Positions 1 to 64,000 of a stretch of 64,000 nt of DNA are shown one piece after another (position 1 is the first letter of the stretch; each line of letters opens with the position of its first letter). The position numbers and the translations under genes are program-made. The notes under the pieces were generated by a model. The model did not search any database, had not been told where the DNA came from, and saw nothing but the letters and a program-made list of their open reading frames with translations. The DNA is taken from NCBI RefSeq assembly GCF_018613235.1, contig NZ_JAGGQP010000008.1:1-64000 (forward strand), written 5' to 3'. This stretch comes from Bacillus sp. ISL-41. GTDB lineage: Bacteria; Bacillota; Bacilli; Bacillales; Cytobacillaceae.

Positions 1-79
1 TCCCTGCATAAGGGCACGATTTGATCCACAAATCCCCATACAAGAACCACCTCTGCTATTCCCCCACTTTCTGACTGCG

Positions 80-107
80 CTCTTTTCATTGGAAAAGAGT
101 TTTTTTC
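80..107 (+). terminator. Intrinsic terminator of an upstream + strand unit
   Basis: An 8-bp stem (CTCTTTTC / GAAAAGAG, loop ATTG) is followed by seven T residues. It would end transcription entering from the left edge. The rest of positions 1-254 shows no convincing gene. Confidence 0.7.
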
Positions 108-254
108 TGTTTTCATCCCAATACTGATGATCTGCGCATGAGCACAGAAAAAAATAAGGAATAACTTAGAATGTGTAAGCAAAAATTTGCGTTCTGAAAA
201 AAGGTTTTTTTTACCATCAGGGAGAACTTTATTAAGTCTGGAAGGAGAGTAGAT

Positions 255-1181
255 ATGAATAAAGGATTTTGGATACTTAAAAAAGTAATTACGAAAGCAC
301 TTTACACCCTGGCCTTGATAGGAACATTCTTGCTCGGAATAGCCTTTCTGCTTTCTTTCACTTCTTTTTTTAATTTTGATAGAAAGCCCGGTGAACATTT
401 AGCGATATCTTTTGAAGGATTTACGCTGAGACTGCAAACAATCTTCACTCAATTAATGGATTTCAGTTTTAAAAGTGTCTTAGATTTTATCAAAAACCCG
501 AATGTTTTAGATGGTTTTATAAATTCCTATAAGGTTCTTGGCATATCATTAGTTGCGATCATCATGCTGGGAAGCATTATTGGGTTCATGGTGATCTTAT
601 TACCTATTAGGTTAAGGAGAAGATTTCATCAATTTCTGGATTATTTTGAAGGACTTCCTGATCTTTTGTTCATTTTCATCATTAATATGCTGAACATCTA
701 CCTGTTGAAGGAATTTAACTTTAAAATTTTTCCAATGTATGGATTTGGATCTTTACAGCCTGTCGCTTTTCCTGTCATTGTTACATCTTTTCTGCCTGCA
801 GTTCTTTTTGGTTTATATATAATCAAATGTATGGAAGAGGAAGAACTTGCCCATTACGTCCAGTTAGGATATTCCAAAGGCTTATCCAGAATTTATTTAT
901 ATTCTGTTTACATGCTGAGGAATATCCTGCCTGTTTTATCACTTAAATTCCGGGTCATCCTTTATATGCTGCTCTCCAATCTTATACTGGTTGAACATAT
1001 GTACCATTACAAAACTACTCTTACAAACCAGATTCTTGACCAGGTATTCAGGGGAGAACATGTTTTACCGCTAATCTATGCAATTATAATTTTAATTCTC
1101 CCGGTAATCATGCTCGAGTTCCTTATCAATTTAATTGTTAAAGAGACTGTGATCAGGAAAAGAGGAGAATTCCAGTTATGA
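255..1181 (+). CDS. Opp/Dpp-type ABC transporter permease, OppB-like (divergent)
   Basis: This is an integral membrane subunit of a peptide/nickel-type ABC importer. About six hydrophobic segments are visible: one near residues 14-35, then a cluster from about 95. A recognisable EAA-type loop (about residues 200-230: AHYVQLGYSKGLSRIYLY, then a conserved RN) is the site that docks the ATPase. The start ATG has a good GGAGAG site. The gene overlaps the next permease by ATGA, so the two are translationally coupled. It is more divergent than a standard OppB. No ATPase or substrate-binding protein follows, so the substrate cannot be inferred. The fold and family assignment is fairly secure and the substrate is unknown. 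Confidence 0.75.
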   Translation: MNKGFWILKKVITKALYTLALIGTFLLGIAFLLSFTSFFNFDRKPGEHLAISFEGFTLRLQTIFTQLMDFSFKSVLDFIKNPNVLDGFINSYKVLGISLVAIIMLGSIIGFMVILLPIRLRRRFHQFLDYFEGLPDLLFIFIINMLNIYLLKEFNFKIFPMYGFGSLQPVAFPVIVTSFLPAVLFGLYIIKCMEEEELAHYVQLGYSKGLSRIYLYSVYMLRNILPVLSLKFRVILYMLLSNLILVEHMYHYKTTLTNQILDQVFRGEHVLPLIYAIIILILPVIMLEFLINLIVKETVIRKRGEFQL

Positions 1182-2197
1182 AATTACTAACATATCGGAA
1201 AACCAAATTCAGCCTGGCGGTTTTACTGGCCTTATTGATCGCAAGTATACTTTATGATTATATCGGTCCGGAGGATTATCGTTCGATGCTTGACCAGCTG
1301 TATGATGAGAACGGAAACGTCCTGAAAAATCCGCCGTATCCTCCTAGTAAAGACTATATCCTGGGTACTGACCGTGATGGCCGGGATAATTTGCTGTTAA
1401 TCTTGGATGGATTAAAATATACCATTGCGGCTGTATTTATAGTATCTCTAGCAAGAGTAACCGTTGGTGCCACGTTGGGATTAATCACTGAAACCTGGAC
1501 ACCAGCCATTAAAGCTTTTGTTAAGGCATTTTTCCTGCCTTTTCATTATGTCCCTTTACTGTTGGTCGCTATAATCTTGATGGATGCTGTCATATTTCCT
1601 TTTAACGAGATTCCCGTTACCGTCAAAATCGAATACCAGTTGATTGTTTTATTCCTGCTTGGGTTTCCGGCTGTATTTTTCTTCACAACAGATATAGTCA
1701 AGGAGATCAGCATGAAATCGTTTGTGACAAGTTCAGCTTTATTAGGGGGAAGTAAATTTCATATTTTAAGAGTACAGATCCTGCCACATCTAAAACCGCA
1801 TTTGATCCTGTTGTTTGTCCAGCAGGTATTACAAACCCTGCAAGTATTGATGGGATTGGCCCTATTCCGGCTGTTTCTCGGCGGACGCCATGAGGAAAAG
1901 ATATATAATACGTCTTATCCTAAGTCCATCACCAATGAGCTTGCAGGTCTCACAGGACAAAACTTCTGGACACTCAAAAATGCTCCATGGGTCGCCTTCA
2001 GTTCGTTGGGATTGCTGCTAATTATTTTCATCCTTGTTATTGTGATCAAAAATGAAATAATCGCCAATATGGAACGGCACACTGAACAACCAGTCATATC
2101 CTTTCCCAAAAATAAACAACAAGATATCAAAGCAGACGATGATAATATTGCTCCGGCAAATTTCATCCCAATCAAACAAAAGATGCTCGATCGATAG
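1178..2197 (+). CDS. Opp/Dpp-type ABC transporter permease, OppC-like
   Basis: This is the second permease of the pair. It has an N-terminal membrane segment, then a periplasm-facing stretch with LGTDRDGRD (about residues 62-70), the hallmark preceding the core domain of OppC/DppC permeases. A set of membrane helices follows, with an EAA-like loop near residues 180-205. The C-terminal tail after the last helix (about 295-339) is hydrophilic. It is coupled to the preceding gene by a 4-bp overlap. The next gene is convergent, so the operon ends here without an ATPase or binding protein. The partners must be encoded elsewhere or lie upstream of the window. Confidence 0.8.
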   Translation: MKLLTYRKTKFSLAVLLALLIASILYDYIGPEDYRSMLDQLYDENGNVLKNPPYPPSKDYILGTDRDGRDNLLLILDGLKYTIAAVFIVSLARVTVGATLGLITETWTPAIKAFVKAFFLPFHYVPLLLVAIILMDAVIFPFNEIPVTVKIEYQLIVLFLLGFPAVFFFTTDIVKEISMKSFVTSSALLGGSKFHILRVQILPHLKPHLILLFVQQVLQTLQVLMGLALFRLFLGGRHEEKIYNTSYPKSITNELAGLTGQNFWTLKNAPWVAFSSLGLLLIIFILVIVIKNEIIANMERHTEQPVISFPKNKQQDIKADDDNIAPANFIPIKQKMLDR

Positions 2198-2216
2198 AAT
2201 CGGGCACCTTTTTATC

Positions 2217-2756
2217 CTAGTTTGACATCGCTTTAGAATTAAAAATGTTACTAATAGGGTTAAGCAGCATTGCGCCAATTCCCTGAATGATGGTTTTAAC
2301 GATTACCTGGCCTAAAATTGCAGCGGGAACAGCTTCCCATGGAAGGAAGTTTGCTCCTAGCGGACTTAATCCAATCACGACAAAAATGACTGAATCCAGC
2401 AGACCGCCGACTAAACCGCTGTAGAAGACTCTCCAGCTCATAGGAAGATTTAGTCTTGTATATATCTCTGTATCAGTTGTTTCAGCAACAGCAAAGCTCA
2501 ATGCCGAAGCAAAGACGATCGTAAGGGTATCTCCAAGAATATACGAAACGATAGCAGAAAGAACGAGTGCCAAACCGATGAACATATAAGTTCTCCCGCG
2601 TCCGTACTTATTCTGTACAAGGTCACGAAAAATGAAGGTGGCCCCTATCAATAATGTCCCCATGGGCACGATGAACATTCCAAATTGAAGCGGTGCAAGC
2701 GCGGCTGTAATTACATTGGCCGTAATAATTGAAATTAAGTATAAAAAAATTCTCAT
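2217..2756 (-). CDS. Queuosine precursor transporter (YhhQ/VUT family, DUF165)
   Basis: This is a small integral membrane protein (179 aa, about six helices) of the YhhQ/VUT family, whose characterised members import 7-deazaguanine queuosine precursors. Family features are the N-terminal TANVITAALAP region and the cytoplasmic loop FRDLVQNKYGRGR (about residues 44-56). It is the last gene of the minus-strand unit queC-queD-queE, 18 bp after queE and with its own AGGAGGT site. The gene neighbourhood strongly supports a role in salvaging preQ0 or preQ1. The whole unit sits behind a preQ1 riboswitch. Confidence 0.85.
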   Translation of the reverse strand: MRIFLYLISIITANVITAALAPLQFGMFIVPMGTLLIGATFIFRDLVQNKYGRGRTYMFIGLALVLSAIVSYILGDTLTIVFASALSFAVAETTDTEIYTRLNLPMSWRVFYSGLVGGLLDSVIFVVIGLSPLGANFLPWEAVPAAILGQVIVKTIIQGIGAMLLNPISNIFNSKAMSN

Positions 2757-2774
2757 GATCTTACCTCCTGTAGT

Positions 2775-3503
2775 CTAAACTCCTCTTTTGTTTCCCCAAA
2801 CATAGACATGAAGCTGCGGAAGCACTCTGACATCGTTCATTTCTATGTCGCACACAACCTTGTTAATAAGCCATTCATACTTATCTACCAACGAAGTCAT
2901 CAGATTCAGCTGGTCTTCGGTTACAATGTCATCATTTCCTACCTGTAAAAAGAACGCTAAGTCCGGATAACGCTGATGTACTAGTTTGGCAAATTCATAG
3001 TCATCTGTATCAAAAACAACTATTTTAAGGCTGGCGTTTTTTATAGAGCCATTCTCTTTCAGACCATTTACGATTTGGTCCAAAGTTTCAAAATCTGTTT
3101 CCATACCTGAACTTGGCGGTTTTGGGGAAAGGGTCAGTGCGTCAATTTCCAAAAACCAATCCTGCCATTTGCTCCCCTGTGTTTCCAGGCAAATGCTAAT
3201 CTGGTTTTCCTTTAGTAATTCAACAAGTCCAGATAGATTTTTAATGAGAGCAGGATTTCCACCTGAGATGGTGACATATGTAAAGCCATCTCCACCCAAG
3301 GCTTTCAGTTCCCTCCAGACTTCATCAGCATCCAATTGCCTGACCAAGTCCTTTCCAGATCCATCCCATGTAAAGGATGAGTCACACCAGGCACAAGAAT
3401 AGTCACACCCTGCTGTACGAACGAACATGGTCTTTTGTCCGATGACCATTCCCTCTCCCTGAATTGTCGGCCCGAAAATTTCCATCACGGGTATCTTAGT
3501 CAA
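2775..3503 (-). CDS. queE: 7-carboxy-7-deazaguanine synthase QueE
   Basis: This radical SAM enzyme converts 6-carboxytetrahydropterin to 7-carboxy-7-deazaguanine, the ring contraction step of queuosine synthesis. The cluster-binding motif AGCDYSCAWCD has the CxxxCxxC pattern typical of Bacillus-type QueE. It is preceded by EIFGPTIQGEG. The C-terminus is LPQLHVYVWGNKRGV. A TTG start at 3503, overlapping the queD stop codon, is chosen. It gives 242 aa, the usual family length, and has a GGGAG site 11 nt upstream. A start at 3551 would add 16 unconserved residues inside queD. It is the third gene of the que operon. Confidence 0.93.
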   Translation of the reverse strand: MTKIPVMEIFGPTIQGEGMVIGQKTMFVRTAGCDYSCAWCDSSFTWDGSGKDLVRQLDADEVWRELKALGGDGFTYVTISGGNPALIKNLSGLVELLKENQISICLETQGSKWQDWFLEIDALTLSPKPPSSGMETDFETLDQIVNGLKENGSIKNASLKIVVFDTDDYEFAKLVHQRYPDLAFFLQVGNDDIVTEDQLNLMTSLVDKYEWLINKVVCDIEMNDVRVLPQLHVYVWGNKRGV

Positions 3504-3972
3504 TCTCCATCCACTCCCTTCTTGCTTCAGCATAGCTAGTGGGAGTTTCATAGAGTCTTACAAACTCGACCCTTGCACCTTGGTATAAATGCTGTCTATT
3601 TGCCAGGGCTTCTGCCATTTTTTCATAAATCCAAACTACCATGTTTTCAGCAGTTGTATTCATCGGGGGCAAAGTTTCATTCAAATATCGGTGATCCAGA
3701 TATATTTCTATTTCTGATTTCCAAATCTCTTTTATGTCTCCAAAATCAATCATTAATCCGCGGTCATCAACAAAACCACTAAGACCGAATATGACTTTAT
3801 AAGTATGACCGTGGAGATTTTTACATTTCCCCTCATATTCATGAAGGTGATGCGCAGCATCAAAAGTGAATTCCTTACTGACGAGCACACGTTTAGAATG
3901 GTATTTTAATTGTTCTCCCTTAATATCTTTATCTATTTTCTGAAGCTGGTCGACGATCCTGAATTCATACAT
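3496..3972 (-). CDS. queD: 6-carboxytetrahydropterin synthase QueD
   Basis: This enzyme converts dihydroneopterin triphosphate to 6-carboxytetrahydropterin. The zinc-binding histidines lie in FDAAHH and LHGHTY, and the catalytic Cys is in CKNLHGH. The ATG at 3972 overlaps the queC stop (TGATG), so the genes are coupled. A GGAAGGAG site precedes it. At 158 aa it is slightly longer than minimal QueD because of an N-terminal extension of about 30 residues before the SKEFTFDAAHH region. It is the second gene of the operon. Confidence 0.93.
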   Translation of the reverse strand: MYEFRIVDQLQKIDKDIKGEQLKYHSKRVLVSKEFTFDAAHHLHEYEGKCKNLHGHTYKVIFGLSGFVDDRGLMIDFGDIKEIWKSEIEIYLDHRYLNETLPPMNTTAENMVVWIYEKMAEALANRQHLYQGARVEFVRLYETPTSYAEARREWMEID

Positions 3973-4628
3973 CAAGAAACAACTCCTTCCAGGTACTCAT
4001 CCAGCCCCTTTTTCCGCAACTTGCAGGCGGGGCAAATCCCACATCCATCTGCAATGATTCCGTTATAGCAAGTCAATGTCCTGTTCCGAACAAACTCAAA
4101 AGCGTCCAATTCATCAGCCAGCTTCCATGTCTGTGCCTTGTTCAGCCACATTAATGGTGTATGGATGACAAAGTTCTGGTCCATTGATAGGTTAAGGGTT
4201 ACATTCAATGACTTAATGAACACATCCCGGCAATCAGGGTAGCCGCTGAAGTCCGTTTCGCATACACCTGTTACGATGTGCTTAGCGTTCACTTGACTCG
4301 CAAGCACACCTGCAAAGGATAAGAACAATAAGTTCCTCCCTGGCACAAAGGTTGATGGCAGTTCTCCTTCTTCTCCATCCTTCACCTCGATATCACTCCT
4401 GGTAAGTGCATTAGGCGCCAGTTGGTTGAGCAAGCTCATATCGAGAACATGGTGTTTGATCCCAAGCTCGCTTGCGATGTCTTTTGCGCATAGAATTTCT
4501 GTTCGGTGGCGCTGGTTATAATCGAAAGTAACAGCTTCAACTTCTTTGAATTCCTTCATGGCCCAGAACAGGCAAGTCGTACTATCCTGTCCTCCGCTGA
4601 ACACAACAACCGCTTTTTCATTTTTCAT
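3972..4628 (-). CDS. queC: 7-cyano-7-deazaguanine synthase QueC
   Basis: This ATP-dependent enzyme makes preQ0 from 7-carboxy-7-deazaguanine and ammonia. The PP-loop motif [10 protein letters not shown] is near the N-terminus. The zinc site is a C-terminal four-Cys cluster (TCYNG...[14 protein letters not shown]). The length of 218 aa is typical. It is the first gene of the que operon. Its leader contains a preQ1-I aptamer and an intrinsic terminator, so the pathway end product should reduce expression of the whole unit. Confidence 0.95.
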
Positions 4629-4649
4629 TAGAAAACTCCTTTACAACAG

Positions 4650-4684
4650 AAAAAACAGTACCACTAAGACAGCAGTACTGTTTT
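4650..4684 (-). terminator. Riboswitch-controlled intrinsic terminator of the que operon
   Basis: On the minus strand, an AAAACAGTAC arm pairs with GTACTGTTTT and is followed by a T-rich stretch. It lies directly downstream of the preQ1 aptamer and about 20 bp upstream of queC. This is the expected arrangement for transcription attenuation. Confidence 0.8.
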
Positions 4685-4687
4685 CCC

Positions 4688-4720
4688 TTAGTTTTTTTGA
4701 GAGGGTAGCTAGAACCTCTT
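4688..4720 (-). promoter_or_regulatory. preQ1-I riboswitch aptamer
   Basis: The minus strand reads AAGAGGTTCTAGCTACCCTC, then TCAAAAAAACTAA. This is the class I preQ1 consensus: the AGAGG/CCTCT P1 stem, the TTCTAGCTAC loop, and the A-rich tail whose end (CTAA) pairs into the loop as a pseudoknot. It is followed at once by the terminator at 4650-4684, so ligand binding should turn off queC-queD-queE and the transporter gene. Confidence 0.93.
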
Positions 4721-4797
4721 CCGTCAAAACGGAATATGTAATTTTAACTTACTCATTTTATCACATATTTTATAAAAAGAAAGCCTGTATTATTCCA

Positions 4798-5175
4798 TCA
4801 CTTTTGTGATTTTACCAAATCCTGATGCCTGAACCTTAGTGCTGACCATTTTTCGTCCAAGGAGACATTGCTGACAGCTCTATAGTCAGACAAGTCTTGA
4901 ACCAGCCTGAATAATGCGTCGCGGTTAACGTCAGTTTTAACTTTTGAACTTTTCTTTGGGAAGGCGATCCAGAAGATAGCATCTTCCTTCAGTCTTGAAA
5001 GGGCTTTTGGAAACCATGTCCTTACTTCCTCACTGTTGTTCGCGAACAACAGCAAAAATTCTTTTGTGCCGCTCTCACTGTCGGACTCTTCAATTAATGA
5101 CAGGTATTCTGCCGGCGCGTTCATTATACTGGCAGACCCCTGCTTGTATCGCAATTTCTTTAATAATTCATCCAT
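4798..5175 (-). CDS. Conserved hypothetical protein, DUF3052-like
   Basis: This is a 125-aa soluble protein with alternating acidic and hydrophobic segments. The order FLLLFANN, then AIFWIAFPKKSSKV, then DEKWSALRFR resembles the DUF3052 family, of unknown function. That family assignment comes from memory of its pattern and is tentative. The ATG at 5175 is chosen because an AGGGTGG site lies 6-7 nt upstream. A longer TTG start at 5214 has no visible site. It is a single gene upstream of, but separated from, the que operon. Confidence 0.55.
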   Translation of the reverse strand: MDELLKKLRYKQGSASIMNAPAEYLSLIEESDSESGTKEFLLLFANNSEEVRTWFPKALSRLKEDAIFWIAFPKKSSKVKTDVNRDALFRLVQDLSDYRAVSNVSLDEKWSALRFRHQDLVKSQK

Positions 5176-5373
5176 TGCATCCACCCTGAAATTTAGTATT
5201 TGATCCGTTTTCAAACTGGTATAAAAGCCGAATCAACGTTAACTACAGCTTATTACAAGATATTTTAAATGGTCAAGTTCCCCAACAGGGCATCTTGCTC
5301 ATTCGAAATTATTTTCAAGGAATAAAATGATTACAAGCACCTATTGTTTTCATACTATTAAAGGAGGATACAG

Positions 5374-5895
5374 ATGGATATTGGAGCTTACTTTTCTAGA
5401 AGCCGTGATTTTTTTGAGCGGCACACTCATGGATTCCAAGATTGCGATTATCCGGAATGCCAATGTCATGATTCAGCTTTTTCCTGTGGCTCAACTGCAG
5501 ATTTCCCATCAGAGGATGCGCAGCTGGAATCAAGCTCGCATCATGGATATTGCCATAGCTACAAAGATGATTGTATCCCGGTTATTTTCGACCGTCGTTA
5601 TAATTTCGCAGATCGCGAATTGTGCAGCAGGCATTTCAGCGTCCGCTTAGGCGGGTTGCGGAACAAAATGGCAGCTATCCTGAGAAGGTATATCGGCTGC
5701 AAAGTTATCTTTGGACTTGATTGTGACAAAGGTAAAAAAATCCACGGCAGGATTTCCTTTGTTGGGACAGATTTTGTAGAGGTAGACATCTATGAAACAG
5801 GCAAAGGCAGTAAAAAACACAGTAAAAAGAAATATAGAATGATTCCATTTGACAATATCAACTGGTTTGAAATGGATGAAGGAAACAACGCCTGA
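5374..5895 (+). CDS. Cys/His-rich protein with a C-terminal beta-barrel-like module; possible spore or mnx-associated protein
   Basis: The N-terminal half (about residues 20-90) is rich in Cys and His (for example CDYPECQCHD, HHGYCH), suggesting metal binding or disulfide cross-linking. The C-terminal half carries the pattern GCKVIFGL ... GRISFVGTDFVEVDIYE ... RMIPFDNINWFEM. The same layout recurs in the mnx small proteins encoded on the opposite strand. A Lys-rich turn (KGSKKHSKKK) sits inside the module. The AAAGGAGG site is excellent. The gene converges on the mnx operon and shares a palindromic terminator with it. A spore-surface role is inferred from the neighbourhood only. Confidence 0.6.
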   Translation: MDIGAYFSRSRDFFERHTHGFQDCDYPECQCHDSAFSCGSTADFPSEDAQLESSSHHGYCHSYKDDCIPVIFDRRYNFADRELCSRHFSVRLGGLRNKMAAILRRYIGCKVIFGLDCDKGKKIHGRISFVGTDFVEVDIYETGKGSKKHSKKKYRMIPFDNINWFEMDEGNNA

Positions 5896-5910
5896 GCAGT
5901 TGCTCAGGCG
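5889..5910. terminator. Bidirectional terminator between convergent genes
   Basis: A 10-bp perfect stem (CGCCTGAGCA / TGCTCAGGCG, 2-nt loop) overlaps the stop codon of the + strand gene. It lies just past the end of the minus-strand mnx unit. Confidence 0.6.
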
Positions 5911-5924
5911 CTTCTACTTGTGAG

Positions 5925-6818
5925 TCAAGTTTTTTTCAGGTAGCAGAATGATGTTAAAGGTACTTCTTTAGCCTGCCCATTTTCACTGACTAGATTAACG
6001 TTTCCTTTTTCTAGCCCTGCCAATAACCCTAATACCTTTTCAGAGTTTGTATAAATTGTTACTTTTTCATTTGAAAAGGTTTTAAGGTACATTGATAACT
6101 TAATCCTGAAAAAGATCTGGATCAGCTCTGGATCATGAGCTACTGTTTCTCCAAAACTAAAGGTAAGATCCCTCCGGAAACATGGATCGATATCTAGTAA
6201 AGGAGCTTGGGATTCAGGTGGGTGATAAGGCTTTTTAGTTAAAACCAGACAAATTTTATTGAAAGGTATAATAAATGTCTTTCTATTCTTCTGGAGTTGG
6301 ACAAAATCACTGCCAACTAATTGTACAAATCCTTCCAGGAAATTTTTTCCTAACTTCTTCCTTTTATACTTATGCTTGCGCTTCTTCTTGGCAAGCCGTT
6401 TCTTTTTGTAACGCTTTTTCCTCTCTGTATTCTTGTTAATTATCTCACCAATTGGTTCTGCTGGACTGGCTTCGGTATTGCTCTCATTATGATTTGAGCA
6501 GTTTAACTTAATCTTCACCATTTGACCTGCCAGGCCATCAAATAAAATCCTCCGGCCAAGCTCAGACTGTTCATTTGATAGACCAAGATCCAATAGCATG
6601 CGATTAGCTCCATCGATTTTTTCTTCTAGTTCGTGCAACCTGCCTTCTGGCATACATGATGTCGGAGAAGGGAATTTTGGAGTTTCGATTCTTTCAGGAC
6701 AATCATCAGGGAAACAAAAATCGGCTTTTGGGCTGTTTGCTGAGGAGGAACTGCTTTCCGTCATCTCATGGCTTGAAGACTCCTCATCTGGAATTTCAAT
6801 TTTATGCCTTTTCTTCAT
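5925..6818 (-). CDS. Ser- and Lys-rich protein downstream of mnxG with a beta-barrel-like module
   Basis: This 297-aa protein is encoded last in the mnx unit. The N-terminus is acidic and Ser-rich (about residues 8-30). The middle (about 135-165) is extremely basic, with runs such as KKRLAKKKRKHKYKRKK. This is followed by FVQLVGSDFVQL ... FIIPFNKICLVL, matching the 'GxDFVxL ... IPFxxI' pattern of MnxD, MnxE and the protein at 5374. A second similar C-terminal block (GLLAGLEKGNVNLVSENG) may be another module. The ATG at 6818 lies inside the last codons of mnxG (17-bp overlap) with a GGGGAG site. I do not recognise a named family. Co-expression with the oxidase is likely. Confidence 0.6.
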   Translation of the reverse strand: MKKRHKIEIPDEESSSHEMTESSSSSANSPKADFCFPDDCPERIETPKFPSPTSCMPEGRLHELEEKIDGANRMLLDLGLSNEQSELGRRILFDGLAGQMVKIKLNCSNHNESNTEASPAEPIGEIINKNTERKKRYKKKRLAKKKRKHKYKRKKLGKNFLEGFVQLVGSDFVQLQKNRKTFIIPFNKICLVLTKKPYHPPESQAPLLDIDPCFRRDLTFSFGETVAHDPELIQIFFRIKLSMYLKTFSNEKVTIYTNSEKVLGLLAGLEKGNVNLVSENGQAKEVPLTSFCYLKKT

Positions 6819-9800
6819 TGTCCCACTCCCCTTCAACTTCCTCTAGGCGCGGCAGGTTTTCCTTCGAATCCTTATGAACCCGGAAGATTCCCCACATCCC
6901 CAATTCGATGTCCCAGCGGATATTGCCGGACCGGTACAAGTAATCCCCTGGGAAATTGAAAACTCCTCCCGCTCCTCCAATCAAGCGCAAATCATCAGTA
7001 TGGCCCGTAACCATATGGCCTAAAAATGACTGAATACGAGAATCAAGATCCTTGCTGTCAAATTTCCAATAATGTCCGTGAAGGTGGAATGTATGAGCTC
7101 TTCGCCTTTCTGCAGGAGTCGTAATCCGAATTACCACAGGTTCACCAGGATAAGCCTCGAATAAAGGTGTCGCTGGGTCCCCAAAAACTTCTGATGAAAA
7201 AAGCTCGTGCATTACCGGGTGTTCCTTATATCGATTGATCAGTCTTTCACTGCGGTAGTTAAAACCCCTTGATCCATAATCGTACGTATCGACTTCTTCG
7301 AGCACTTCAGTATCAGGTACCACCCCATCCATCGGATCAATAATCACTTTCCCATCTTTGTCCTCCAGCCTTACACCATCATGTAAAATGAGGACAAATT
7401 CTCTTGTTGCAGGAAGTAAGGGGTGCCGAAGAATCACATTTTCCCCTGTATTGGCTTTTTCCAGGCTGTATGGTTCCAGGTAAGTTGTAAACCTGGATTC
7501 GGCAACGAATGCACCGAAGGTACCAAACGACCGGTGATTTCGCAGATCGGCCATGTCCCACATCGAACACATGCCGAACTGGCCATCGACAAACCATCTA
7601 TAAGTGATCGTTTCCCCTGGACCGACAGTTTGGTCAGGGTTGTAACCTACTGTATCTCCACTGGATGTTTTAACGTCATAATTCAGCAGGCTTGTATGAA
7701 GAGATATCCTTAATGAAGGAGGATAAAAAGATTGTTCTTTTACCGGCGGGTAAGGATGGATTCCATCTTGAAATGGAAAGAGCTCTTTCTTCAGTTCACT
7801 TGTCAGGGTGACTTCTACAAGGTCACCGACATTAGCCCTTAAGATTAGTGGCACCGGATTCTTTTTGCCAGAGAGAATGTCTTCTACATCGTCCTTTAAA
7901 GCGAAAATAATACCATATGGGTCATGATCGCCATATGAGTTATATTGGATTGGTGTCTGGAAGGCGACTACCTCGAACTTCTTGACAGGTGAGCCATGGT
8001 AAGCCCCTGGCGGCAGACTGGCAAGAGGATTTGCTTTTTCAGGCGGTTTGCCCGTTGGCTTTGGAGTTTCAGTGGATCCTTCCGGCAGCGCTTCTCGGTC
8101 AGCTAAGACGATTAAATCTTCCATTCTTCCGTTATACGCACGGATTAATCCCCATGTACCAAGCCAAACATCTTCTTCATCCTCAAAAGCCCAAAGATAA
8201 TCACCGGATGCAGGGATCTCAGTCTCAAAAGTGAAGGACTCCGAGATTCCGATATGCTGCTGCGCTTTCATGGATGATCCCAAATCCGGACGCTCTTCTT
8301 TCCATCTCAGCCCATGGATATTGAAGCTGTGAGATTCTTCATGCGCTCCCTGCAACAGCCTGATCCTGATTGGGTCGCCTTCATAAGCCCTCAGTATCGG
8401 GGTAACAGGATCACCGTGAACATAGGAACTGAAGGAATAAGCAGGGTCACAATCCTCACCTAGCCTGAACTTTAAAGGTTCACATTTAAAATTGACTCCA
8501 AAGACACCTGGGTCATCCTCTGAACCAGGATATTCCGGCGGCTGGATCGGACGGCCGTTTTTATCGAATAAAAGGGCAAAATCATGGACGAAAAGTGTCT
8601 GGTCACGATAATCCGGGATCAACGGGTGTTCGACGGAAATCTGAGTACCATGGTCCACCTCGGCACCAGTTCTCGAATCAAGGAATTTTGAAAACCTTGG
8701 CTGTATCACGCCCGCCCCGAAAACTCCATGCTGCTGGTGAGAGTTAGCAAATAGATGGTCATGGAAGAAAAACGCTTTTAATTCGGTTTCCGCATACCAT
8801 TCATAGCGAATGGTTTGGCCAGGAAGAACCGCACTGTCATAATTCCACCCAACATTACCTCCATCGCATGCAAGGACATCAAATTTTACAAAGTGAATGT
8901 GAAAACCATTTTCATACGTCCTGGTCACCAGCTGGAATGCATCACCATCTAAAATATGCGGCATGCGATTGGTATAATTCATCCGTATACATGTACCTGC
9001 AGGGACATGGAATACAAGCGGCTCAGGTTCTTTTTTCCCTGAAAGGATATCATCCAGGTCTTCATCCATCACATAAAATCTTGCCTTCGGGTCATGCCAG
9101 CCTTGTTTGTTATATACGACTGGCATTTCAATAGCAGAAACATTGAATTCAACTACCACCGGGTCCTGGTCAATGCAAGGGTCAACGAAAACGGCTCCCG
9201 GACGTGGATTTTCAATCGCTGCATTCCGTTCCAGTTCAGTCATCTCCCGGCCTCCAACAATGCCCATAGGTGGCCTTGGTGCTTTGTAGCCGACTTTTCC
9301 CGGAATGAAATTAGGGAATCCCGGTTTTTCAGGAGTTGGCTTTGGCGGTGCAGGACGGTCTGGCAAAGGCATTAAGGCTTTAATTCGGACTCCATTCGGA
9401 TAACACTGGCTTCCATCCTGCAGAGTATTAAAAACCCTGTTGATTCCCCACATACCTATGCCGAAGTGCGGATACAGATGGCAATGGATAATTGAATCTC
9501 CGATGGCACCATGCAGGCTTCCGAGTCCATAGAGAGGCTGAATCGAATAGTGGGTTTGAGGGCTTATGGATTGGGCATCAAGAATTTCTGCATTAATATT
9601 ACTTGAATCACCGAGCCATTGATGGACATGGTAGTGAAAAACATGAGTTTCTTTTACACCGCCATGGATCAGCCTGATGACTGCAGGATCCCCCACATAC
9701 CCTCTTAATATAGGGGTTGCAGGATCACCGAAAACCCACGAATCATGGTGGACTTCTTCTGAATCACAGTCAGGGCATACAACTCCTGCCTCTATCAACC

Positions 9801-10485
9801 TTTTCCGGTTCGTCATAGGTTCATAGCGAAGATTCACTCCATGGAAGGATTCTGCTTCCTGGTTTGTCATTGGGTTGAAAGGTCGGTTCCCCGTTAAATC
9901 CCTAATTTCCATTTCATCATTGAAGAACCAGGCGTACTCCCTGAAAGATGGCAGAAAAGGATGATGTATGTCAGCATACACACCACTATTGATTGGACCG
10001 CCAGTTACAGGATCAGTCCAGCTAGAGCCCCTTTTTTGGACAAGCAGCGCCCCGAATAACCCTTGGACACTTGATCCTTGTTCGGTGCTTGAAACATTGC
10101 CCAGATCGGTGAAGAAGCAGATACCTTCCTGACTGACATTAAGCCTGTAAAGAATTTCTCCGCCAGGTTCTACCGTTGTATCCGGGTTATATCCGGCATC
10201 CGCTCCATCGGAACTGAGCACACTGTAATCTGCTTCCTGGAAGTGCATTCCTGCTGAAAAAGGAAGCTGGTTTTCAAAAAGTATTTCAACTATATCCCCC
10301 TCGTTTGCGCGAATAGCCAGCGGTTGAACAAGATCAATGGGCTTATAAGGATTCTTTCGCACGAGGTCTTTAAGCTTTGACTCATTTTCCTTCAAGACAT
10401 ATATTCTGCCATTAGGATTATGGTCCCCGAACGTATTAACTACTATCCTCGTTGAAATTCCGACAACATGAAATTTTCGTAACAT
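6802..10485 (-). CDS. mnxG: Multicopper Mn(II) oxidase MnxG
   Basis: This is a very large multicopper oxidase (1227 aa) like the spore Mn(II) oxidase MnxG of marine Bacillus strains, which oxidises Mn(II) to Mn(IV) oxide on the exosporium in complex with MnxE and MnxF. Repeated cupredoxin domains (about six) are visible. Copper motifs include HYHVHQW (about residue 283), HCHLYPHFGIGMW (about 335; the H-C-H plus H and M of a type 1/type 3 site), FHIHF (about 530), FFFHDHLFANSHQQHG (about 573), HSFNIHG and a C-terminal HTFHLHGHYW. Some domains have lost their copper ligands, as expected in ceruloplasmin-like repeats. No signal peptide is seen, as for proteins assembled in the mother cell. It lies downstream of mnxF with a strong AGGGGGG-type site. 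Confidence 0.9.
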   Translation of the reverse strand: MLRKFHVVGISTRIVVNTFGDHNPNGRIYVLKENESKLKDLVRKNPYKPIDLVQPLAIRANEGDIVEILFENQLPFSAGMHFQEADYSVLSSDGADAGYNPDTTVEPGGEILYRLNVSQEGICFFTDLGNVSSTEQGSSVQGLFGALLVQKRGSSWTDPVTGGPINSGVYADIHHPFLPSFREYAWFFNDEMEIRDLTGNRPFNPMTNQEAESFHGVNLRYEPMTNRKRLIEAGVVCPDCDSEEVHHDSWVFGDPATPILRGYVGDPAVIRLIHGGVKETHVFHYHVHQWLGDSSNINAEILDAQSISPQTHYSIQPLYGLGSLHGAIGDSIIHCHLYPHFGIGMWGINRVFNTLQDGSQCYPNGVRIKALMPLPDRPAPPKPTPEKPGFPNFIPGKVGYKAPRPPMGIVGGREMTELERNAAIENPRPGAVFVDPCIDQDPVVVEFNVSAIEMPVVYNKQGWHDPKARFYVMDEDLDDILSGKKEPEPLVFHVPAGTCIRMNYTNRMPHILDGDAFQLVTRTYENGFHIHFVKFDVLACDGGNVGWNYDSAVLPGQTIRYEWYAETELKAFFFHDHLFANSHQQHGVFGAGVIQPRFSKFLDSRTGAEVDHGTQISVEHPLIPDYRDQTLFVHDFALLFDKNGRPIQPPEYPGSEDDPGVFGVNFKCEPLKFRLGEDCDPAYSFSSYVHGDPVTPILRAYEGDPIRIRLLQGAHEESHSFNIHGLRWKEERPDLGSSMKAQQHIGISESFTFETEIPASGDYLWAFEDEEDVWLGTWGLIRAYNGRMEDLIVLADREALPEGSTETPKPTGKPPEKANPLASLPPGAYHGSPVKKFEVVAFQTPIQYNSYGDHDPYGIIFALKDDVEDILSGKKNPVPLILRANVGDLVEVTLTSELKKELFPFQDGIHPYPPVKEQSFYPPSLRISLHTSLLNYDVKTSSGDTVGYNPDQTVGPGETITYRWFVDGQFGMCSMWDMADLRNHRSFGTFGAFVAESRFTTYLEPYSLEKANTGENVILRHPLLPATREFVLILHDGVRLEDKDGKVIIDPMDGVVPDTEVLEEVDTYDYGSRGFNYRSERLINRYKEHPVMHELFSSEVFGDPATPLFEAYPGEPVVIRITTPAERRRAHTFHLHGHYWKFDSKDLDSRIQSFLGHMVTGHTDDLRLIGGAGGVFNFPGDYLYRSGNIRWDIELGMWGIFRVHKDSKENLPRLEEVEGEWDNEEKA

Positions 10486-10508
10486 GTATTTCCCCCCTTC
10501 ATAGGAAT

Positions 10509-10802
10509 CTAATAGTCTTCGAGTTTCGGTATCTTAGGTGCTCCAGGCCTTTCAATATAGAAAATTTCAATATTATGAATGTGAATGTACCATTCGCGGT
10601 TTTCTAATTGAGCAAAGTGCGTGGTCTCAACATCGATCATAACCGTATCACCGATCAATTCCTTGATTATGCCAACGAACATATATGGATAGGATGGAGA
10701 AATCACAAGCGTTTTGTGGCCAATTCCATTTCTGAAGTGTTCCAAAATGGCTGATTCATGGATTTCATTTACATCTGTCATTTTTGAGTAATCTGTGGAC
10801 AT
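10509..10802 (-). CDS. mnxF: Mn oxidase accessory subunit MnxF
   Basis: This small protein (97 aa from the chosen start) lies immediately upstream of mnxG. By position, size and pattern it matches MnxF, one of the two small subunits that form the Mnx complex with MnxG. It has an SH3/Sm-like strand pattern (TLVISPSYPYMFVGIIKELI, then DTVMIDV, then WYIHIHNIEIFYI) and several His residues near the strands. The ATG at 10802 has a GGAGG site 11 nt upstream. A longer reading to 10859 would overlap mnxE. Confidence 0.75.
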   Translation of the reverse strand: MSTDYSKMTDVNEIHESAILEHFRNGIGHKTLVISPSYPYMFVGIIKELIGDTVMIDVETTHFAQLENREWYIHIHNIEIFYIERPGAPKIPKLEDY

Positions 10803-10831
10803 AGGAAACAACGCCTCCATTACTTGTATGT

Positions 10832-11164
10832 TTAAACTAACGGAATTCTCATCGAACAATCGACGTCTGTTGTGAAATGGGCAATTTTTTCAAAAGGAAT
10901 GGATAACGGAATTGGGAACTTATGAAACGGTGCATTCAAAATTTTGATTGTTACGGGAGAAAGTGTTAAATGTCCAGGTTCAACTTCAGCTACCTTTCCG
11001 CAAAAAATTGGCCTGAAGGTTTGCCCTAATAAATTTAATTGTGATGATTCCGTAATAATCAGGATTTGTTTGCCCATATGCTTGTTAAAAAAATCAAATA
11101 ATGGGTCATTGACACTAGCAACATTAGAAGCAGCCGATAATGATTTTAATGGCGAGTCATGCAT
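10832..11164 (-). CDS. mnxE: Mn oxidase accessory subunit MnxE
   Basis: This 110-aa protein has the size and position of MnxE. The central region follows the shared module: GKQILIITE, then CGKVAEVEPGHLTLSP, then PIPLSIPFEKIAHF. MnxE binds copper and builds a small-subunit ring with MnxF in the characterised complex. That role is taken from the family. A start ATG with an AAAGGGTGA site 8 nt upstream is clear. It lies 45 bp downstream of the mnxD-like gene, all on the minus strand. Confidence 0.75.
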   Translation of the reverse strand: MHDSPLKSLSAASNVASVNDPLFDFFNKHMGKQILIITESSQLNLLGQTFRPIFCGKVAEVEPGHLTLSPVTIKILNAPFHKFPIPLSIPFEKIAHFTTDVDCSMRIPLV

Positions 11165-11209
11165 GTTTTGTCACCCTTTCTCGTAAATAAAACTTCTGCA
11201 ATTTATGTC

Positions 11210-11974
11210 TTAACGAAACATACTCTTGATCATGTTCTTCCCCAACAGAAGGATCTGGCTATAAAGGCGGGCAGAACGAATATGTGTTACATCCGTGAAG
11301 GCAATTTTCCTTTCTGAGCCAAAAGATTGTAATAGGATAAAGTCCTCAGTAACCGAAGCGATCTTCCCGATTACTATTTCATCAGCTAAAACCACCTTAA
11401 CCCACACTCCTTGCCACCTATGAAGGTTGCCTTTTAGTGACTCTTCGAAAAATTGCTGAATTAAAACATCTCGATTGGCAACAGTTTCACCAAAATTCGT
11501 AGTCAGTTTTCGTTTTAAGTCATTATCATAGATGAAATTTTGATGGGCATTTTCATATGTCGGCACTCCAGATGGAGAATTTGCTGATAATATCGTTTTA
11601 TACGGGATCCAAATCCGATCCTTTAAGTTCGTCAGTATAGCAAAATCTCTACCGATGGCATTCACCTTACCGGAGATTTCCTGTGTATTATCTTGATGGT
11701 CAATATAGACTATTACTTCCTGATTTCGCTTCATCTTAAAAAACTTCTTTAAAATCAATGGTTTTTTAAATTCAGGAACAGCATTCGCCAGTGTGTGAAG
11801 ATTTTTTTGTTCCAGGTATTCGGCAATGATTTTATTCTCTTCTAGTGGTGTTGCACTTGGTGGAGAGGTGATCTGATTTCCGACTTCGTGAATAGGATCA
11901 ACCTGCCTGACTTCATTCCTTCTGTTCTCTAACAAATTTCTTAAATAATCCGAATGACGCATACCTGTTCTCAA
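11210..11974 (-). CDS. mnxD: MnxD-like protein with two beta-barrel-like modules
   Basis: This is the first gene of the minus-strand mnx unit (254 aa). The first half of the core has VIVYIDHQDN, SGKVNAIGRDFAILT and IWIPYKTIL. The second has VKVVLADEIVIGKIASV, TEDFILLQ and RKIAFTDVTHI. These are two copies of the module seen once each in MnxE and MnxF, so it looks like an internal duplication. The N-terminal 60 residues are hydrophilic. The TTG start at 11974 is 7 nt after a GGGGG site. An ATG at 11962 is the alternative. The name rests on position in the D-E-F-G order of the known operon, not on a clear family match. Confidence 0.55.
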   Translation of the reverse strand: MRTGMRHSDYLRNLLENRRNEVRQVDPIHEVGNQITSPPSATPLEENKIIAEYLEQKNLHTLANAVPEFKKPLILKKFFKMKRNQEVIVYIDHQDNTQEISGKVNAIGRDFAILTNLKDRIWIPYKTILSANSPSGVPTYENAHQNFIYDNDLKRKLTTNFGETVANRDVLIQQFFEESLKGNLHRWQGVWVKVVLADEIVIGKIASVTEDFILLQSFGSERKIAFTDVTHIRSARLYSQILLLGKNMIKSMFR

Positions 11975-12005
11975 CGAATTGCCCCCTTCGAGCGAATTTT
12001 CCCAT

Positions 12006-12033
12006 TATCATATGAGGCAAATATCATAAACGT
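12006..12033 (-). promoter_or_regulatory. Possible sigma-K promoter of the mnx unit
   Basis: The minus strand has AC at 12033-12032, a 17-nt spacer and CATATGATA at 12014-12006. This fits the sigma-K consensus (AC, 16-17 nt, CATAnnnTA). The predicted start is about 25 nt upstream of the mnxD-like TTG. Sigma-K control fits the known mother-cell expression of mnx genes. The match is by eye only. Confidence 0.5.
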
Positions 12034-12106
12034 CATTGCAATTGACAAAAAATTCAAACACCACAAATTTAATTGTGAATACATTGAACAGTAGAGGTGA
12101 TATGTC

Positions 12107-12523
12107 ATGCCGGAATGGATTGTGATTTTTTACCCAATTAATTTCTTGTCCGCATACGTTCTATATATCTATCTATACAATCGAAGAAAACAAATCGGCT
12201 TTCACTTAGGAATGAATATAACGATGGTGGCTGCTGGAGGTTTGGCTCTCGGGACAGGGATTATTTTTATCAACATGTATCCTTTTTACTTTTTGGAAGC
12301 GACCTTGTTTTCAGTCATCATAGGCGGTATTTCAGGAATCTTGTTTGGCAGCCTCTTTGACTATCAAACTTTATTGTCTGGTTATATAACAGGGCTAATG
12401 ATGGGAATCATGGCGCCTATGGTTGGAGCTTCTGCATATGAAGGTGTAATGTTCTTAATCATGATCGAGATTTTCATCCTCAGCTCTTTTTGCATAGCGG
12501 CCTCCTCGGCCTACAAAACCTGA
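12107..12523 (+). CDS. Small membrane protein, paralogue of the next gene
   Basis: This 138-aa protein has four predicted membrane helices, with a Gly-rich third region (GGISGILFGSLFDYQTLLSG). It has clear similarity in order and spacing to the following gene: INFL near the start, FGSLFDYQTLLSGYITG versus YGSMLNAQSLITGIYNG, then IMGT/GIMAP. It is divergent from the mnx unit with a 132-bp shared upstream region, so it might be co-regulated during sporulation. Function is unknown. The start has an AGAGGTGAT site. Confidence 0.6.
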   Translation: MPEWIVIFYPINFLSAYVLYIYLYNRRKQIGFHLGMNITMVAAGGLALGTGIIFINMYPFYFLEATLFSVIIGGISGILFGSLFDYQTLLSGYITGLMMGIMAPMVGASAYEGVMFLIMIEIFILSSFCIAASSAYKT

Positions 12524-12548
12524 TTCAGTAATCTGGAGGGGGTGTCTT

Positions 12549-13010
12549 ATGCAGATATTATTAATCTCCATAACTGTCATCAATTTTTTGATTGGAGCCT
12601 GGCTATATTATGTACTTCGGAAATCGAGATTTCTTTTTAGTGACAGGTTTGGATATACAGCCTCTTATTTTGCCAGCAGCACATTGGGACTGGTTGCTTC
12701 ACTAAATTTCATACTACTTTTCCCTAACCATTCCGAAATTGTTGGGGTGCTTAACATTATACTTGGTATCACGATGGGGTTTTTATATGGCTCAATGTTG
12801 AATGCACAATCATTGATTACAGGGATTTATAACGGCGGCATAAGCGCAATAATGGGAACGATGCTTGGTTTGGTGGTAAAAAACCCAGCTATTTGCGGTC
12901 TTCCTGGTACCATTGCCTCCGAACAAAAAATGATAATCTTCTTTGCCCTTTTCAGTCTGTGTATCCAGGGGATATCTGCTATATTGCTCTTATTTTCTTT
13001 CAAAGCATGA
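12549..13010 (+). CDS. Small membrane protein, paralogue of the preceding gene
   Basis: This 153-aa protein has four predicted helices and the same layout as its neighbour 25 bp upstream. It probably arose by tandem duplication and is co-transcribed, with a strong GGAGGGGGTG site. The conserved stretch between the pair is YGSMLNAQSLITGIYNGG. No catalytic or transport motif is recognisable. It is followed by about 120 bp of non-coding sequence and a bidirectional terminator. Confidence 0.6.
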   Translation: MQILLISITVINFLIGAWLYYVLRKSRFLFSDRFGYTASYFASSTLGLVASLNFILLFPNHSEIVGVLNIILGITMGFLYGSMLNAQSLITGIYNGGISAIMGTMLGLVVKNPAICGLPGTIASEQKMIIFFALFSLCIQGISAILLLFSFKA

Positions 13011-13129
13011 ACAGATCATTGTAATGTTGAAGAACTTAATGTGACTTTAACGGGACCATTTCGCTATGTATGGGCACATCAATGTACTCAAAGCGGCCCT
13101 TAGCTGAATGGAAACCACAGTAAAGGACA

Positions 13130-13157
13130 AAAGCAGCCTCATTCAGGCTGCTTTTTT
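13130..13157. terminator. Bidirectional terminator
   Basis: A 10-bp stem (AAAGCAGCCT / AGGCTGCTTT, loop CATTC) is flanked by T-runs. It serves the + strand membrane protein pair and the convergent nucleotidyltransferase gene. Confidence 0.8.
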
Positions 13158-13159
13158 GT

Positions 13160-13873
13160 CTACTTTATTGAAAAGCCGTCAAATAGCCTTCCACCGAAGG
13201 GCTCTAAAATCTGTTCAGCCAATTCTATGACCATATTTTTATTACCTGTACTGTAATAATTGGAAAAAGCTTCTACGAATTGTTCAGTGAATACGGGATC
13301 ATAATGATTTAATTCTCTCACTACCCATTTAGATTTGCCGATCCACCTCTTGTTTGCTCTTAACACAAATTCCTGCAGCTGTTCAGCCAGCGTGGCTGCA
13401 ATGAAGATTTCCTCTGCCTTGTTGTCAGATCCAATGAAATCATCAAGCGTATCAGTAATGAAATATCTTTTTAACTCGATTTCTTTCTCGGTCAACTCCT
13501 CTGGTCCCAGCTCTATTATCCTTTTTGCTTCATCAATTATTTCCCGGACAAAATCGCTTTCCCTAATAACCTTTCCTTCCGAAACCATTCTCGGCAAGCT
13601 TGGTCTTGCCCTTTTTATATCACTTTCAAAGAAAAGCTTATAGGACTGTAAATTATGGACGAAAACCTCGATCGGCCACCCATAAGCTATTAAAGACTCC
13701 CTGCGGGGTGTTGCAATATCCTTATCGAATACGACGATATCCAAGTCAGATGTAGCAGTTGCTTCTCCCCTGGTTACACTCCCGGCCAGCAGTGCTGCGT
13801 CACAGTCCGGGAAGCGCTCCTTCACAAACTTTTGCGCTGTTTCAAGTGCTGATAATCTAGTAGGCATGTCCAT
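13160..13873 (-). CDS. Nucleotidyltransferase-domain protein
   Basis: This 237-aa protein has a polymerase-beta-type nucleotidyltransferase fold. The motif LLAGSVTRGEATATSDLDIVVF (GS, then two Asp in DLD) supplies the nucleotide and metal-binding residues. The rest is helical, with acidic segments, as in aminoglycoside-adenylyl- or kanamycin-transferase-like stand-alone enzymes. The substrate is unknown. The ATG at 13873 is 9 nt after GGAGG. It is a single gene, oriented away from the lipoprotein gene. Confidence 0.7.
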   Translation of the reverse strand: MDMPTRLSALETAQKFVKERFPDCDAALLAGSVTRGEATATSDLDIVVFDKDIATPRRESLIAYGWPIEVFVHNLQSYKLFFESDIKRARPSLPRMVSEGKVIRESDFVREIIDEAKRIIELGPEELTEKEIELKRYFITDTLDDFIGSDNKAEEIFIAATLAEQLQEFVLRANKRWIGKSKWVVRELNHYDPVFTEQFVEAFSNYYSTGNKNMVIELAEQILEPFGGRLFDGFSIK

Positions 13874-13928
13874 GTGCAAAATCCTCCATTAACTATTCAT
13901 AAGGTTATTATTAGTGACAACACAAAAT

Positions 13929-13958
13929 TTGTCGACAATATTGCGAATGTTTTATAAG
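13929..13958 (+). promoter_or_regulatory. Possible sigma-A promoter of the lipoprotein gene
   Basis: TTGTCG (13929-13934) and TATAAG (13953-13958) are separated by 18 nt, with the start codon 55 nt downstream. The match is by eye only. Confidence 0.4.
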
Positions 13959-14012
13959 ACAACTTCAGTGGTATCCTACAGTATAAAAGTAGTTGAATCA
14001 GGAGGATATACT

Positions 14013-14522
14013 ATGTCATTGTCTTTAAATAAATTGTTAATACCTGCAGGATTGGCAGTTTTGCTCATTACTGGCTGCAATAGCGATGAGGCAGAGCAAG
14101 GTGTGAAAGAGCTAGAAGAGGAAACAAAGAACGCTGCCCAGGAAACCGAGGAAAAATCAAAAGAAGTAGTGGATAAGGTAAAAGAAGAAGCTCCGGGAAT
14201 TATCCAGAACATGAAGGACACATATAAAGAAAGCGAACAAGAAGTTAAAGACAATACACTGCAGGCTGGAGATAAGGTAACTGTACAAAAAGATGCCTAC
14301 CTTGCACTTACACCAGAAGCATATGATGAGCTCTATCAGTTGATTGAAATTAATGATGTAGAAGGTGTAGACAAGATCGTACAGGATAATAAAGTGAATG
14401 AAATCAAGAAAGGCAGTCAAGCTGAAGTCTTGGAAAGAGAGATTAGACGAACTAAAGTAAAAATGACAGATTCCGGTGAGGAAGGATACCTTCCTACTAC
14501 TATGCTTGAACCTGTCCAATAA
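14013..14522 (+). CDS. Lipoprotein with a coiled acidic region and an SH3-like C-terminus
   Basis: The signal peptide ends in LLITGC (Cys about residue 22), a lipobox, so it is anchored outside the membrane. Residues about 25-85 are highly charged, EK-rich and probably coiled coil. The C-terminal part (AGDKVTVQKDAYLALTPEAY ... GEEGYLPTTML) resembles a bacterial SH3-type wall-binding unit. The ATG at 14013 follows AGGAGG by 7 nt, so the longer reading from 13914 is rejected. Specific function is unknown. Confidence 0.7.
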   Translation: MSLSLNKLLIPAGLAVLLITGCNSDEAEQGVKELEEETKNAAQETEEKSKEVVDKVKEEAPGIIQNMKDTYKESEQEVKDNTLQAGDKVTVQKDAYLALTPEAYDELYQLIEINDVEGVDKIVQDNKVNEIKKGSQAEVLEREIRRTKVKMTDSGEEGYLPTTMLEPVQ

Positions 14523-14529
14523 CCAGATT

Positions 14530-14556
14530 AAGACCCTGAATTATGTTCAGGGTCTT
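14530..14556. terminator. Bidirectional terminator
   Basis: An 11-bp perfect stem (AAGACCCTGAA / TTCAGGGTCTT, loop TTATG) lies between the convergent lipoprotein and thioesterase genes. Confidence 0.8.
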
Positions 14557-14566
14557 ATTTTAGGTA

Positions 14567-15052
14567 CTATTGTTTTCCTGTAAAAGTATCCGGCATCACA
14601 ACAGCGATTACTTCCCCTTTAGCACAAAGAATTTCCCCAGCATAAACTTCAGTTTCAACTCGATATTTCTTTGGATGAATTTCATGTACGGTTCCTATTG
14701 CTTTTAAGGCTGTTCCTTGAGGAGTCGGCTTCATGAAATCGACATGCAAGGATGCTGTGACAAATCTTGGCGGTTCAGCTCCGTCACCTGGTTCGTATCC
14801 ATTTTTACGATGCAGGTAGAGTGCAGCTGAACCGGTACCATGACAATCCACAAAAGAGCCAATCACGCCGCCATAGACAAATCCTGGCAGTGCCATATGT
14901 TCTTTTTGGGGATTGTAGATGGATATTGTCTTGTCACCGTCCCAGCCTGTCCGAAAATGATGTCCCTGCTCGTTCATCCTCCCACACCCATAACACCATG
15001 CAAAATCCTCCGGGTATTCATCCTGGATGGCTTTCAACACTTTTTCTTCCAT
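14567..15052 (-). CDS. PaaI-like hotdog-fold thioesterase
   Basis: This 161-aa single hotdog-domain protein probably hydrolyses an acyl-CoA. The PGFVYGGVIGSFVDCHG segment is the central helix region of the PaaI/4HBT type. FVTASLHVDFMKPTP and KGEVIAVV are the later strands. A CYGCG motif near residue 20 is seen in a subset of these proteins and may bind metal. It is a single gene with a good AGGGGGAAG site. The substrate is unknown. Confidence 0.75.
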   Translation of the reverse strand: MEEKVLKAIQDEYPEDFAWCYGCGRMNEQGHHFRTGWDGDKTISIYNPQKEHMALPGFVYGGVIGSFVDCHGTGSAALYLHRKNGYEPGDGAEPPRFVTASLHVDFMKPTPQGTALKAIGTVHEIHPKKYRVETEVYAGEILCAKGEVIAVVMPDTFTGKQ

Positions 15053-15227
15053 TGTGCTTCCCCCTTGTCAATCCGAATCTATAATACTTTCTTCGATAGT
15101 TGATTGAATTCCTTTAAAAAATTCGAATTCCTTTCTGGATGTATACAATGGATGTATTTGTGCAACATATTTTTGTTAAAAACATTGAAATGATAAGATT
15201 GATGTAAATTAATTTAGGGGTGATGGA

Positions 15228-16145
15228 ATGAAGTACAGACGCTTAGGTAATACAAACCTTGATATATCTGTAATAGGAATCGGAACCTGGCAATACGGCG
15301 GTGAATGGGGAAAGGACTTCAAACAATATGAGGTTGATGCGATTCTGGATAAAGCAAACGAAAAAGGAATCAACTTCCTCGATACAGCCGAATGCTATGG
15401 GGACCATTTATCTGAAAGCCTTATTGGAGATTACCTGAGCCGGAACAAACGCGAGGACTGGATTGTGGCAACAAAATTCGGCCATCATTTCCATGGTAAT
15501 TTTGAAAGGACACGTCACTGGAGTGCAAATGAAGTATTGAAACAGCTCGATGCCTCACTAAAAGCGCTAAGTACAGATTACATAGATTTATATCAGGCCC
15601 ATTCATGTACCGATGAAGAATTCAATAACGACGAGTTATGGACAATGCTAGATAAGCAAGTGGAAAAAGGAAAAATCCGCAGCCTTGGGATCTCCCTGCG
15701 ATCAAATGAAGAAAGTTATCAAACGGATCACGCAACAGAAGTAAACGCAGGTGCCATTCAGGTCGTATACAATCGCCTTGACCGGAAGCCAGAAGAAAAG
15801 ATCTTCCCTTCCAGCCAAAATCAAAATCTAGGGGTACTTGCCAGGGTTCCGCTGGCAAGCGGTTATTTAAGCGGTAAATACAAACCAGGTGTGACCTTCA
15901 GCGCCGATGATGTTCGTTCAAAACATGACAGTGAAGAAACTTCGCTGCTACTCAAACAGGTGGAAGAGATTCAACAAAACGAAGTCCCGGAAGGTATTCC
16001 AATGGCCGCGTGGGCATTATCATGGGTCTTGAAACATCCTGCAGTAACTGCCGTCATTCCAGGCTGCAAGACACCAGAACAAGTGGAACTCAATGCAAAA
16101 GCAGCACAGCTGGCCGAGGAAAACCATCCACAGAGTATAAAATAG
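15228..16145 (+). CDS. Aldo/keto reductase
   Basis: This is a 305-aa NADPH-dependent oxidoreductase with a TIM barrel. The catalytic tetrad is visible: D in NFLDTAE, Y in ECYGD, K in VATKFG and H in YQAHS. The C-terminal nucleotide-binding loop has VTAVIPGCKTPEQV. It resembles Bacillus general-stress aldo/keto reductases of the AKR11 type. It is a single gene with a GGGGTGATGG site and a strong terminator downstream. Confidence 0.88.
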   Translation: MKYRRLGNTNLDISVIGIGTWQYGGEWGKDFKQYEVDAILDKANEKGINFLDTAECYGDHLSESLIGDYLSRNKREDWIVATKFGHHFHGNFERTRHWSANEVLKQLDASLKALSTDYIDLYQAHSCTDEEFNNDELWTMLDKQVEKGKIRSLGISLRSNEESYQTDHATEVNAGAIQVVYNRLDRKPEEKIFPSSQNQNLGVLARVPLASGYLSGKYKPGVTFSADDVRSKHDSEETSLLLKQVEEIQQNEVPEGIPMAAWALSWVLKHPAVTAVIPGCKTPEQVELNAKAAQLAEENHPQSIK

Positions 16146-16153
16146 TCCATTTT

Positions 16154-16176
16154 TGCCCCGGTAATATGCCGGGGCA
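16154..16176. terminator. Terminator after the aldo/keto reductase gene
   Basis: The GC-rich stem TGCCCCGG / CCGGGGCA is flanked by a T-run on the left and ATTTA on the right. It can serve both convergent genes. Confidence 0.7.
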
Positions 16177-16198
16177 TTTAAAATTGAACGATTAAATA

Positions 16199-16798
16199 TC
16201 AATTATTCAATCTATAAACTAAAAACCTCTCATTCGGATTATTTTCCGGCAGGTTCATTTCACTTACCAGTTCAAACGGTGTCTGATTCTCCAAATAAAA
16301 TATATAATCTTCAGATGGATAATATAGAATCAGGTCAATCTCCCTTTGATGTTTTTCAAAAGAAATCATAATGTTCTTTATTACTCTCATTAGGATTTGA
16401 ACCGTGAAAGGGTTAAAGAAATAGAACTTGTTTTCATTAGGTGAAATATCGTATTCCTCTGCCAACACGCAATAAAAGTTGATCTTATCTCCTCTGTTTC
16501 GATAGTTCTTTAAGTAACTTTGTTTATTTTCTAGAGCTTCCATGTAGAATGTTTCATTCATTTCAACCCCGACTACATTTGTGTTGAAATGGTGGTTAAG
16601 ATAAAAATTCAATCTCCCTTTTCCACATCCAAAGTCGACAATATGATCATGACTGCTCATATTGAATTCATTGAAAAATAACTCAAGCGCACTATATGGA
16701 GTGGGCTCATAGCGATGGTAGTGCAATGAAGTCAAAAACCCTCTTTGTTCACCAGTTGTTTTGATATTCAGCAATTTATCAAATTGTTGTTCATTCAT
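16199..16798 (-). CDS. SAM-dependent methyltransferase, class I
   Basis: This 199-aa protein has the SAM-binding motif I VDFGCGKGRLNF (about residues 55-66) and a following acidic end of strand 2, VGVEMNE. Later strands are INFYCVLAEEY and FYFFNPF. The NPF motif is at a position where some methyltransferases have a catalytic (N/D)PPF-like motif. The substrate cannot be read from the sequence. It is a single gene with a GGAG site. Confidence 0.75.
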   Translation of the reverse strand: MNEQQFDKLLNIKTTGEQRGFLTSLHYHRYEPTPYSALELFFNEFNMSSHDHIVDFGCGKGRLNFYLNHHFNTNVVGVEMNETFYMEALENKQSYLKNYRNRGDKINFYCVLAEEYDISPNENKFYFFNPFTVQILMRVIKNIMISFEKHQREIDLILYYPSEDYIFYLENQTPFELVSEMNLPENNPNERFLVYRLNN

Positions 16799-16893
16799 AA
16801 TGATCGTACTCCATTCATTAACACTTCGAAAAAAATTACAGCTAAGATGTTTTGGGACTCCTTGTATAACTCCTATTTAGCAGCAAAGGCATT

Positions 16894-17262
16894 TTAAAGA
16901 TCTTTGTTTTTCCGAAGTCTTACCTCTACCATTTTTTCATAAAAGCTATCTTCCAAATCTAAGTCAAAATAATTGTAGAATTTCAAGAGATATGCAAGGC
17001 AGTCAGCCAGTTCCTTGCCTATATCCTGTTTAATTCTCTCTTTGGCGATGGCGAACGCCTCTTCCTCATCCATCCCCTCTTGTATGTTGCTCTGTGTAAG
17101 ATTAAAAGCCCTCCTCAATTCCTCTGCCACTTCCGCTACTTCTGTTGTCAGAAGTAAGTAATTGTTCAAGAGTGATTCCCTGCTCTTAGCATAGTTATCG
17201 GAATTGATTTCCCAGCCCATCTCTTTTTGATAATCCCGTGTATATGATTGTAACTCTTTCAT
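16894..17262 (-). CDS. MazG-like nucleotide pyrophosphohydrolase
   Basis: This 122-aa all-helical protein has the pattern TTEVAEVAEELRRA (about residues 39-52) and GKELADCLAYLL (about 90-101). These are the E-x3-E-x2-E and E-x2-D metal-binding helices of MazG-type NTP pyrophosphatases. A longer acidic insert separates the two helices. It probably clears non-canonical nucleotides. It is a single gene with an AGAGGTGGGG site. Confidence 0.7.
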   Translation of the reverse strand: MKELQSYTRDYQKEMGWEINSDNYAKSRESLLNNYLLLTTEVAEVAEELRRAFNLTQSNIQEGMDEEEAFAIAKERIKQDIGKELADCLAYLLKFYNYFDLDLEDSFYEKMVEVRLRKNKDL

Positions 17263-17373
17263 TTCCCCACCTCTTTAGGTAAAATTACCATGTTGTGCTT
17301 TCAGCATACATAAGATTATTTTAACTTATACAATTCAACATAACTATTATTTTGAGGGGAATCGTAGCTTAGG

Positions 17374-18714
17374 ATGTTTTCAAAAAAAACGAACCAAAAT
17401 AGAGCAGTGGTAACAGGCGGCAGCATTGCAGGCAAGCTGGCTGCAAGAGTACTTTCTGAGTTTTTCAAAGAAGTGATAGTAATAGAAAAAGATAAAAAAA
17501 ATGATCATGTCATCAATAGAAATGGAGTGCCGCAGGGTGAACAGGGACATGTCTTGCTGAAAAGCGGCGAAGAGATCATAGAGGAACTATTCCCAGGAAT
17601 CATTCAGGAATTATCTCTTAATGGGGCAAAGAAATCAGACTTCGCAGGAGACCTCCTCTGGTCGCATCACGGGACGCAAAAAACCCGATTTGCTTCCAAC
17701 GTGATCATAAGCCAGCAAAGCCGACCTTTACTTGAGTGGCAGATTCAGCAAAGGCTGGAAAAAATACCGAATATCCATTTCCGATTCGGCTGCAGAGTAC
17801 AAGATCTTTTATTCGATAACGATGAGATTAACCGTATGGTCTTCGAAGAGGCAGACGGAACTGTTACGGAGCTATTAGCAGATTTAGTAGTCGATGCATC
17901 TGGAGCAGCCGCACTCCATAGCCAATGGCTAAGGGACTCAGGATACGGTATTCCGCCCAAAACAGAAGTCAAAGTAAATTTATTTTATGCCAGCATGGTA
18001 TATAAGGAACTCTCTCATGCACCTATGGATTGGCATAGTTTGCTCGCCTATCCCAAACCACCAGAAATTGATCGTGGAGGCATGATTTCTCCCATTGAAG
18101 GAAATCGTATGTTAGTTACCTTGATTGGCTACGGTTCGAAGGAAGTTCCTAAAGATCTAGACAGTTTTAAGGAATATGCTAAGAAGCTTGAACAACCTGA
18201 ATTTTATGAAACAATTAAGAATGCAATACCACTCTCCGAGGGAATACAAGTCTACCGGTTTCCTGCCCTCCGCCGGTATCACTTTGAGAAACTAAAAGAC
18301 CTCCCCTCAGGATTACTGGTAATTGGAGATGCTTTTTGTCGGATTGATCCTGTTTTTGCACAGGGGATGAGCCTTGCTGCGATGGAAGCCAAGGCATTAA
18401 GGGACCTATTAAAGAAGGGGTTAAACAAGAAACAGTTAACAAATAGCTATTATAAAAATGTCAGCAGGATTATCGATATTCCCTGGCTGATAGCCTTAAC
18501 CGAAGACTTTCGTTTTCGTACCACAAGCGGAAGGAAACCAATAGTTCTTCCCATTTTGCAATGGTACGTAATGAAAGTCGTGGCGGCTTGCTCACATGAT
18601 GAAAGTGTTTACTCCCAGTTCATTCAGGTCCTTCATCTAAAAGCGCATCCAATCAGCCTAGCCCGTCCCGGTATTCTTGCTAAAGTACTCTACTCACTAA
18701 GTAAACCAAAGTAA
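17374..18714 (+). CDS. FAD-dependent oxidoreductase / monooxygenase-like protein
   Basis: This 446-aa flavoprotein has an N-terminal dinucleotide-binding loop, TGGSIAGKLAARVLS, followed by VIVIEKDK. The second FAD motif LVIGDAFCRIDPVFAQGMS (about 320-340) carries the GD that contacts the ribityl chain. It resembles the group containing 2-polyprenyl-6-methoxyphenol hydroxylase-like enzymes and polyether epoxidases. The substrate is unknown. It is a single gene, with its terminator at about 18713-18741. Confidence 0.75.
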   Translation: MFSKKTNQNRAVVTGGSIAGKLAARVLSEFFKEVIVIEKDKKNDHVINRNGVPQGEQGHVLLKSGEEIIEELFPGIIQELSLNGAKKSDFAGDLLWSHHGTQKTRFASNVIISQQSRPLLEWQIQQRLEKIPNIHFRFGCRVQDLLFDNDEINRMVFEEADGTVTELLADLVVDASGAAALHSQWLRDSGYGIPPKTEVKVNLFYASMVYKELSHAPMDWHSLLAYPKPPEIDRGGMISPIEGNRMLVTLIGYGSKEVPKDLDSFKEYAKKLEQPEFYETIKNAIPLSEGIQVYRFPALRRYHFEKLKDLPSGLLVIGDAFCRIDPVFAQGMSLAAMEAKALRDLLKKGLNKKQLTNSYYKNVSRIIDIPWLIALTEDFRFRTTSGRKPIVLPILQWYVMKVVAACSHDESVYSQFIQVLHLKAHPISLARPGILAKVLYSLSKPK

Positions 18715-18741
18715 ACCCCCAATTATCAGAATCGGGGGTTC
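18713..18741 (+). terminator. Terminator after the flavoprotein gene
   Basis: AACCCCC pairs with GGGGGTT around a 14-nt loop. The T-tract is weak. Confidence 0.5.
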
Positions 18742-18744
18742 CTG

Positions 18745-19049
18745 ATCTCTCCCTTGTTTGTAAGTGAGTCGGAACCACTAAATCCTCCAAGTTTGTAAAC
18801 TGTTCTCGAAAAAATTGCTTGTTTATAGACCTGTACTTGCTTGCGTATTCTTTAAGCCTTCAGGGCATTTTGCAGCACAATATATTAAATAGCTTGAACA
18901 GCAATAAATTAATTTGCACTTTATAGAAGAATTTCCCAAGTGGTATTCGGCCCTTTATGTCAAAAAGTGTGTTAGGCTTAAGAGAATGATAAATATCTAG
19001 GGTTATTCGACTTTTCTTAGTCACCCTCTTTTGGGAAGGAGAGCGAGAA
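18745..19049. other. Non-coding interval
   Basis: This 305-bp stretch between + strand genes shows no ORF with a ribosome site and no clear structure beyond an A/T-rich upstream region for the next gene (site GAAGGAGAG at about 19036-19044). Confidence 0.5.
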
Positions 19050-19415
19050 ATGAATGAAATCAGTGTTTTCCTAGATGACTACCGCCAGGCGCCAGAAGGT
19101 TATGTTTTGGCAGAAACTATAGATGAATGTCTCATTCTCTTGAAAAACTATGAAATTGACCACCTGTCGTTAGACCATGACCTGGAAAGCTATACCAGGA
19201 ATGGCTTGATGCTAGTAAAAATAATGGTCGAGAAACAGCTATTTGCCAATCGAATCACGATACACTCTGCAAACTCTACCGGCGGTAAAGCCATGTATAA
19301 TTGCTTTAAGCAAGCACAGAATGATTACCTTATGCCTCGGTCCATAAATATTTATTTGCGTCCCATGCCCCTTAATCCCTTTATTTCACCAATGCTGTCT
19401 ATTTATAAAAAATAG
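19050..19415 (+). CDS. Cyclic-phosphate processing receiver-domain protein
   Basis: This 121-aa stand-alone domain has FLDDYRQAPEGYVLA at the N-terminus, then LSLDHDLES and IHSANSTGGKAMYNCF. This is the pattern of the receiver-like domain proposed to process cyclic phosphates (cREC family), including its acidic pocket (DD, DHD) and the HSAN loop. The biochemical role is known only by family prediction. It is a single gene with a strong ribosome site. The C-terminal 25 residues (PRSINIYLRPMPLN onward) look less typical. Confidence 0.7.
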   Translation: MNEISVFLDDYRQAPEGYVLAETIDECLILLKNYEIDHLSLDHDLESYTRNGLMLVKIMVEKQLFANRITIHSANSTGGKAMYNCFKQAQNDYLMPRSINIYLRPMPLNPFISPMLSIYKK

Positions 19416-19704
19416 TCAGCCTTTATATACCCATATTCTCTTGTTTAAAATGATTTGGTTTTCATTTTTATAAATTTGGTATCAAATGAGAAGACAAAAT
19501 AATGGAAAATAACTTGAGGGAAAACGAATTACATCTGAAACACAAATAAGACCTTACTGGAATATTAGAGAAAGACTTCTTATCTGGTCCAGCATGACAT
19601 CCTATTTGGCGCTATACCTTTCGTGCTCACTAGTTTTTCTTTTCAAGCTACTTCAAATTCATATATAGTAACGAAAAATGGGCCAAAATTCTGACCCATT
19701 TTTT
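19416..19704. other. Non-coding interval with a terminator at its right end
   Basis: No gene is visible. At 19677-19705 an ATGGG / CCCAT hairpin followed by T residues can end transcription on the + strand. It abuts the end of the convergent racemase gene. Confidence 0.5.
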
Positions 19705-20397
19705 CTATATATTGAGCGCCTTTTTCACTGCTCCATGGGCATGTATTTCCGTGGTGTCAAATAGGGGAACCGTTGCATCTTCCTGCTTTATCAATAGACC
19801 GATTTCTGTACAGCCGAGAATAATTCCTTCCGCCCCTTGCCCAGCAAGGTCTTCAATAATTCTCTTAAAATTTTCTCTTGAGGACGGCTGGATAAATCCA
19901 AGGCATAATTCATTGAAAATGGTATTATTTATCAAATCCCTATCATTTTCTTTTGGAATTAACACCTCAATATTTCGTGACTGTATTCTGGATTTATAAA
20001 AATCCTGTTCCATCGTATACTTGGTACCAAGCAAACCAATTTTTTTGATACCCAGTTTCTTGATTTGCGCTGCAGTCTCATCTGCTATATGAAGAATGGG
20101 TAGACTTGTTTTCTCGGAAATTTGGTTAATCACTTTATGCATCGTATTAGTACAAATCACAATAAAGTCGGCCCCGGCCTTTTCCAGTGAATAACCAGCT
20201 ACACCTAATATCTGCCCCGCTTCATCCCATCTGCCCTCTGATTGGCATTTTTCGATTTCATCAAAATCAACACTGAATATAATCACCTTTGCAGAATGCA
20301 GACCTCCAAGCTGCCGTTTTACTTCCTCATTGATCAATCGGTAATATTCAGCCGAAGATTCCCAGCTCATACCACCGATCATTCCAATCGTTTTCAA
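19705..20397 (-). CDS. Aspartate/glutamate racemase family protein
   Basis: This 230-aa cofactor-independent racemase has the two catalytic cysteines in VICTNTMHK and ILGCTEIGLL, placed in the two halves of the pseudosymmetric fold. The N-terminus IGMIGGMSWESSAEYYRLIN is the family signature. The TTG start at 20397 follows AAAGGAGAG by 7 nt and gives the usual family length. The longer reading to 20451 adds a non-conserved stretch and is rejected. Whether the substrate is Asp, Glu or another amino acid is open. Confidence 0.85.
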   Translation of the reverse strand: MKTIGMIGGMSWESSAEYYRLINEEVKRQLGGLHSAKVIIFSVDFDEIEKCQSEGRWDEAGQILGVAGYSLEKAGADFIVICTNTMHKVINQISEKTSLPILHIADETAAQIKKLGIKKIGLLGTKYTMEQDFYKSRIQSRNIEVLIPKENDRDLINNTIFNELCLGFIQPSSRENFKRIIEDLAGQGAEGIILGCTEIGLLIKQEDATVPLFDTTEIHAHGAVKKALNI

Positions 20398-20481
20398 TTT
20401 AACCTCTCCTTTGATTTTAATTTTTATTACTATAAGTTCCATGGACAACATGAGTAAGCCTCTTTTATAGCTGAAATTTTC

Positions 20482-20510
20482 TTTACAGATCTATCTGGTA
20501 TAGATAATAA
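20482..20510 (+). promoter_or_regulatory. Possible sigma-A promoter of the HD-GYP gene
   Basis: TTTACA and TAATAA are separated by 17 nt, 37 nt upstream of the TTG start. Confidence 0.45.
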
Positions 20511-20546
20511 TTAACAAAACAAGTCTTTTAATAAGGAGAAAGATGT

Positions 20547-22055
20547 TTGAAATCATTCATAAACTTTAGAAAACAACTTTTACATAATTATATTTTTGGA
20601 TCAATTTTAGCTGTTTTAGGGGTCGGAGGAATTTTCATTTACTTCACTCTATCTCTTTCTGCTATTGAATTTTCTGTTATGGCTGCTATATTGGTAATTT
20701 CTTTCTTTTTCATGTTGATTATAGAGTACTTAGCTTTTTCAAAGGACATCGAGCCAATTTTGAAGGTTTATGAGGAAGAATTTTTAAATCTTACCTCTTT
20801 GCGTCTTGCGTTTACCAGGCTGCACAGTTTCCCCATACTGACTTTCAAAAGAATAATGGTCCCACATTTAATTGGTTTATCTGCTCCAGCAGTGATTTTG
20901 GCAAGTGCTTCAATCCATATGGAGCTGTTGAGTATTCCTTATTCTTTTGTGTTTTTTGCAATGATTGGGGCAATTCTGGTAGCTGGGATGCATGGTATCA
21001 TTGAATTTTTCCTTACTATTAAAGCGATTCAGCCATTGTTGAAGGAACTATCCCATACAGCAGATAAGCGGTTCAGCCAGTCACTTTCACTTGAAGGTAA
21101 AAGTGTTATTTCAATTAAGCGGAAATTCCAATTAAGTTTTCTTTATATAACCGTTTTTCCCATTTTATTATTTGGTCTAGCCACTCAAGTAAAATTGGAT
21201 ATATTAAGAGATTCTGTCCAAAATTATTGGAGCTGGGCGGCCATTGTTATCTTTATAGGTCTTGCTTTTGCCTATTTTGGTTCGAAATTATTATTTTTGG
21301 ATATAAACCAACCTATAGTACAACTTCAGAATTCAATGAAAAATATACAGGAAGGGAGCCTAACGGCAAAAACAGATGAATTATATTCCGATGAATTCGC
21401 AGGTTTAGTGAGTGGATTCAATCATATGGTTGATGCAATCAACATCCGGGATCAACAAAACCAAATGATGTTCGAGAGCTTCCTCGAGAGTTTATCAGCT
21501 GCATTGGATGCTCGTGATCCGTATACTGCCGGGCATTCCGGAAGAGTAGCAGCGTATTCTCTTTTAATAGGAGAAAAATATGGATTATCAGAACATGAGT
21601 TGTCCCTGTTAAAAAAATCTGCGATACTGCACGATATTGGCAAAATTGGCATCTCGGATAAAATTCTGCAAAAAGACAGCAAACTAACAGATGAGGAGTT
21701 TGCCGAGATAAAAAAGCACCCTGTAGTTGGTGCAAATATCGTACGACAGGTACAAGGCTTTACCGAAATGGAGGTTGTGATCGAAGGCATTATGTATCAT
21801 CACGAACGTTATGATGGTCGTGGATATCCAACAGGTATCTCTGGAACTGCAATTCCTCTTTTCGGCAGAATCATTTCTGTGGCTGATGCGTTTGATGCCA
21901 TGACATCAAACAGACCTTATCGTAATGGAATGGCATTTGAAAGAGCACTAAAAATAATCGAAGATGGTATGGGTTCTCAATGGGATCCGGTATTTGCAGG
22001 CATCTTTGTAGAATTAATGAGAAAAACAGTCAAATCACAAAAAGCGATCTCTTGA
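20547..22055 (+). CDS. Membrane-bound HD-GYP phosphodiesterase with HAMP linker
   Basis: This 502-aa protein is likely to hydrolyse cyclic di-GMP. The N-terminal part (about 1-250) has six hydrophobic helices. A HAMP-like linker (about 250-305) ends near SGFNHMVDAINIRDQQ. The C-terminal HD-GYP domain contains AGHSGRVAAY, the HD in ILHDIGKIGI, HHERYDGRGYP (the GYP motif) and VADAFDAMTSNRPYR, so all metal ligands look intact. The TTG start lies about 8 nt after AAGGAG. It is a single gene with a promoter and terminator of its own. Confidence 0.88.
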   Translation: MKSFINFRKQLLHNYIFGSILAVLGVGGIFIYFTLSLSAIEFSVMAAILVISFFFMLIIEYLAFSKDIEPILKVYEEEFLNLTSLRLAFTRLHSFPILTFKRIMVPHLIGLSAPAVILASASIHMELLSIPYSFVFFAMIGAILVAGMHGIIEFFLTIKAIQPLLKELSHTADKRFSQSLSLEGKSVISIKRKFQLSFLYITVFPILLFGLATQVKLDILRDSVQNYWSWAAIVIFIGLAFAYFGSKLLFLDINQPIVQLQNSMKNIQEGSLTAKTDELYSDEFAGLVSGFNHMVDAINIRDQQNQMMFESFLESLSAALDARDPYTAGHSGRVAAYSLLIGEKYGLSEHELSLLKKSAILHDIGKIGISDKILQKDSKLTDEEFAEIKKHPVVGANIVRQVQGFTEMEVVIEGIMYHHERYDGRGYPTGISGTAIPLFGRIISVADAFDAMTSNRPYRNGMAFERALKIIEDGMGSQWDPVFAGIFVELMRKTVKSQKAIS

Positions 22056-22103
22056 GTAAATATAGTCATACGTTATTATTGGGAGCTTCGTATAATAACG
22101 ATT

Positions 22104-22134
22104 AAAGAGCAATGTCAGGACATTGCTCTTTCTT
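22104..22134 (+). terminator. Terminator after the HD-GYP gene
   Basis: An AAGAGCAATGT / ACATTGCTCTT stem with loop CAGG is followed by TCTT. It can act on both strands. Confidence 0.75.
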
Positions 22135-22144
22135 ATGCCGAGAA

Positions 22145-22750
22145 TTAGAATCTGCCTGTATACCAGTCCCTGGCAGCCTCAACCTCACTTAATGTCAATT
22201 GATGCCCGCTGTTCTCCCAATGCATTTCCACACTGGCATTAGCGGAAGACAAAAGTGTATTCAATTCCTCTGACTCCTGAGCGGGACAAATTGGATCATT
22301 TTTGCCTGCAGCTAAAAACACCTCAGTTCCAGACAATTCGGGAAGCTCAATCCCTCTTCTAGGCACCATTGGGTGGTGGAGGATTGCTCCTTTAAGGGCA
22401 TTCTCATAATGGAACAGTAAACTTGCTGCGATATTGGCACCATTTGAATAACCGACTGCCACAATGTTGCCTCGGTCGAATCCGTGTTTTTCCGATGCTT
22501 CATCCAAAAATTCATGCAATTCCTGCGTTCGGAAGATCAAGTCCTCTACATCAAAGACACCTTCAGCAAGCCTCCTGAAAAAACGCGGCATCCCATTTTC
22601 CAGAATATTCCCGCGAACACTCAACACAGATGCTTCCGGGTCAATCATATTCGCCAAAGGCAGCAGATCATTTTCATTACCACCTGTTCCATGCAGCAAT
22701 AATAAAGTTGGTTTGGATGTATTACTTCCTTTTTTATAAATATGTTTCAT
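22145..22750 (-). CDS. mhqD: Alpha/beta hydrolase, MhqD-like carboxylesterase
   Basis: This 201-aa serine hydrolase has LLLLHGTGGNENDL (oxyanion loop), the nucleophile elbow GYSNG, an acid in AAGKNDPICP and the catalytic His in NSGHQL. It matches the phospholipase/carboxylesterase family of Bacillus MhqD. It lies 49 bp downstream of an MhqO-like dioxygenase gene, as in the B. subtilis mhqNOD operon. There the products help cells resist hydroquinones and related electrophiles. The ribosome site is AAGGAGAG. Confidence 0.85.
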   Translation of the reverse strand: MKHIYKKGSNTSKPTLLLLHGTGGNENDLLPLANMIDPEASVLSVRGNILENGMPRFFRRLAEGVFDVEDLIFRTQELHEFLDEASEKHGFDRGNIVAVGYSNGANIAASLLFHYENALKGAILHHPMVPRRGIELPELSGTEVFLAAGKNDPICPAQESEELNTLLSSANASVEMHWENSGHQLTLSEVEAARDWYTGRF

Positions 22751-22799
22751 ATTAACTCTCCTTACATATTAAAATGGCCAAAAGTCACTTAAGTGAACC

Positions 22800-23747
22800 T
22801 TACTCTATATCTAACTCTTTTACTTCAATTGGATCTAATGATTCTTCCAGCTTTGCACGATGTTTCTCATACTGTTGCGGGAGCATGAGCCTTTCACCCA
22901 TCCTATCATGAGGTTCATCAATGGCAAAGCCTGGAGGGTCAGTGGCTATCTCGAATAGGATTTCGCCGTGCTCCCTGAAATAGATCGCATTGAAATAATC
23001 CCTGTCCTGGACAGGTGTTACTCTATAACCATGGGTCTCTATAAGCTCTTTCCAAACAAGCTGATCTTTATCGTCAGCAGCTCTCCAGGCAATATGGTGT
23101 ACTTTACCGATTCCCATCAATCCACGGACGCCATTACTTGATCTTAAGTCAATGATATTCCCAAGTTCTCCTGTAGATTTAAACCGGATGAAGTCCCCTT
23201 CTTCACTTACACGTTCGAAGCCCATTACATCTCCCAGCAATGTTGCTGTTTGCTGTGGATTTGAAGAAAAAAGTACAGCTCCTCCAAATCCCTTAATCGC
23301 TTCATTTCTTGAAACTCTGTTAAACTCCCAGGTATTCACCTGTCCGCCATCGCGTTCTACAAGCTCCAGCTTAAGGCCGTGCGGATCCTCGAATCGCAAG
23401 TATTGTTCGCCAAAACGGTCCAGTTTTACCCAATTAATACCGAAGGCTGTCAACCTGTTTTCCCAGAAACTAAAGGATCCTTCTGGAACTACATAGGTCG
23501 TGATCCCAACTTGGCCATCACCGATTCTCCCTTTATATGAACCTGACCATGGGAAGAACGTAATGATAGTGCCTGGTGTTCCGTCCTCATTTCCAAAATA
23601 TAAATGATAGGTCTCAGGGTCATCAAAATTAACTGTTTTCTTCACTAAACGCAGGCCTAGAACACCTGCATAAAAATCAACATTTTCTTGTGGATTCCCT
23701 ACGATTGCCCAAATATGATGGATACCAGCTGTTTCTTTCTTCATCAT
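22800..23747 (-). CDS. mhqO: Ring-cleaving dioxygenase, MhqO-like (two VOC domains)
   Basis: This 315-aa glyoxalase/extradiol dioxygenase superfamily protein has tandem VOC modules. His and Glu ligands lie in GIHHIW near the start, KVHHIAWRA mid-protein and GEILFEIATDPPGF near the end. The family includes B. subtilis MhqO and MhqA, which act on methylhydroquinone and catechol-type compounds. The ATG at 23747 is preferred over a GTG at 23756 because of its spacing from AAGGCAGG. It forms an operon with mhqD and lies just downstream of an MhqR-type operator. Confidence 0.88.
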   Translation of the reverse strand: MMKKETAGIHHIWAIVGNPQENVDFYAGVLGLRLVKKTVNFDDPETYHLYFGNEDGTPGTIITFFPWSGSYKGRIGDGQVGITTYVVPEGSFSFWENRLTAFGINWVKLDRFGEQYLRFEDPHGLKLELVERDGGQVNTWEFNRVSRNEAIKGFGGAVLFSSNPQQTATLLGDVMGFERVSEEGDFIRFKSTGELGNIIDLRSSNGVRGLMGIGKVHHIAWRAADDKDQLVWKELIETHGYRVTPVQDRDYFNAIYFREHGEILFEIATDPPGFAIDEPHDRMGERLMLPQQYEKHRAKLEESLDPIEVKELDIE

Positions 23748-23793
23748 GTTGTGCACCTGCCTTCTGTATAATCCACTAATCTTTATTTAAATA

Positions 23794-23811
23794 TATCTCG
23801 AATTCAAGATA
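23794..23811. promoter_or_regulatory. MhqR-type operator upstream of mhqO
   Basis: The inverted repeat TATCTCGAATTCAAGATA resembles the MhqR operator described in B. subtilis (ATCT-N8-AGAT with a CGAATTC core). It lies 47 bp upstream of the mhqO start, where a repressor could block the promoter. The regulator gene is not in the window. Confidence 0.7.
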
Positions 23812-23961
23812 ATTGTATAAATTTAAGCTGTCTATGTCAAGAATCTGATATTAAGTATGCTTGCCAAAGGATACAGATTTTACTTTGTTTATCCATACAA
23901 TTGAAGCAAATAAAAATTAATTCCTCGAATTTCTTATGTAAAAGGGTGGTTTCTATCTGCT

Positions 23962-24330
23962 TCAAATAGAATCAAAGGATAAAATATAGGCGCTTACCGT
24001 AACAGCAATAACTATCAGGACAGCAGCAAGCCAAAAATTGATCTCAAAAATTAATATCGTTCCCAATATTGAAATCCACATCAAGCTAAGGCTTAATACC
24101 TTATTTTTTAAGGTAATTCCATTTTTCTCACGAAAATCCTTTATATAACTCCCTAACCACTTATTTCTGATTAGCTTTTGGTAAAGTTCATCTGACGCCT
24201 TTACATAACAGGCTGCACCAAGCAGGATCAGCGGTGTGGTAGGCAAGAGTGGAACCACGATTCCGATCACTCCCAGGGTTATTGAAAGTGTCCCTATGGT
24301 GATTAATATAGCCTTTACTGCGATGTTCAC
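23962..24330 (-). CDS. YbaN family inner-membrane protein (DUF454)
   Basis: This 122-aa protein has three hydrophobic segments and the DUF454 signature GVIGIVVPLLPTTPLILLGA followed by a Cys-Tyr-containing loop. Its function is unknown. The GTG start at 24330 follows GGGGGG by 8 nt. It lies 46 bp downstream of the next minus-strand gene and may be co-transcribed with it. Confidence 0.75.
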   Translation of the reverse strand: MNIAVKAILITIGTLSITLGVIGIVVPLLPTTPLILLGAACYVKASDELYQKLIRNKWLGSYIKDFREKNGITLKNKVLSLSLMWISILGTILIFEINFWLAAVLIVIAVTVSAYILSFDSI

Positions 24331-24376
24331 CGTGTATCCCCCCCAGAGTTTTTATAAGCATTTTACAAGATGTTGT

Positions 24377-24772
24377 CTACTCAAACTGGCTGACAGGAAT
24401 TCCAGCCTCTATATAACTTCTGATAAGCTTCCAGCCAAAGTCATACGTAAATGTCTGAAAAAAGAGATTACTAGTCTCCAAGATTTTTCCGTCGAGGACC
24501 AGCCTGGCAAGGATAATTGCCATTACCTCATGCTCCCTTATCTTTATCCTGTCGATAACTGTTAATTCCCAACTTCCCTTAATTCCTTTGACAAAATTAA
24601 AACCCTGCTCCCACCCTCTAATCGATTCATCATACCCAAAATCAGATATTTTACCATTTGTAATTTCCCTTGCCTGATATTCACCTGAAATCATCATCTT
24701 TAATTCTGGCAAGGAAGAATTTTTCCAAACAGTTAGATATTCATCAAGAAAACGATTAAATGTGTCTTCCAT
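24377..24772 (-). CDS. Hypothetical protein, possibly NTF2-like fold
   Basis: This 131-aa soluble protein begins with the helix FNRFLDEYLTVWKNSS and ends in a long sheet pattern (WELTVIDRIKIREHEVMAII, then LFFQTFTYDFGWKLIRSYIE). That order resembles SnoaL/DUF4440-like NTF2 folds, but no catalytic motif is clear. The ribosome site AGAGGTGGGG is nearly identical to the one before the MazG-like gene at 17262. Assignment is tentative. Confidence 0.5.
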   Translation of the reverse strand: MEDTFNRFLDEYLTVWKNSSLPELKMMISGEYQAREITNGKISDFGYDESIRGWEQGFNFVKGIKGSWELTVIDRIKIREHEVMAIILARLVLDGKILETSNLFFQTFTYDFGWKLIRSYIEAGIPVSQFE

Positions 24773-24882
24773 TTCCCCACCTCTTTAACAACAATGACAA
24801 AATTATCCTATAATATTATGATGAAAGCAAGACCTCCGTTTGAAATAGAACTAAAAAAGCTGCTCCCCAAGGAACAGCAGAA

Positions 24883-25155
24883 TTATTTAAGAGTGATGGA
24901 ATGTCTAGTATAGTAATGACTATATCTATAGAAAAATTCTACAATTGTCTCTCTTCCTTCGACGTTAAGGGTGTAAATAGTTTTGGTAGATTCCGAGACT
25001 TTATCGAAATCTATTCCATGTTCTACGGCATATTCTTCTAAATACGACTCGATTTCTTTTTTCTTAATAGTATTAGGAGTTTCCGAGAGTAATTGTTGCT
25101 GTTTTTGAACAAATGTATCAATATATGGACCTATTTCAGGTTTGCTTATACTCAT
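24883..25155 (-). CDS. Hypothetical small protein
   Basis: This 90-aa charged protein is mostly helical, with a basic-aromatic C-terminus (FFYRYSHYYTRHSITLK). No family is recognised. An AAAGGGATGA site precedes the ATG. It lies between two intergenic regions and downstream of a strong terminator, so it is probably a single gene. Confidence 0.45.
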   Translation of the reverse strand: MSISKPEIGPYIDTFVQKQQQLLSETPNTIKKKEIESYLEEYAVEHGIDFDKVSESTKTIYTLNVEGRETIVEFFYRYSHYYTRHSITLK

Positions 25156-25210
25156 ATTAATGAATGATCATCCCTTTCCAATCAAATTATCCAATAATTG
25201 GCAATAAAAA

Positions 25211-25252
25211 AAGTCAGAAAAGGATTAATCCACATTAATCCTTTTCTGACTT
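25211..25252 (-). terminator. Very long perfect hairpin, terminator
   Basis: A 19-bp perfect stem (25211-25229 with 25234-25252, 4-nt loop) has a run of T residues on the minus-strand 3' side. It ends the DUF2294 gene transcript. Confidence 0.8.
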
Positions 25253-25408
25253 ATGATTTGGTTCTATGCCCATTCATTGCTATCAGATCAATATATTTAG
25301 TTATTCATTATAAAGCACGTTCTAGTTTCAAATAAGCAAGGTTAAGAATTTTAACCTTTACCCTATTGAGTATGATAGCATCTTATCATCAGTAAATCAA
25401 TAGGCTAA

Positions 25409-26095
25409 TCATTCAGGTTTAAGTATAAACAAAGTGTAGCTTTTGTCCTTATCAAAATTCCAGTCAACAAAGTAATCTGTTATTTTTGCGTTTAGGTACC
25501 TTTCATACGAACTTTGATGCTGGGTAATTACTTTCTTTTCCAGCTTCCTTTTTGCAATCTTCAGCGTTTCTTGAAACCCTAATTGAATAAATTCCTTTTC
25601 CAGGCTTATTAGTATGCCGTGGCGTGCAATAATAAGCGTTCGCTCGTTAAGCAGCTTAGAGTGGGTTTCTTCAGGAGCTTTCTGAATTTCCATGCTTAAT
25701 TCGATTGTTTCTTCCTCAACCAGGTTTTTATTGTCATAAACATCGCTATTATATGGCTGGTCTTTTTCAAAAATGAATAGTAACATTCCTGATTTTTCAT
25801 CTAGATTCCAGTCATAGTAAAATTCTTTTATCTTATCTTTTGTATTCAATTCAATAAAGGATTTGATTTCTTCTTCAAGAGTTTCCATCATCAAATCTCT
25901 TGTCTTTTGCACATATACACTTTGGTGATTTGTTAGGAGAGTATTCTCCATCGGGGACAAAAAATTGGTAATATAGATGGATACGAACGGCTTAGAGATG
26001 GTACAAAACACATTACCTGGCCCACGGCCAAAATTCTCTCTTAACATCTTCCCTATATATCCATTGATTTCTTTTTCAAGCATTGCTATTTCCAT
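25409..26095 (-). CDS. Protein with two DUF2294-like domains
   Basis: This 228-aa protein appears to contain two related halves. The first has GRGPGNVFCTISKPFVSIYI, then FLSPMENTLL, and ends in EFYYDWNLDEKSGMLLFIFE. The second ends in DYFVDWNFDKDKSYTLFIL. DUF2294 proteins are Bacillus-typical and of unknown function. The second half has lost the N-terminal Gly-rich motif. It is a single gene with a GAGG site and a strong terminator at 25211-25252. Confidence 0.65.
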   Translation of the reverse strand: MEIAMLEKEINGYIGKMLRENFGRGPGNVFCTISKPFVSIYITNFLSPMENTLLTNHQSVYVQKTRDLMMETLEEEIKSFIELNTKDKIKEFYYDWNLDEKSGMLLFIFEKDQPYNSDVYDNKNLVEEETIELSMEIQKAPEETHSKLLNERTLIIARHGILISLEKEFIQLGFQETLKIAKRKLEKKVITQHQSSYERYLNAKITDYFVDWNFDKDKSYTLFILKPE

Positions 26096-26274
26096 ATTAT
26101 ACCTCGCTATGAAATTTACTCCTCTTTATCTCTTCCCTAATCGACTACTGACAAAACCATGAATACGTCGTACTTAATTTAGAACTAAACTGCAGATTTA
26201 TGTATAAATCAATAAAGGTTTATCGTTATATTTGAAGTTGGCTTCGGGCATATTATTTTTAAGTAAAGGGGGAC

Positions 26275-27278
26275 ATGGTCTTGGGGGGCACTCATAATTC
26301 CATTAAGATGACAGCTGCAGAGATTTCATACCTTTGGACAACCTAGCTATCAGATACGATGTCTATTTGCGTTTTAAAGTATTTCCTGCAGCATATAGAC
26401 GATTCTGATATAAAAGCACTGCTAACCATGCGCTTGATTTGTCGTATCAGCATGTGGGAGATTATTAAAGAATTATTTGTTCATGAGCAAATAGCGATTC
26501 CTCAGGGATTTACTGATCAAGATGTAAATCTTAAAGCTGAGAGATTGTTTTCTGGTAATCTCTATCTGAAATACATAAAAAACATGGTGGGCGGTGGTCT
26601 ATCTGGTTACAGCAGGATGCTGCCAAATATATATCGTTAAGACATAAAGAGCTTTTACTCGAAGGCATTGACCTCCTCAATGGAGCTGGAAAATAAGGCT
26701 ACATTGATTTTTCTGGAAAAAGGGCTTGCTACACGCCCTCCCTTCATTCCTTATCCGGATAAGGTGGAATTCATCGAAAAACAATCCTTTTTCCTTGAGG
26801 GGCTGGGCCGAAGAGGTGCATTATCTGGCACAGAAGTAACTCATCTTCACTTTAATATTGAAACAAATCAGTTAGGAGCTGCAATGTCAACAGGTTTTAG
26901 TCAGACAGCCCAAAACAAACAAGCACGGAATTATTTTATTAGAGGAAAGGAAATTGCTCTAAAACACACAAAGATATTTAGGGATTATTTAGAAAAGCAT
27001 TCACTGCCGGAATTGAACCAGAAGTAACTGAATCGACCGTATTAGTTTTCTCTGATAAATTAATGATGTTTCATTTCAGCGTTATGATTTATGCTGGTAT
27101 AGGCAATTATGGAGTTGCCATTTCAGAGAGTAAAAGCAGTGACCTTGTGATTGATTATTCGCGATTGAACGCAGAGATCCTTAAATATTCCGAAGACGGG
27201 ATCAATATCTTGGTTGCGAATGAATGGCTTGAACAACCGCCTTTATCAGTTGACAGACAAAAACTCTCAAAAAAATAA
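26275..27278 (+). pseudogene. Broken DUF3231 gene
   Basis: A DUF3231 protein can be read across three pieces. The first (MTAAEISYLWTT) meets TAG at about 26345-26347. The reading continues in the same frame through VLKYFLQHIDD to a TAA at 26638-26640. It then continues in the same frame with KSFYSKALTSSMELENK up to about 27020, where the frame shifts. The last piece (EPEVTESTVLVFSDKLMMFH to the C-terminus DRQKLSKK) is in another frame. Two nonsense changes plus one frameshift make a functional product unlikely. The ribosome site and ends are still recognisable, so decay is recent. DUF3231 proteins are common multi-copy Bacillus proteins of unknown function. Confidence 0.85.
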
Positions 27279-27279
27279 A

Positions 27280-27316
27280 TGCAGACAAAAGCAACCAATG
27301 GGTGTTTTTGTCTGCA
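27280..27316. terminator. Bidirectional hairpin terminator
   Basis: TGCAGACAAAA (27280-27290) pairs with TTTTGTCTGCA (27306-27316). It separates the convergent DUF3231 pseudogene and the alkyltransferase-like gene. Confidence 0.6.
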
Positions 27317-27348
27317 TATTTATTGAATGACTTATCCGATTCTTACCG

Positions 27349-27669
27349 TTAATAAAGCTCAGTTTCAATATGCCATAGATAACTCTTGAGTGGCAGGGAT
27401 CTTTCTGTATTGAATTGGATTCCTTCAGATTCCAGCAACAATTTCTGTGTAATGAACATCTCTTCATCCCGGAAGCCAATTTCTCCTTTTGAATTGATCA
27501 CCCTATGCCACGGAAGACCATATTTTTCTGACGTCGAATGGAGTATTCGGACAACTTGTCTTGCTGATCTTGGGCTTCCAGCCGCTTTTGCTATTTGTCC
27601 ATATGTCATCACTTTCCCATTTGGGATGCCTTGGATGATTCTAATTACTTTATTAGTAAAATCTGTCAT
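27349..27669 (-). CDS. Alkyltransferase-like protein (ATL, MGMT homologue without the active Cys)
   Basis: This 106-aa protein matches the C-terminal domain of O6-alkylguanine-DNA alkyltransferases: a GKVMTYGQIAKAAG helix-turn-helix region, then RQVVRILHS. The active site reads PWHRVI instead of PCHRVI, so the acceptor Cys is Trp. Such ATL proteins bind O6-alkylguanine lesions without repairing them and direct them to nucleotide excision repair, as known for other family members. It is a single gene with an AAAGGAAGTGG site. Confidence 0.88.
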   Translation of the reverse strand: MTDFTNKVIRIIQGIPNGKVMTYGQIAKAAGSPRSARQVVRILHSTSEKYGLPWHRVINSKGEIGFRDEEMFITQKLLLESEGIQFNTERSLPLKSYLWHIETELY

Positions 27670-27897
27670 GATTCCACTTCCTTTCCTACAAAGGCTGTTT
27701 TCGTAGAGATTGTTGTTAAAATCCTAAAGCCGATTTCAACGTAATATATATCCATTTTGGAGGTCGGTATTAAGTTTGCATGCTCTTTTCTCATAAGAAG
27801 CGTCAACTTTACGAAGGAATATAGGTAATCCAATACAATTTTGTATTCATTAACAACAAAGTTTGAGAAAAGAGCCTCTACAAAGCAAATATATCAT

Positions 27898-27928
27898 AAA
27901 AATCCCTGACCTTAGGCCAGGGATTTTT
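27898..27928. terminator. Bidirectional terminator
   Basis: AAAAATCCCTG and CAGGGATTTTT form an 11-bp stem downstream of the minus-strand membrane protein gene. The 230 bp to its right holds no gene. Confidence 0.75.
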
Positions 27929-27932
27929 AACA

Positions 27933-28538
27933 CTAAGAAGAATAAGATTTGAATTTTTTAATGATTGCCCAGCACATTAGTCCTACTAACCAGTAAATCG
28001 GAAATGAATATATGTGTTTCCAGGTAATTTCTTTATAAATCCCCATGTAGACCATGAATGGTTCTGCAACAAAAGCGAGGAAAATGGATAATACACCTGT
28101 AGCGATAAAAAACTTTTTAAATACCATACTGAATTTTTGATAGACCATCATGAAAGGGATTATCACGACGCCCACATCATATGGATACAGCTGAGGATTT
28201 AAATATGGCGTGAGCCTGACTGGATATGTCCATACCATAGCGTTACTGCCGATTGAATCCAGGAAGATGGCTGTTACGCCATAAAATAAACCAAATGCTG
28301 TATTTTCAATAAGCTTTGTTTTATCAACCTGTACCCACCAGACAATGGCCGGAACGATGGAAAGAGCCACCAGAAACCACCATTTGTAAGTAAGGAAGTT
28401 ATTTTCATGCCAATATATCCTTAATACCCTATGATATTTCGCCTCAGCATCTAATAGTTCCTGGAGCGAGATGTAGTTTAAAATCATCATATACTCATTC
28501 AATTGGGATCCAATTGCACCAATCGTTGAAAAAAGCAT
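27933..28538 (-). CDS. CBO0543-type membrane protein
   Basis: This 201-aa protein has about five membrane helices. The pattern WWFLVALSIVPAIVWWVQVDKTK, then an acidic GLFYGVTAIFLDSIGS, then WTYPVRLTPYLNPQLYPYD is typical of a Bacillus/Clostridium family named after CBO0543. The function is unknown. The ribosome site is AAAGGGTGTG. It is a single gene with a terminator. Confidence 0.65.
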   Translation of the reverse strand: MLFSTIGAIGSQLNEYMMILNYISLQELLDAEAKYHRVLRIYWHENNFLTYKWWFLVALSIVPAIVWWVQVDKTKLIENTAFGLFYGVTAIFLDSIGSNAMVWTYPVRLTPYLNPQLYPYDVGVVIIPFMMVYQKFSMVFKKFFIATGVLSIFLAFVAEPFMVYMGIYKEITWKHIYSFPIYWLVGLMCWAIIKKFKSYSS

Positions 28539-28595
28539 AAAATCACACCCTTTGTATATAGAGTGTGATTTTTGCTGCTAAATATGTAAATTCAG

Positions 28596-28877
28596 CTAAT
28601 TTTGATGTTTGATTTTTTTATAAATCTCGATAAGCTTATCCGGCTTTGCATCCGTACAGAAGGAATATACTCCCCTTGTTGTATGCAGATAAAGGAAGCC
28701 TGTCCTTCCAGACATTTTCTTAAATGTAATATCTAATATGTCACGCAGATGAAAAATGTCAGAAGCTGTGGTTATCCTGTCATGATACATTTTTATGAAT
28801 TGCTCATTTTCTTCATAAATTTGTTCATTATCCTCAATCCTGCGATCCACTTTCCAGTAACTATGCGAACAAAGCAT
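28596..28877 (-). CDS. Hypothetical small protein, PH-like C-terminus
   Basis: This 93-aa protein ends in TGFLYLHTTRGVYSFCTD followed by an amphipathic helix (LIEIYKKIK). The strand-strand-helix order recalls small bacterial PH-like domains. No confident family is known. The site AAGGGAG precedes the ATG. It lies 57 bp upstream of the CBO0543-type gene on the same strand. Confidence 0.5.
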   Translation of the reverse strand: MLCSHSYWKVDRRIEDNEQIYEENEQFIKMYHDRITTASDIFHLRDILDITFKKMSGRTGFLYLHTTRGVYSFCTDAKPDKLIEIYKKIKHQN

Positions 28878-28990
28878 TCACAGCTTTCTCCCTTCTAATC
28901 ATTTCTTTCCTTTTTATTTTACTCATGTTGTTTAACAATACCAAATATATTTAACAATAATAACAGGTTTTCATATTGAGGAGGAATTTT

Positions 28991-29452
28991 TTGAAATGCA
29001 TCGGTGAACTATTGGATCAGGAGAAGTACTCGGTCAATGGGAGAATTGCGATTATTGAAAATAAGGCAGCCGTATTAAAGGTATTTGGGTTCAGGAATGA
29101 AAATTGGCTTGATTTATGGGATATCGATTCCCGGATTCTGACCCTGTTTTATCAATCTTATGAAGCTGAATTCGATTGGTTCATCATTGTATATGACTAT
29201 CCAAACTTCTGCTCCGACAAAGATATAAAAGAAGCGATTATCTGGCATGAACTTGGTCATATTGAATACCCGGTACTAGAACAACAAATGAGCATTGAAA
29301 GTGAAATTCTATGTGACGGGCTTGCTATCAAAAATGGGTACCAGGAAGGCATTCGTAAAATACTGAACCTTACTATGAAAATGGCTAAAACACTTAACCA
29401 TGAAGTTTTAACTCATGTTACTTCCGAGAGGCAAATGAAACTGCATGGCTGA
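28991..29452 (+). CDS. HExxH putative zinc metallopeptidase
   Basis: This 153-aa soluble protein contains IIWHELGHIEYP (about residues 83-94), a full HExxH zinc motif, and an ESEILCDGLAIKNG segment further on that could give the third ligand (E). The arrangement resembles ImmA-like or other compact metallopeptidases of mobile elements, but no partner repressor is nearby. The TTG start at 28991 follows AGGAGG. The reading from 28976 includes the ribosome site itself and is rejected. Confidence 0.6.
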   Translation: MKCIGELLDQEKYSVNGRIAIIENKAAVLKVFGFRNENWLDLWDIDSRILTLFYQSYEAEFDWFIIVYDYPNFCSDKDIKEAIIWHELGHIEYPVLEQQMSIESEILCDGLAIKNGYQEGIRKILNLTMKMAKTLNHEVLTHVTSERQMKLHG

Positions 29453-29598
29453 AAAATAATCTGGAGACTAATAAGAATTTATATTTATGCTTATATGCTA
29501 AAAATTTCTTCATTATTTCTCATGACACCCTGATTTTAGCAGATTACACCTCTTTCCCTTGGCATTTCACAATTAGTCCATCAAACAAAGAAAAAGAA

Positions 29599-29620
29599 GT
29601 CCCAAAAAAACTTTTGGGAC
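29599..29620 (-). terminator. Terminator of ppc
   Basis: The stem GTCCCAAAA / TTTTGGGAC is followed on the minus strand by TTCTTTTTC. Confidence 0.65.
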
Positions 29621-29632
29621 ATCCTCTTTACA

Positions 29633-32395
29633 TCAACCAGTATTCCTTAGCCCGGCAGCAACGCCGCTGATGGTTAATAAAACCTGAGTCAATAATTCAT
29701 CATCCGGATCTTCATCCTTGCGAAGCTCTTTAATCAATTCCACTTGAATGAAGTTAAGCGGATCGACATATGGATTTCGTCTATGGACTGAGTCTTTGAT
29801 ATTTGGTGTATGGTCAAGAAGTTCTTCATCCTCTGTAATTTGCAGAAGAATATTCTTGGTCCGTTCATATTCTTCTAAAATGTTGGCAAATATACGGTCA
29901 GCAATTCCTTGATCTTCCACTAGAGACGTGTATTCCTGTGCCGTGGTAATATCCGCTTTCATCAATGCCATTTGCAGGTTATCAACAGTACTTCGGAAGA
30001 ATGGCCATTCTTCATACATTTCCTGTAAGACCTTTAAATTATCCGGACTTTCCTGTGCGAAGCTCTGCAAGCCAGTTCCCGCCGCATACCAAGCAGGGAA
30101 GAGTTGTCTGCTTTGTGTCCAGGCAAATACCCATGGAATCGCACGAAGGTTCTCGAATTTGGCACTGTTTTTACGGCTCATCGGACGTGAACCGATATTC
30201 AATTCAGCAAGTTCTTTCAACGGTGTAGCCTGGTTGAAATATGTGATGAAATCAGGATCCTCGAATACTAACGACTGATATTTCTTTAAGGAAACGGCAG
30301 AAATCTGCTCGATGGCTTCAACCCATCTTTGGTCACGCAAATGGCCCTGCTCCGATTCCTTCAGTACATTCGCCGCTGCCTTCATCATTGTAGATGTTGC
30401 CTGTTCGAGACTTCTGTAGGCAATATCCTTCAACAAGTAGCGAGAAGATAAAACTTCACCCTGCTCGGTAATTTTGACTCCCTGGCCAAGTGTCTCGACT
30501 GGCTGGGAGAGCAGGCTCCTGTTCAAAGGACCGCCTCCACGGCCTAGTGAACCCCCTCTGCCATGGAAGAACTTCAGGCCGATTTGATATTTCTTCGCCA
30601 TTTCATTGATCTCCAGCTGGGCTTTGTAAAGCTTCCAGTTGGCTGTTAATGTACCGCCATCTTTGCTTCCATCTGAGTATCCTAGCATGATTTCCTGCTG
30701 ATCTCCCATTGTTTTCAGATGATTGCGGTAAATTGGTAGCTTAAATAATGTTTCCATAATTTTCGGCCCAGCTGTCAAATCGTCGATTGTTTCAAGCAAT
30801 GGGGCGACGTTAAGGTCTGTCTCGAATGTCCCATCTGCATGAAGCCTGTAAATACCAGCCTCCTTTGCAAGGACGAGCACTTCCAGCAAGTCGCTCGCTG
30901 ATTGAGTCATACTCACTAGATAAACAGAGATCGAACGCTTCCCGAATTCATTGTGCGCACGTTTGATCATCTCAAAAGCATGAAGCATTTCCTGCGTCTC
31001 TTTTGAATAATCCTCATGGAGAAGGAGCAATGAACGTGGGTCTTCAAGAATTTTGACAAGTAATTCCTGTTTATCATCTTCAGATAGTGATGGGTAATCA
31101 TGAGTAATTCCGACCTTTTTAAGTATTTCAGCGATTGCTGCTTCATGTTCACCGCTGTGATTGCGGATATCCAATGTAGCAAGATGGAATCCGAACAGCT
31201 GTACTTGGCGTATCAACTTTTGCAGTGTTTTAAGTTCATGGTGCACTGGATGATGCTGATAGATGCTTCGTTTTATGATAAGAAGGTCTTCAAGCATTTC
31301 CTCTGATGATTTATAGCCGATATCTGATTTTCCAGCTTCCTTAAGCCTTTGAATGATAACAGCAAATTTACGGCGATACACTTCGCCTTCAATATTCCAC
31401 TTTTGATCACCTGTTAAGTATTTTTCCTCATCTTTAATGACCGATGCCATTAACTCTTCACTGACAGCTGCTCTTGTTGTTGAATGGCTGAAGCGCTTCA
31501 TCAAATCAACCAAAACAGATTTATATTTTTTAAGCACCAGACGTCTCTGTCTTTGCAATGTCTCCCATGTAATATCCGAAGTAACATTTGGATTTCCATC
31601 CCTGTCGCCTCCGATCCATGATCCAAAACGAAGGAAGTGAGGTACTTTCCACTCATGTTCTGGATAATGATCCTTAAGGCTGGTTTCTACCTCTTGATGG
31701 ATTTCAGGCAGGACATCGAATAGGGTCTGGTCAAAATAATATAGTCCGTTCCTGACTTCATCAATGACAGTAGGTTTACGGTCTCTTAATTCATCAGTCT
31801 GCCACAGGACAGAAACCTCATTAAACAGGCTTTCCTCTATCCTTTCACGTTCTTTCCTGGATAAGATTGGATTGTCCAAACTTTTAAGGATATCTGCAAT
31901 CCTTTTTTGGATCTCGAGGATTGAACGCTTTGTGGCTTCCGTAGGATGGGCTGTAATAATCAATTCTAAAGAAATGGTATTTAGTACATTTTGGATGATA
32001 TCAGAGGTTATAAAATTGTCTTTCAATGAAAGGATGGCTGCTTCAATAGAGTCTGGCTGTGCGCTGATTTCAGACTTGAGCAGATAGTCGCGGCGCCTGC
32101 GGATCCGATGATTTTGTTCTGCTGCATTGATTAAATGAAAATATACCGAAAAAGCTCTGATGATATTTTTTCTCATCGGAACAGACAAACCTGCAATCTC
32201 CTCTTTTAAAGCAGGATATGTATCACGTTCATGTTCATTTCTGAGCGTTTTGCACATAGCTCGAATTTTTTCTACTTTTTCAAACAACTCCACTCCGCCA
32301 TGATAGACAAGAATATCTCCAAGGATGTTTCCAAGCATCTTCACATCCCGGCGCAATGGCATACTGCTGTCATTCACTTCGATTCCTGATGTCAT
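29633..32395 (-). CDS. ppc: Phosphoenolpyruvate carboxylase
   Basis: This is an anaplerotic enzyme converting phosphoenolpyruvate and bicarbonate to oxaloacetate. The 920-aa length is normal. Conserved features include LIITAHPTEATKR (active-site His), GSWIGGDRDGNPNV, the MLGYSDGSKDGG segment, FHGRGGSLGRGGGP (the mobile loop) and the C-terminal end at Gly (GVAAGLRNTG). The ribosome site AGGAAGGTGA is 4 nt from the ATG. It is a single gene. The 350 bp upstream contains no other gene. Confidence 0.97.
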   Translation of the reverse strand: MTSGIEVNDSSMPLRRDVKMLGNILGDILVYHGGVELFEKVEKIRAMCKTLRNEHERDTYPALKEEIAGLSVPMRKNIIRAFSVYFHLINAAEQNHRIRRRRDYLLKSEISAQPDSIEAAILSLKDNFITSDIIQNVLNTISLELIITAHPTEATKRSILEIQKRIADILKSLDNPILSRKERERIEESLFNEVSVLWQTDELRDRKPTVIDEVRNGLYYFDQTLFDVLPEIHQEVETSLKDHYPEHEWKVPHFLRFGSWIGGDRDGNPNVTSDITWETLQRQRRLVLKKYKSVLVDLMKRFSHSTTRAAVSEELMASVIKDEEKYLTGDQKWNIEGEVYRRKFAVIIQRLKEAGKSDIGYKSSEEMLEDLLIIKRSIYQHHPVHHELKTLQKLIRQVQLFGFHLATLDIRNHSGEHEAAIAEILKKVGITHDYPSLSEDDKQELLVKILEDPRSLLLLHEDYSKETQEMLHAFEMIKRAHNEFGKRSISVYLVSMTQSASDLLEVLVLAKEAGIYRLHADGTFETDLNVAPLLETIDDLTAGPKIMETLFKLPIYRNHLKTMGDQQEIMLGYSDGSKDGGTLTANWKLYKAQLEINEMAKKYQIGLKFFHGRGGSLGRGGGPLNRSLLSQPVETLGQGVKITEQGEVLSSRYLLKDIAYRSLEQATSTMMKAAANVLKESEQGHLRDQRWVEAIEQISAVSLKKYQSLVFEDPDFITYFNQATPLKELAELNIGSRPMSRKNSAKFENLRAIPWVFAWTQSRQLFPAWYAAGTGLQSFAQESPDNLKVLQEMYEEWPFFRSTVDNLQMALMKADITTAQEYTSLVEDQGIADRIFANILEEYERTKNILLQITEDEELLDHTPNIKDSVHRRNPYVDPLNFIQVELIKELRKDEDPDDELLTQVLLTISGVAAGLRNTG

Positions 32396-32747
32396 TTTGT
32401 CACCTTCCTAAAACTTGTAAGAATATTTTAAATATTAATATATCATAAAAGTACCTAGAATGTGAAATAATAAGCATATCAAATAATATTTTTCAGCAAT
32501 TATTCTTTGTAAATAAGCTTAGTACAAGTGTAAGTACTCCTCAATTAATTTTCCAACTAAATGCTTTTAAGTTACACTAATATCTTATAGTAGGCTTCCC
32601 TGAAAGAAAGCCTTCAACACTTCTTTATGAAAGGTGATGTCGCCTTAATTTTGACTTTTCCTGCATATTCTAAATCGCGCTATAAAAAGCCTCGGGCTTT
32701 AATAAAGGAACCTAAATGGTGTCACCTTTATTGCGAAAACAGCTCCA
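32396..32747. other. Non-coding interval upstream of ppc
   Basis: No gene is visible. Near 32684-32697 there is an AAAGCC / GGCTTT hairpin. Near 32700-32732 a longer imperfect hairpin (AATAAAGG ... CCTTTATT) probably ends transcription of the minus-strand GNAT gene. The ppc promoter must lie near the left end of this stretch. Confidence 0.5.
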
Positions 32748-33593
32748 TTAGTTTAAAGGAATGACTTTTGCGTCACATGTCTTTTCGTAAAATTCGATTG
32801 GTCCGGCATGATCAATAATGATTTCTTTATAACCCTTTTCTTGCATGGCTTCAAGGCAAATATGCAACAGAGATTCCCCGATACCTTCAGCTCTCTTATT
32901 CTTTGCGACACCCATCGGTCAAAAAAAACGGGGTTCATGAATATCAAAGGCAGCAAAGCCAACGATTTCCCCCTTTAGATCCTCCGCGATAAAAATAGAC
33001 GGATGAGGCTTCTTAAACTCATGTTGGATCGACTCAGTCCAGCGGGTACCAAACTCTTCGTTTATGAACAGAATCAACCTTTCAGCATCTTTTTTGCTAG
33101 CCATTATGATTTCCCTGCTGAGTGTATGTGGCTTTTTATAGTCTGTTACATCCAGCCACATATTCCGGGATCCTGTAGCTATATTGAGAAGGGTGTTATT
33201 CTGTTCTTGAGTCAACATTTTTTCAGTTTGGCCAGTCTTAATTAAAGCCTTCAGGACATGCCCTTCGTTTAGATAAATTTGATTATAGTTCCTCATATAA
33301 AGGATCGCTTGTTCAATCACCAGTTTCGTTGATCGACAAACCGGAAGTTTAAAATATTTCTGGAATTCATAAGAAAGGCCATCAGCACTATGCCCTAATG
33401 AATCTCTCAGAGCATCGATATCGATCCCACTTTTTTGTTTCCCCTCCTTGATGGGGAAGGAACCATCATCCAAGCAGCCGATCAAAAGATGTCCAGGCAT
33501 CAGACAGGGTGTTTGTGACATTTTGCATTCCTGTTCTGCAATTCTAAAAACTTTTGCCATCTGTGTCGTTAGTTTTATTTTCGTTAGCTCCAT
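32748..33593 (-). pseudogene. ClpN-like domain fused to GNAT acetyltransferase, interrupted by one stop codon
   Basis: The N-terminal half (about residues 1-140) looks like a Clp N domain: two repeats of a helical pattern including FRIAEQECKMSQTPCLMPGHLLIGCL and LNEGHVLKALI. The C-terminal half is a GNAT domain (SIFIAEDLKGEIVGFAAFDIH). The frame is open from 33593 to a TGA at 32921-32919, where a Gly codon (GGA) is expected. After it, the same frame continues with PMGVAKNKRAEGIGESLLHI, the acetyl-CoA-binding motif, to a TAA at 32748-32750. A single base change therefore removes the catalytic core. It may be a recent pseudogene or a sequencing error. The ATG at 33593 follows GGGGGGGGAAG. Confidence 0.8.
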
Positions 33594-33754
33594 TGATCTT
33601 CCCCCCCCTGAAAACTTCAAAAATTAATAATATTTCAATCGAGAGATCCTGTTTCTGACATTCCCATTACAGAGGAGAAAGCTTTCTGTTGTACAGAAAA
33701 TTGCATTTCACTTCCAATATGTCATTAAGGTATTAAGGTTGGAGGAAACAAGAC

Positions 33755-34720
33755 TTATGCACTAATTTTCAATTCTCCCTTTTTGCTCCTGAATGTAGAA
33801 TAGCTATGAAGTGCCATGCCAAGCATGATGAGAATAATTCCGACCCAGGATAATAGTGAAGGCAGCGGCAATGACAGGATAAAAAATTCACCTGCCAAGG
33901 CAAAAAGCACCTCCATTGACTGTGTTGCTTCTACTGCAGCTAGTTTCTGCATATTACCACTTACTAAATCTGTAGCTTTAAAGAACAGTACAGTCGCAAT
34001 TACTCCCGAAGTCATGGCCACTAAAAGGGACTGGAAGCTCTGGTTCACAGTAGGAACTCCCTCCGTCAGAAGACCATATAAAGCTAAGAGCAGCCAGAAT
34101 GGCAGACTGGCCAGCGTCATTCCTAGGACCCGTTGATATGCATCTAACTTCCCGCTTGTGACTTCCATCATTTTTCTATTTCCCAATGGATAGGCGAAGG
34201 ATGCGATTAATACCGGGATGACTCCGAGCATAACCATTTCGATTGGTATATGCCTTGCGTGTTCAAATTGCATCAGCAATATTCCAGCTAAAATGATCAC
34301 GGACATCCCGAGTCCCTTAAAAGGTATTTTTGCCCTGATAAATACTAACCCTTGATTAGTCAAAGTTCTTTCATAAAACAAGGGACTGAGCAAAGCGCCG
34401 GATATGATTGTAACTTGCCATGTACCAGCAATCAGCCAGCCAGGAGAATAGGCTGCTGCATATGTAAGGGGTGCATAGAACAAGACAAAGCCAACGAAAC
34501 TCCAAAGAAACCATGGAATTGGATTATGTTTAATATTCATTAATAATGGCTTCAGGTTTTTCCTGGCTGACACTATGGCCAAAAGGAATGGAACCATGAA
34601 TATGTATCTCAGTGAAGCACTCCAAATCCAGCTTCCACCAGATAACTCCATTGATTGATTCAAAACAAAGGTAAAAGCAAAAAAGAAGGCCGCTAAGATG
34701 CCTAATAATATTGGTCCCAT
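33755..34720 (-). CDS. DMT-superfamily permease (multidrug-efflux EmrE-like family)
   Basis: This 321-aa protein has about ten membrane helices in two repeats, as in drug/metabolite transporters. MGPILLGILAAFFFAFTFVL begins the first repeat and VIATVLFFKATDLVSGN lies in the second. It matches the group annotated as multidrug resistance efflux transporters. The actual substrate is unknown. The ATG at 34720 follows AAGGGGGAGTGAG. The reading to 34774 is rejected. No guanidine riboswitch is visible upstream. Confidence 0.75.
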   Translation of the reverse strand: MGPILLGILAAFFFAFTFVLNQSMELSGGSWIWSASLRYIFMVPFLLAIVSARKNLKPLLMNIKHNPIPWFLWSFVGFVLFYAPLTYAAAYSPGWLIAGTWQVTIISGALLSPLFYERTLTNQGLVFIRAKIPFKGLGMSVIILAGILLMQFEHARHIPIEMVMLGVIPVLIASFAYPLGNRKMMEVTSGKLDAYQRVLGMTLASLPFWLLLALYGLLTEGVPTVNQSFQSLLVAMTSGVIATVLFFKATDLVSGNMQKLAAVEATQSMEVLFALAGEFFILSLPLPSLLSWVGIILIMLGMALHSYSTFRSKKGELKISA

Positions 34721-34937
34721 TAACTCACTCCCCCTTAAATGACAGGCCAACCTGTATTTCTTGCTGATTAACAATTAATTAGCAATATCAGCAGGCCGCC
34801 TATTGCAAGTTATTATGCATAAATATAACATAACAACAGAGAAAGAATCACCAATTTTTTCCACAAAAAAACTCTAAGGAATCAAGCCATGACGGTTAGT
34901 GATCCCGAAGAGTTTGTTGTTTGAGAGCATAAAAGAA

Positions 34938-34957
34938 ACACCTGGCATGCCAGGTGT
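34938..34957 (-). terminator. Palindromic terminator after the RDD gene
   Basis: ACACCTGG-CATG-CCAGGTGT is followed on the minus strand by TTCTTTT. Confidence 0.6.
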
Positions 34958-34964
34958 CCGAATC

Positions 34965-35387
34965 TTATTGTTCATACTGTATTTCATTTGGTTTTTCATA
35001 AGTTACATATGTGCCTGCAATAAAATCATGAATCGCTCTTTTATCCTTACGGATGCCTACCATGAATGCGCTGACGATTACACCAATCCCTAATGTAAGC
35101 ACATAAACAAGTCCTGCGACAATTGTCCGCATAAGCATTGTACCGAAGCCAAGTTTGTCTCCATTGACTTTCGCGATCCTCACACCGACAATTTTCTTGC
35201 CTACTGTATATCCTGACCAAACAACAGGAACAAGAAGAGTGTAAAGCAGGTTCAGCGAGGAAGTAAAAGCATTTTCTTCCGCACTTCCTGTTACTAAGTA
35301 GCTAATGATCGAGAGTGGCACCCCGATAATTAATCCATCTAATATTGCTGCACCCAGTCTTACCCAAAAACCAGCTGGTCTGTACAT
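34965..35387 (-). CDS. RDD family membrane protein
   Basis: This 140-aa protein has three hydrophobic segments. The N-terminal GFWVRLGAAILDGLIIG is the RDD motif (conserved R, then D). The later TVGKKIVGVRIAKVNGDK and IRKDKRAIHDFIAGTYV complete the family pattern. RDD proteins are proposed ion or exchanger-type membrane proteins. The ribosome site is AGGAGG. It lies 26 bp downstream of the M48-ankyrin gene, so the two are probably one unit. Confidence 0.85.
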   Translation of the reverse strand: MYRPAGFWVRLGAAILDGLIIGVPLSIISYLVTGSAEENAFTSSLNLLYTLLVPVVWSGYTVGKKIVGVRIAKVNGDKLGFGTMLMRTIVAGLVYVLTLGIGVIVSAFMVGIRKDKRAIHDFIAGTYVTYEKPNEIQYEQ

Positions 35388-35413
35388 TGATTTTTCCTCC
35401 TAATTGTTCAATT

Positions 35414-36796
35414 TTATTTTAATAAATCTGCGATTTCCTGTTCACCTGTTTGCAAAGCGTGCATCCTTGCAGTCATACCCGAATAATCTTTAATTTCGAT
35501 GTCTGCACCTAGCTCTATCAGCAATTTGACTTTGTCGATTTCACCACTAAATACTGCATGAGTCATTGCTGTATAACCTGCGCTAATTTCCTGATAATTT
35601 GGATCTCCGCCCGCATCATAAAGCATGTTGATCATTGAAGCATTCCCTCTTTCAGCAGCAGTCATGAAAGGGGTCATCCCATAATCGGATTCGAAATTCG
35701 GGTCGGCATTTAGGTCCAGCAGCAATTGAACCATCTGAGCATTATCATCCATAACAGCCCAGTCCAATGCTGTGTAACCATTGTAGTCTAATTGTTGAAT
35801 ATCTTCCCCATTTTCTATTAAACTTTCAACCTTCTTCTGATTACCATTGATGACAGCTTCAATTAGTGGAGAAACTTCTATAGCTTCATCATAATATTCC
35901 TCTTCTGAATAGAAAGCCGTATTCACCTCATTAAAGACCATGAGACCGCCAACCATGGCCAACCCGGTAAGCATAAATGAAGCAGCCACAAAAGCTATAA
36001 GCCCCTTTGATTTACTGGAAGGAATAATGACTGAATCTGTTTCACCAAAAAAGACGCTGATTTCATTCATTCTTTTTGGAAGTGGTGGATGCGTTGATAA
36101 GATTTCTGCCAGCCAGACTACAAATCCTTTTTCCTGATTGATTTGGTCTAGGTACTCTGCCTGGTTTACCCTTCTGAATAAGATTTTCCCAATAGCCAGC
36201 ATGGTAAGTCCGTTTTTTGCCGCTGCAGGATTACCTGTATAAAAGGCCGCATAGCGGTCACAAGTATATTCGCAAGCGCGCAGGTACATTTCTGCAAGTC
36301 CTGGTATCCACATTGAAGGAAGGATGAACATCATTTTGCCAAGGTGATTCCGTTTTATATGAGCCAGTTCATGGGCAAGGACAAATTGAACCTCCTCCTC
36401 AGCATTTTGTTCAATAAGGTCGAAAATCTCAGAGTAAACTACGACCATATTCCTGCCGAAAAAGCGTGTCGCAAAAGCGTTCATTATTCCGCCAGACTGC
36501 AGCACATATATATCCGGAGTCCGTTTTATTCCCATTTTGATACACAAATTTTTGACGGTTGAATGAATAAGCGGAAATTGATCACCACCTATTTTCACTG
36601 CATTGAGCCGGATCTGTCCAATCATCAAAGCATGCAGTACCAATGAAATTATCAGGAATGCTGCAATAATAATTATCCCTACAATGGATAAAGCAAATAG
36701 AATGTAAGAAGCAATACTAATACTTAATACAATCCAGAAATATTTATTCTCATTTTTATGTACCAGGTTTTTCTCGTTGAAGGCTTCCTCTGTCAT
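35414..36796 (-). CDS. M48-type membrane metallopeptidase with C-terminal ankyrin repeats
   Basis: The N-terminal half has two membrane helices (about 25-75), then a zinc site VLAHELAHIKRNH and a downstream E (CEYTCDRYAA), typical of M48/HtpX-like proteases. A further helix (KGLIAFVAASFMLTGLAMVG) follows. The C-terminal half (about 310-460) contains at least four ankyrin repeats, such as NGYTALDWAVMDDNAQMVQL and YGMTPFMTAAERGNASMINM. The ankyrin side would lie after the last helix. The ATG at 36796 follows AAGGAG. This start gives 460 aa. Confidence 0.85.
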   Translation of the reverse strand: MTEEAFNEKNLVHKNENKYFWIVLSISIASYILFALSIVGIIIIAAFLIISLVLHALMIGQIRLNAVKIGGDQFPLIHSTVKNLCIKMGIKRTPDIYVLQSGGIMNAFATRFFGRNMVVVYSEIFDLIEQNAEEEVQFVLAHELAHIKRNHLGKMMFILPSMWIPGLAEMYLRACEYTCDRYAAFYTGNPAAAKNGLTMLAIGKILFRRVNQAEYLDQINQEKGFVVWLAEILSTHPPLPKRMNEISVFFGETDSVIIPSSKSKGLIAFVAASFMLTGLAMVGGLMVFNEVNTAFYSEEEYYDEAIEVSPLIEAVINGNQKKVESLIENGEDIQQLDYNGYTALDWAVMDDNAQMVQLLLDLNADPNFESDYGMTPFMTAAERGNASMINMLYDAGGDPNYQEISAGYTAMTHAVFSGEIDKVKLLIELGADIEIKDYSGMTARMHALQTGEQEIADLLK

Positions 36797-36949
36797 TCCC
36801 AATATCTCCTTAATCACAATTAAATAGATTATAGGAGATTTTTATAAATTGGAATAGATGTTTTTTATAGGAGCAAGAACCTTATTTTACCTGTTTTCTC
36901 CGTTTCAAACTTCATATCCTTGGAAAGGTTTCCTCCACACATAACGGCC

Positions 36950-38032
36950 TTAATCCTTTTTAAAAAAGATTGTCCTTTTTAAAACTCCTTTTTTGCTGTC
37001 TTTTTCAGTATCTGCCTTTCTGTTTTGATATTGATCAATCAGTTCATTGAGTCGCTCAAGCTGAAATGCATAATCATAAATCGCAGATCCAATGATTATG
37101 AGACGAAGTCTATCATTCCGTTCAATGGACCTATCCTCGATGATCATTTCTAGGAATAACCCGCTTTGCTGAAGAATATGTTCCATATCAATTTCCCGGA
37201 TTTTTCCCGAATATTTCAAGAGAATCATCTCATGGTATTGAATCAGTTCTTCGAATTGGTCATCAAATTCATTTGTCTCCTCCGGTTCAGGCCGGCTTTG
37301 AAAGAAATGGTCCTCGACGATATCCAAAAGTCTCAAGCCTTGATGGAGGCAGGCAAGCATTTGCTTAAACACCACCAATTCCCTCACATCAAGAGGTTTC
37401 ACCTTAGATATTTTTTCTCTTTCCTCATCAAGTATTTTATAGAGTTCTTCAAGCTTGGCTACGTCCTTTCTCAGCTGACTCCATTGACCCTGGAATGTTT
37501 TCTCTGTCAGTTCATTGGATATGGCTGTTCTGATAAGCAATGACATGGTTCTAAAGCTATTGGCCATTTTTTCAGTAAAATTCTTGTTGAAATTGGGAGG
37601 TGAGACTAATAGATTAACAAGGAAAGCAGAGCCCATCCCAACAAGGACAATGACAAATTTGTTTGCTGCTGTTAAAATTCCGTTGAATTCATGTGAACTC
37701 ATCATGATTAAAACAGTGATTAGCGTTAAGGATATTGAACTTTCCATTTTGAGCTTCAAGCTAATGATAATGACAATAACAGTAACTAACCCAATGACAA
37801 TCGGGTTGTTTCCGAATAGATATATTGCTGCTATTGCGATGATCGCACCAAGCGTATTGGCCTGGAACTGCTCTAATACCTGTTTCCATGATCGATAAAT
37901 CGATGGCTGAACCGTAAAAGTTGCTGCGATTGCAGCAAAAACCGGAGGCTCCAATCCTATCCATTTTGTTATGTATAAAGCAAGTGCAACGGACACTCCT
38001 GTCTTTAAAACTCTTGGACCTAAAGTTATCAT
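36950..38032 (-). CDS. Aromatic acid exporter family protein (FUSC-like)
   Basis: This 360-aa protein has an N-terminal half with about five to six helices beginning RVLKTGVSVALALYI and containing AIAATFTVQPSIYRSWKQ, the signature of the ArAE_1/DUF939 group. The C-terminal half is cytosolic, helical and highly charged. The family is related to the FUSC/AaeB exporters of aromatic acids. The substrate here is unknown. A GGGAGTGAG site precedes the ATG. It is a single gene. Confidence 0.78.
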   Translation of the reverse strand: MITLGPRVLKTGVSVALALYITKWIGLEPPVFAAIAATFTVQPSIYRSWKQVLEQFQANTLGAIIAIAAIYLFGNNPIVIGLVTVIVIIISLKLKMESSISLTLITVLIMMSSHEFNGILTAANKFVIVLVGMGSAFLVNLLVSPPNFNKNFTEKMANSFRTMSLLIRTAISNELTEKTFQGQWSQLRKDVAKLEELYKILDEEREKISKVKPLDVRELVVFKQMLACLHQGLRLLDIVEDHFFQSRPEPEETNEFDDQFEELIQYHEMILLKYSGKIREIDMEHILQQSGLFLEMIIEDRSIERNDRLRLIIIGSAIYDYAFQLERLNELIDQYQNRKADTEKDSKKGVLKRTIFFKKD

Positions 38033-38215
38033 TTAAACCACTCACTCCCTAATAAGAACGCTTATAATCTAACATAACCTTCCTGTTTGGAATAAAACAT
38101 ATATCAATTATACTGTTGATGGATTAGAGATTGGTATTTTTAGAATACGAAAAGATTATCATTCCCTCTAGCGGGAAATAATATTCAAGCAGCTTTTTAA
38201 AAAGGTGGGAACAAA

Positions 38216-39904
38216 ATGGTAATGCTGGATAAAAATCATGACCCTAGATTAAATGCTGAACTGATTGCACAATTATCAGGACAAACTTTAAAAATTAATG
38301 CATTGGTTGAGGAAACAAACGAATTATTCGAAGAAGCTTGTGAGCATTACGAGCCTTTAAATATGAAATCAAATTCAGGTATTTTCTCTTTTTTCAATAA
38401 TTTCACTGCTAATTTGCGCAGAGTCATCCAGACTAAATCTGCTTTCGATAACGCTATTTCGTATGAAACCGTTGTTGATAAAAACGGAAATGTCTTTCCT
38501 GAATGGATGGAAAGATTAAATGAGCAATATAAAACTTTACTGAAGGAAATTGATCGTGGGGTCTATATAGAGGATTTTGGTGCGCTCGGAGATGGGACGA
38601 CGGATTGCACTGAGGCTTTCAAAATGGCTCTTGGCAAAGGGCGTGTGAAAATATACATTCCTGAGGGTGTTTATATCGTCAGAGAGATGAAACTGCCCTC
38701 CTTCACCTATCTGGTCGGGGCCGGTAAAGGGAAAACAGTTATCAAACTGCATGATTCGGCACCAAAAAGCAGAAGACTCATAACAAATAAAAATCATCGC
38801 ACTGGGAATCGAAATGTATATGTGAAAGGGATGACACTGGATTGGAATGTTGAACGTTTGGGGAAGGTCGAAAAAACCAGTACCTGGGGTAACCATTCCA
38901 GCTGTCTGCTTTATGCAAATGTAAAATATGGCTGGGTAAAGGATGTAGAAGGTGTTAACCCCGGGCTTCACTGTTTTGATATTTCATCTCCTCTATATAA
39001 TTATTATGGTGATGGCTATCGGGCCCGTGGAGGAAGTGAGTTTATCTGGCTCGATAACCTCAATGGCCATGGTTTTGGTGATGACGGGATTACGACTCAC
39101 CATAGTGATAATATTTTCATTTCAAATTGCCATATGAGTGATCCAAGTGGCAAAACACATAAAAAAGGATTTTCAAATTCAAATGGAATCGAAATAGATG
39201 ATGGATCGAGAAATGTCTGGCTATTCAACAACTCATCCGCAAGATGCTTTGGCGGGGTTGAAATCAAAGCCCACCATACGTCTTCGGCAGCTAATAATGT
39301 TGTCATCATAGGCCATCTCTCTGCAAATGACAATCGATCTTATAATTTCAGGCATATAGGACACCACAAAGAAAATGATCCTGAATCAAAAACTGCAATC
39401 AACATTCGAGCAGCAAATATCATATCATATAAGCCGATTCATACCGAGTTATATGCAAACTCTTCACCAAGGGCAATGGTAATATCAGCTTATAAAAATG
39501 TAGCTGTGAACCATTTTACTGCTATTGGTGATCCTTTCTATGACTATGGCGGTGAACCAGCAATTGCCATTCAGTACCGTTCGAGAAATGTTATTTTAAC
39601 AAATGTGGCATTAAGCGGTTTTACAAAAGCAGGTTCCGATATAAAGGTATTTGGAGGAAGCAACCATGCAGATAATGTTAGAATTCGAAATGTTCTTTCA
39701 AGATATTCGGCACCAAAAGCCATTCAAATAGGTAAAGGTGTCGCCATGGCTGAGGTTGAAAAGGTCTTCGCGGAAGCAGTCAATGGAAAGATTGTAGTTG
39801 AACTAGCCGATAATGAAAATAAAGCCATGGTAAAGGAAATTAACGCAAAAGGATTCAAGGAGGTTATTTGGGGAGGTTCTACCAGAAACCAGCCAACCGT
39901 TTAA
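38216..39904 (+). CDS. Pectate-lyase-like parallel beta-helix protein
   Basis: In this 562-aa protein, the first about 115 residues are helical and charged. The segment DFGALGDGTTDCTEAFKMAL, then KIYIPEGVYIV, is the start of the Pectate_lyase_3/GH28-type beta-helix. It is followed by many short strand repeats with N, D and H residues (NGIEIDDGSRNVWLFNNSSA). No signal peptide or cell-wall anchor is seen, so it may be released or act inside, as with some phage-tail or spore-associated polysaccharide-binding proteins. The substrate is unknown. The ribosome site AAGGTGGGA is clear. It is a single gene with its own terminator. Confidence 0.75.
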   Translation: MVMLDKNHDPRLNAELIAQLSGQTLKINALVEETNELFEEACEHYEPLNMKSNSGIFSFFNNFTANLRRVIQTKSAFDNAISYETVVDKNGNVFPEWMERLNEQYKTLLKEIDRGVYIEDFGALGDGTTDCTEAFKMALGKGRVKIYIPEGVYIVREMKLPSFTYLVGAGKGKTVIKLHDSAPKSRRLITNKNHRTGNRNVYVKGMTLDWNVERLGKVEKTSTWGNHSSCLLYANVKYGWVKDVEGVNPGLHCFDISSPLYNYYGDGYRARGGSEFIWLDNLNGHGFGDDGITTHHSDNIFISNCHMSDPSGKTHKKGFSNSNGIEIDDGSRNVWLFNNSSARCFGGVEIKAHHTSSAANNVVIIGHLSANDNRSYNFRHIGHHKENDPESKTAINIRAANIISYKPIHTELYANSSPRAMVISAYKNVAVNHFTAIGDPFYDYGGEPAIAIQYRSRNVILTNVALSGFTKAGSDIKVFGGSNHADNVRIRNVLSRYSAPKAIQIGKGVAMAEVEKVFAEAVNGKIVVELADNENKAMVKEINAKGFKEVIWGGSTRNQPTV

Positions 39905-39917
39905 AAACAAATAATAA

Positions 39918-39943
39918 AAGGAAGCAGTTCAAACTGCTTCCTT
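39918..39943. terminator. Bidirectional terminator
   Basis: GGAAGCAGTT pairs with AACTGCTTCC between convergent genes. Confidence 0.75.
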
Positions 39944-39945
39944 GA

Positions 39946-40692
39946 TTATGAGAGCACCCATTTTTCGATTGCCTGGGCAACTCCGCTATCCTGATTAGTA
40001 CCTGTGACATCATCTGCAGCTTCCTTTACTGTCTCTTGGGCATTCCCCATTGCGATTCCAAGACCTGCTTCAGCAATCATTGCAATGTCATTCAGACTGT
40101 CTCCCACTGCCATTACATTGTCCATTGATATTCCCAATAGGTCACAAACCTTCTGCAGCCCCACAGCCTTATTGATGCCTAGAGCATTGACTTCGATATT
40201 TTTCAGGCTTGAATTGCTAATTTCGAATACACCTTTATCTTGTAATTCTTTGAGTACATTTCCTCTTATTTCATCTTCTTCAATATGGAAGCCAAATTTA
40301 ATCCATTCTTGGGAAAACAGGTCTTCTGGCATATTATTCCTCCAGACGTTTTCACTGCTTGTCGCCCAAAACCCTGTCCTATTCTTTTTGGACAGTTCAA
40401 ACATCCATTGGATATGCTCGGTATCCACTTTACTTCTTTGTACCAATTCACCATTCGGACCCCAGATTTCTCCACCGTTGACCGTCACGAGATAAGAAGA
40501 CAGCTCCAGGGACAATACGTAATCCCTTGCTGTTTTGAGACTGCGGCCAGTACTTAGTACAACACGGACCCCTCTTTTTTCGGCTTCTTTAATCGCACGT
40601 CTATTCTCGTCTGACACCTCATGCCTGTCATCTAGAAGTGTTCCATCCATATCCAGTGCGATCAGTTTAATATCTGGCTTTTTATTAATCAA
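39946..40692 (-). CDS. Cof-type HAD phosphatase
   Basis: This 248-aa haloacid dehalogenase-type phosphatase has motif I ALDMDGTLLDD, motif II VVLSTGRS and motif IV VMAVGDSLNDIAMI. The capping domain of type C2B lies in the middle. Cof-type proteins dephosphorylate sugar phosphates or nucleotides; the specificity here is unknown. The TTG start at 40692 follows AAAGGAG by 8 nt. It is a single gene. Confidence 0.9.
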   Translation of the reverse strand: MINKKPDIKLIALDMDGTLLDDRHEVSDENRRAIKEAEKRGVRVVLSTGRSLKTARDYVLSLELSSYLVTVNGGEIWGPNGELVQRSKVDTEHIQWMFELSKKNRTGFWATSSENVWRNNMPEDLFSQEWIKFGFHIEEDEIRGNVLKELQDKGVFEISNSSLKNIEVNALGINKAVGLQKVCDLLGISMDNVMAVGDSLNDIAMIAEAGLGIAMGNAQETVKEAADDVTGTNQDSGVAQAIEKWVLS

Positions 40693-40883
40693 AATGAATC
40701 TCCTTTAGTTGGTTTATATTTCTTACACAAACTTTGTTGCTATTGACTACAAAATAGGATTGAATGACCTATGTTTTCCACAAAATTACGCTTATTATGA
40801 GAAAGAGCTTGCACACTTAATAACGCCCCACAAAATGGCTTTTTATCACGTTAAAATCGGCTTTAGGATTTTAACAACAATCT

Positions 40884-41714
40884 TTACGAAAACAATCTTT
40901 TATTGATACTATCAATAGCCTGTTTTACCGTAGCAAAGGTATTGATGTTTGAAAAATCAACTCCACCCTCCACCGCAGCCTGGGCAAGCTCTGGTCTCAT
41001 TCCAGTAGCAATTGAGTCTACACCCAACAGCCGTAAAACATTGTGGATATCAATAATGTGCTTGGCAATCGTTGCATCAATTGTAACAATTCCAGAAAAA
41101 TCAATAATTAGTGACTGTATTTTTTGGTTTGCAACCAAAGGTATTGCCCTTTCCAATATCAATCTGGCACGGTCATGATCCATTTTGCCTACTAAAGGCA
41201 GCACCGCTATGTTTTCTTGTACTGGTACAACTGGAGTAGATAGAATATCCACTTCAGCCTGGACATCTTTCATCAGTTTTGAGGTTTGTCTTTCAAACGC
41301 AAATACAGTTTCATTTATGCTAATATCAAGCATATTGTTCACTCTTTTATTGATCCATATTAAATCTTCCGTGTTAACGTCATGCCTCAAACTAATTTCC
41401 GCCATTTTATCTATAAAAACAATCCTCGTGGGAGGATACCTAAAAAGGATGTCAGAAATCCTGCCGCCTTTAGCTGCTTCCCGTTCTCCATTTTGCTTGC
41501 TCCATTCAAGAAGTCTCTTAGAAGTTGTTTCATCTTTAGTCATGATAGAGTCACCGAGAAAACTAAGATACTCTGTATAAACAACAATTGCCTGGTCAAC
41601 TTCCTGCTTTGGAATCTCCACACCAATCAGTTTAAGTATGGAATTCACCATTTCCTTTGCGATAGGTTCGGAATTTTGCTGAAGTTCATTTGCTACTGCT
41701 GAGGTTGGATTCAC
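40884..41714 (-). CDS. RsbR-type stressosome protein with a C-terminal STAS domain
   Basis: This 276-aa protein has an N-terminal helical, non-heme-globin-like domain and a C-terminal STAS domain (about 160-275). SLIIDFSGIVTIDATIAKHI carries the expected loop. GMRPELAQAAVEGGVDFSNI is the following helix region, as in RsbR paralogues that control sigma-B through the stressosome. The phosphorylatable Thr/Ser positions seem present (T in VTID, T in DATIA), but I cannot align them exactly. The GTG start at 41714 is favoured by an AAAGGAA site. Confidence 0.8.
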   Translation of the reverse strand: MNPTSAVANELQQNSEPIAKEMVNSILKLIGVEIPKQEVDQAIVVYTEYLSFLGDSIMTKDETTSKRLLEWSKQNGEREAAKGGRISDILFRYPPTRIVFIDKMAEISLRHDVNTEDLIWINKRVNNMLDISINETVFAFERQTSKLMKDVQAEVDILSTPVVPVQENIAVLPLVGKMDHDRARLILERAIPLVANQKIQSLIIDFSGIVTIDATIAKHIIDIHNVLRLLGVDSIATGMRPELAQAAVEGGVDFSNINTFATVKQAIDSINKRLFS

Positions 41715-42021
41715 AAAGGTCACTTCCTTTTTTACTTAAGTTATTTCGTAAGTATTGCAGATTTCAAAAAAAGTTTATGAGTAATCTTGTATTAGCTGTT
41801 CAAAATGCCTGGATAGGCTCGGTTGCAAGGATATCTTTTTTGGCCCTAATCAATTCGGTAATAGCCTATCTTCCTTAATTATAGAATACATCTTTAACAA
41901 CAATTAATCTTCTTTAAACCTGCTAAAACCTTCTTTAGTTATGAAAATGATCTGGTTGGCCTAGGTATATAATACTCCTGCTGCGTATAGAATCCAAACC
42001 GTGAGTGTTACGTAACATGCT
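41715..42021. other. Non-coding interval
   Basis: This 307-bp stretch lies between two minus-strand genes. A few short readings exist without ribosome sites. I see no clear structure. Confidence 0.4.
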
Positions 42022-42738
42022 TCAATATTCCTTAGAGATTCTCGTCAACTCAAAAAACTCTTTCTCTGGTTTCATCCATTTAACTCCTCTATCAGACACG
42101 AAATAAATTCCTTCTTCCAAATCGTAGTATACATCAACTTTTAAGCTACCAAAATCGATAACGCTTTTTCCGGTATAATAAACCTGTTGCCTGTCCGCTT
42201 CCAAAGCTCCATTTATCATACTGATTACCTGTCCAATTACTTGCTTATCCTTCATTTTGAAGCACTCGTCGCTACGGTCCGGCTGTTCGTTAATACAAAT
42301 TTCTGAAACTTCCATCTCGATCCATCTGTCAGCCCTCAGTCCTTCTCTTTTATCAAAAATAACTTGTGTTTGATTCAGGTTCTTATAATAGGCCGCCCTT
42401 ATTGATAGTACCCAGGATGTATTATCTTTTTTCCAAAAAGAAGTAAATCCTGCTCCATCCTCTGTGTGTGTTGCGGAGGATTGTGACATAATTAATACCC
42501 ATCCATTATTTAGGAGTTCCTTTTCGTAAAACTGCTTAATTTCTTCCCATTGGTCACCTTCGGCTCTATAAATCGGACTGGCTGGCTTCAATTCACTATA
42601 AAGCGGAATATCTTCTGTTCGCTCTGGTATTACGGCAAGCCCTTCATATTTCTCTTCCTGTTTAATTTGAAAATAAAAAAGCCCGCCAAGAAATGAAAAA
42701 ATGATTAAAATAAGTACACCCGTTTTCCAAAATTTCAA
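42022..42738 (-). CDS. Hypothetical membrane-anchored extracytoplasmic protein
   Basis: In this 238-aa protein, a single N-terminal hydrophobic segment (VLILIIFSFLGGLFYF, about residues 8-23) follows a basic start, and the rest is soluble, so it is a signal anchor. The exterior part has two Cys residues spaced by 11 (CINEQPDRSDEC), which could form a disulfide. No family is recognised. It is a single gene, divergent from the interrupted ywbE. Confidence 0.5.
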   Translation of the reverse strand: MKFWKTGVLILIIFSFLGGLFYFQIKQEEKYEGLAVIPERTEDIPLYSELKPASPIYRAEGDQWEEIKQFYEKELLNNGWVLIMSQSSATHTEDGAGFTSFWKKDNTSWVLSIRAAYYKNLNQTQVIFDKREGLRADRWIEMEVSEICINEQPDRSDECFKMKDKQVIGQVISMINGALEADRQQVYYTGKSVIDFGSLKVDVYYDLEEGIYFVSDRGVKWMKPEKEFFELTRISKEY

Positions 42739-42899
42739 GTCTATCCCTCTTTGCCTTTTTACTGTAGCTATTTTCGATTAAATTCACGAAAAGAGCCCTA
42801 CTTTATAATAATGTAAAAAATGGTAGAATTGAATACTCATGGGTCGCTTTATATTATATATAAGACTATATTTAAAAATAAAACTGTGGAGGGTCATGT

Positions 42900-43056
42900 A
42901 TGTCCAATAGAAAAGATGGCAAAAACCGAAATGAGATCAAACCCGGCATGAAAGTTAATATTGTCCTAAAGGCTGACCAGAAAACCGGTAAGCTAACTCC
43001 TGGAATCGTGAAAGATCTCCTCACCAAATCCAGCACACATCCCCATGGCATTAATA
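42900..43056 (+). pseudogene. ywbE: 5' part of ywbE interrupted by the element
   Basis: This gives the first 51 codons of a YwbE-family (DUF2196) protein, from MSNRKDGKNRNEIKPGMKVN to STHPHGI. After that the frame enters the element (NNVYQSVHK, stop at 43080-43082). The missing part KVRLEDGQVGRVKEILE is found at 51151-51204. A good GGAGGG site and upstream A/T-rich region remain, so this fragment is still probably transcribed until the terminator at 43103. The original gene would have been about 68 codons. Confidence 0.9.
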
Positions 43057-43091
43057 ATGTATACCAATCTGTACATAAATAAAAATGTACA
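43057..43091. repeat. Left-end TGTAC repeat cluster
   Basis: ATGTATAC (43057-43064), TGTACAT (43070-43076) and ATGTACA (43085-43091) are present; the last two form an inverted pair with an 8-nt spacer. A further ATGTACA is at 43151-43157, just upstream of the first recombinase gene. These are likely recombinase-binding sites. Confidence 0.7.
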
Positions 43092-43102
43092 TTAATATTG
43101 GC

Positions 43103-43132
43103 AAAACCCTTTTGAATAAAAGGGTTTTTTTA
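43103..43132 (+). terminator. Terminator just inside the element's left end
   Basis: An 11-bp perfect stem (AAAACCCTTTT / AAAAGGGTTTT, loop GAAT) is followed by T residues. It should stop transcription from the broken ywbE promoter before the recombinase genes. Confidence 0.85.
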
Positions 43133-43187
43133 TTTCATGTCGAATTACCTATGTACAAAAATAATTTAAGTTATCAGGGGAAAATGT

Positions 43188-44384
43188 ATGAATAATTTAC
43201 TACACTTTAATAAGAGTAAGAACAATATAAGATTTGTCGTGAGGACAGCAACAATAGAATTGTATCGAGACCGTAAAACAGGACCTGTAATGAAAAAACA
43301 TGCCGTTATAATGCTTAAAAATGTAAATAACGGAAAGGAGATTATACACCCTTTAAATCAATTTATTGTGGATTATTACCGTAATAAATCGTATAACTCC
43401 ATGTCTGTAGCATCGTTCGGGATTACTTCTTTTTTAAATTGGTTATTCTTTGACAGGGAACATCCACTTAAAGATTTAGAAGAGTTGACTATTAGCTGTG
43501 CTACGGAGTTCTTATTTTCACAAACCAAGAAGGGAAACGTAAAGTCAACTGTTAAGAGTTATGAAAACATTATCTATCAATTCTATGTATATCTATCAGA
43601 AAATAGCATTTTAAAAAACATACAACATAGTGACATATTAAATCTCAAAGATAAACATTTTAAAAAGTTAATATATAACCAGAACCCTGTTGGGGAAAGA
43701 ATTCATGATTTTAAAACTGAATTAATAATTCCTTTTATAGAAACTGCATATAACGAAACAAATCCAATTGCATTAGGTGTGTATTATCAGTTTTTTGGAG
43801 GAATAAGAATGGGTGAAATAGTTAATATCACAAAGTCAAATATTAGAAATATCGGTTCTTTTGGAGAGTTTGGACAAATTGTTAAGATTACCGATACAAA
43901 TTTAAGAACGGACTTAACAACGACTTCTGGAACAGGTGAAGTTAAAAAAAATAGAAGTCAACCAATTTTTCCATACAGGAGTTTATTGAAAAAACTTTAT
44001 AATAACCATTTAAAAATGTATAGAAATACCGATACAGATGCTCTATTCCTTAATAGAGATGGTAATCCAATGTCAGGAGAAAGTTATAGAAAAGCATTTA
44101 AAAATTTACAGATACTATTTGTAGAAAATTTAAAGAAATCGAATGACATTAGGATTTCAACATACGGTCATTACTTAGACAGTATGAAATGGTCAACACA
44201 TATTGGGAGAGGTGTATTTTCTAATTTATTAGCGGAGTATACTGACAATGTGTTAGAGGTTGCAGTTTCTCGTGGAGATAGTAATTTAAATTCTTCACTA
44301 ACTTATATAGCAGATACAAAAAGGATAATGAACAAACTGCAAAAAGAATTAGAGTTACTTTATAATGGCGATTTTTTAGACTGA
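43188..44384 (+). CDS. Tyrosine recombinase 1 of the element (TnpA-like)
   Basis: This 398-aa protein has an N-terminal SAM-like core-binding region (about 60-170) and a C-terminal catalytic domain. Catalytic residues are readable: Arg about 207 (GGIRMGEI), HxxR at about 338-341 (HIGRG) and Tyr about 373 (SSLTYIAD). It is the most complete recombinase of the three and is probably the main strand-cleaving enzyme. The box after the second Arg (SRGDSNLN) is divergent from the usual LGH. An AGGGGAAA site precedes the ATG. It is 16 bp upstream of the next gene and co-transcribed with it. It is similar in role to Tn554 TnpA, with low sequence resemblance expected. Confidence 0.85.
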   Translation: MNNLLHFNKSKNNIRFVVRTATIELYRDRKTGPVMKKHAVIMLKNVNNGKEIIHPLNQFIVDYYRNKSYNSMSVASFGITSFLNWLFFDREHPLKDLEELTISCATEFLFSQTKKGNVKSTVKSYENIIYQFYVYLSENSILKNIQHSDILNLKDKHFKKLIYNQNPVGERIHDFKTELIIPFIETAYNETNPIALGVYYQFFGGIRMGEIVNITKSNIRNIGSFGEFGQIVKITDTNLRTDLTTTSGTGEVKKNRSQPIFPYRSLLKKLYNNHLKMYRNTDTDALFLNRDGNPMSGESYRKAFKNLQILFVENLKKSNDIRISTYGHYLDSMKWSTHIGRGVFSNLLAEYTDNVLEVAVSRGDSNLNSSLTYIADTKRIMNKLQKELELLYNGDFLD

Positions 44385-44400
44385 TTTTTAGGAGATAAAT

Positions 44401-46914
44401 ATGAAATATCTAACAACAAAAGAAGCATCCGATATATTAGGAATTACAATTAATAAAGTAAGATATTTACTTCAACGAAATACATTCACTGATGTTATTA
44501 GGGGTACTGGAAGAACACTTATTTCTGAAAATGACATAGAGGAATACAAAAAGCACCTTGAGCTGTTGGATACACTGTTTACAATTCCTGAAGCAAGTTC
44601 CCTGCTTGGTTTTAGTGAAAACAATTTATATAAACATTATGTAAAAAAGAATTTTTTCACTACGGTTCAGATGATTAATAATCATTACTACGTAAGCAAA
44701 GCGGAAATACACAAATTAATAGAGGAAAATAAATCATACTATGAGATGACAGATTTTAAAACTACCGAGGAAACAGCTAAACATTTAAATTTACATGTGG
44801 AGACAGTTCTTAGACATATTACAAAAGGTTCCTTCCCTAACGCTATAAAATCAACGTTTTACAGTTCCAGTTGGAAGATACCTAATAGGGATATAATCTC
44901 ATTTAAAGCCCGTATAAGAGCTTTAAATGAGGACTTGAAGGAGAAACGTAGAATAACAAGAGAAGAACGTTTAACAGCCGAAAAAGAACGCTTAAGTACC
45001 AAAGTAGTACATGAAGCCCAAGAAGAACCCAAAAAAAGAAAAAGAATATTATCCACTATTGAGTTGGAACTGTCTATTAACTATTATACTGTGGGACAAA
45101 TTGCACAATATTTTGGAGTCAATTCTTCCACCATTTATGCAAGGATTGAAGATGGCTTATTCAAAGACATACATACTACTGAAACTAATAATAAACGGAA
45201 AAAATATTTTATAAGTAAAACAGAAGTTCATTCTATTCCATTTGAATTGATAAAGACCGAGAAGTTAACTTTAAATACATCTTTTGAAGATAGAGTTTCT
45301 TATTATTTAAAAAGGGTCAAAAACGAAGCAAAAATTGAGGCCACAATCGAAATATTTAAAGACTATGTAACACACTTGTATTCTAATACAAGAATGAGGC
45401 AAAAACACGCATTGATAAATGTAAATGGTCGGATGTTTGTTGATTTATCTACTTTACTTACTAAGGAGCTTCATAATCATACAGATGCTGAAATAATGAA
45501 TTTAATAGCATCTTCAACCAAGCATAAAAAACAATTAATAGGCTTTTTAAATTTTATACTGGCAGTTAAATCGGATGAATGTAAATTTAGAAATAAGTAT
45601 AACTATACTTCAAAAATCCATACCCAAATGGATAAAGAAATCTATTCCAGAAGTGAATTTAAACAATACTATGATTACGTTAAAAACATTAGCATACATA
45701 AAGAAAAATCTTTATTACAACCTGAATATGCTGAAACTTGGTTCTACATTTTTATGCACATGACTAATGCCTGGAGACGTTCGGATATACTTAACTTCCC
45801 TTTGATAAATTTTTCGGAGATACCAAATGACTATATTGAGCGTGTTTTAAATGATGGAATTCCAGTTTCTGATGCCCAATCTATTATTAACATTGTTTCA
45901 GAGCAATGGGAAAGATTTGTCATTAGTAAGACGAAGGTCTTAAACAAATTTTTAGTGAATATGGATATGCTTGAAACAGCATCCACTATATTACTAACGA
46001 TTGAATTACATAGAAGAAAAGAAAATTACAATAATGAATATCTACTCCCTTTAATGCAAAAGAGAAGTTCATTTTCTCCTTTAATCAATTCGTTTTTTCA
46101 CGCTCACCCTACTTTAAAGTCATTTTCCAGTAGGATAGCAAACAGGAGTTTAATGACTTACTTCTTTCACAGTGTTTCTAAAGGCTCAAAAAATGGTGAT
46201 GTGGCACATCTCCTCGCACAAAGACTAAGAAGACATATGGACCAAGATACGGTTAGTCAGTACGTTATGAATACCAACGAAGACGAATTCCTCGATGATA
46301 CTTCTTATAATCTGTTTAAAAGGGGGCATTTTGGTTGGCTATATAATTCTTTAGTAGACATAGCAATAAATAAAAAAGAATTGAAACTATCGCTGGAGGA
46401 AAAAACAAGAATAATAGAATTGTATCAACAACAGTATTCCCCTTCTGAAATAGAAGAAATATCGTCTTATTTTTTAGAGCAACAAAATAAACAAAAATCA
46501 ATCGCACTTGAAATTGCTCTTTTACCAAACGATGAAATTGAAAAACGGTTGTACAGTATATATGTGGGAGCAATGCCCTCAAAGGAAGAATACTCACAAT
46601 GTTTTTATAGTGAAAACTGCAAAAATCCGACAGGAAACTGTAAAACATGCCCTTATATTATTCCAAGAACCCATCTATTAACTTCACTGAAAAATGACTT
46701 GGTACATATTATAAGTGATATTAGGAATTTGGATGAACATGATGTTTATGAACGAATCAGAAAAACACATATACTGTATAAATTGCTTGGTTTAGTAAGC
46801 CAATCAATAAAGTCCTTTGATAAAGAATACGTTAATAGCTTTATAGCGTTAAAACCATTGGAAACGAGCTTAGAAGCTATAAATGATAAAATCTATTTAC
46901 CTGAAAGGAATTAA
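44401..46914 (+). CDS. Large recombinase-like protein 2 with four N-terminal HTH units and a Cys cluster
   Basis: This 837-aa protein has an N-terminal quarter with four excisionase/MerR-like helix-turn-helix units at about residues 2-26, 59-83, 117-143 and 228-252. Each has the pattern T-x-x-[EQ]-A/I-A-x-x-L/F-G-[IVF] and then a recognition helix. A charged linker (about 170-225) separates the last two. The rest matches a diverged tyrosine recombinase: ANAWRRSDILNF carries the first Arg (about 459-460) and NRSLMTYFFHS ... HLLAQRLRRHMDQDTVSQYV the second box. A C-terminal Cys set (CFYSENCKNPTGNCKTC, about 734) probably binds zinc. The active site may be partly degenerate. The ribosome site is AGGAG. 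Confidence 0.75.
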   Translation: MKYLTTKEASDILGITINKVRYLLQRNTFTDVIRGTGRTLISENDIEEYKKHLELLDTLFTIPEASSLLGFSENNLYKHYVKKNFFTTVQMINNHYYVSKAEIHKLIEENKSYYEMTDFKTTEETAKHLNLHVETVLRHITKGSFPNAIKSTFYSSSWKIPNRDIISFKARIRALNEDLKEKRRITREERLTAEKERLSTKVVHEAQEEPKKRKRILSTIELELSINYYTVGQIAQYFGVNSSTIYARIEDGLFKDIHTTETNNKRKKYFISKTEVHSIPFELIKTEKLTLNTSFEDRVSYYLKRVKNEAKIEATIEIFKDYVTHLYSNTRMRQKHALINVNGRMFVDLSTLLTKELHNHTDAEIMNLIASSTKHKKQLIGFLNFILAVKSDECKFRNKYNYTSKIHTQMDKEIYSRSEFKQYYDYVKNISIHKEKSLLQPEYAETWFYIFMHMTNAWRRSDILNFPLINFSEIPNDYIERVLNDGIPVSDAQSIINIVSEQWERFVISKTKVLNKFLVNMDMLETASTILLTIELHRRKENYNNEYLLPLMQKRSSFSPLINSFFHAHPTLKSFSSRIANRSLMTYFFHSVSKGSKNGDVAHLLAQRLRRHMDQDTVSQYVMNTNEDEFLDDTSYNLFKRGHFGWLYNSLVDIAINKKELKLSLEEKTRIIELYQQQYSPSEIEEISSYFLEQQNKQKSIALEIALLPNDEIEKRLYSIYVGAMPSKEEYSQCFYSENCKNPTGNCKTCPYIIPRTHLLTSLKNDLVHIISDIRNLDEHDVYERIRKTHILYKLLGLVSQSIKSFDKEYVNSFIALKPLETSLEAINDKIYLPERN

Positions 46915-48541
46915 GGACTTGAACATATTAGTTAAGCTACATACATTACAGGAAACTCCCAATGAGAAAATATCATTTAAAAACAGCGAGTACGGTTTTA
47001 AATCTGAAGATGTCGAAACTTATTTGAAAATATATGAGGGATTAAAGAATGAAGGTGTAATAAAATCGGGTGAGTTTTCAGAATCTATTTGGCTCTTGAA
47101 AAACGTTAAGAAAAAGTCTACCGTTACTTTCACATTTGATTTGGAACTGCATAAGGAATTTAATTTAGCCTTAAAATGCTTTATTGTTAATTTGATTAAT
47201 ACCGATTACACTCTTGACCATTTGAAGTCTATGTTAACAAATATACGACAAGCCTTTATAGAAAGCAGACAGTTTGAACCAGCATTTCTGAGACAATATG
47301 AAGATATTTTAATGGCAACAACCGATAGAAAGAAAGAACAATTAATTCAAAGCAATCTGAAGTTTGCGGAATTTTACACAAACCACTGGAATAGTGAATA
47401 TGAAAAGTTGTTTAAATCCATTTCCCTTCCAAAGAGAAAAATCAGAACGTTGCCACATTATGAAAGTATAATTCAATTCGATGATATATTACTTGATTTT
47501 ATGAAAAAATGTACCACTGACCAAAGGAAAAAATATTTGCCTATTCTCTTATGGTGGAGAATAACAAAAATCATCCCTCTACGCCCCAGTGATTTTTTAG
47601 ACCTTAAAGCCGACTGTCTCTCTTCGGGAAATAATACATTTAGTATTACTGTTCCAAGAAATAAGCAAAAAGGAAATGGTCAAATTGAAATTACTAACAC
47701 TTTGAAAATTACCAAGGAGATATATGACCTTATCTCTGAATACTTATCTCTTCAAAGTCAAACGGAAAAAAGCGAGTATCTTTTTGCTTATATGCCTTAC
47801 AATTCCTTTATAAAGGAACGGTCAAGACATAATGCTAAAAGTAGAAGAAATCGAACCGACAAGATGGACAATGCTCAAATGGAAGAGTTGTTAGATGACT
47901 TCTATGTGGATGTAATAGGTGAACAGTATGGTTATCCAGATTTGGAGCGAGTGAAGTTAGGTGATACTCGACATTTTGCATTTTGTAATATGATGTTACA
48001 GGGCTTTAATGAGTTGACGATTGCCAGAATCGGTGGACATTTAAATTTAAAATCCCAAATTACTTATTCAAGCCATCTTGATTATTTTGCGGAAGCACGA
48101 GTAAGAATATTGTCTGAGACAATAAAAAGAAATAGAGAACAAGATTTAGGAGATGCGTTCCTATCTGATTCAAATGCCCTAATCGTTAGAAGTAAGCTAA
48201 CAAAGGGAGAAACAACGGATATAAGAATACAAGGAGGATTTTGTAGAGATAGTAGCTTCCCAAACAATTGTATAGATAATTGTATATTTTGTTCTCATTT
48301 TCAACTTGATTTAATAAACAATCCCGAAATGGTCAACTCATTAAAATTACAATCAAATAAATATTCTCAGAATATAAAAGACCAAATTGAAACAATGCAA
48401 CGTTTCTCAAAAGATATGCTTTATGATAAAAGCACATTGAAATATTCTCATGAAGACCAAGAACAGCTATCTATTCTTGCAAGAAAACTAACGGAATTAT
48501 TCAATAAAAAAGCCCTTATTGATTCTTATATTCCTAAGTAA
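46883..48541 (+). CDS. Tyrosine recombinase 3 of the element (TnpB-like) with C-terminal zinc cluster
   Basis: In this 552-aa protein the catalytic residues are Arg about 234 (IPLRPSDFLDL), Arg-His about 363-364 (GDTRHFAF), His about 386 (IGGH) and Tyr about 395 (QITYSSH). The His of the HxxR box appears replaced by Gly. The C-terminal region has a Cys-rich motif (GFCRDSSFPNNCIDNCIFC) as in Tn554 TnpB-type proteins. It overlaps the preceding gene by 32 bp from ATG 46883. A TTG at 46919 has a better ribosome site (GAAAGGA, 8 nt) and may be the true start. It is part of the same operon. Confidence 0.82.
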   Translation: MIKSIYLKGIKDLNILVKLHTLQETPNEKISFKNSEYGFKSEDVETYLKIYEGLKNEGVIKSGEFSESIWLLKNVKKKSTVTFTFDLELHKEFNLALKCFIVNLINTDYTLDHLKSMLTNIRQAFIESRQFEPAFLRQYEDILMATTDRKKEQLIQSNLKFAEFYTNHWNSEYEKLFKSISLPKRKIRTLPHYESIIQFDDILLDFMKKCTTDQRKKYLPILLWWRITKIIPLRPSDFLDLKADCLSSGNNTFSITVPRNKQKGNGQIEITNTLKITKEIYDLISEYLSLQSQTEKSEYLFAYMPYNSFIKERSRHNAKSRRNRTDKMDNAQMEELLDDFYVDVIGEQYGYPDLERVKLGDTRHFAFCNMMLQGFNELTIARIGGHLNLKSQITYSSHLDYFAEARVRILSETIKRNREQDLGDAFLSDSNALIVRSKLTKGETTDIRIQGGFCRDSSFPNNCIDNCIFCSHFQLDLINNPEMVNSLKLQSNKYSQNIKDQIETMQRFSKDMLYDKSTLKYSHEDQEQLSILARKLTELFNKKALIDSYIPK

Positions 48542-48566
48542 TGTTAAATGAAAGCGAGATAAAGTT

Positions 48567-49145
48567 ATGATTAATAAAAAAGGTAGACCTCAACGTTACA
48601 GCAAGGAAGAACTATTAGAAATACTAACAAATTATGCGTTAAACAACATAGGGAAAATAACTTTTCTTAACTTAGAAAAAGAAACAGGAATACATCGTCA
48701 TATATGGTCTCGTAGAATGAGTGAACAAATTAATGAGTTAAACCAATCATATAGTTCTCTTGATGCTGAAAGTTTTGAGGCAATTCCTTTACCTAATATT
48801 ATAGATACTGTAAATAAGTATTGGGAAAATAAGAAAGCGATGATTAACGCTCTTAATGAATACAATACCTATATACAAGCTCTTTGGGAAAAAGCTGTGG
48901 CATTTGAAAAAGCAAGTCAAAAAGAAAGAGAACTTTTACAATTACTTGAAGAAAAGGACAAGGAAATTAGGTTTCTCAAAGACAATAGAGATTTTTATAA
49001 AAATGAATATCAAAAAATTTCCATAGAAAGTACGTATGACCATAAACAAAAGGAAAACAATATTGAGAATGTTATAAATATAAACGATAAAAAGAAGATG
49101 ACAACCTCTAATTGGAAAGATAATTTCCCTGGTTTATTTGAATAG
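48567..49145 (+). CDS. Small helical protein, TnpC/DUF6262-like
   Basis: In this 192-aa protein, the N-terminus (KGRPQRYSKEELLEILTNYA) is a basic helix-turn-helix type start. The middle (about 95-150) is a long, Glu/Lys-rich coiled coil (KEKDKEIRFLKDNRDFYKNE). The position and size match the third, small accessory protein of Tn554-like recombinase modules, which helps orient the reaction. The family assignment is tentative. The ribosome site is weak. It lies 25 bp after recombinase 3. Confidence 0.6.
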   Translation: MINKKGRPQRYSKEELLEILTNYALNNIGKITFLNLEKETGIHRHIWSRRMSEQINELNQSYSSLDAESFEAIPLPNIIDTVNKYWENKKAMINALNEYNTYIQALWEKAVAFEKASQKERELLQLLEEKDKEIRFLKDNRDFYKNEYQKISIESTYDHKQKENNIENVININDKKKMTTSNWKDNFPGLFE

Positions 49146-49185
49146 AATAATTATGAAGCACACAGTTAGATAAAGAGGTGAAAGA

Positions 49186-50649
49186 ATGTTTGATATTGGA
49201 GAATATGAATTTTTGATGTATGGATTTACTGAATATGCGACAGAACATGTAAAACTTAAACCAAGTACATTTTCAAGATACAAGGTTATTCTTGATGATT
49301 ATTTTGAAAAATATATAATTGATAAAATTGCCAAAGGAGATTATGCAGAAATTTTTAACATTGATAGGCTTTCTTTAATTAAGAGAAAATCTAATAATGT
49401 TAGACCAAGTTTATTGCAGTTCTTGGAGTTTTTACGTTATGAAAGTTTTATTGAACAGAATGTATACTATCAATTTAACAATGATATTAAATCCATCTTT
49501 TTTGCGGAAGAGCAAGTTGAAAATAATGAAGATGAAATAGACTTTTTGACGCCAAATGATATTAGAACTTTATTCAGTGGTCGTTTAGTTTTCAAGTATG
49601 ATTACGAAGAGGCACTAATTCCGTTGGTTTGTTCGCTTACCTTCTTTAATATGTTTAAACAGGAAGATGTGGTAAAACTTTTATTATCAGATATTGACTT
49701 TGAGAAAAAACGTATAAGAAATGTAAGACGTTTGGAAGCAAATTCTGACTTAGTAGAATGGTTATCTTTAAATGATATAACTTTTGAATACTTAACGGAC
49801 TATCTAAAGTATCGAAATAAGCAAGGTTATTCTGGTGACATTCTTTTAATTATGGAAAACAGCACTTTAGATAATGGAAAAATCAATAGGCTCTTCAGTT
49901 GTTTTGATAGAGTCGCTAATAAGGGATTATTTAGGGGGAAAAAGATTTATCAAGAACTTTTGAGAAGAAGTATGATGTTCCATATACTTCATTCTACCGA
50001 TGGAAGAGGTATTTACAAAATATTATTAGAACAAGATATAACTAAACCATTTGAATATGCCTTTAATGAATATATATCTATCATGAGGGCTGAAAATAAA
50101 AGTATTGTGAGTGCAAACTATAACATTGAAGATATTTTACCGAATAAAAAACCAGATACTCTCTTAAGAAACCAATATTCGGAAAGGAATGACGTTAATG
50201 AACAAGATATTCATGATTTCGATATGAATAATGAAAGAAATCTCGAACAAAATAAAGTTTCTATACAAAGAATGGTAAGGGATAGTAAAATAGCCAGACA
50301 ACTAAAGATTTCCTATAACAACGAATGTCAGCTTTGTGGTTATAAATTGAGAAAATCTAACGGTGAGTTCACCTCTGAAGCACACCATCTTCAACCATAT
50401 AATAAATTACATAGAGGTGATGATATTAGTCATAACATAATTGTATTATGTCCCAACTGTCACACCCAATTTGATGATTTGTACTTTGCAATTAATCCCG
50501 AAACTGAGGAAGTACACTGCATTTTTGAAGCCGAAGATGAATATCATTTGTCCAAACTCAAGATGAATGAAGGTCATATTCTCGGAAAGAAATACTTACA
50601 GTATACTTGGAACTTATTTGAAAGAAATAAGGAAATAAACTTTATTTAA
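49186..50649 (+). CDS. Degenerate tyrosine-recombinase-like protein fused to an HNH nuclease
   Basis: This 487-aa protein has an N-terminal part (about 1-110) resembling a SAM-like core-binding domain. The middle (about 140-310) follows the recombinase fold: LTFFNMFKQEDVVKLLLSDID sits where the first catalytic Arg should be, but Lys is present, and RRSMMFHILHSTDGRGIYK lies near the second box. The C-terminal domain (about 380-450) is an HNH nuclease with two CxxC knuckles (CQLC, CPNC), AHH and a following N and H (CPNCHTQFDD). The zinc and catalytic residues look complete. An AGAGGTGA site is present. This is the fifth gene of the operon. Its role in transposition or in target cleavage is unknown. 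Confidence 0.72.
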   Translation: MFDIGEYEFLMYGFTEYATEHVKLKPSTFSRYKVILDDYFEKYIIDKIAKGDYAEIFNIDRLSLIKRKSNNVRPSLLQFLEFLRYESFIEQNVYYQFNNDIKSIFFAEEQVENNEDEIDFLTPNDIRTLFSGRLVFKYDYEEALIPLVCSLTFFNMFKQEDVVKLLLSDIDFEKKRIRNVRRLEANSDLVEWLSLNDITFEYLTDYLKYRNKQGYSGDILLIMENSTLDNGKINRLFSCFDRVANKGLFRGKKIYQELLRRSMMFHILHSTDGRGIYKILLEQDITKPFEYAFNEYISIMRAENKSIVSANYNIEDILPNKKPDTLLRNQYSERNDVNEQDIHDFDMNNERNLEQNKVSIQRMVRDSKIARQLKISYNNECQLCGYKLRKSNGEFTSEAHHLQPYNKLHRGDDISHNIIVLCPNCHTQFDDLYFAINPETEEVHCIFEAEDEYHLSKLKMNEGHILGKKYLQYTWNLFERNKEINFI

Positions 50650-50771
50650 AAATGCTTTATGTACACATTTCTTTTTAGTGTTAAAGAAATTTCAAGAGTT
50701 TCTCGCTTTTGTATATAAAGATAGGCATACGTTTCACAAATTTAAGTACAGAAAAAGGAGAATTATTCTAT

Positions 50772-50984
50772 ATGACAGGGAAATACAGAAATGAACTAAT
50801 TTCTGGCTTAACAGTAGATGTTGTATTAAAGAAGAACCAAAGAACGGGAATCTTAACTCGTGGGAAAATTGAAAAATTACTAACAAACAGTTCCTATCAT
50901 CCATACGGAATTAAAGTGAAATTACAGGATGGACAAGTTGGAAGAGTTCAAGCGATTATTATGGATAGCTCAGATAAGCAGTAA
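50772..50984 (+). CDS. ywbE: Complete divergent ywbE-like gene carried by the element
   Basis: This is a 70-aa DUF2196 protein: MTGKYRNELISGLTVDVVLK at the start and HPYGIKVKLQDGQVGRVQ near the end. By eye about 34 of 59 aligned residues match the interrupted host copy reconstructed from its two halves, so it is a separate homologue rather than a repeat of the host gene. The ATG at 50772 follows AAAAAGGAG by 11 nt. It lies between the HNH fusion gene and the element's right end, with an ATGTACAC repeat upstream (50659-50666). The DUF2196 function is unknown. It probably restores the lost function. Confidence 0.85.
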   Translation: MTGKYRNELISGLTVDVVLKKNQRTGILTRGKIEKLLTNSSYHPYGIKVKLQDGQVGRVQAIIMDSSDKQ

Positions 50985-51048
50985 TCAATTCAATTCTATC
51001 TAATATTTAAAAACACCTTTAACCGACTTTTCTTCAGGAAATTAGTTA

Positions 51049-51144
51049 TTAATGTACATGATTTTTATTGTACATTAATAAAAAGGAAGAAAACTCACTA
51101 TTTTCAACGTCTCACCAATTATGTACACAATTTAAAGTGTACAT
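51049..51144. repeat. Right-end TGTAC palindrome cluster
   Basis: Two palindromes are present. TTAATGTACA (51049-51058) pairs with TGTACATTAA (51069-51078). ATGTACAC (51121-51128) pairs with GTGTACAT (51137-51144). The outer one, inverted, matches the left end, giving imperfect terminal inverted repeats. They are likely recombinase-binding sites. Confidence 0.7.
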
Positions 51145-51150
51145 ATCGTG

Positions 51151-51204
51151 AAGGTCAGGCTGGAGGACGGACAGGTAGGCCGCGTAAAGGAAATACTGGA
51201 GTAA
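51151..51204 (+). pseudogene. ywbE: 3' part of ywbE left of the stop codon
   Basis: In frame, 51151-51204 reads KVRLEDGQVGRVKEILE then TAA. It is the missing end of the host ywbE whose start is at 42900. Joining codon 51 (Ile) to this Lys restores a normal DUF2196 protein of about 68 residues. Confidence 0.88.
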
Positions 51205-51264
51205 CGCTTTACCTTGCCTTTACTGACTAGTATGGAATTCCAGAATAAGTCCCATAGACAATAA

Positions 51265-51300
51265 ATTAAGCATTAAAGGGTAATCCCTTTAATGCTTAAT
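51265..51300. terminator. Bidirectional terminator after ywbE
   Basis: A 16-bp perfect stem (51265-51280 with 51285-51300, loop TAAT) lies between the 3' end of the host ywbE and the convergent antiporter gene. It is probably the native ywbE terminator. Confidence 0.8.
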
Positions 51301-52441
51301 TAGTCTTTTCCTTTACTTTTTCAACAATCATGTTATTCAGCCTCGGCGCCAACTGGAACATGATTGTACCGATGATGGCAATCACCAAAATATAAATGCT
51401 GGCAAAGATCTTTAGCTCTCCGGTTGCCAGCGCAGCTATGATCACGGAGAATTCTCCTCTTTGTGTCAGTGAGAGCCCCGCTTTCAATGAATCACTTCTT
51501 GAAAGACCATACCATTGCCCACCAATATAACCCACGATTAATTTATGGATCAATGACCACAGAACGAGAACAATCAATAGTCCTAAATAAGGGATGTCTT
51601 TTGTCATTTCTATATGAAGGCCAAAATTCAGGAAGAAAAAGGGAAGAAAAATATTTCTTACTGGCAATGCAGCTTTTTCTACCTTGTCCTTAATTGAAAG
51701 CTCAGACAGCATCATTCCGGCAAGAAAAGCTCCGATTACCTCTGATAACCCAAGAAGCATCGCAATCCCGCCGTATGTTAGCGCAATGCCCGTAATCAAC
51801 ACAATAAAAATATCATCCTGGTCAATTTCTCTTAACATAGTTTCTGCCTTTTTGAAAACCACCCTGGCAAAGAACATGGCAATCCCTGCGAGAAGTACAA
51901 TCTTCAAAATAATTAACAGAAAATCAGTTACTGTAAACCCCTCCCCGGAAAGACCGATCAGTACGGTTACAAGTATAGGAGCAATCAAATCCTCGAAAAC
52001 CAGGATCAGGAGCATGAATTCTGATTCATTGTTTTCAGTCCTGTTTTTATCTTCAATCAATTTTGCTGTGATAGAAGAACTGGTAGCGTAGACAATACCT
52101 CCGACAATTAATGATGAAACCCAATCGAGACCGAACAGCAGTGCTATTCCCGCAGTTACAAGTATCCCAAGCACAGCATCCAGCAATCCGCCTCTCCATA
52201 CCTTCGCACTGTTCGAAATCAACCTGTTGACCGGGAACTTCAAGCCGAGAATAAAGAACAACAGGATCAGACCGATCTCCCCTGCCATTTCAATTACCTT
52301 TGATTCCTTAATAACCAAGGATAAAATCAGACCAAGCAAAATATATAATAATATATCCGGTATTTTTATTAATTTGATGCCGATCATACCAATCAAAAAT
52401 AGCATCAGTAAAAAGAGTCCAATGACTAAAGTAAGATTCAA
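51296..52441 (-). CDS. Cation:proton antiporter, CPA2 family
   Basis: This 381-aa protein has about 12 membrane helices and the KefB/Na+-H+ exchanger domain. Helix 5-6 carries the central motif (LVFEDLIAPILV, with the charged ED pair inside the membrane). The N-terminus reads LLLGLILSLV and the C-terminus GLSLTQRGEFSVIIAALAT. It lacks a TrkA-N regulatory domain, so a separate partner may exist elsewhere. The TTG start at 52441 follows AAAGGTGTT. A reading to 52462 is less likely. The ion specificity (Na+ or K+) is unknown. Confidence 0.83.
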   Translation of the reverse strand: MNLTLVIGLFLLMLFLIGMIGIKLIKIPDILLYILLGLILSLVIKESKVIEMAGEIGLILLFFILGLKFPVNRLISNSAKVWRGGLLDAVLGILVTAGIALLFGLDWVSSLIVGGIVYATSSSITAKLIEDKNRTENNESEFMLLILVFEDLIAPILVTVLIGLSGEGFTVTDFLLIILKIVLLAGIAMFFARVVFKKAETMLREIDQDDIFIVLITGIALTYGGIAMLLGLSEVIGAFLAGMMLSELSIKDKVEKAALPVRNIFLPFFFLNFGLHIEMTKDIPYLGLLIVLVLWSLIHKLIVGYIGGQWYGLSRSDSLKAGLSLTQRGEFSVIIAALATGELKIFASIYILVIAIIGTIMFQLAPRLNNMIVEKVKEKTN

Positions 52442-52618
52442 CCTGCAACAACACCTTTTCAATTTTTATAAGCAATAACCTTCCTAATTACTACCCACTT
52501 TCCTAAAAATCAACACTGGAAAATAAAATTATGAAAGGTCTTTCTTTTAGTTTGGCTGAAAAGTTGTGGTAAAATTAGTTATAAAAGTCATATGGAAGAA
52601 TCTATTAAGGGGGAAGAA

Positions 52619-53512
52619 ATGAACAGCATTCCAGAACGAGCCCTTGTTCAGCAGCAGCATAAGGGCATCACGAAGACTAAACTCGCAAAAAGAATTTTCT
52701 TCATCATTTTCGGTGCTGTCCTGATGGGCGTTGGAATTGAGGAATTCCTGGTCCCGAACAAAATTCTTGATGGCGGTATTGTCGGTATCTCAATCATCCT
52801 CTCACATCTGACGGGCTGGCGCCTCGGCCTCTTTATTTTCATTCTGAACATCCCTTTCTTTTTCATTGGCTATAAGCAAATTGGCAAAACATTTGCGCTA
52901 TCCACCGTATTGGGGATCACCGTTTTATCTTTAACAACCAGCTTCCTTCATGATTGGCCTGTTTTTACAGAAGATTTACTCCTGGCTACTGTTTTCGGAG
53001 GAATCGTTCTCGGTGCTGGAGTAGGAATTGTCATTCGGTACGGCGGTTCTTTGGACGGTACGGAAATACTTGCGATTCTGGCAAACAGAAGACTGCCATT
53101 TTCCGTCGGGGAAGTAATCATGTTTTTTAACATCTTCATCTTTGGTACCGCAGGCTTTGTCTTTGGTTGGGACCGGGCAATGTATTCCATCCTTGCCTAT
53201 TTCATTGCCTTTAAAACGATTGATATAGTCATTGCCGGTCTCGATGAGTCAAAAGCAGCCTGGATCATAAGTGAACAGCACAAGGAAATCGGTGACGCAA
53301 TCATGGCACGTCTTGGCAGAGGAGTCACGTATTTGACTGGCGAGGGTGCATATACAGGTGATGACAAGAAAGTCATCTTTTGTGTCATCACTCGTCTTGA
53401 GGAAGCCAAATTGAAATCCATTGTCGAAGAATTGGATGAGTCAGCATTCCTTGCAGTCGGGAATATTGCAGAAGTGCGTGGCGGCAGGTTTAAAAAACGG
53501 AATATACACTAG
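52619..53512 (+). CDS. YitT family membrane protein
   Basis: This 297-aa protein has five or six membrane helices (DUF161) with GIEEFLVPNKILDGGIVGIS and VIRYGGSLDGTEILAI, followed by a DUF2179 soluble domain (about 215-290) with IISEQHKEIGDAIMARLGRG and VTYLTGEGAYTGDDKKVIFC. YitT-family proteins are widespread in Bacillus and of unsettled function. The ATG at 52619 follows AAGGGGGAAG. The reading from 52592 lacks a site. A terminator lies at 53526-53552. It is paralogous to the gene at 54702. Confidence 0.88.
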   Translation: MNSIPERALVQQQHKGITKTKLAKRIFFIIFGAVLMGVGIEEFLVPNKILDGGIVGISIILSHLTGWRLGLFIFILNIPFFFIGYKQIGKTFALSTVLGITVLSLTTSFLHDWPVFTEDLLLATVFGGIVLGAGVGIVIRYGGSLDGTEILAILANRRLPFSVGEVIMFFNIFIFGTAGFVFGWDRAMYSILAYFIAFKTIDIVIAGLDESKAAWIISEQHKEIGDAIMARLGRGVTYLTGEGAYTGDDKKVIFCVITRLEEAKLKSIVEELDESAFLAVGNIAEVRGGRFKKRNIH

Positions 53513-53525
53513 AATACAGCAAACA

Positions 53526-53552
53526 AAAAAGCTCAGAAATCTGAGCTTTTTG
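53526..53552 (+). terminator. Terminator of the first YitT gene
   Basis: AAAAAGCTCAGA pairs with TCTGAGCTTTTT, followed by T residues. Confidence 0.8.
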
Positions 53553-53634
53553 TTTTCAAACAGGTCTTCTAAACATGCTGGTTAACTGTATAAGTCAGTT
53601 AAAAGCGTTGATTTAAAATGATATTTTACCAGGC

Positions 53635-54168
53635 TCAATTAGCAGCTACCAATGAGTACACATTAGTGTCATAGGAAAGGCCGCCTTGAATCATATAACT
53701 TCTCAGAACCCCTTCTCTTTGAAAACCGAGTTTTAGAAGTAATTCATTCGAATTTTTATTTTCAATAAATACAACGGCCCCAATCCGTACTAATCCCATT
53801 TCTTTCAACCCATACTCTATAGCCACCCTGATTGCTTCCTTAGCCAGGCCTTGACCCCAATATCCTTGGTTAAGCTCATAACCAATTTCTGCTCTTCTAT
53901 GTTTCGGTGACACAGCATGAAAGCCAACAGTACCTATGACGCTTTTTTTGTTTTTTAATTGAATGCCCCATCTTATCCCTTTATTTTCGACAAAGCCTGC
54001 CTTGAAAGAATGAACCAGACCTCTTGCTTCTTCAATACTCTCGATCGGTTCTGATCCATAATGCTTCATAACTTCAGTGTTGGAAAAATTGATAAATAAA
54101 TCCTCAGCATCCTCCTCTGTAATTTCCCTAAGAATGAGCCGATCTGTTTCTAAAACTGGAAATTCCAT
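53635..54168 (-). CDS. GNAT N-acetyltransferase (RimJ/RimL-like)
   Basis: This 177-aa protein has the start FPVLETDRLILREITEEDAE and the acetyl-CoA-binding segment ELNQGYWGQGLAKEAIRVAI (the QGxGxA-like motif is WGQGLAKEA). The C-terminal GAVVFIENKNSNELLLKLGF is typical. These enzymes acetylate ribosomal protein N-termini or small amines. The specificity here is unknown. It is a single gene with a GGGGGACAT site. Confidence 0.85.
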   Translation of the reverse strand: MEFPVLETDRLILREITEEDAEDLFINFSNTEVMKHYGSEPIESIEEARGLVHSFKAGFVENKGIRWGIQLKNKKSVIGTVGFHAVSPKHRRAEIGYELNQGYWGQGLAKEAIRVAIEYGLKEMGLVRIGAVVFIENKNSNELLLKLGFQREGVLRSYMIQGGLSYDTNVYSLVAAN

Positions 54169-54262
54169 ATGTCCCCCAAATTAAATAAAATGATCTTTTC
54201 TTATTTCTATATTAGATACAAAAATTCCTTTAAAGAAGGCCACCCTAATTGGGCGGCTTCAC

Positions 54263-54520
54263 TTAATCTTCCGCAGGTGCGGCGTCAACAGCAATTTGAT
54301 AGGCATCAAGCAACTGTGACTTTTCAGTGTCGCTATCCAGGCCAACGAGATATTGTTCGCCACCCTGCTCTTCTACTTTCATTAACACTGTTCCTTCTTC
54401 ATCTCTAAGCATCGCGTAGGATTCTCCGTTCATATCAAATAACGCTTCTACTTCAAATTGTCTCACTCTGCCCCTATCATCTGTTACAGTCACCAGGTCC
54501 CTGATTGAATCATTCTCCAA
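54263..54520 (-). CDS. DUF1292 family protein
   Basis: This acidic protein (85 aa from the chosen start) has the DUF1292 pattern: ITVxDDxGxxxxFEVxxLF, here VTVTDDRGRVRQFEVEALF, then YAMLRDEEGTVLMKVEE. The function is unknown. The TTG start at 54520 follows a GGGAGGTG site. An ATG at 54547 with a weaker site is the alternative. It is a single gene between the GNAT and the second YitT gene. Confidence 0.7.
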   Translation of the reverse strand: MENDSIRDLVTVTDDRGRVRQFEVEALFDMNGESYAMLRDEEGTVLMKVEEQGGEQYLVGLDSDTEKSQLLDAYQIAVDAAPAED

Positions 54521-54701
54521 AACTGCTTCACCTCCCAAAATCATCACTATATCTTTCCCTTCCTTTTACCAAATATGATTCTTACAAAGAAGGGCATCGC
54601 AAATCGAAATACTTAATGAATTTTAAATAAACTTTTAAATTCACTTCTTTATTTTCATCTATATAATATTTTTTACACACTGTTTTTTGGAGGCGTCGTT
54701 T

Positions 54702-55514
54702 TTGAAGTCAGCAGGAATTATCATTGGCTCAATCATTGTTTCATTTGCATTCAACCTTTTACTGATCCCCCACGGAATCATGAGCAGCGGTATTAGCGGT
54801 CTATCCATCATTTTATCAATGCTCACATCTATCAATACTGGCGTCTACAATTTCCTTTTGAACTTCCCCCTATTAGTTTTAGGATATTTAAAACTGGGAC
54901 GTAAATTCATCTTTTATACGATTCTTTCCGTCATCACAATTTCTATCGCTCTATATGTTATACCCGTATTTAAGCTTGCAGAGGATCCAATATTATCATC
55001 GATATTTGGCGGGGCGATCGTTGGATTGGGTATAGGGATAATCTTCCGTTCATCAGGATCTTCTGGCGGCTTTGATATTATCGGGATGCTTCTGGCAAGA
55101 CGCAAAGACTTCCCTATGGGAACACTATTATTCGCGATGAATTCTGTCGTGATTTTATTATCAGGGTTTTTGTTTAGCTGGGATGCAGCTTTGAATACGC
55201 TTGTTTCCATTTTTGTCCTTGGCAAAGTGATCGATAAGGTCCATACACATCACGTAAAGCTAACGTTGATGATCATCACTAGAAAAGGGGAGGAAGTAAA
55301 GCAGCATCTACTTGGAAATGTCTATCGTGGTGTAACGGTCATGGACTCTGTTGGAGGTTTTTCGAATGAGAAGAGCAACGTCATCATTACAGTCATTTCT
55401 CGTTATGAACTTACAGAAGTTAAAACACTAATAGAAGAAATAGATCCTGAAGCATTTGTCAATATTACTGAAACCCTGGAAGTTATGGGGCTTTTCCATA
55501 AAAAGCAGCATTAA
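54702..55514 (+). CDS. YitT family membrane protein, second copy
   Basis: This 270-aa protein has the same architecture as the protein at 52619: five or six helices with LIPHGIMSSGISGLSIILS, GSSGGFDIIGMLLA and a C-terminal DUF2179 domain (VKLTLMIITRKGEEVKQHLL, VYRGVTVMDSVGGFSNE). The TTG start at 54702 follows GGAGG by 8 nt. The earlier TTG at 54687 is rejected. Function is unsettled. Confidence 0.86.
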   Translation: MKSAGIIIGSIIVSFAFNLLLIPHGIMSSGISGLSIILSMLTSINTGVYNFLLNFPLLVLGYLKLGRKFIFYTILSVITISIALYVIPVFKLAEDPILSSIFGGAIVGLGIGIIFRSSGSSGGFDIIGMLLARRKDFPMGTLLFAMNSVVILLSGFLFSWDAALNTLVSIFVLGKVIDKVHTHHVKLTLMIITRKGEEVKQHLLGNVYRGVTVMDSVGGFSNEKSNVIITVISRYELTEVKTLIEEIDPEAFVNITETLEVMGLFHKKQH

Positions 55515-55667
55515 TGGCATTCAAGAAGCTGAGGTACGGCTTCTTGGTGCTTTCTGAAATTTAAAGGAAAATTTATCTTGAATTTTTCACAGATTCATCG
55601 TATAATAATTGAGTCGCTGTAATTAGTGAATGATTATGTATTTACTTATAACTTTAATTTTCATCAT

Positions 55668-55741
55668 GTCCCAGTAGCTCAGTAGGATAGAGCAACAGTT
55701 TCCTAAACTGTAGGTCGGGAGTTCGAATCTCTTCTGGGACG
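55668..55741 (+). tRNA. tRNA-Arg, anticodon CCT (codon AGG)
   Basis: The acceptor stem GTCCCAG / CTGGGAC, D-arm GCTC ... GAGC, anticodon arm ACAGT-TTCCTAA-ACTGT and T-arm GGGAG-TTCGAAT-CTCTT form a cloverleaf. No CCA is encoded. A strong terminator follows at 55746-55779. Confidence 0.93.
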
Positions 55742-55745
55742 CTTT

Positions 55746-55779
55746 AAAACCTTGATTTTAAAATCAAGGTTTTTTATTT
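55746..55779 (+). terminator. Terminator after the tRNA gene
   Basis: AAAACCTTGATTTT pairs with AATCAAGGTTTT, followed by a T-rich stretch. Confidence 0.85.
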
Positions 55780-56076
55780 TTCTAAAAATGTTTCCTCCCC
55801 CTCTTGCTTTTGTCTTCTTGCTGATGACTGCGAAATGAGCCGAAATATATCGCTTAAGAGCTTTTTTTTACCCTCCAAGTAGAAATCACTACTTCACATT
55901 TTTGTTTAAAAAGGCCAAAAAAAGTTAGTTCAATGGAACTAAATACATTTTTTATGCGTCTATTATATGTGAAGCTCTTATTTTTCTATTAATATACCAA
56001 TATTTTGTTTTTGGATTAAATAAGTTTGTTTGTGGTATTTATACTCCATAAGCAACTAAGCAAAAGGGGTAGTAAC
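55780..56076. other. Non-coding interval
   Basis: This is a 297-bp A/T-rich stretch between the tRNA terminator and the PAP2 gene. No convincing ORF or structure is visible. It presumably holds the PAP2 promoter. Confidence 0.4.
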
Positions 56077-56721
56077 ATGAAAAACAAAATAAAAGATTTG
56101 CCATATTTATTGTTTTTGCTGGTTATGCCAGTACTGGGCTTGATTTATAAAATCTTGAATAACAACCCTCGGGAAGCTGTAATCCTTTCAACTGATATAG
56201 ACGATAAGATACCTTTCCTTCCAATTTTCGTTATACCGTATATCATTTGGTACGCCTTCATTTTAGGTTATCTGGTTTATTTCTGGTATAAGGATACTCG
56301 GGTCTATTTAAAAACATTGACTTTAATTGTTATCGGAGAGTTAGTTTGTTTCGTCATTTACTTCTTCTTCCAGACTACCGTTCCGCGCCCAAACCTGGTT
56401 GGTGACGGAATCCTTATAGAACTTGTCGGCATGATTTACAGCCATGATCAACCATATAATGCTTTTCCCAGCATTCATGTATTAACTACATTTGCCATTA
56501 TTCTTGGCAATATCAATATCGGCAACAAACATATCATCCATTCAATCTTCGTTCCGGTTATGGGTTCGCTGATCATTATTTCTACATTGTTTGTTAAACA
56601 GCACTATATACTTGATATGTTCGCATCCATGTTTTTAACTTCATTTATTTATGGAATTGTCTTTGAATTATTCGAATTCAAGGTTGCTGAAAAGTCTGAT
56701 ACAGTTTATCTTAAAGATTAA
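56077..56721 (+). CDS. PAP2-family phosphatase
   Basis: This 214-aa integral membrane phosphatase has three motifs: a short first motif replaced by TTVPRP, PSIH in NAFPSIHV (Ser-x-His) and KQHYILD (His-x3-Asp). The helices match the lipid phosphatase family. It may act on undecaprenyl or phosphatidyl phosphates. The substrate is unknown. The ATG at 56077 follows AAAGGGG. The reading from 56026 adds non-conserved residues. Confidence 0.8.
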   Translation: MKNKIKDLPYLLFLLVMPVLGLIYKILNNNPREAVILSTDIDDKIPFLPIFVIPYIIWYAFILGYLVYFWYKDTRVYLKTLTLIVIGELVCFVIYFFFQTTVPRPNLVGDGILIELVGMIYSHDQPYNAFPSIHVLTTFAIILGNINIGNKHIIHSIFVPVMGSLIIISTLFVKQHYILDMFASMFLTSFIYGIVFELFEFKVAEKSDTVYLKD

Positions 56722-56737
56722 AATTTCTGCTACAAGC

Positions 56738-56766
56738 AAAAGAGCTGCGATTGCAGCTCTTTTTTA
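56738..56766 (+). terminator. Terminator of the PAP2 gene
   Basis: AAAAGAGCTGC pairs with GCAGCTCTTTTTT around loop GATT. Confidence 0.85.
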
Positions 56767-56786
56767 GCGCTTAGGATTCATCATTA

Positions 56787-57236
56787 TTATTTGGTATCCT
56801 CTTCACTTTTTACATCAGGTTTAATGGGATATAGTTCTTCAGCAGCTTCTGTTTGGTAACGGTAATTCGTATTCTGATAATCCCTCCCGCCATCTTCGAG
56901 AACATTCCCAGCCACATACTTATGAAAGAAGTATTCAAACAAAGCGATTCCAGCGGCTGATATTAGAGATGCAATCAGTAAACTCTCTCCGTACGTCAAA
57001 CTTTCTCCCAAAATCCAGATGATCATAAAGGCAAGTCCAAAATCTGCTAATGTTGCGATTGTATTATTCGTTTTTGGCAAGAGGAACAAGTCTCCAATTA
57101 CATAAGACGCTAGCCCAAGCACCAGGGATATTAAAAATACATTGGTAAAAGACATATCATACATCAGGCCAAGAATGACATATAGGAGTACCAGGCTGGC
57201 AAGGGATTTTACTGCCAGCGCTCTTAGATGTTTCAT
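56787..57236 (-). CDS. YndM family membrane protein (DUF2512)
   Basis: This 149-aa protein has four hydrophobic helices in the first 110 residues, with LGLASYVIGDLFLLPKTNNTIA, the DUF2512 signature. The C-terminal tail (about 115-149) is hydrophilic and Asp/Glu-rich. The function is unknown. The ATG at 57236 follows GGAGG. It lies 33 bp downstream of the amino acid permease gene on the same strand, so co-transcription is possible. Confidence 0.8.
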   Translation of the reverse strand: MKHLRALAVKSLASLVLLYVILGLMYDMSFTNVFLISLVLGLASYVIGDLFLLPKTNNTIATLADFGLAFMIIWILGESLTYGESLLIASLISAAGIALFEYFFHKYVAGNVLEDGGRDYQNTNYRYQTEAAEELYPIKPDVKSEEDTK

Positions 57237-57269
57237 TAAAATCTCCTCCATAAACTATTAATGTTTTCG

Positions 57270-58637
57270 TTAGTTTGCGCTACTTGCTTTATTCCATACT
57301 TTTTTCTGTAAAAACAGAGAAATTATCCCAATAAGCAAGACAAGGAGTATGCTAATGAAGAAACCCATACGAATGCTCTTTTCCATAATCGTTCCGCTAA
57401 CAGCCGCTAGGATAAGGGCTATTCCAACAAAAGAAATGAATTTCCCCCATGCTTTTAATTCAAGCAATTTTAAAGCAGAGATAATGATAAAAGCCCAATT
57501 GAATAAAATCAGGATACCTGCGGCTGTAGTAATATACTCATAAATTTTCCCCGGAAGCAGCAAGGCTGTAATGATTGATGCAATTAAACCCACCACTGCC
57601 AATCCCAGCGATGGAAGGGGAAGCTCTTTCAATTTTTTGATTTTCTTGGCAAAGACCTTTGGAGCATCTCCATCATCCGCTAACGTAACGAGCAAGGTGG
57701 TCACTCCAAACAACGAAGCTGTCATGGTTGAAAAGCCTGCTACGATGATCGCTGCGTTGAACACATGAGGGAAAAAAGCCAGATTATATGGGTCAAGTGC
57801 TGTAACAAATGGGCTTTCTTTATGGTGAAAGGCACCGTGCGCCGCCATGATCACCGCTAGTCCTAAAGCAAGCACGTAAATGATAACTAGTAGAATCAGC
57901 ATGATTACCCCCGCTTTTGGAGCATCTTCTTTATTTTTCAGCCTCGTTGCCATTAAGCCGATTACTTCAATGCCTCCATATGCATAAAATGCGTAAATCA
58001 ATGATGACCAGAATCCCTTAAAGCCTTCAGGAAACAGTTTTTGGGCAGAATTTGGCACAATCACCTGTTTAGTCTCCAAGTTGAACAAGCCAAATAGAGC
58101 TGCTGCAGCTATTAATATAAACATGATGATTGCTGCAGTTTTAATGATTGCTAATAGATCTTCTACCTTGTCAAATCCCTTATTCCCGGTAAGTACTACA
58201 CCAATCGAGAGGATGGCATAACCGGTAGCGAAAAGCCACAACGGGACTTTAGGAAACCAGAATTGTGACAGAATTGAAAGAGCCGTAAGCTGGCTGCCCA
58301 TAATCAAGATATTGGAACTCCAGTAATTCCATCCACAGCTGAATCCGGCCCATTGACCATAAGCTTTCTTCGCATAATAGCAAAACGAGCCATCCTGAGG
58401 ATCCTGAGCTGTCATTTTTGCCAATAAATTATAAACGACGTATGTGCCAAAAGCGGCAAGGATGAAAGAAAAGACGATGGATGGCCCGGTAATTTTAATA
58501 CCAATAGCGGATCCAAGAAAAAAACCAGTTCCAATCGTACATCCAACACCAATCAGTGACAGTTGCCACCATTTCAAATCTCCTTCATTGGCGCTACTTC
58601 CACTTCCTGACTTTGATGATGGCAGAAAATAATCCAT
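57270..58637 (-). CDS. Amino acid permease (APC superfamily)
   Basis: This 455-aa protein has 12 predicted helices. GVGCTIGTGFFLGSAIGI is the first-helix substrate motif of amino acid transporters. SFCYYAKKAYGQWAGFSCGW and YAFYAYGGIEVIGLMATRL are other family segments. The substrate is unknown. The ATG at 58637 follows AAGGGGG. The reading to 58670 is rejected. A repeat-like structured region lies upstream at about 58715-58830. Confidence 0.85.
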   Translation of the reverse strand: MDYFLPSSKSGSGSSANEGDLKWWQLSLIGVGCTIGTGFFLGSAIGIKITGPSIVFSFILAAFGTYVVYNLLAKMTAQDPQDGSFCYYAKKAYGQWAGFSCGWNYWSSNILIMGSQLTALSILSQFWFPKVPLWLFATGYAILSIGVVLTGNKGFDKVEDLLAIIKTAAIIMFILIAAAALFGLFNLETKQVIVPNSAQKLFPEGFKGFWSSLIYAFYAYGGIEVIGLMATRLKNKEDAPKAGVIMLILLVIIYVLALGLAVIMAAHGAFHHKESPFVTALDPYNLAFFPHVFNAAIIVAGFSTMTASLFGVTTLLVTLADDGDAPKVFAKKIKKLKELPLPSLGLAVVGLIASIITALLLPGKIYEYITTAAGILILFNWAFIIISALKLLELKAWGKFISFVGIALILAAVSGTIMEKSIRMGFFISILLVLLIGIISLFLQKKVWNKASSAN

Positions 58638-58714
58638 TGCTGTACCCCCTTCCTCAACAAGTATTATCATTCGAGAATCAATTGAAATTTATGTATCGAC
58701 CATTCAGGCAGAAC

Positions 58715-58830
58715 AAAAAGCGTAAGCGACTCGTTCAGCCCCGACAAGCGCTGGAGAGCCGACCAATGAAGTCGGTCTTTGACTTCACTGGGCGGACCGA
58801 AGCGACTCGAGGGGCTAGGCGCTGGAGCTG
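58715..58830. repeat. Structured intergenic repeat-like sequence
   Basis: The stretch has AGCGACTCG twice (58725-58733 and 58801-58809), CAGCCCC near 58736 that can pair with GGGGCT at 58811, and a perfect hairpin TGAAGTC / GACTTCA near 58767-58787. AGCGCTGGAG and GGCGCTGGAG follow each arm. It is more GC-rich than its surroundings. It resembles intergenic mobile-like repeats I associate with Bacillus genomes, but this is from memory. Confidence 0.55.
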
Positions 58831-58892
58831 GATTAGGAATACTACATGTAGTTCTCCACAACTAAATAATTTTATAATTTCCTAAGAAATGA

Positions 58893-58921
58893 AAAAAGTC
58901 GAGTCCCCAGGGAATCGACTT
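58893..58921 (-). terminator. Terminator of the ABM-like gene
   Basis: AAAGTCGA pairs with TCGACTTT around CCC/GGG. The minus-strand 3' side is T-rich. Confidence 0.65.
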
Positions 58922-58929
58922 TGCACTAA

Positions 58930-59277
58930 TTATTTCTTGTCTTTTTCTGATTCGGAGTCACTGCTCAGACCAGTCATCGTGCGATACATCTGAGTGTACA
59001 TGCTTCCTTGCACGATATTTTCCAAAAAGAACTCACCGATGAGCTTTTTATATTCCTCATCCTCAAACATCTTTTTGTTTTGCAGCTCCATTTCAGCCAG
59101 ACCTTCATATGTGGATATCAATGCATAAGTATGGTCTTCACCAGAAATCGGAGATAAGAGCTCAACCCTGTGGTCATATTGCTCGTTCCTGAAGTTTTGT
59201 ATTAAGCGTAAATTCTTGATGCCATCCGGAAATTTATCCTGTTTCATTTCAAAAGTTTGAATGACAATAACTGACAT
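58930..59277 (-). CDS. Hypothetical protein, possible alpha-beta barrel (ABM/NIPSNAP-like)
   Basis: This 115-aa soluble protein starts with MSVIVIQTFEMKQDK and has a later LISTYEGLAEMELQNKK, a layout of small dimeric alpha-beta barrels. The C-terminus is charged and hydrophilic. No catalytic residues are clear. An AGGGGG site lies before the ATG. It is a single gene. Confidence 0.5.
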   Translation of the reverse strand: MSVIVIQTFEMKQDKFPDGIKNLRLIQNFRNEQYDHRVELLSPISGEDHTYALISTYEGLAEMELQNKKMFEDEEYKKLIGEFFLENIVQGSMYTQMYRTMTGLSSDSESEKDKK

Positions 59278-59395
59278 ATCCTATCCCCCTGTGTTGTGAT
59301 CGATAGGATTAGACTTTTCCAAAGTTAAACAATCTATACATATACAATTTCAGCTGCTAACTCTAATCAAATTAATGGTGCAGGACATTATCAAC

Positions 59396-60226
59396 CTATA
59401 TTTGCTTTTCAAATAAAGTATTACGATCATTATATTTTGTCATCATTTTTAATAAGATGAAATTTAAAATTAAAATGATGACACCTATTAAAGCAAGTAA
59501 AAAAGGCTTAATGATTAAAAAACCCGTTGCCTGGCCTATAAAGAGAGGCATGATCGGAAGAATCAGGATTCCCCCCAGCTGCTGAGCCTCCTGAAATCCT
59601 TTTGCCCTGGCAGAGACGAACACATTCACCAGGATAGTTAGGACCGTAATCACTGGGACGACCCATAACATCAGGATGAGCCAATTCGCATTTGGGAAAA
59701 TCAAATAACCAAACATATTATAAGTTAAGCTTACAGTGATGATTCCAAACAGCAGGAAACTCACCCAAGTAATAATGATAGATGGAATGAAAGCTGAAAG
59801 TACTTTTCCAATAAATAATTCCTTTACAGTAATAGGAGAAAACAACAGTGTTTCCATGGTCCGTTTTTCTTTTTCGCCAACAAAGCTATGAAGAGCAATC
59901 ATCATTGCATTAATGGTCGGAATAAGTAAAAATATCGAACCCAGCAGGTAATTCACAACCACGAAAATAATTTGGTGTTCCAGACTTGGGAGACTGCCTA
60001 TCATTTCCCCGCTCTTTGTACCTTTTAGTCCCTTTAGTACATTGTCCACTAAATCAATCAACTCAGGTGAAGAAATTGGAACATTCTTAACCAAAAGAAT
60101 AAAAGCCAGCGGAAAGATCACCGAAAAAATCAGCGGCAACAAGATCAGCCCCAGCCACACTTGAACCGAGCTGGTTATTCCCCTGATATCTTTAGCAGCT
60201 ACAAGCCATATCAACTTTTTATTCAT
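59396..60226 (-). CDS. ABC-2 type transporter permease (NatB-like)
   Basis: This 276-aa protein has six hydrophobic segments, a cytosolic N-terminus (KKLIWLVAAKDIRGI) and EKEKRTMETLLFSPITVKEL, the conserved ABC-2 loop after the second helix. It overlaps the upstream ATPase gene by 8 bp (ATGAATAA). The start ATG has a GGAGTGGGG site. Together they resemble NatAB-type Na+ or drug exporters, but the substrate is unknown. Confidence 0.82.
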   Translation of the reverse strand: MNKKLIWLVAAKDIRGITSSVQVWLGLILLPLIFSVIFPLAFILLVKNVPISSPELIDLVDNVLKGLKGTKSGEMIGSLPSLEHQIIFVVVNYLLGSIFLLIPTINAMMIALHSFVGEKEKRTMETLLFSPITVKELFIGKVLSAFIPSIIITWVSFLLFGIITVSLTYNMFGYLIFPNANWLILMLWVVPVITVLTILVNVFVSARAKGFQEAQQLGGILILPIMPLFIGQATGFLIIKPFLLALIGVIILILNFILLKMMTKYNDRNTLFEKQI

Positions 60227-61130
60227 TGACCCCACTCCTGATCTTAAAATATAAGGATTCCAAATCGTTATTTTCAATTTCCACATGGTGTATCCAAAAA
60301 TCACGAATGATTTTTTGGAGCAATGGGGTTATATGTTCACTTGACGGCAATAAAAACTGCAAAGTATTTTTATCTTTTTTTGAAACTGGATAACCTCCCC
60401 ATTGAGGTTCAGTTGGCAATAGATTAGTAATAACTTTCAATTCAATTTGACTAACGTACTTTTTTTGCAGTTCATTTATAGTGCCATAATCCGTTATTTT
60501 TCCGTCATTTAGAAAAAAGTACTCTTTACATACATGCTCTAATTGGTGCAAGATATGTGAACAAAGAAATATGGTCGTTCCTTCCCGCATGTTTAAGTCC
60601 TTGAGGAATTTAAGAACCAATTTTATTCCTTCTGGATCAAGCCCATTCGTAGGTTCATCAAGAAAAAGAAGTCTAGGTTTATGGAGGATTGCCTTGATGA
60701 TCCCCAACCTGCGTTTCATACCTGTACTATATGCCCCTACTTTTTTATCCATATGTTCAGCAAGTTCAAATTCCTCTAAATAGTGGTGGATTTGATTTAA
60801 ATCAAAGTTTCCATATAGCTTTGAAAAAAAGATTAGATTGTCTAATCCAGACATTTCATGATACAGACCGGCATTTTCAGTTAGAATTCCAGTTGCTTTC
60901 CTGACTGTATCTCCTTCGATTCGCGGGTCCATGCCGAGAATTGACAACTTTCCATCTGTTGGGTTGATGACACCGTTCATAAGTCGGATCATAGTTGTTT
61001 TCCCAGAACCATTCTGGCCAAGAAGACCTACAATATCCCCTTCATTCACGCTCATAGACACGTTGCTAAGCACCATTTGGTCACCGAAATGCTTTGAAAC
61101 TGCATCCAATTTAATTACACTTTGCGACAT
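60219..61130 (-). CDS. ABC transporter ATP-binding protein (NatA-like)
   Basis: This 303-aa ATPase has Walker A GQNGSGKTT, the signature YSTGMKRRLG and Walker B LLFLDEPTNGLDPEG. The last about 90 residues are the CCL-type C-terminal extension found in exporters paired with ABC-2 permeases. The ATG at 61130 follows AGGGGGT. It is the first gene of a two-gene operon with the permease. Confidence 0.9.
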   Translation of the reverse strand: MSQSVIKLDAVSKHFGDQMVLSNVSMSVNEGDIVGLLGQNGSGKTTMIRLMNGVINPTDGKLSILGMDPRIEGDTVRKATGILTENAGLYHEMSGLDNLIFFSKLYGNFDLNQIHHYLEEFELAEHMDKKVGAYSTGMKRRLGIIKAILHKPRLLFLDEPTNGLDPEGIKLVLKFLKDLNMREGTTIFLCSHILHQLEHVCKEYFFLNDGKITDYGTINELQKKYVSQIELKVITNLLPTEPQWGGYPVSKKDKNTLQFLLPSSEHITPLLQKIIRDFWIHHVEIENNDLESLYFKIRSGVNE

Positions 61131-61281
61131 ACTGCTACCCCCTGTTTGCTCTCCCTTTTTACATAAGACGGCCAATGTACGAAAAACGTTCATTTAAGTT
61201 TAAGTTTGTTTTTAGGTTAATGTTTGGTCTTTGTTCACTAGACTAACACGCCAAAAATACAAGATAAAGCTCATAAAAAAT

Positions 61282-61304
61282 GGACCAGTATTCGCGACTG
61301 GTCC
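61282..61304. terminator. Hairpin terminator
   Basis: GGACCAGT pairs with ACTGGTCC around ATTCGCG. Confidence 0.6.
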
Positions 61305-61317
61305 AAAACCTTATTAG

Positions 61318-61473
61318 CTCTATTGGTGACCTGTTTTTCCATAATCTTGCTTTTCCGGGCACCAATGAGCCCTATTGGTGACCCAGTTTTCCAGAATCTC
61401 ACTTTTCCGGGCTCCAATGAGCCCTATTGGTGACCCGGTTTTCCAGAATCTCACTTTCTCGGGCTCCAATCGG
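61318..61473. repeat. Three tandem 52-bp repeats
   Basis: Units start at 61318, 61370 and 61422 with a period of 52 bp. Each begins with about CCCTATTGGTGACC and ends with GGGCTCCAAT or similar. The ends of each unit are complementary (ATTGGTGACCC / GGGCTCCAAT), so each can fold into a hairpin. Units 2 and 3 are nearly identical. Unit 1 has more differences. Confidence 0.85.
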
Positions 61474-61512
61474 CATCTATTAATTACCGGATTCCCTGCT
61501 TATCAAAATTTC

Positions 61513-62859
61513 TTATACTTCCCTTCTCATTGCCTGAAGAACATCAACTTTAGTGGCACGCTGTGCAGGACGCAAGCCAGACAGAATCGTGACAAGGTAG
61601 CAGATGATAAAGCTGATGATTGGCAAGGTGTAAGGGATATGGCTAAAAATCAGCCCTTCCGGAGGTTCTTCACCGAAAGCCTGCTTGATGATCAGCGGCA
61701 GTCCAAAATTCACTATGAAACTGATGGCATAAGCAACAAGGGTTCCGACCGCTGCCCCGATCAGTCCGATATAGCTGCTTTCGAGCAGGAAAATCTTTTT
61801 GATCGTCTTTGGATTAGCTCCAATGGCTTTCATGATGCCTATGTCAGGTGCTCTTTCTGTAACCGCCATGGTCATGGTATTATAGATCCCGATTGAAGCA
61901 ATGATGATTGCGATAGTCCCTATAAAAATCAATCCCGCTTTTACGATCGTGAACATGACATTGACATCTTTCAGCTCATTAATGACCGAATAGGATGGGT
62001 AATTATTTCCTTCTAATTTTGCCGTAATATCTTTCACTGCTTCCATATCTTTTGCATAAATTTTCACTTGATCATACTGATCAGCTGGGATAGTTGGCAG
62101 TTCCATGTCCGGGTTGTTAAGATCCTTCAGCATTCCGCGTGGAGTGCCAGTGTATTCCTCCACCTGCTTAAGGACTCCTTCAGAAACAAATACTACATTG
62201 TCATAAATCCATTCCTTTGTTGGTTTCTTGCGGATACCGACTACCTTTACTTCCAAAGGTTTTATTACCTCTTTGCCGTCTTCATACTTGATAACATCCA
62301 TGTTGATTTTCTTGCCGACCAACTCGCCTTTATAACGGAATTCTTCTTTTATCTGTCCCTTTTCATTGTAAAGATCTTCAGTTATCTCTTTATTTGGGCG
62401 AAGATCCTGGAAGAAATGATACCCAACGACCACTTCATTCTCTGCTTTCGGAAGCCGGCCTTCCGAAAGTTCGAGACCAGCTTTTGTTTCAGATGGCATA
62501 TGGGCAACCACTGCCTGGGCATTTGTCTGGTGTTCATCCGCTTCAAACCTATAATTCTGCAGGTTTTTCCTTCTTGTCACAGCCTTGACATCCTCTATTT
62601 CTTCAAAGTAAGAAATGTCCTCATCCGTCAGCTGTCTGAAGCCATTATTAGACTCCTCTTTTCCAGGAACTTCGATTTCTGTCACAATTCTTCTTTCAAG
62701 CGTTTCTTTTACGATTGATTTATGGAGACCAAACCCCACTGAAGCAAGCACAATCAGGAATGCTACGCTCATAGCCGTGGCTAGTATGGTCATGAACAAC
62801 CGTGTCCGGTTCTTTTTCATATTTTGCCTGACGAATTGAAATTGATCTTTAAGCCTCAT
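61513..62859 (-). CDS. MacB/FtsX-type ABC transporter permease
   Basis: This 448-aa protein has one N-terminal helix (about 22-45) after KKNRTRLFMTILATAMSVAF, a large extracytoplasmic domain, and three C-terminal helices (TIVKAGLIFIGTIAIIIASI and following) with the FtsX motif ERAPDIGIMKAIGA. Its start overlaps the ATPase gene by 11 bp. Such pairs export peptides or lipids or sense cell-envelope stress. The substrate is unknown. Confidence 0.88.
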   Translation of the reverse strand: MRLKDQFQFVRQNMKKNRTRLFMTILATAMSVAFLIVLASVGFGLHKSIVKETLERRIVTEIEVPGKEESNNGFRQLTDEDISYFEEIEDVKAVTRRKNLQNYRFEADEHQTNAQAVVAHMPSETKAGLELSEGRLPKAENEVVVGYHFFQDLRPNKEITEDLYNEKGQIKEEFRYKGELVGKKINMDVIKYEDGKEVIKPLEVKVVGIRKKPTKEWIYDNVVFVSEGVLKQVEEYTGTPRGMLKDLNNPDMELPTIPADQYDQVKIYAKDMEAVKDITAKLEGNNYPSYSVINELKDVNVMFTIVKAGLIFIGTIAIIIASIGIYNTMTMAVTERAPDIGIMKAIGANPKTIKKIFLLESSYIGLIGAAVGTLVAYAISFIVNFGLPLIIKQAFGEEPPEGLIFSHIPYTLPIISFIICYLVTILSGLRPAQRATKVDVLQAMRREV

Positions 62860-63547
62860 TTGCTAGTACCTCCTCTACAACTTTGCCATCCCTTAATTCA
62901 ATAGTACGATGGCCAATTTGAGCAACCTTGTCATCATGGGTAATGATTAAGAATGTAAGGCCAAGCTCTCTGTTTAATTTAATGATGAATTTGAGTAAAT
63001 CTTCTTCTGTTTCCGAGTCCAGACTGCCGGTGGGTTCATCAGCAAGAATGATTGGAGGATTGACAATAAGTGCACGGGCGATGCTCACCCTTTGCTGCTG
63101 CCCTCCTGAAAGTTCGCCAGGATAATGATCCCGGTAGTCAGATAATCCCACCATATCAAGGATTTCATTGGTTCTAAGTTTCCTTTCCTCCTCTTTCACT
63201 CCCTTAAAAATAAGAGGAAGCTCAACATTCTGATAGGCCGTCATACTTGGGATCAGTTGGAAGCTTTGAAAAATGAACCCCAGATGCTCAATCCTGAAAT
63301 CGGCAAATTTCGTTTCGTTTAGAGTAGAGGTTTTAATCCCATTAATCGTGATTTCTCCATCTTTTGGCCTTATAAATCCACTGACAAGGTTGAGTAGTGT
63401 AGATTTACCTGAACCGCTCCTGCCTACAATCGTCACGATTTCCCCTTTGTTCACTTTTAATGAAACATTCTTCAACACAGGAATAACTGTTTTTCTCCCT
63501 TTTTTGCCGATTTCAAATTCGTGGCTCAAATTGTTTATTGAAATCAT
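62849..63547 (-). CDS. MacB/LolD-type ABC transporter ATP-binding protein
   Basis: This 232-aa ATPase has Walker A GRSGSGKSTL, the signature LSGGQQQRVSIARAL and Walker B ILADEPTGSLD. It is the typical partner of the FtsX-type permease encoded next. The ribosome site is AGAGGTG. It follows a sigma-70-like gene on the same strand, separated by a possible terminator. Confidence 0.92.
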   Translation of the reverse strand: MISINNLSHEFEIGKKGRKTVIPVLKNVSLKVNKGEIVTIVGRSGSGKSTLLNLVSGFIRPKDGEITINGIKTSTLNETKFADFRIEHLGFIFQSFQLIPSMTAYQNVELPLIFKGVKEEERKLRTNEILDMVGLSDYRDHYPGELSGGQQQRVSIARALIVNPPIILADEPTGSLDSETEEDLLKFIIKLNRELGLTFLIITHDDKVAQIGHRTIELRDGKVVEEVLANEA

Positions 63548-63615
63548 TGACGCACCTCTTCTTCAAAATTTTTGAATTAATTGTATTTTTTACCACCAAT
63601 TATGCCAAAAAAAAT

Positions 63616-63634
63616 AGGCGATTGGTTAATCGCC
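63616..63634 (-). terminator. Terminator of the sigma factor gene
   Basis: GGCGATT / AATCGCC hairpin near 63616-63634, followed on the minus strand by an A/T stretch with T residues. Confidence 0.6.
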
Positions 63635-63646
63635 CAAATAGAACTA

Positions 63647-64000
63647 TTAGGCTGGGTACTTCTCTGACATAACTTTTTTCAATTGTTTCCGAGCTCTGTG
63701 CAGACGTGTTTTGACTGTGCCTGATTTAATATTTAATCTGCAGGCGATTTCATCCTCTTTTAATCCGTATTGGAACCTCAATACCAGTACCTGCTGATAC
63801 TCACTCGTCAGCAAGTAGAGCATATGCTGGATTTCCTCTTTAAACAGGATGATTTCGACTTCCTTTTCAAGCGATTGATTTGTATCATAATCACTGAAAA
63901 TTTGCTCCATGATGCTCTGGTCAGATGGAAGCCATTTTCTTCTTTTCTCTGCCCGCAGATAATCAATGGCTGTTCTTGCAGCGATTGCCGCTAACCATGA
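63647..64000 (-). CDS. RNA polymerase sigma-70 factor (ECF-like), cut by the window end
   Basis: Only the C-terminal part is present. The frame stays open to the window edge (WLAAIAARTAIDYLRAEKRR), which is the end of sigma region 2. Region 4 (about residues YLLTSEYQQVLVLRFQYGLK, then DEIACRLNIKSGTVKTRLHRARKQLKK) carries the helix-turn-helix that reads the -35 site. A short reading starting at an internal ATG (63910) is not the real start. It may regulate the adjacent ABC genes. Confidence 0.85.
   Translation of the reverse strand, partial: SWLAAIAARTAIDYLRAEKRRKWLPSDQSIMEQIFSDYDTNQSLEKEVEIILFKEEIQHMLYLLTSEYQQVLVLRFQYGLKEDEIACRLNIKSGTVKTRLHRARKQLKKVMSEKYPA

Follow-up and report, generated by a model that had tools for sequence, protein, structure and literature searches.

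The window analysed here is a 64,000-nt stretch (NZ_JAGGQP010000008.1, positions 1 to 64,000) from Bacillus sp. ISL-41, a Bacillus-like bacterium. Within it, the small conserved gene ywbE is split after codon 51 by an insert of 8,098 bp (Table 1). When the flanks were aligned with the ywbE loci of two genomes of the same genus (L047 and L058), the end of the left flank coincided with the start of the right flank, apart from a 2-bp AA assignable to either side. The insertion is thus clean, and the flanks, including the 5′ half of the gene, are syntenic with same-genus genomes. In 1-kb windows, G+C content was 27–33% fully within the element and 37–43% outside it. A search of the whole genome with PF09962 gave three matches, to the 5′ half, the 3′ half and a complete gene lying inside the insert, as compared with a single match in each of 20 out of 20 other same-genus genomes searched.

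Table 1. Features of the ywbE element and its junctions (positions in the 64,000-nt window).
Feature	Positions	Strand	Remarks
Host ywbE 5′ half, codons 1–51 (...HPHGI)	42900..43052	+	PF09962, E 1e-21
Left 7-bp core GCATTAA	43048..43054	+	Host sequence at insertion point
Net inserted DNA, 8,098 bp	43053..51150	+	2-bp AA ambiguity; flanks aligned to L047, L058
TGTACA pair, left end	43070..43091	+	Starts at 43070 and 43086, 16 bp apart
Intrinsic-terminator-like hairpin	43103..43128	+	Just inside left end
R1, tyrosine recombinase, 398 aa	43188..44384	+	Conserved R207, K253, H338, R341, Y373
R2, 837 aa	44401..46914	+	HTH_17/MerR repeats, recombinase-like part, four conserved cysteines
R3, tyrosine recombinase, 552 aa	46883..48541	+	PF00589, E 2e-7; conserved C-terminal cysteines
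C4, small fourth module protein, 192 aa	48567..49145	+	25 aligned members; slot of TnpC/GinD/Srap
Cargo HNH-nuclease protein, 487 aa	49186..50649	+	HNH_2, E 7e-8
Complete element-borne ywbE, 70 aa	50772..50984	+	PF09962 2-61/61, E 1.5e-25
TGTACA pair, sub-terminal right	51053..51074	+	Starts at 51053 and 51069, 16 bp apart
TGTACA pair, right end	51122..51143	+	Starts at 51122 and 51138, 16 bp apart
Right 7-bp core TCGTGAA (putative)	51146..51152	+	Footprint incompatible with ywbE codons
Host ywbE 3′ half, codon 52 to stop	51151..51204	+	KVRLEDGQVGRVKEILE, stop; PF09962 match

The six genes of the element (R1, R2, R3, C4, the HNH gene and ywbE) run in the same direction. R1 falls just below the PF00589 cut-off (E 6e-6; 26.5 bits against 27.1). 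R2 gives no PF00589 match; in its family alignment R459 is present in 40/40 members and K510, R610, H612 and Y621 in 39/40 each, with R582 in only 31/40. Searches with Pfam and NCBIfam found no DDE-transposase, phage-structural or conjugation family among the element proteins. A phage origin was rejected, as R3 had no match at E 1e-5 among 50,697 phage records; one scan of viral contigs found no relatives of R1. The HNH gene was considered as a part of the module and excluded, because neither of its two full-length relatives has R1–R3 nearby; relatives of this protein occur in other settings without R1–R4. These data bear out the original prediction of a gene split at codon 51 by ∼8.1 kb of A/T-rich DNA, with six co-directional genes, three of recombinase type, and no DDE transposase, phage or conjugation gene, and support the view that a small element of the tyrosine-recombinase kind has entered the gene at one defined codon.

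Both ends of the element carry pairs of TGTACA. Sites of the form TGTACA, TGTGCA or TGCACA number three in the first 200 bp, four in the last 200 bp and four in the remaining 7.7 kb; these are presumably bound by the recombinases. By analogy with Tn552-II and with the strand-biased circularizing integrative elements (SEs) of Gammaproteobacteria, for which the available part of the published account gives a 6-bp footprint (PMC10214605), the crossover core would be 6–7 bp long. The footprint at the right end, TCGTGAA, matched none of 32 ywbE cores, most of them from high-scoring loci. Among related elements (described below), L122 and L036 have weak end repeats, with one site per end, and end repeats were absent in L158, L119 and L116. 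Hairpins similar to that at the left end were noted by eye at the left ends of several other elements; in the region as a whole, five intrinsic-terminator-like sites were found compared with 3.0 expected.

The sixth gene (50772–50984), which had not been recognized as a complete ywbE in the original prediction, is diverged and is the sole intact ywbE of the genome. It has an AGGAG sequence 5′ of its ATG and may well be expressed. It retains 28 of the 35 residues that are invariant across 32 chromosomal ywbE genes, and differs from the L069 gene at 27 first, 11 second and 40 third codon positions; its G+C content is 0.35 against 0.46. The view that ywbE is simply split is not supported, because the element itself supplies a complete ywbE. 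Since the only intact ywbE is this diverged copy, the element looks like a ‘break-and-replace’ transposon.

A classical integrase element would restore its target differently, by supplying a replacement end for the interrupted gene. This appears to be the mode of an element in another genome, G291, in which ywbE is broken at the same Gly-Ile-Lys codons by a 2.7-kb stretch with one integrase-like ORF (read by eye), giving a complete ywbE, the 2.7-kb stretch and a displaced 3′ fragment. That element apparently restores the host 3′ half, whereas the window element brings in a whole gene. For the latter, no intact ywbE is rebuilt at either junction. Reading on from codon 51 at the left junction, a stop is reached after nine codons, and the intact copy, which has a start codon of its own, is located 166 bp in from the right end. 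The sequence rules out the classical mode in the window, and we regard it as a highly improbable explanation. A lone ywbE 3′ fragment starting at about the same codons was seen in G029.

The recombination module R1, R2, R3 and C4 belongs to a Bacillales family. Relatives of R3 were found in 27 of 193 family genomes and relatives of R1 in 31 of 397 order genomes, this genome included in both counts. Homologous R1, R2 and R3 occur in this order, with 45, 40 and 42 aligned members respectively (duplicate loci L102, L156 and L104 excluded), and profiles of clades A and B matched each other with a probability of 100 for all three proteins. The relatives sit within various conserved genes, including those for a Y-family polymerase, topB, radA, DNA ligase, a thermonuclease, radC, DUF72 and flotillin. 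Because the module is so widespread in Bacillales, the element is not the stand-alone new type that had been proposed. Relatives do occupy unrelated genes, an outcome originally listed as a refutation, but the split gene largely tracks the recombinase lineage. A family specific to ywbE was rejected because the two halves together with a whole gene occur only in this genome, with no second element of the ywbE type among the 193 family genomes and 397 order genomes (the other genomes with several matches, G003 and G029 among them, were inspected). Neither ywbE as a target nor a family-wide replacement pattern appears in the literature searched, which omits most subscription papers and bioRxiv preprints; this supports the original view that no described family targeting ywbE is known.

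In a comparison of 46 loci, which took in the window but not L102, L034, L104 or any locus lacking R1 (L043 and L124, for example), the two parts of the interrupted gene were found on a single contig in 22. Of these 22 bounded elements, 11 contain a further, complete copy of that gene. The other 11 split radC (no copy in 4/4), DUF72 (4/4), flotillin (1/1), topB (one, with a copy in the other 3/4) or the thermonuclease gene (one, with a copy in 2/3). Outside the 22 are L161 (topB) and L040 (bcp), each with one side at a contig edge, and L041, which has a whole gene and the other half on another contig. Two further candidates were not counted: a DUF72 ‘copy’ at L171, which proved to be the host's second half, and a YhaM ‘copy’ at L167, which is 25% identical and on the opposite strand. 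Copies lie soon after the module in L040, L119, L158, L162 and L164, and near the right end in the window, L035, L036, L103, L116, L122 and L170. Copies track the elements rather than the hosts: the element-borne topB genes of L116 and L170 share 83% identity, whereas the host topB half of each element is ∼32–35% identical to the L116 copy.

It is unlikely, in our view, that the internal ywbE is chance cargo, or was captured by imprecise excision beside the ywbE of an earlier host, and has no role in tolerance of the insertion. Its position close to the right end is consistent with such an origin, since a neighbouring gene could be picked up there by imprecise excision, as are the lack of a copy in half of the bounded elements and the mere 28% identity between the L162 copy and the host gene that it would replace. 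However, in a control with 11 elements an internal homologue was found for 9/11 split genes as compared with 2/129 neighbouring ORFs. Copies of several gene families are found soon after the module or near the right end, and the element ywbE is conserved, which also argues against chance.

We conclude, with a probability of roughly three in four, that the window element belongs with the site-specific transposons of the broad Tn554/SE/GInt type and that it splits ywbE and replaces it with a foreign copy. R1 and R3, and probably R2, would act with C4 on the TGTACA-type repeats at both ends to form a circle with a 6–7 bp spacer. This circle would insert into the stretch of ywbE coding for His-Gly-Ile-Lys, cutting the gene mid-way, and function would be kept by the complete ywbE of foreign origin brought in by the element. 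The alternative of an element that is now an immobile relic, sitting in the debris of a dispensable ywbE, seems quite improbable. R3 has a single match in this genome, and the absence of a ywbE-type relative from the genomes surveyed would suit a relic; furthermore, the four radC elements lack a copy and RadC in those genomes is represented by two half-matches only, so that loss of a target is evidently tolerable. Against this, the genes of the element are all open, the catalytic residues of R1 and R3 are kept and each end has its terminal repeats.

Isolated precedents for breakage with replacement have been published. According to the part of its description available (PMC12486829), Tn552-II of Staphylococcus aureus inserts in the middle of a yolD-like gene and carries a target-gene-like gene, tgl, which the authors write may rescue the disrupted gene. 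Recombinase module, cargo, target-gene-like gene and mid-gene insertion are common to Tn552-II and the window element. In the same account, Tn552-II has a 7-bp core and brings in a different core at its right end; the window element shares the clean insertion, the lack of target duplication and, if core length is set by analogy, the heterologous cores (GCATTAA/TCGTGAA). The core pairs of L122 (CCAACAG/CCAGTAG) and L036 (CCAAGAG/CCAATAG), which differ in letters and, read by eye, apparently encode the same residues, fit the prediction of this model of a brought-in att site (PMC12486829, in part). In the RME of Vibrio cholerae, recA is split by an island, one end of which carries a divergent but complete recA (PMC4405046, in part); from that description, the RME differs from the window element in its phage integrase and XerS, its size (33 kb) and its host.

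We consider it probable, with less assurance than for the window element itself, that the Bacillales elements form a large family of tyrosine-recombinase transposons in which each lineage has evolved to cut a different conserved gene at a fixed place, many persisting by means of their own diverged version. If so, breakage and replacement would be a strategy of general use, by which versions carried on elements take the place of host genes, and hosts may come to depend on the element. What Tn552-II and the RME suggested singly would become a testable rule: a complete substitute comes with an element that cuts a useful gene mid-way, and none with one that cuts a gene that can be spared (perhaps radC and DUF72). 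This would be a possible route for foreign replacement of genes like topB, radA or that for a DNA polymerase, disturbing their gene trees, and split genes with an internal homologue would offer a way of finding new elements.

Likeness to Tn552-II is confined to the profile level (hhalign, local mode). Clade-A profiles gave a probability of 91 for R1–TnpA and 60 for R3–TnpB, and clade-B profiles 69 and 2 respectively; C4 was weakly similar to TnpC (16). Tn552-II has three tnp genes (tnpABC), with no counterpart of R2, which lies between R1 and R3. Staphylococcal plasmids gave no tblastn match to the window R3 (E up to 1e-5) or R1 (E up to 1). From the available part of their description (PMC10214605), SE genes run IntA, Tfp, IntB, Srap, an order matched by R1, R2, R3, C4, with the difference that Tfp is reported without a catalytic motif, whereas R2 retains R, K, H and Y. 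GInts (ginABCD), as partly described (PMC5385486), resemble the window element in having three recombinase-like genes with a small protein, cargo, an AT-rich 3′ end and imperfect direct repeats; those described sit at gene ends. Their large non-catalytic protein is third (order as in L199); the large protein of the window element, R2, is second. The Bacillales family seems to be no more than a distant relative of Tn554-type elements and GInts. Four GInt-like modules were selected on gene order and size; insertion sequences interrupt some of them, and their proteins may differ from the published GInt ones. In profile comparison with these modules, R2–GinC (0.7) and C4–GinD (1.6) showed no similarity. 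R2 matched GinB over 57 columns of the C-terminal part (80), and probabilities were 46 for R1–GinA and 91 for R3–GinB, with reversed decoys below 0.5.

The ywbE gene was found to be split by A/T-rich DNA, as the original prediction held. Two loci of the same genus, L047 and L058, align with both flanks of the insertion, giving a clean junction in the comparison of loci with and without the element that had been proposed. The flanks meet there with a 2-bp AA as their sole overlap, indicating no loss or duplication beyond this AA, which fits either side. There was one ywbE match per genome in all 20 other same-genus genomes. It had been overlooked, however, that the sixth gene of the element is itself a complete ywbE (PF09962 match positions 2 to 61, E 1.5e-25); a search of the genome revealed no other intact copy.

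Features of the ywbE insertion in the window
Feature	Position	Remark
Host ywbE 5' half	42900-43052	ends HPHGI
Inserted A/T-rich DNA	43053-51150	8,098 bp, between the two ywbE halves
TGTACA pairs	43070/43086; 51053/51069; 51122/51138	16-bp spacing; six of the seven end sites
Terminator-like hairpin	43103-43128	just inside left end
HNH cargo protein gene	49186-50649	fifth element gene
Element-borne ywbE	50772-50984	sixth element gene
Host ywbE 3' half	51151-51204	begins KVRLEDG

The element-borne ywbE has a G+C content of 0.35, as compared with 0.46 for the host halves, and shares 53% identity with the 5' half of the host gene. Its best identity to 32 chromosomal ywbE genes (the loci fetched, mostly top-scoring) was 62%, yet of the 35 residues that these 32 have in common without exception, 28 are retained. 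Differences from the L069 gene fall at 27 first, 11 second and 40 third codon positions. Although the gene is short, this pattern would be compatible with purifying selection on a foreign copy. We know of no function for YwbE.

Relatives of the third recombinase, R3, were present in 27 of 193 family genomes, and those of the first, R1, in 31 of the 397 order-sample genomes, this genome included in both counts; the related-locus search gave 10 named loci. Recording their sites, as had been suggested, revealed several different split genes. In the R1 and R3 trees there are two deep clades, the split gene largely tracks the recombinase lineage, and the window forms a long branch within clade A.

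At 46 loci, including the window, ORFs left of R1 were compared with those right of the module, and the missing half was then sought with complete homologues or Pfam families. Both halves lay on one contig at 22 loci, some of them close relatives and so representing fewer than 22 independent events; draft assemblies and locus length left the remaining 24, more than half, unbounded. A complete copy of the split gene lay between the halves at 11 of the 22, and a search of the same interval found none at the other 11; by clade, copies numbered 8/11 in A and 3/11 in B. At the unbounded L040, the left half of bcp is accompanied by a complete bcp after the small fourth gene, C4, at the contig end.

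Split genes at the 22 bounded loci (copy and far half of L035 and L170 fetched and aligned in a later step)
Split gene	Copy present	No copy
ywbE	window	
Y-family polymerase (yolD-like gene too in L122 and L036)	L122, L036, L035	
ATP-dependent DNA ligase	L103	
topB	L116, L119, L170	L160
radA	L158	
Thermonuclease	L162, L164	L108
Flotillin		L163
DUF72		L114, L115, L120, L171
radC		L117, L165, L166, L168

Target names come from Pfam (ywbE, radC, Toprim, IMS, Band_7), from plasmid annotation (polymerase IV and yolD in L122) or from reading protein sequences (radA, bcp, DNA ligase, thermonuclease, DUF72, topB and flotillin as such, ABC ATPase, YhaM). In a control on 11 elements, which took flanking ORFs of 100 aa or more, 2 of 129 such ORFs had an internal homologue, one in L119 (a 62-residue match) and one in L160, as compared with 9 of 11 split genes. 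Identity is 83% between the topB copies of L116 and L170 and 75–77% between these and the L161 topB, while the host halves of L116 and L170 show about 32–35% identity to the L116 copy. L162 and L164 share 73% identity in their thermonuclease copies, each of which is ∼28% identical to the L162 host fragment; the L164 copy shares 64% with the host fragment at its own locus. These sequence comparisons argue that the copies travel with the elements. At L104 and L159, an additional integrase-like ORF and R1 have to their left a complete topB, 67–72% identical to the element-borne type, which may belong to the right end of an adjacent element. Judged from the ORFs read in the right parts of L037, L103, L108, L109 and L168, the cargo there includes DGQHR-type proteins as well as Xre-type regulators; L109 also has heavy-metal-type genes.

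The window's TGTACA sites number 16 against 10.1 expected (sd 2.75), a count reached by 3 of 100 shuffles, and seven lie within ∼105 bp of the element ends. TGTACA, TGTGCA or TGCACA sites occur two to four times per terminal 200 bp in L103, L160, L162, L164 and L108, once per end with several internal in L122 and L036, and not at all in the terminal 200 bp of L158, L119 and L116. The 7 bp taken as the putative core are GCATTAA at the left end and TCGTGAA at the right. Since all 32 chromosomal ywbE genes examined encode HPHGIK over a core of the form GNATHAA, a ywbE of this type is probably not where the right core came from. The polymerase-gene elements of L122 and L036 have two differing cores that by eye appear to code the same residues, which would be expected had the right core been supplied by the polymerase gene of another host.

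In genome G291 (L212 2558-5565), a complete ywbE lies 2.7 kb from a displaced 3' fragment starting at the same Gly-Ile-Lys codons as the window split, and the DNA between them has one integrase-like ORF. This insertion is separate from the window element and appears to restore the ywbE 3' half. G029 has a lone 3' fragment whose start is close to that point. Probably, then, two or more kinds of element strike this part of ywbE and deal with the damage differently. Elsewhere, a single contig at L213 (G224:C12 35500-55400) carries two complete ywbE separated by ∼17 kb that includes sugar-transport-like genes; a neighbouring gene is repeated too, and the arrangement looks like segmental duplication. 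At L098 (G003:C84 6956-7139) a second ywbE is frameshifted, the genome's other copy being intact.

Of the three predicted tyrosine-recombinase-type proteins, Pfam and NCBIfam identified R1 and R3 as such but recognised R2 through HTH_17/MerR repeats only; alignment of 40 R2 sequences nevertheless conserves R459, K510, R610, H612 and Y621, with R582 in 31. Conserved catalytic positions are R207, K253, H338, R341 and Y373 in R1 (45 sequences), and R234, K261, R363, H364, H386 and Y395 are conserved in R3 (42 sequences). C4, aligned over 25 sequences, had no significant match in Pfam or NCBIfam; the fifth protein has an HNH domain there.

The layout had been likened to Tn554 and GInt-type elements. 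Against profiles from four GInt-like modules of gammaproteobacterial plasmids, picked by gene order and size rather than by likeness to published GinABCD and in some cases interrupted, R3–GinB gave 91 (E 1e-6), R1–GinA 46 (2e-4) and R2–GinB 80 over 57 columns; R2–GinC and C4–GinD gave no signal, and reversed decoys stayed below 0.5. Tn552-II profiles gave 91 for clade-A R1–TnpA, 60 for R3–TnpB, 16 for C4–TnpC and at most 6 for R2. SEs are described with the same module order, whereas their Tfp is said there to lack residues kept by R2 (PMC10214605). Judged from these comparisons, the window element would work like GInt, Tn552-II and SEs, yet with such mixed likenesses and differences we assign it to none. 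Tn552-II carries a gene like its target, which in its authors' words may rescue the target (PMC12486829). RME is described as splitting recA of Vibrio cholerae and carrying a divergent recA, a Clostridium difficile thymidylate-synthetase case being cited alongside (PMC4405046). The apparent novelty lies in the ywbE example and in the pattern recurring at several target genes within one recombinase family.

Full-length relatives of the HNH cargo protein, whose N-terminal 330 residues are without confident family, occur in L095 and L094 (51% and 47% identity), and L100 is a further locus grouped with these. Read by eye, the L095 gene adjoins a large serine recombinase beside an apparent split sigK, and the L094 gene is close to a tyrosine-integrase-like and a resolvase-like ORF. 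L201, a small circular record of 5.1 kb (Campylobacter jejuni plasmid pFORC_084_2), has R1- and R2-type genes almost alone, and is possibly either an element of this type in its circular state or a contig that was mis-assigned.
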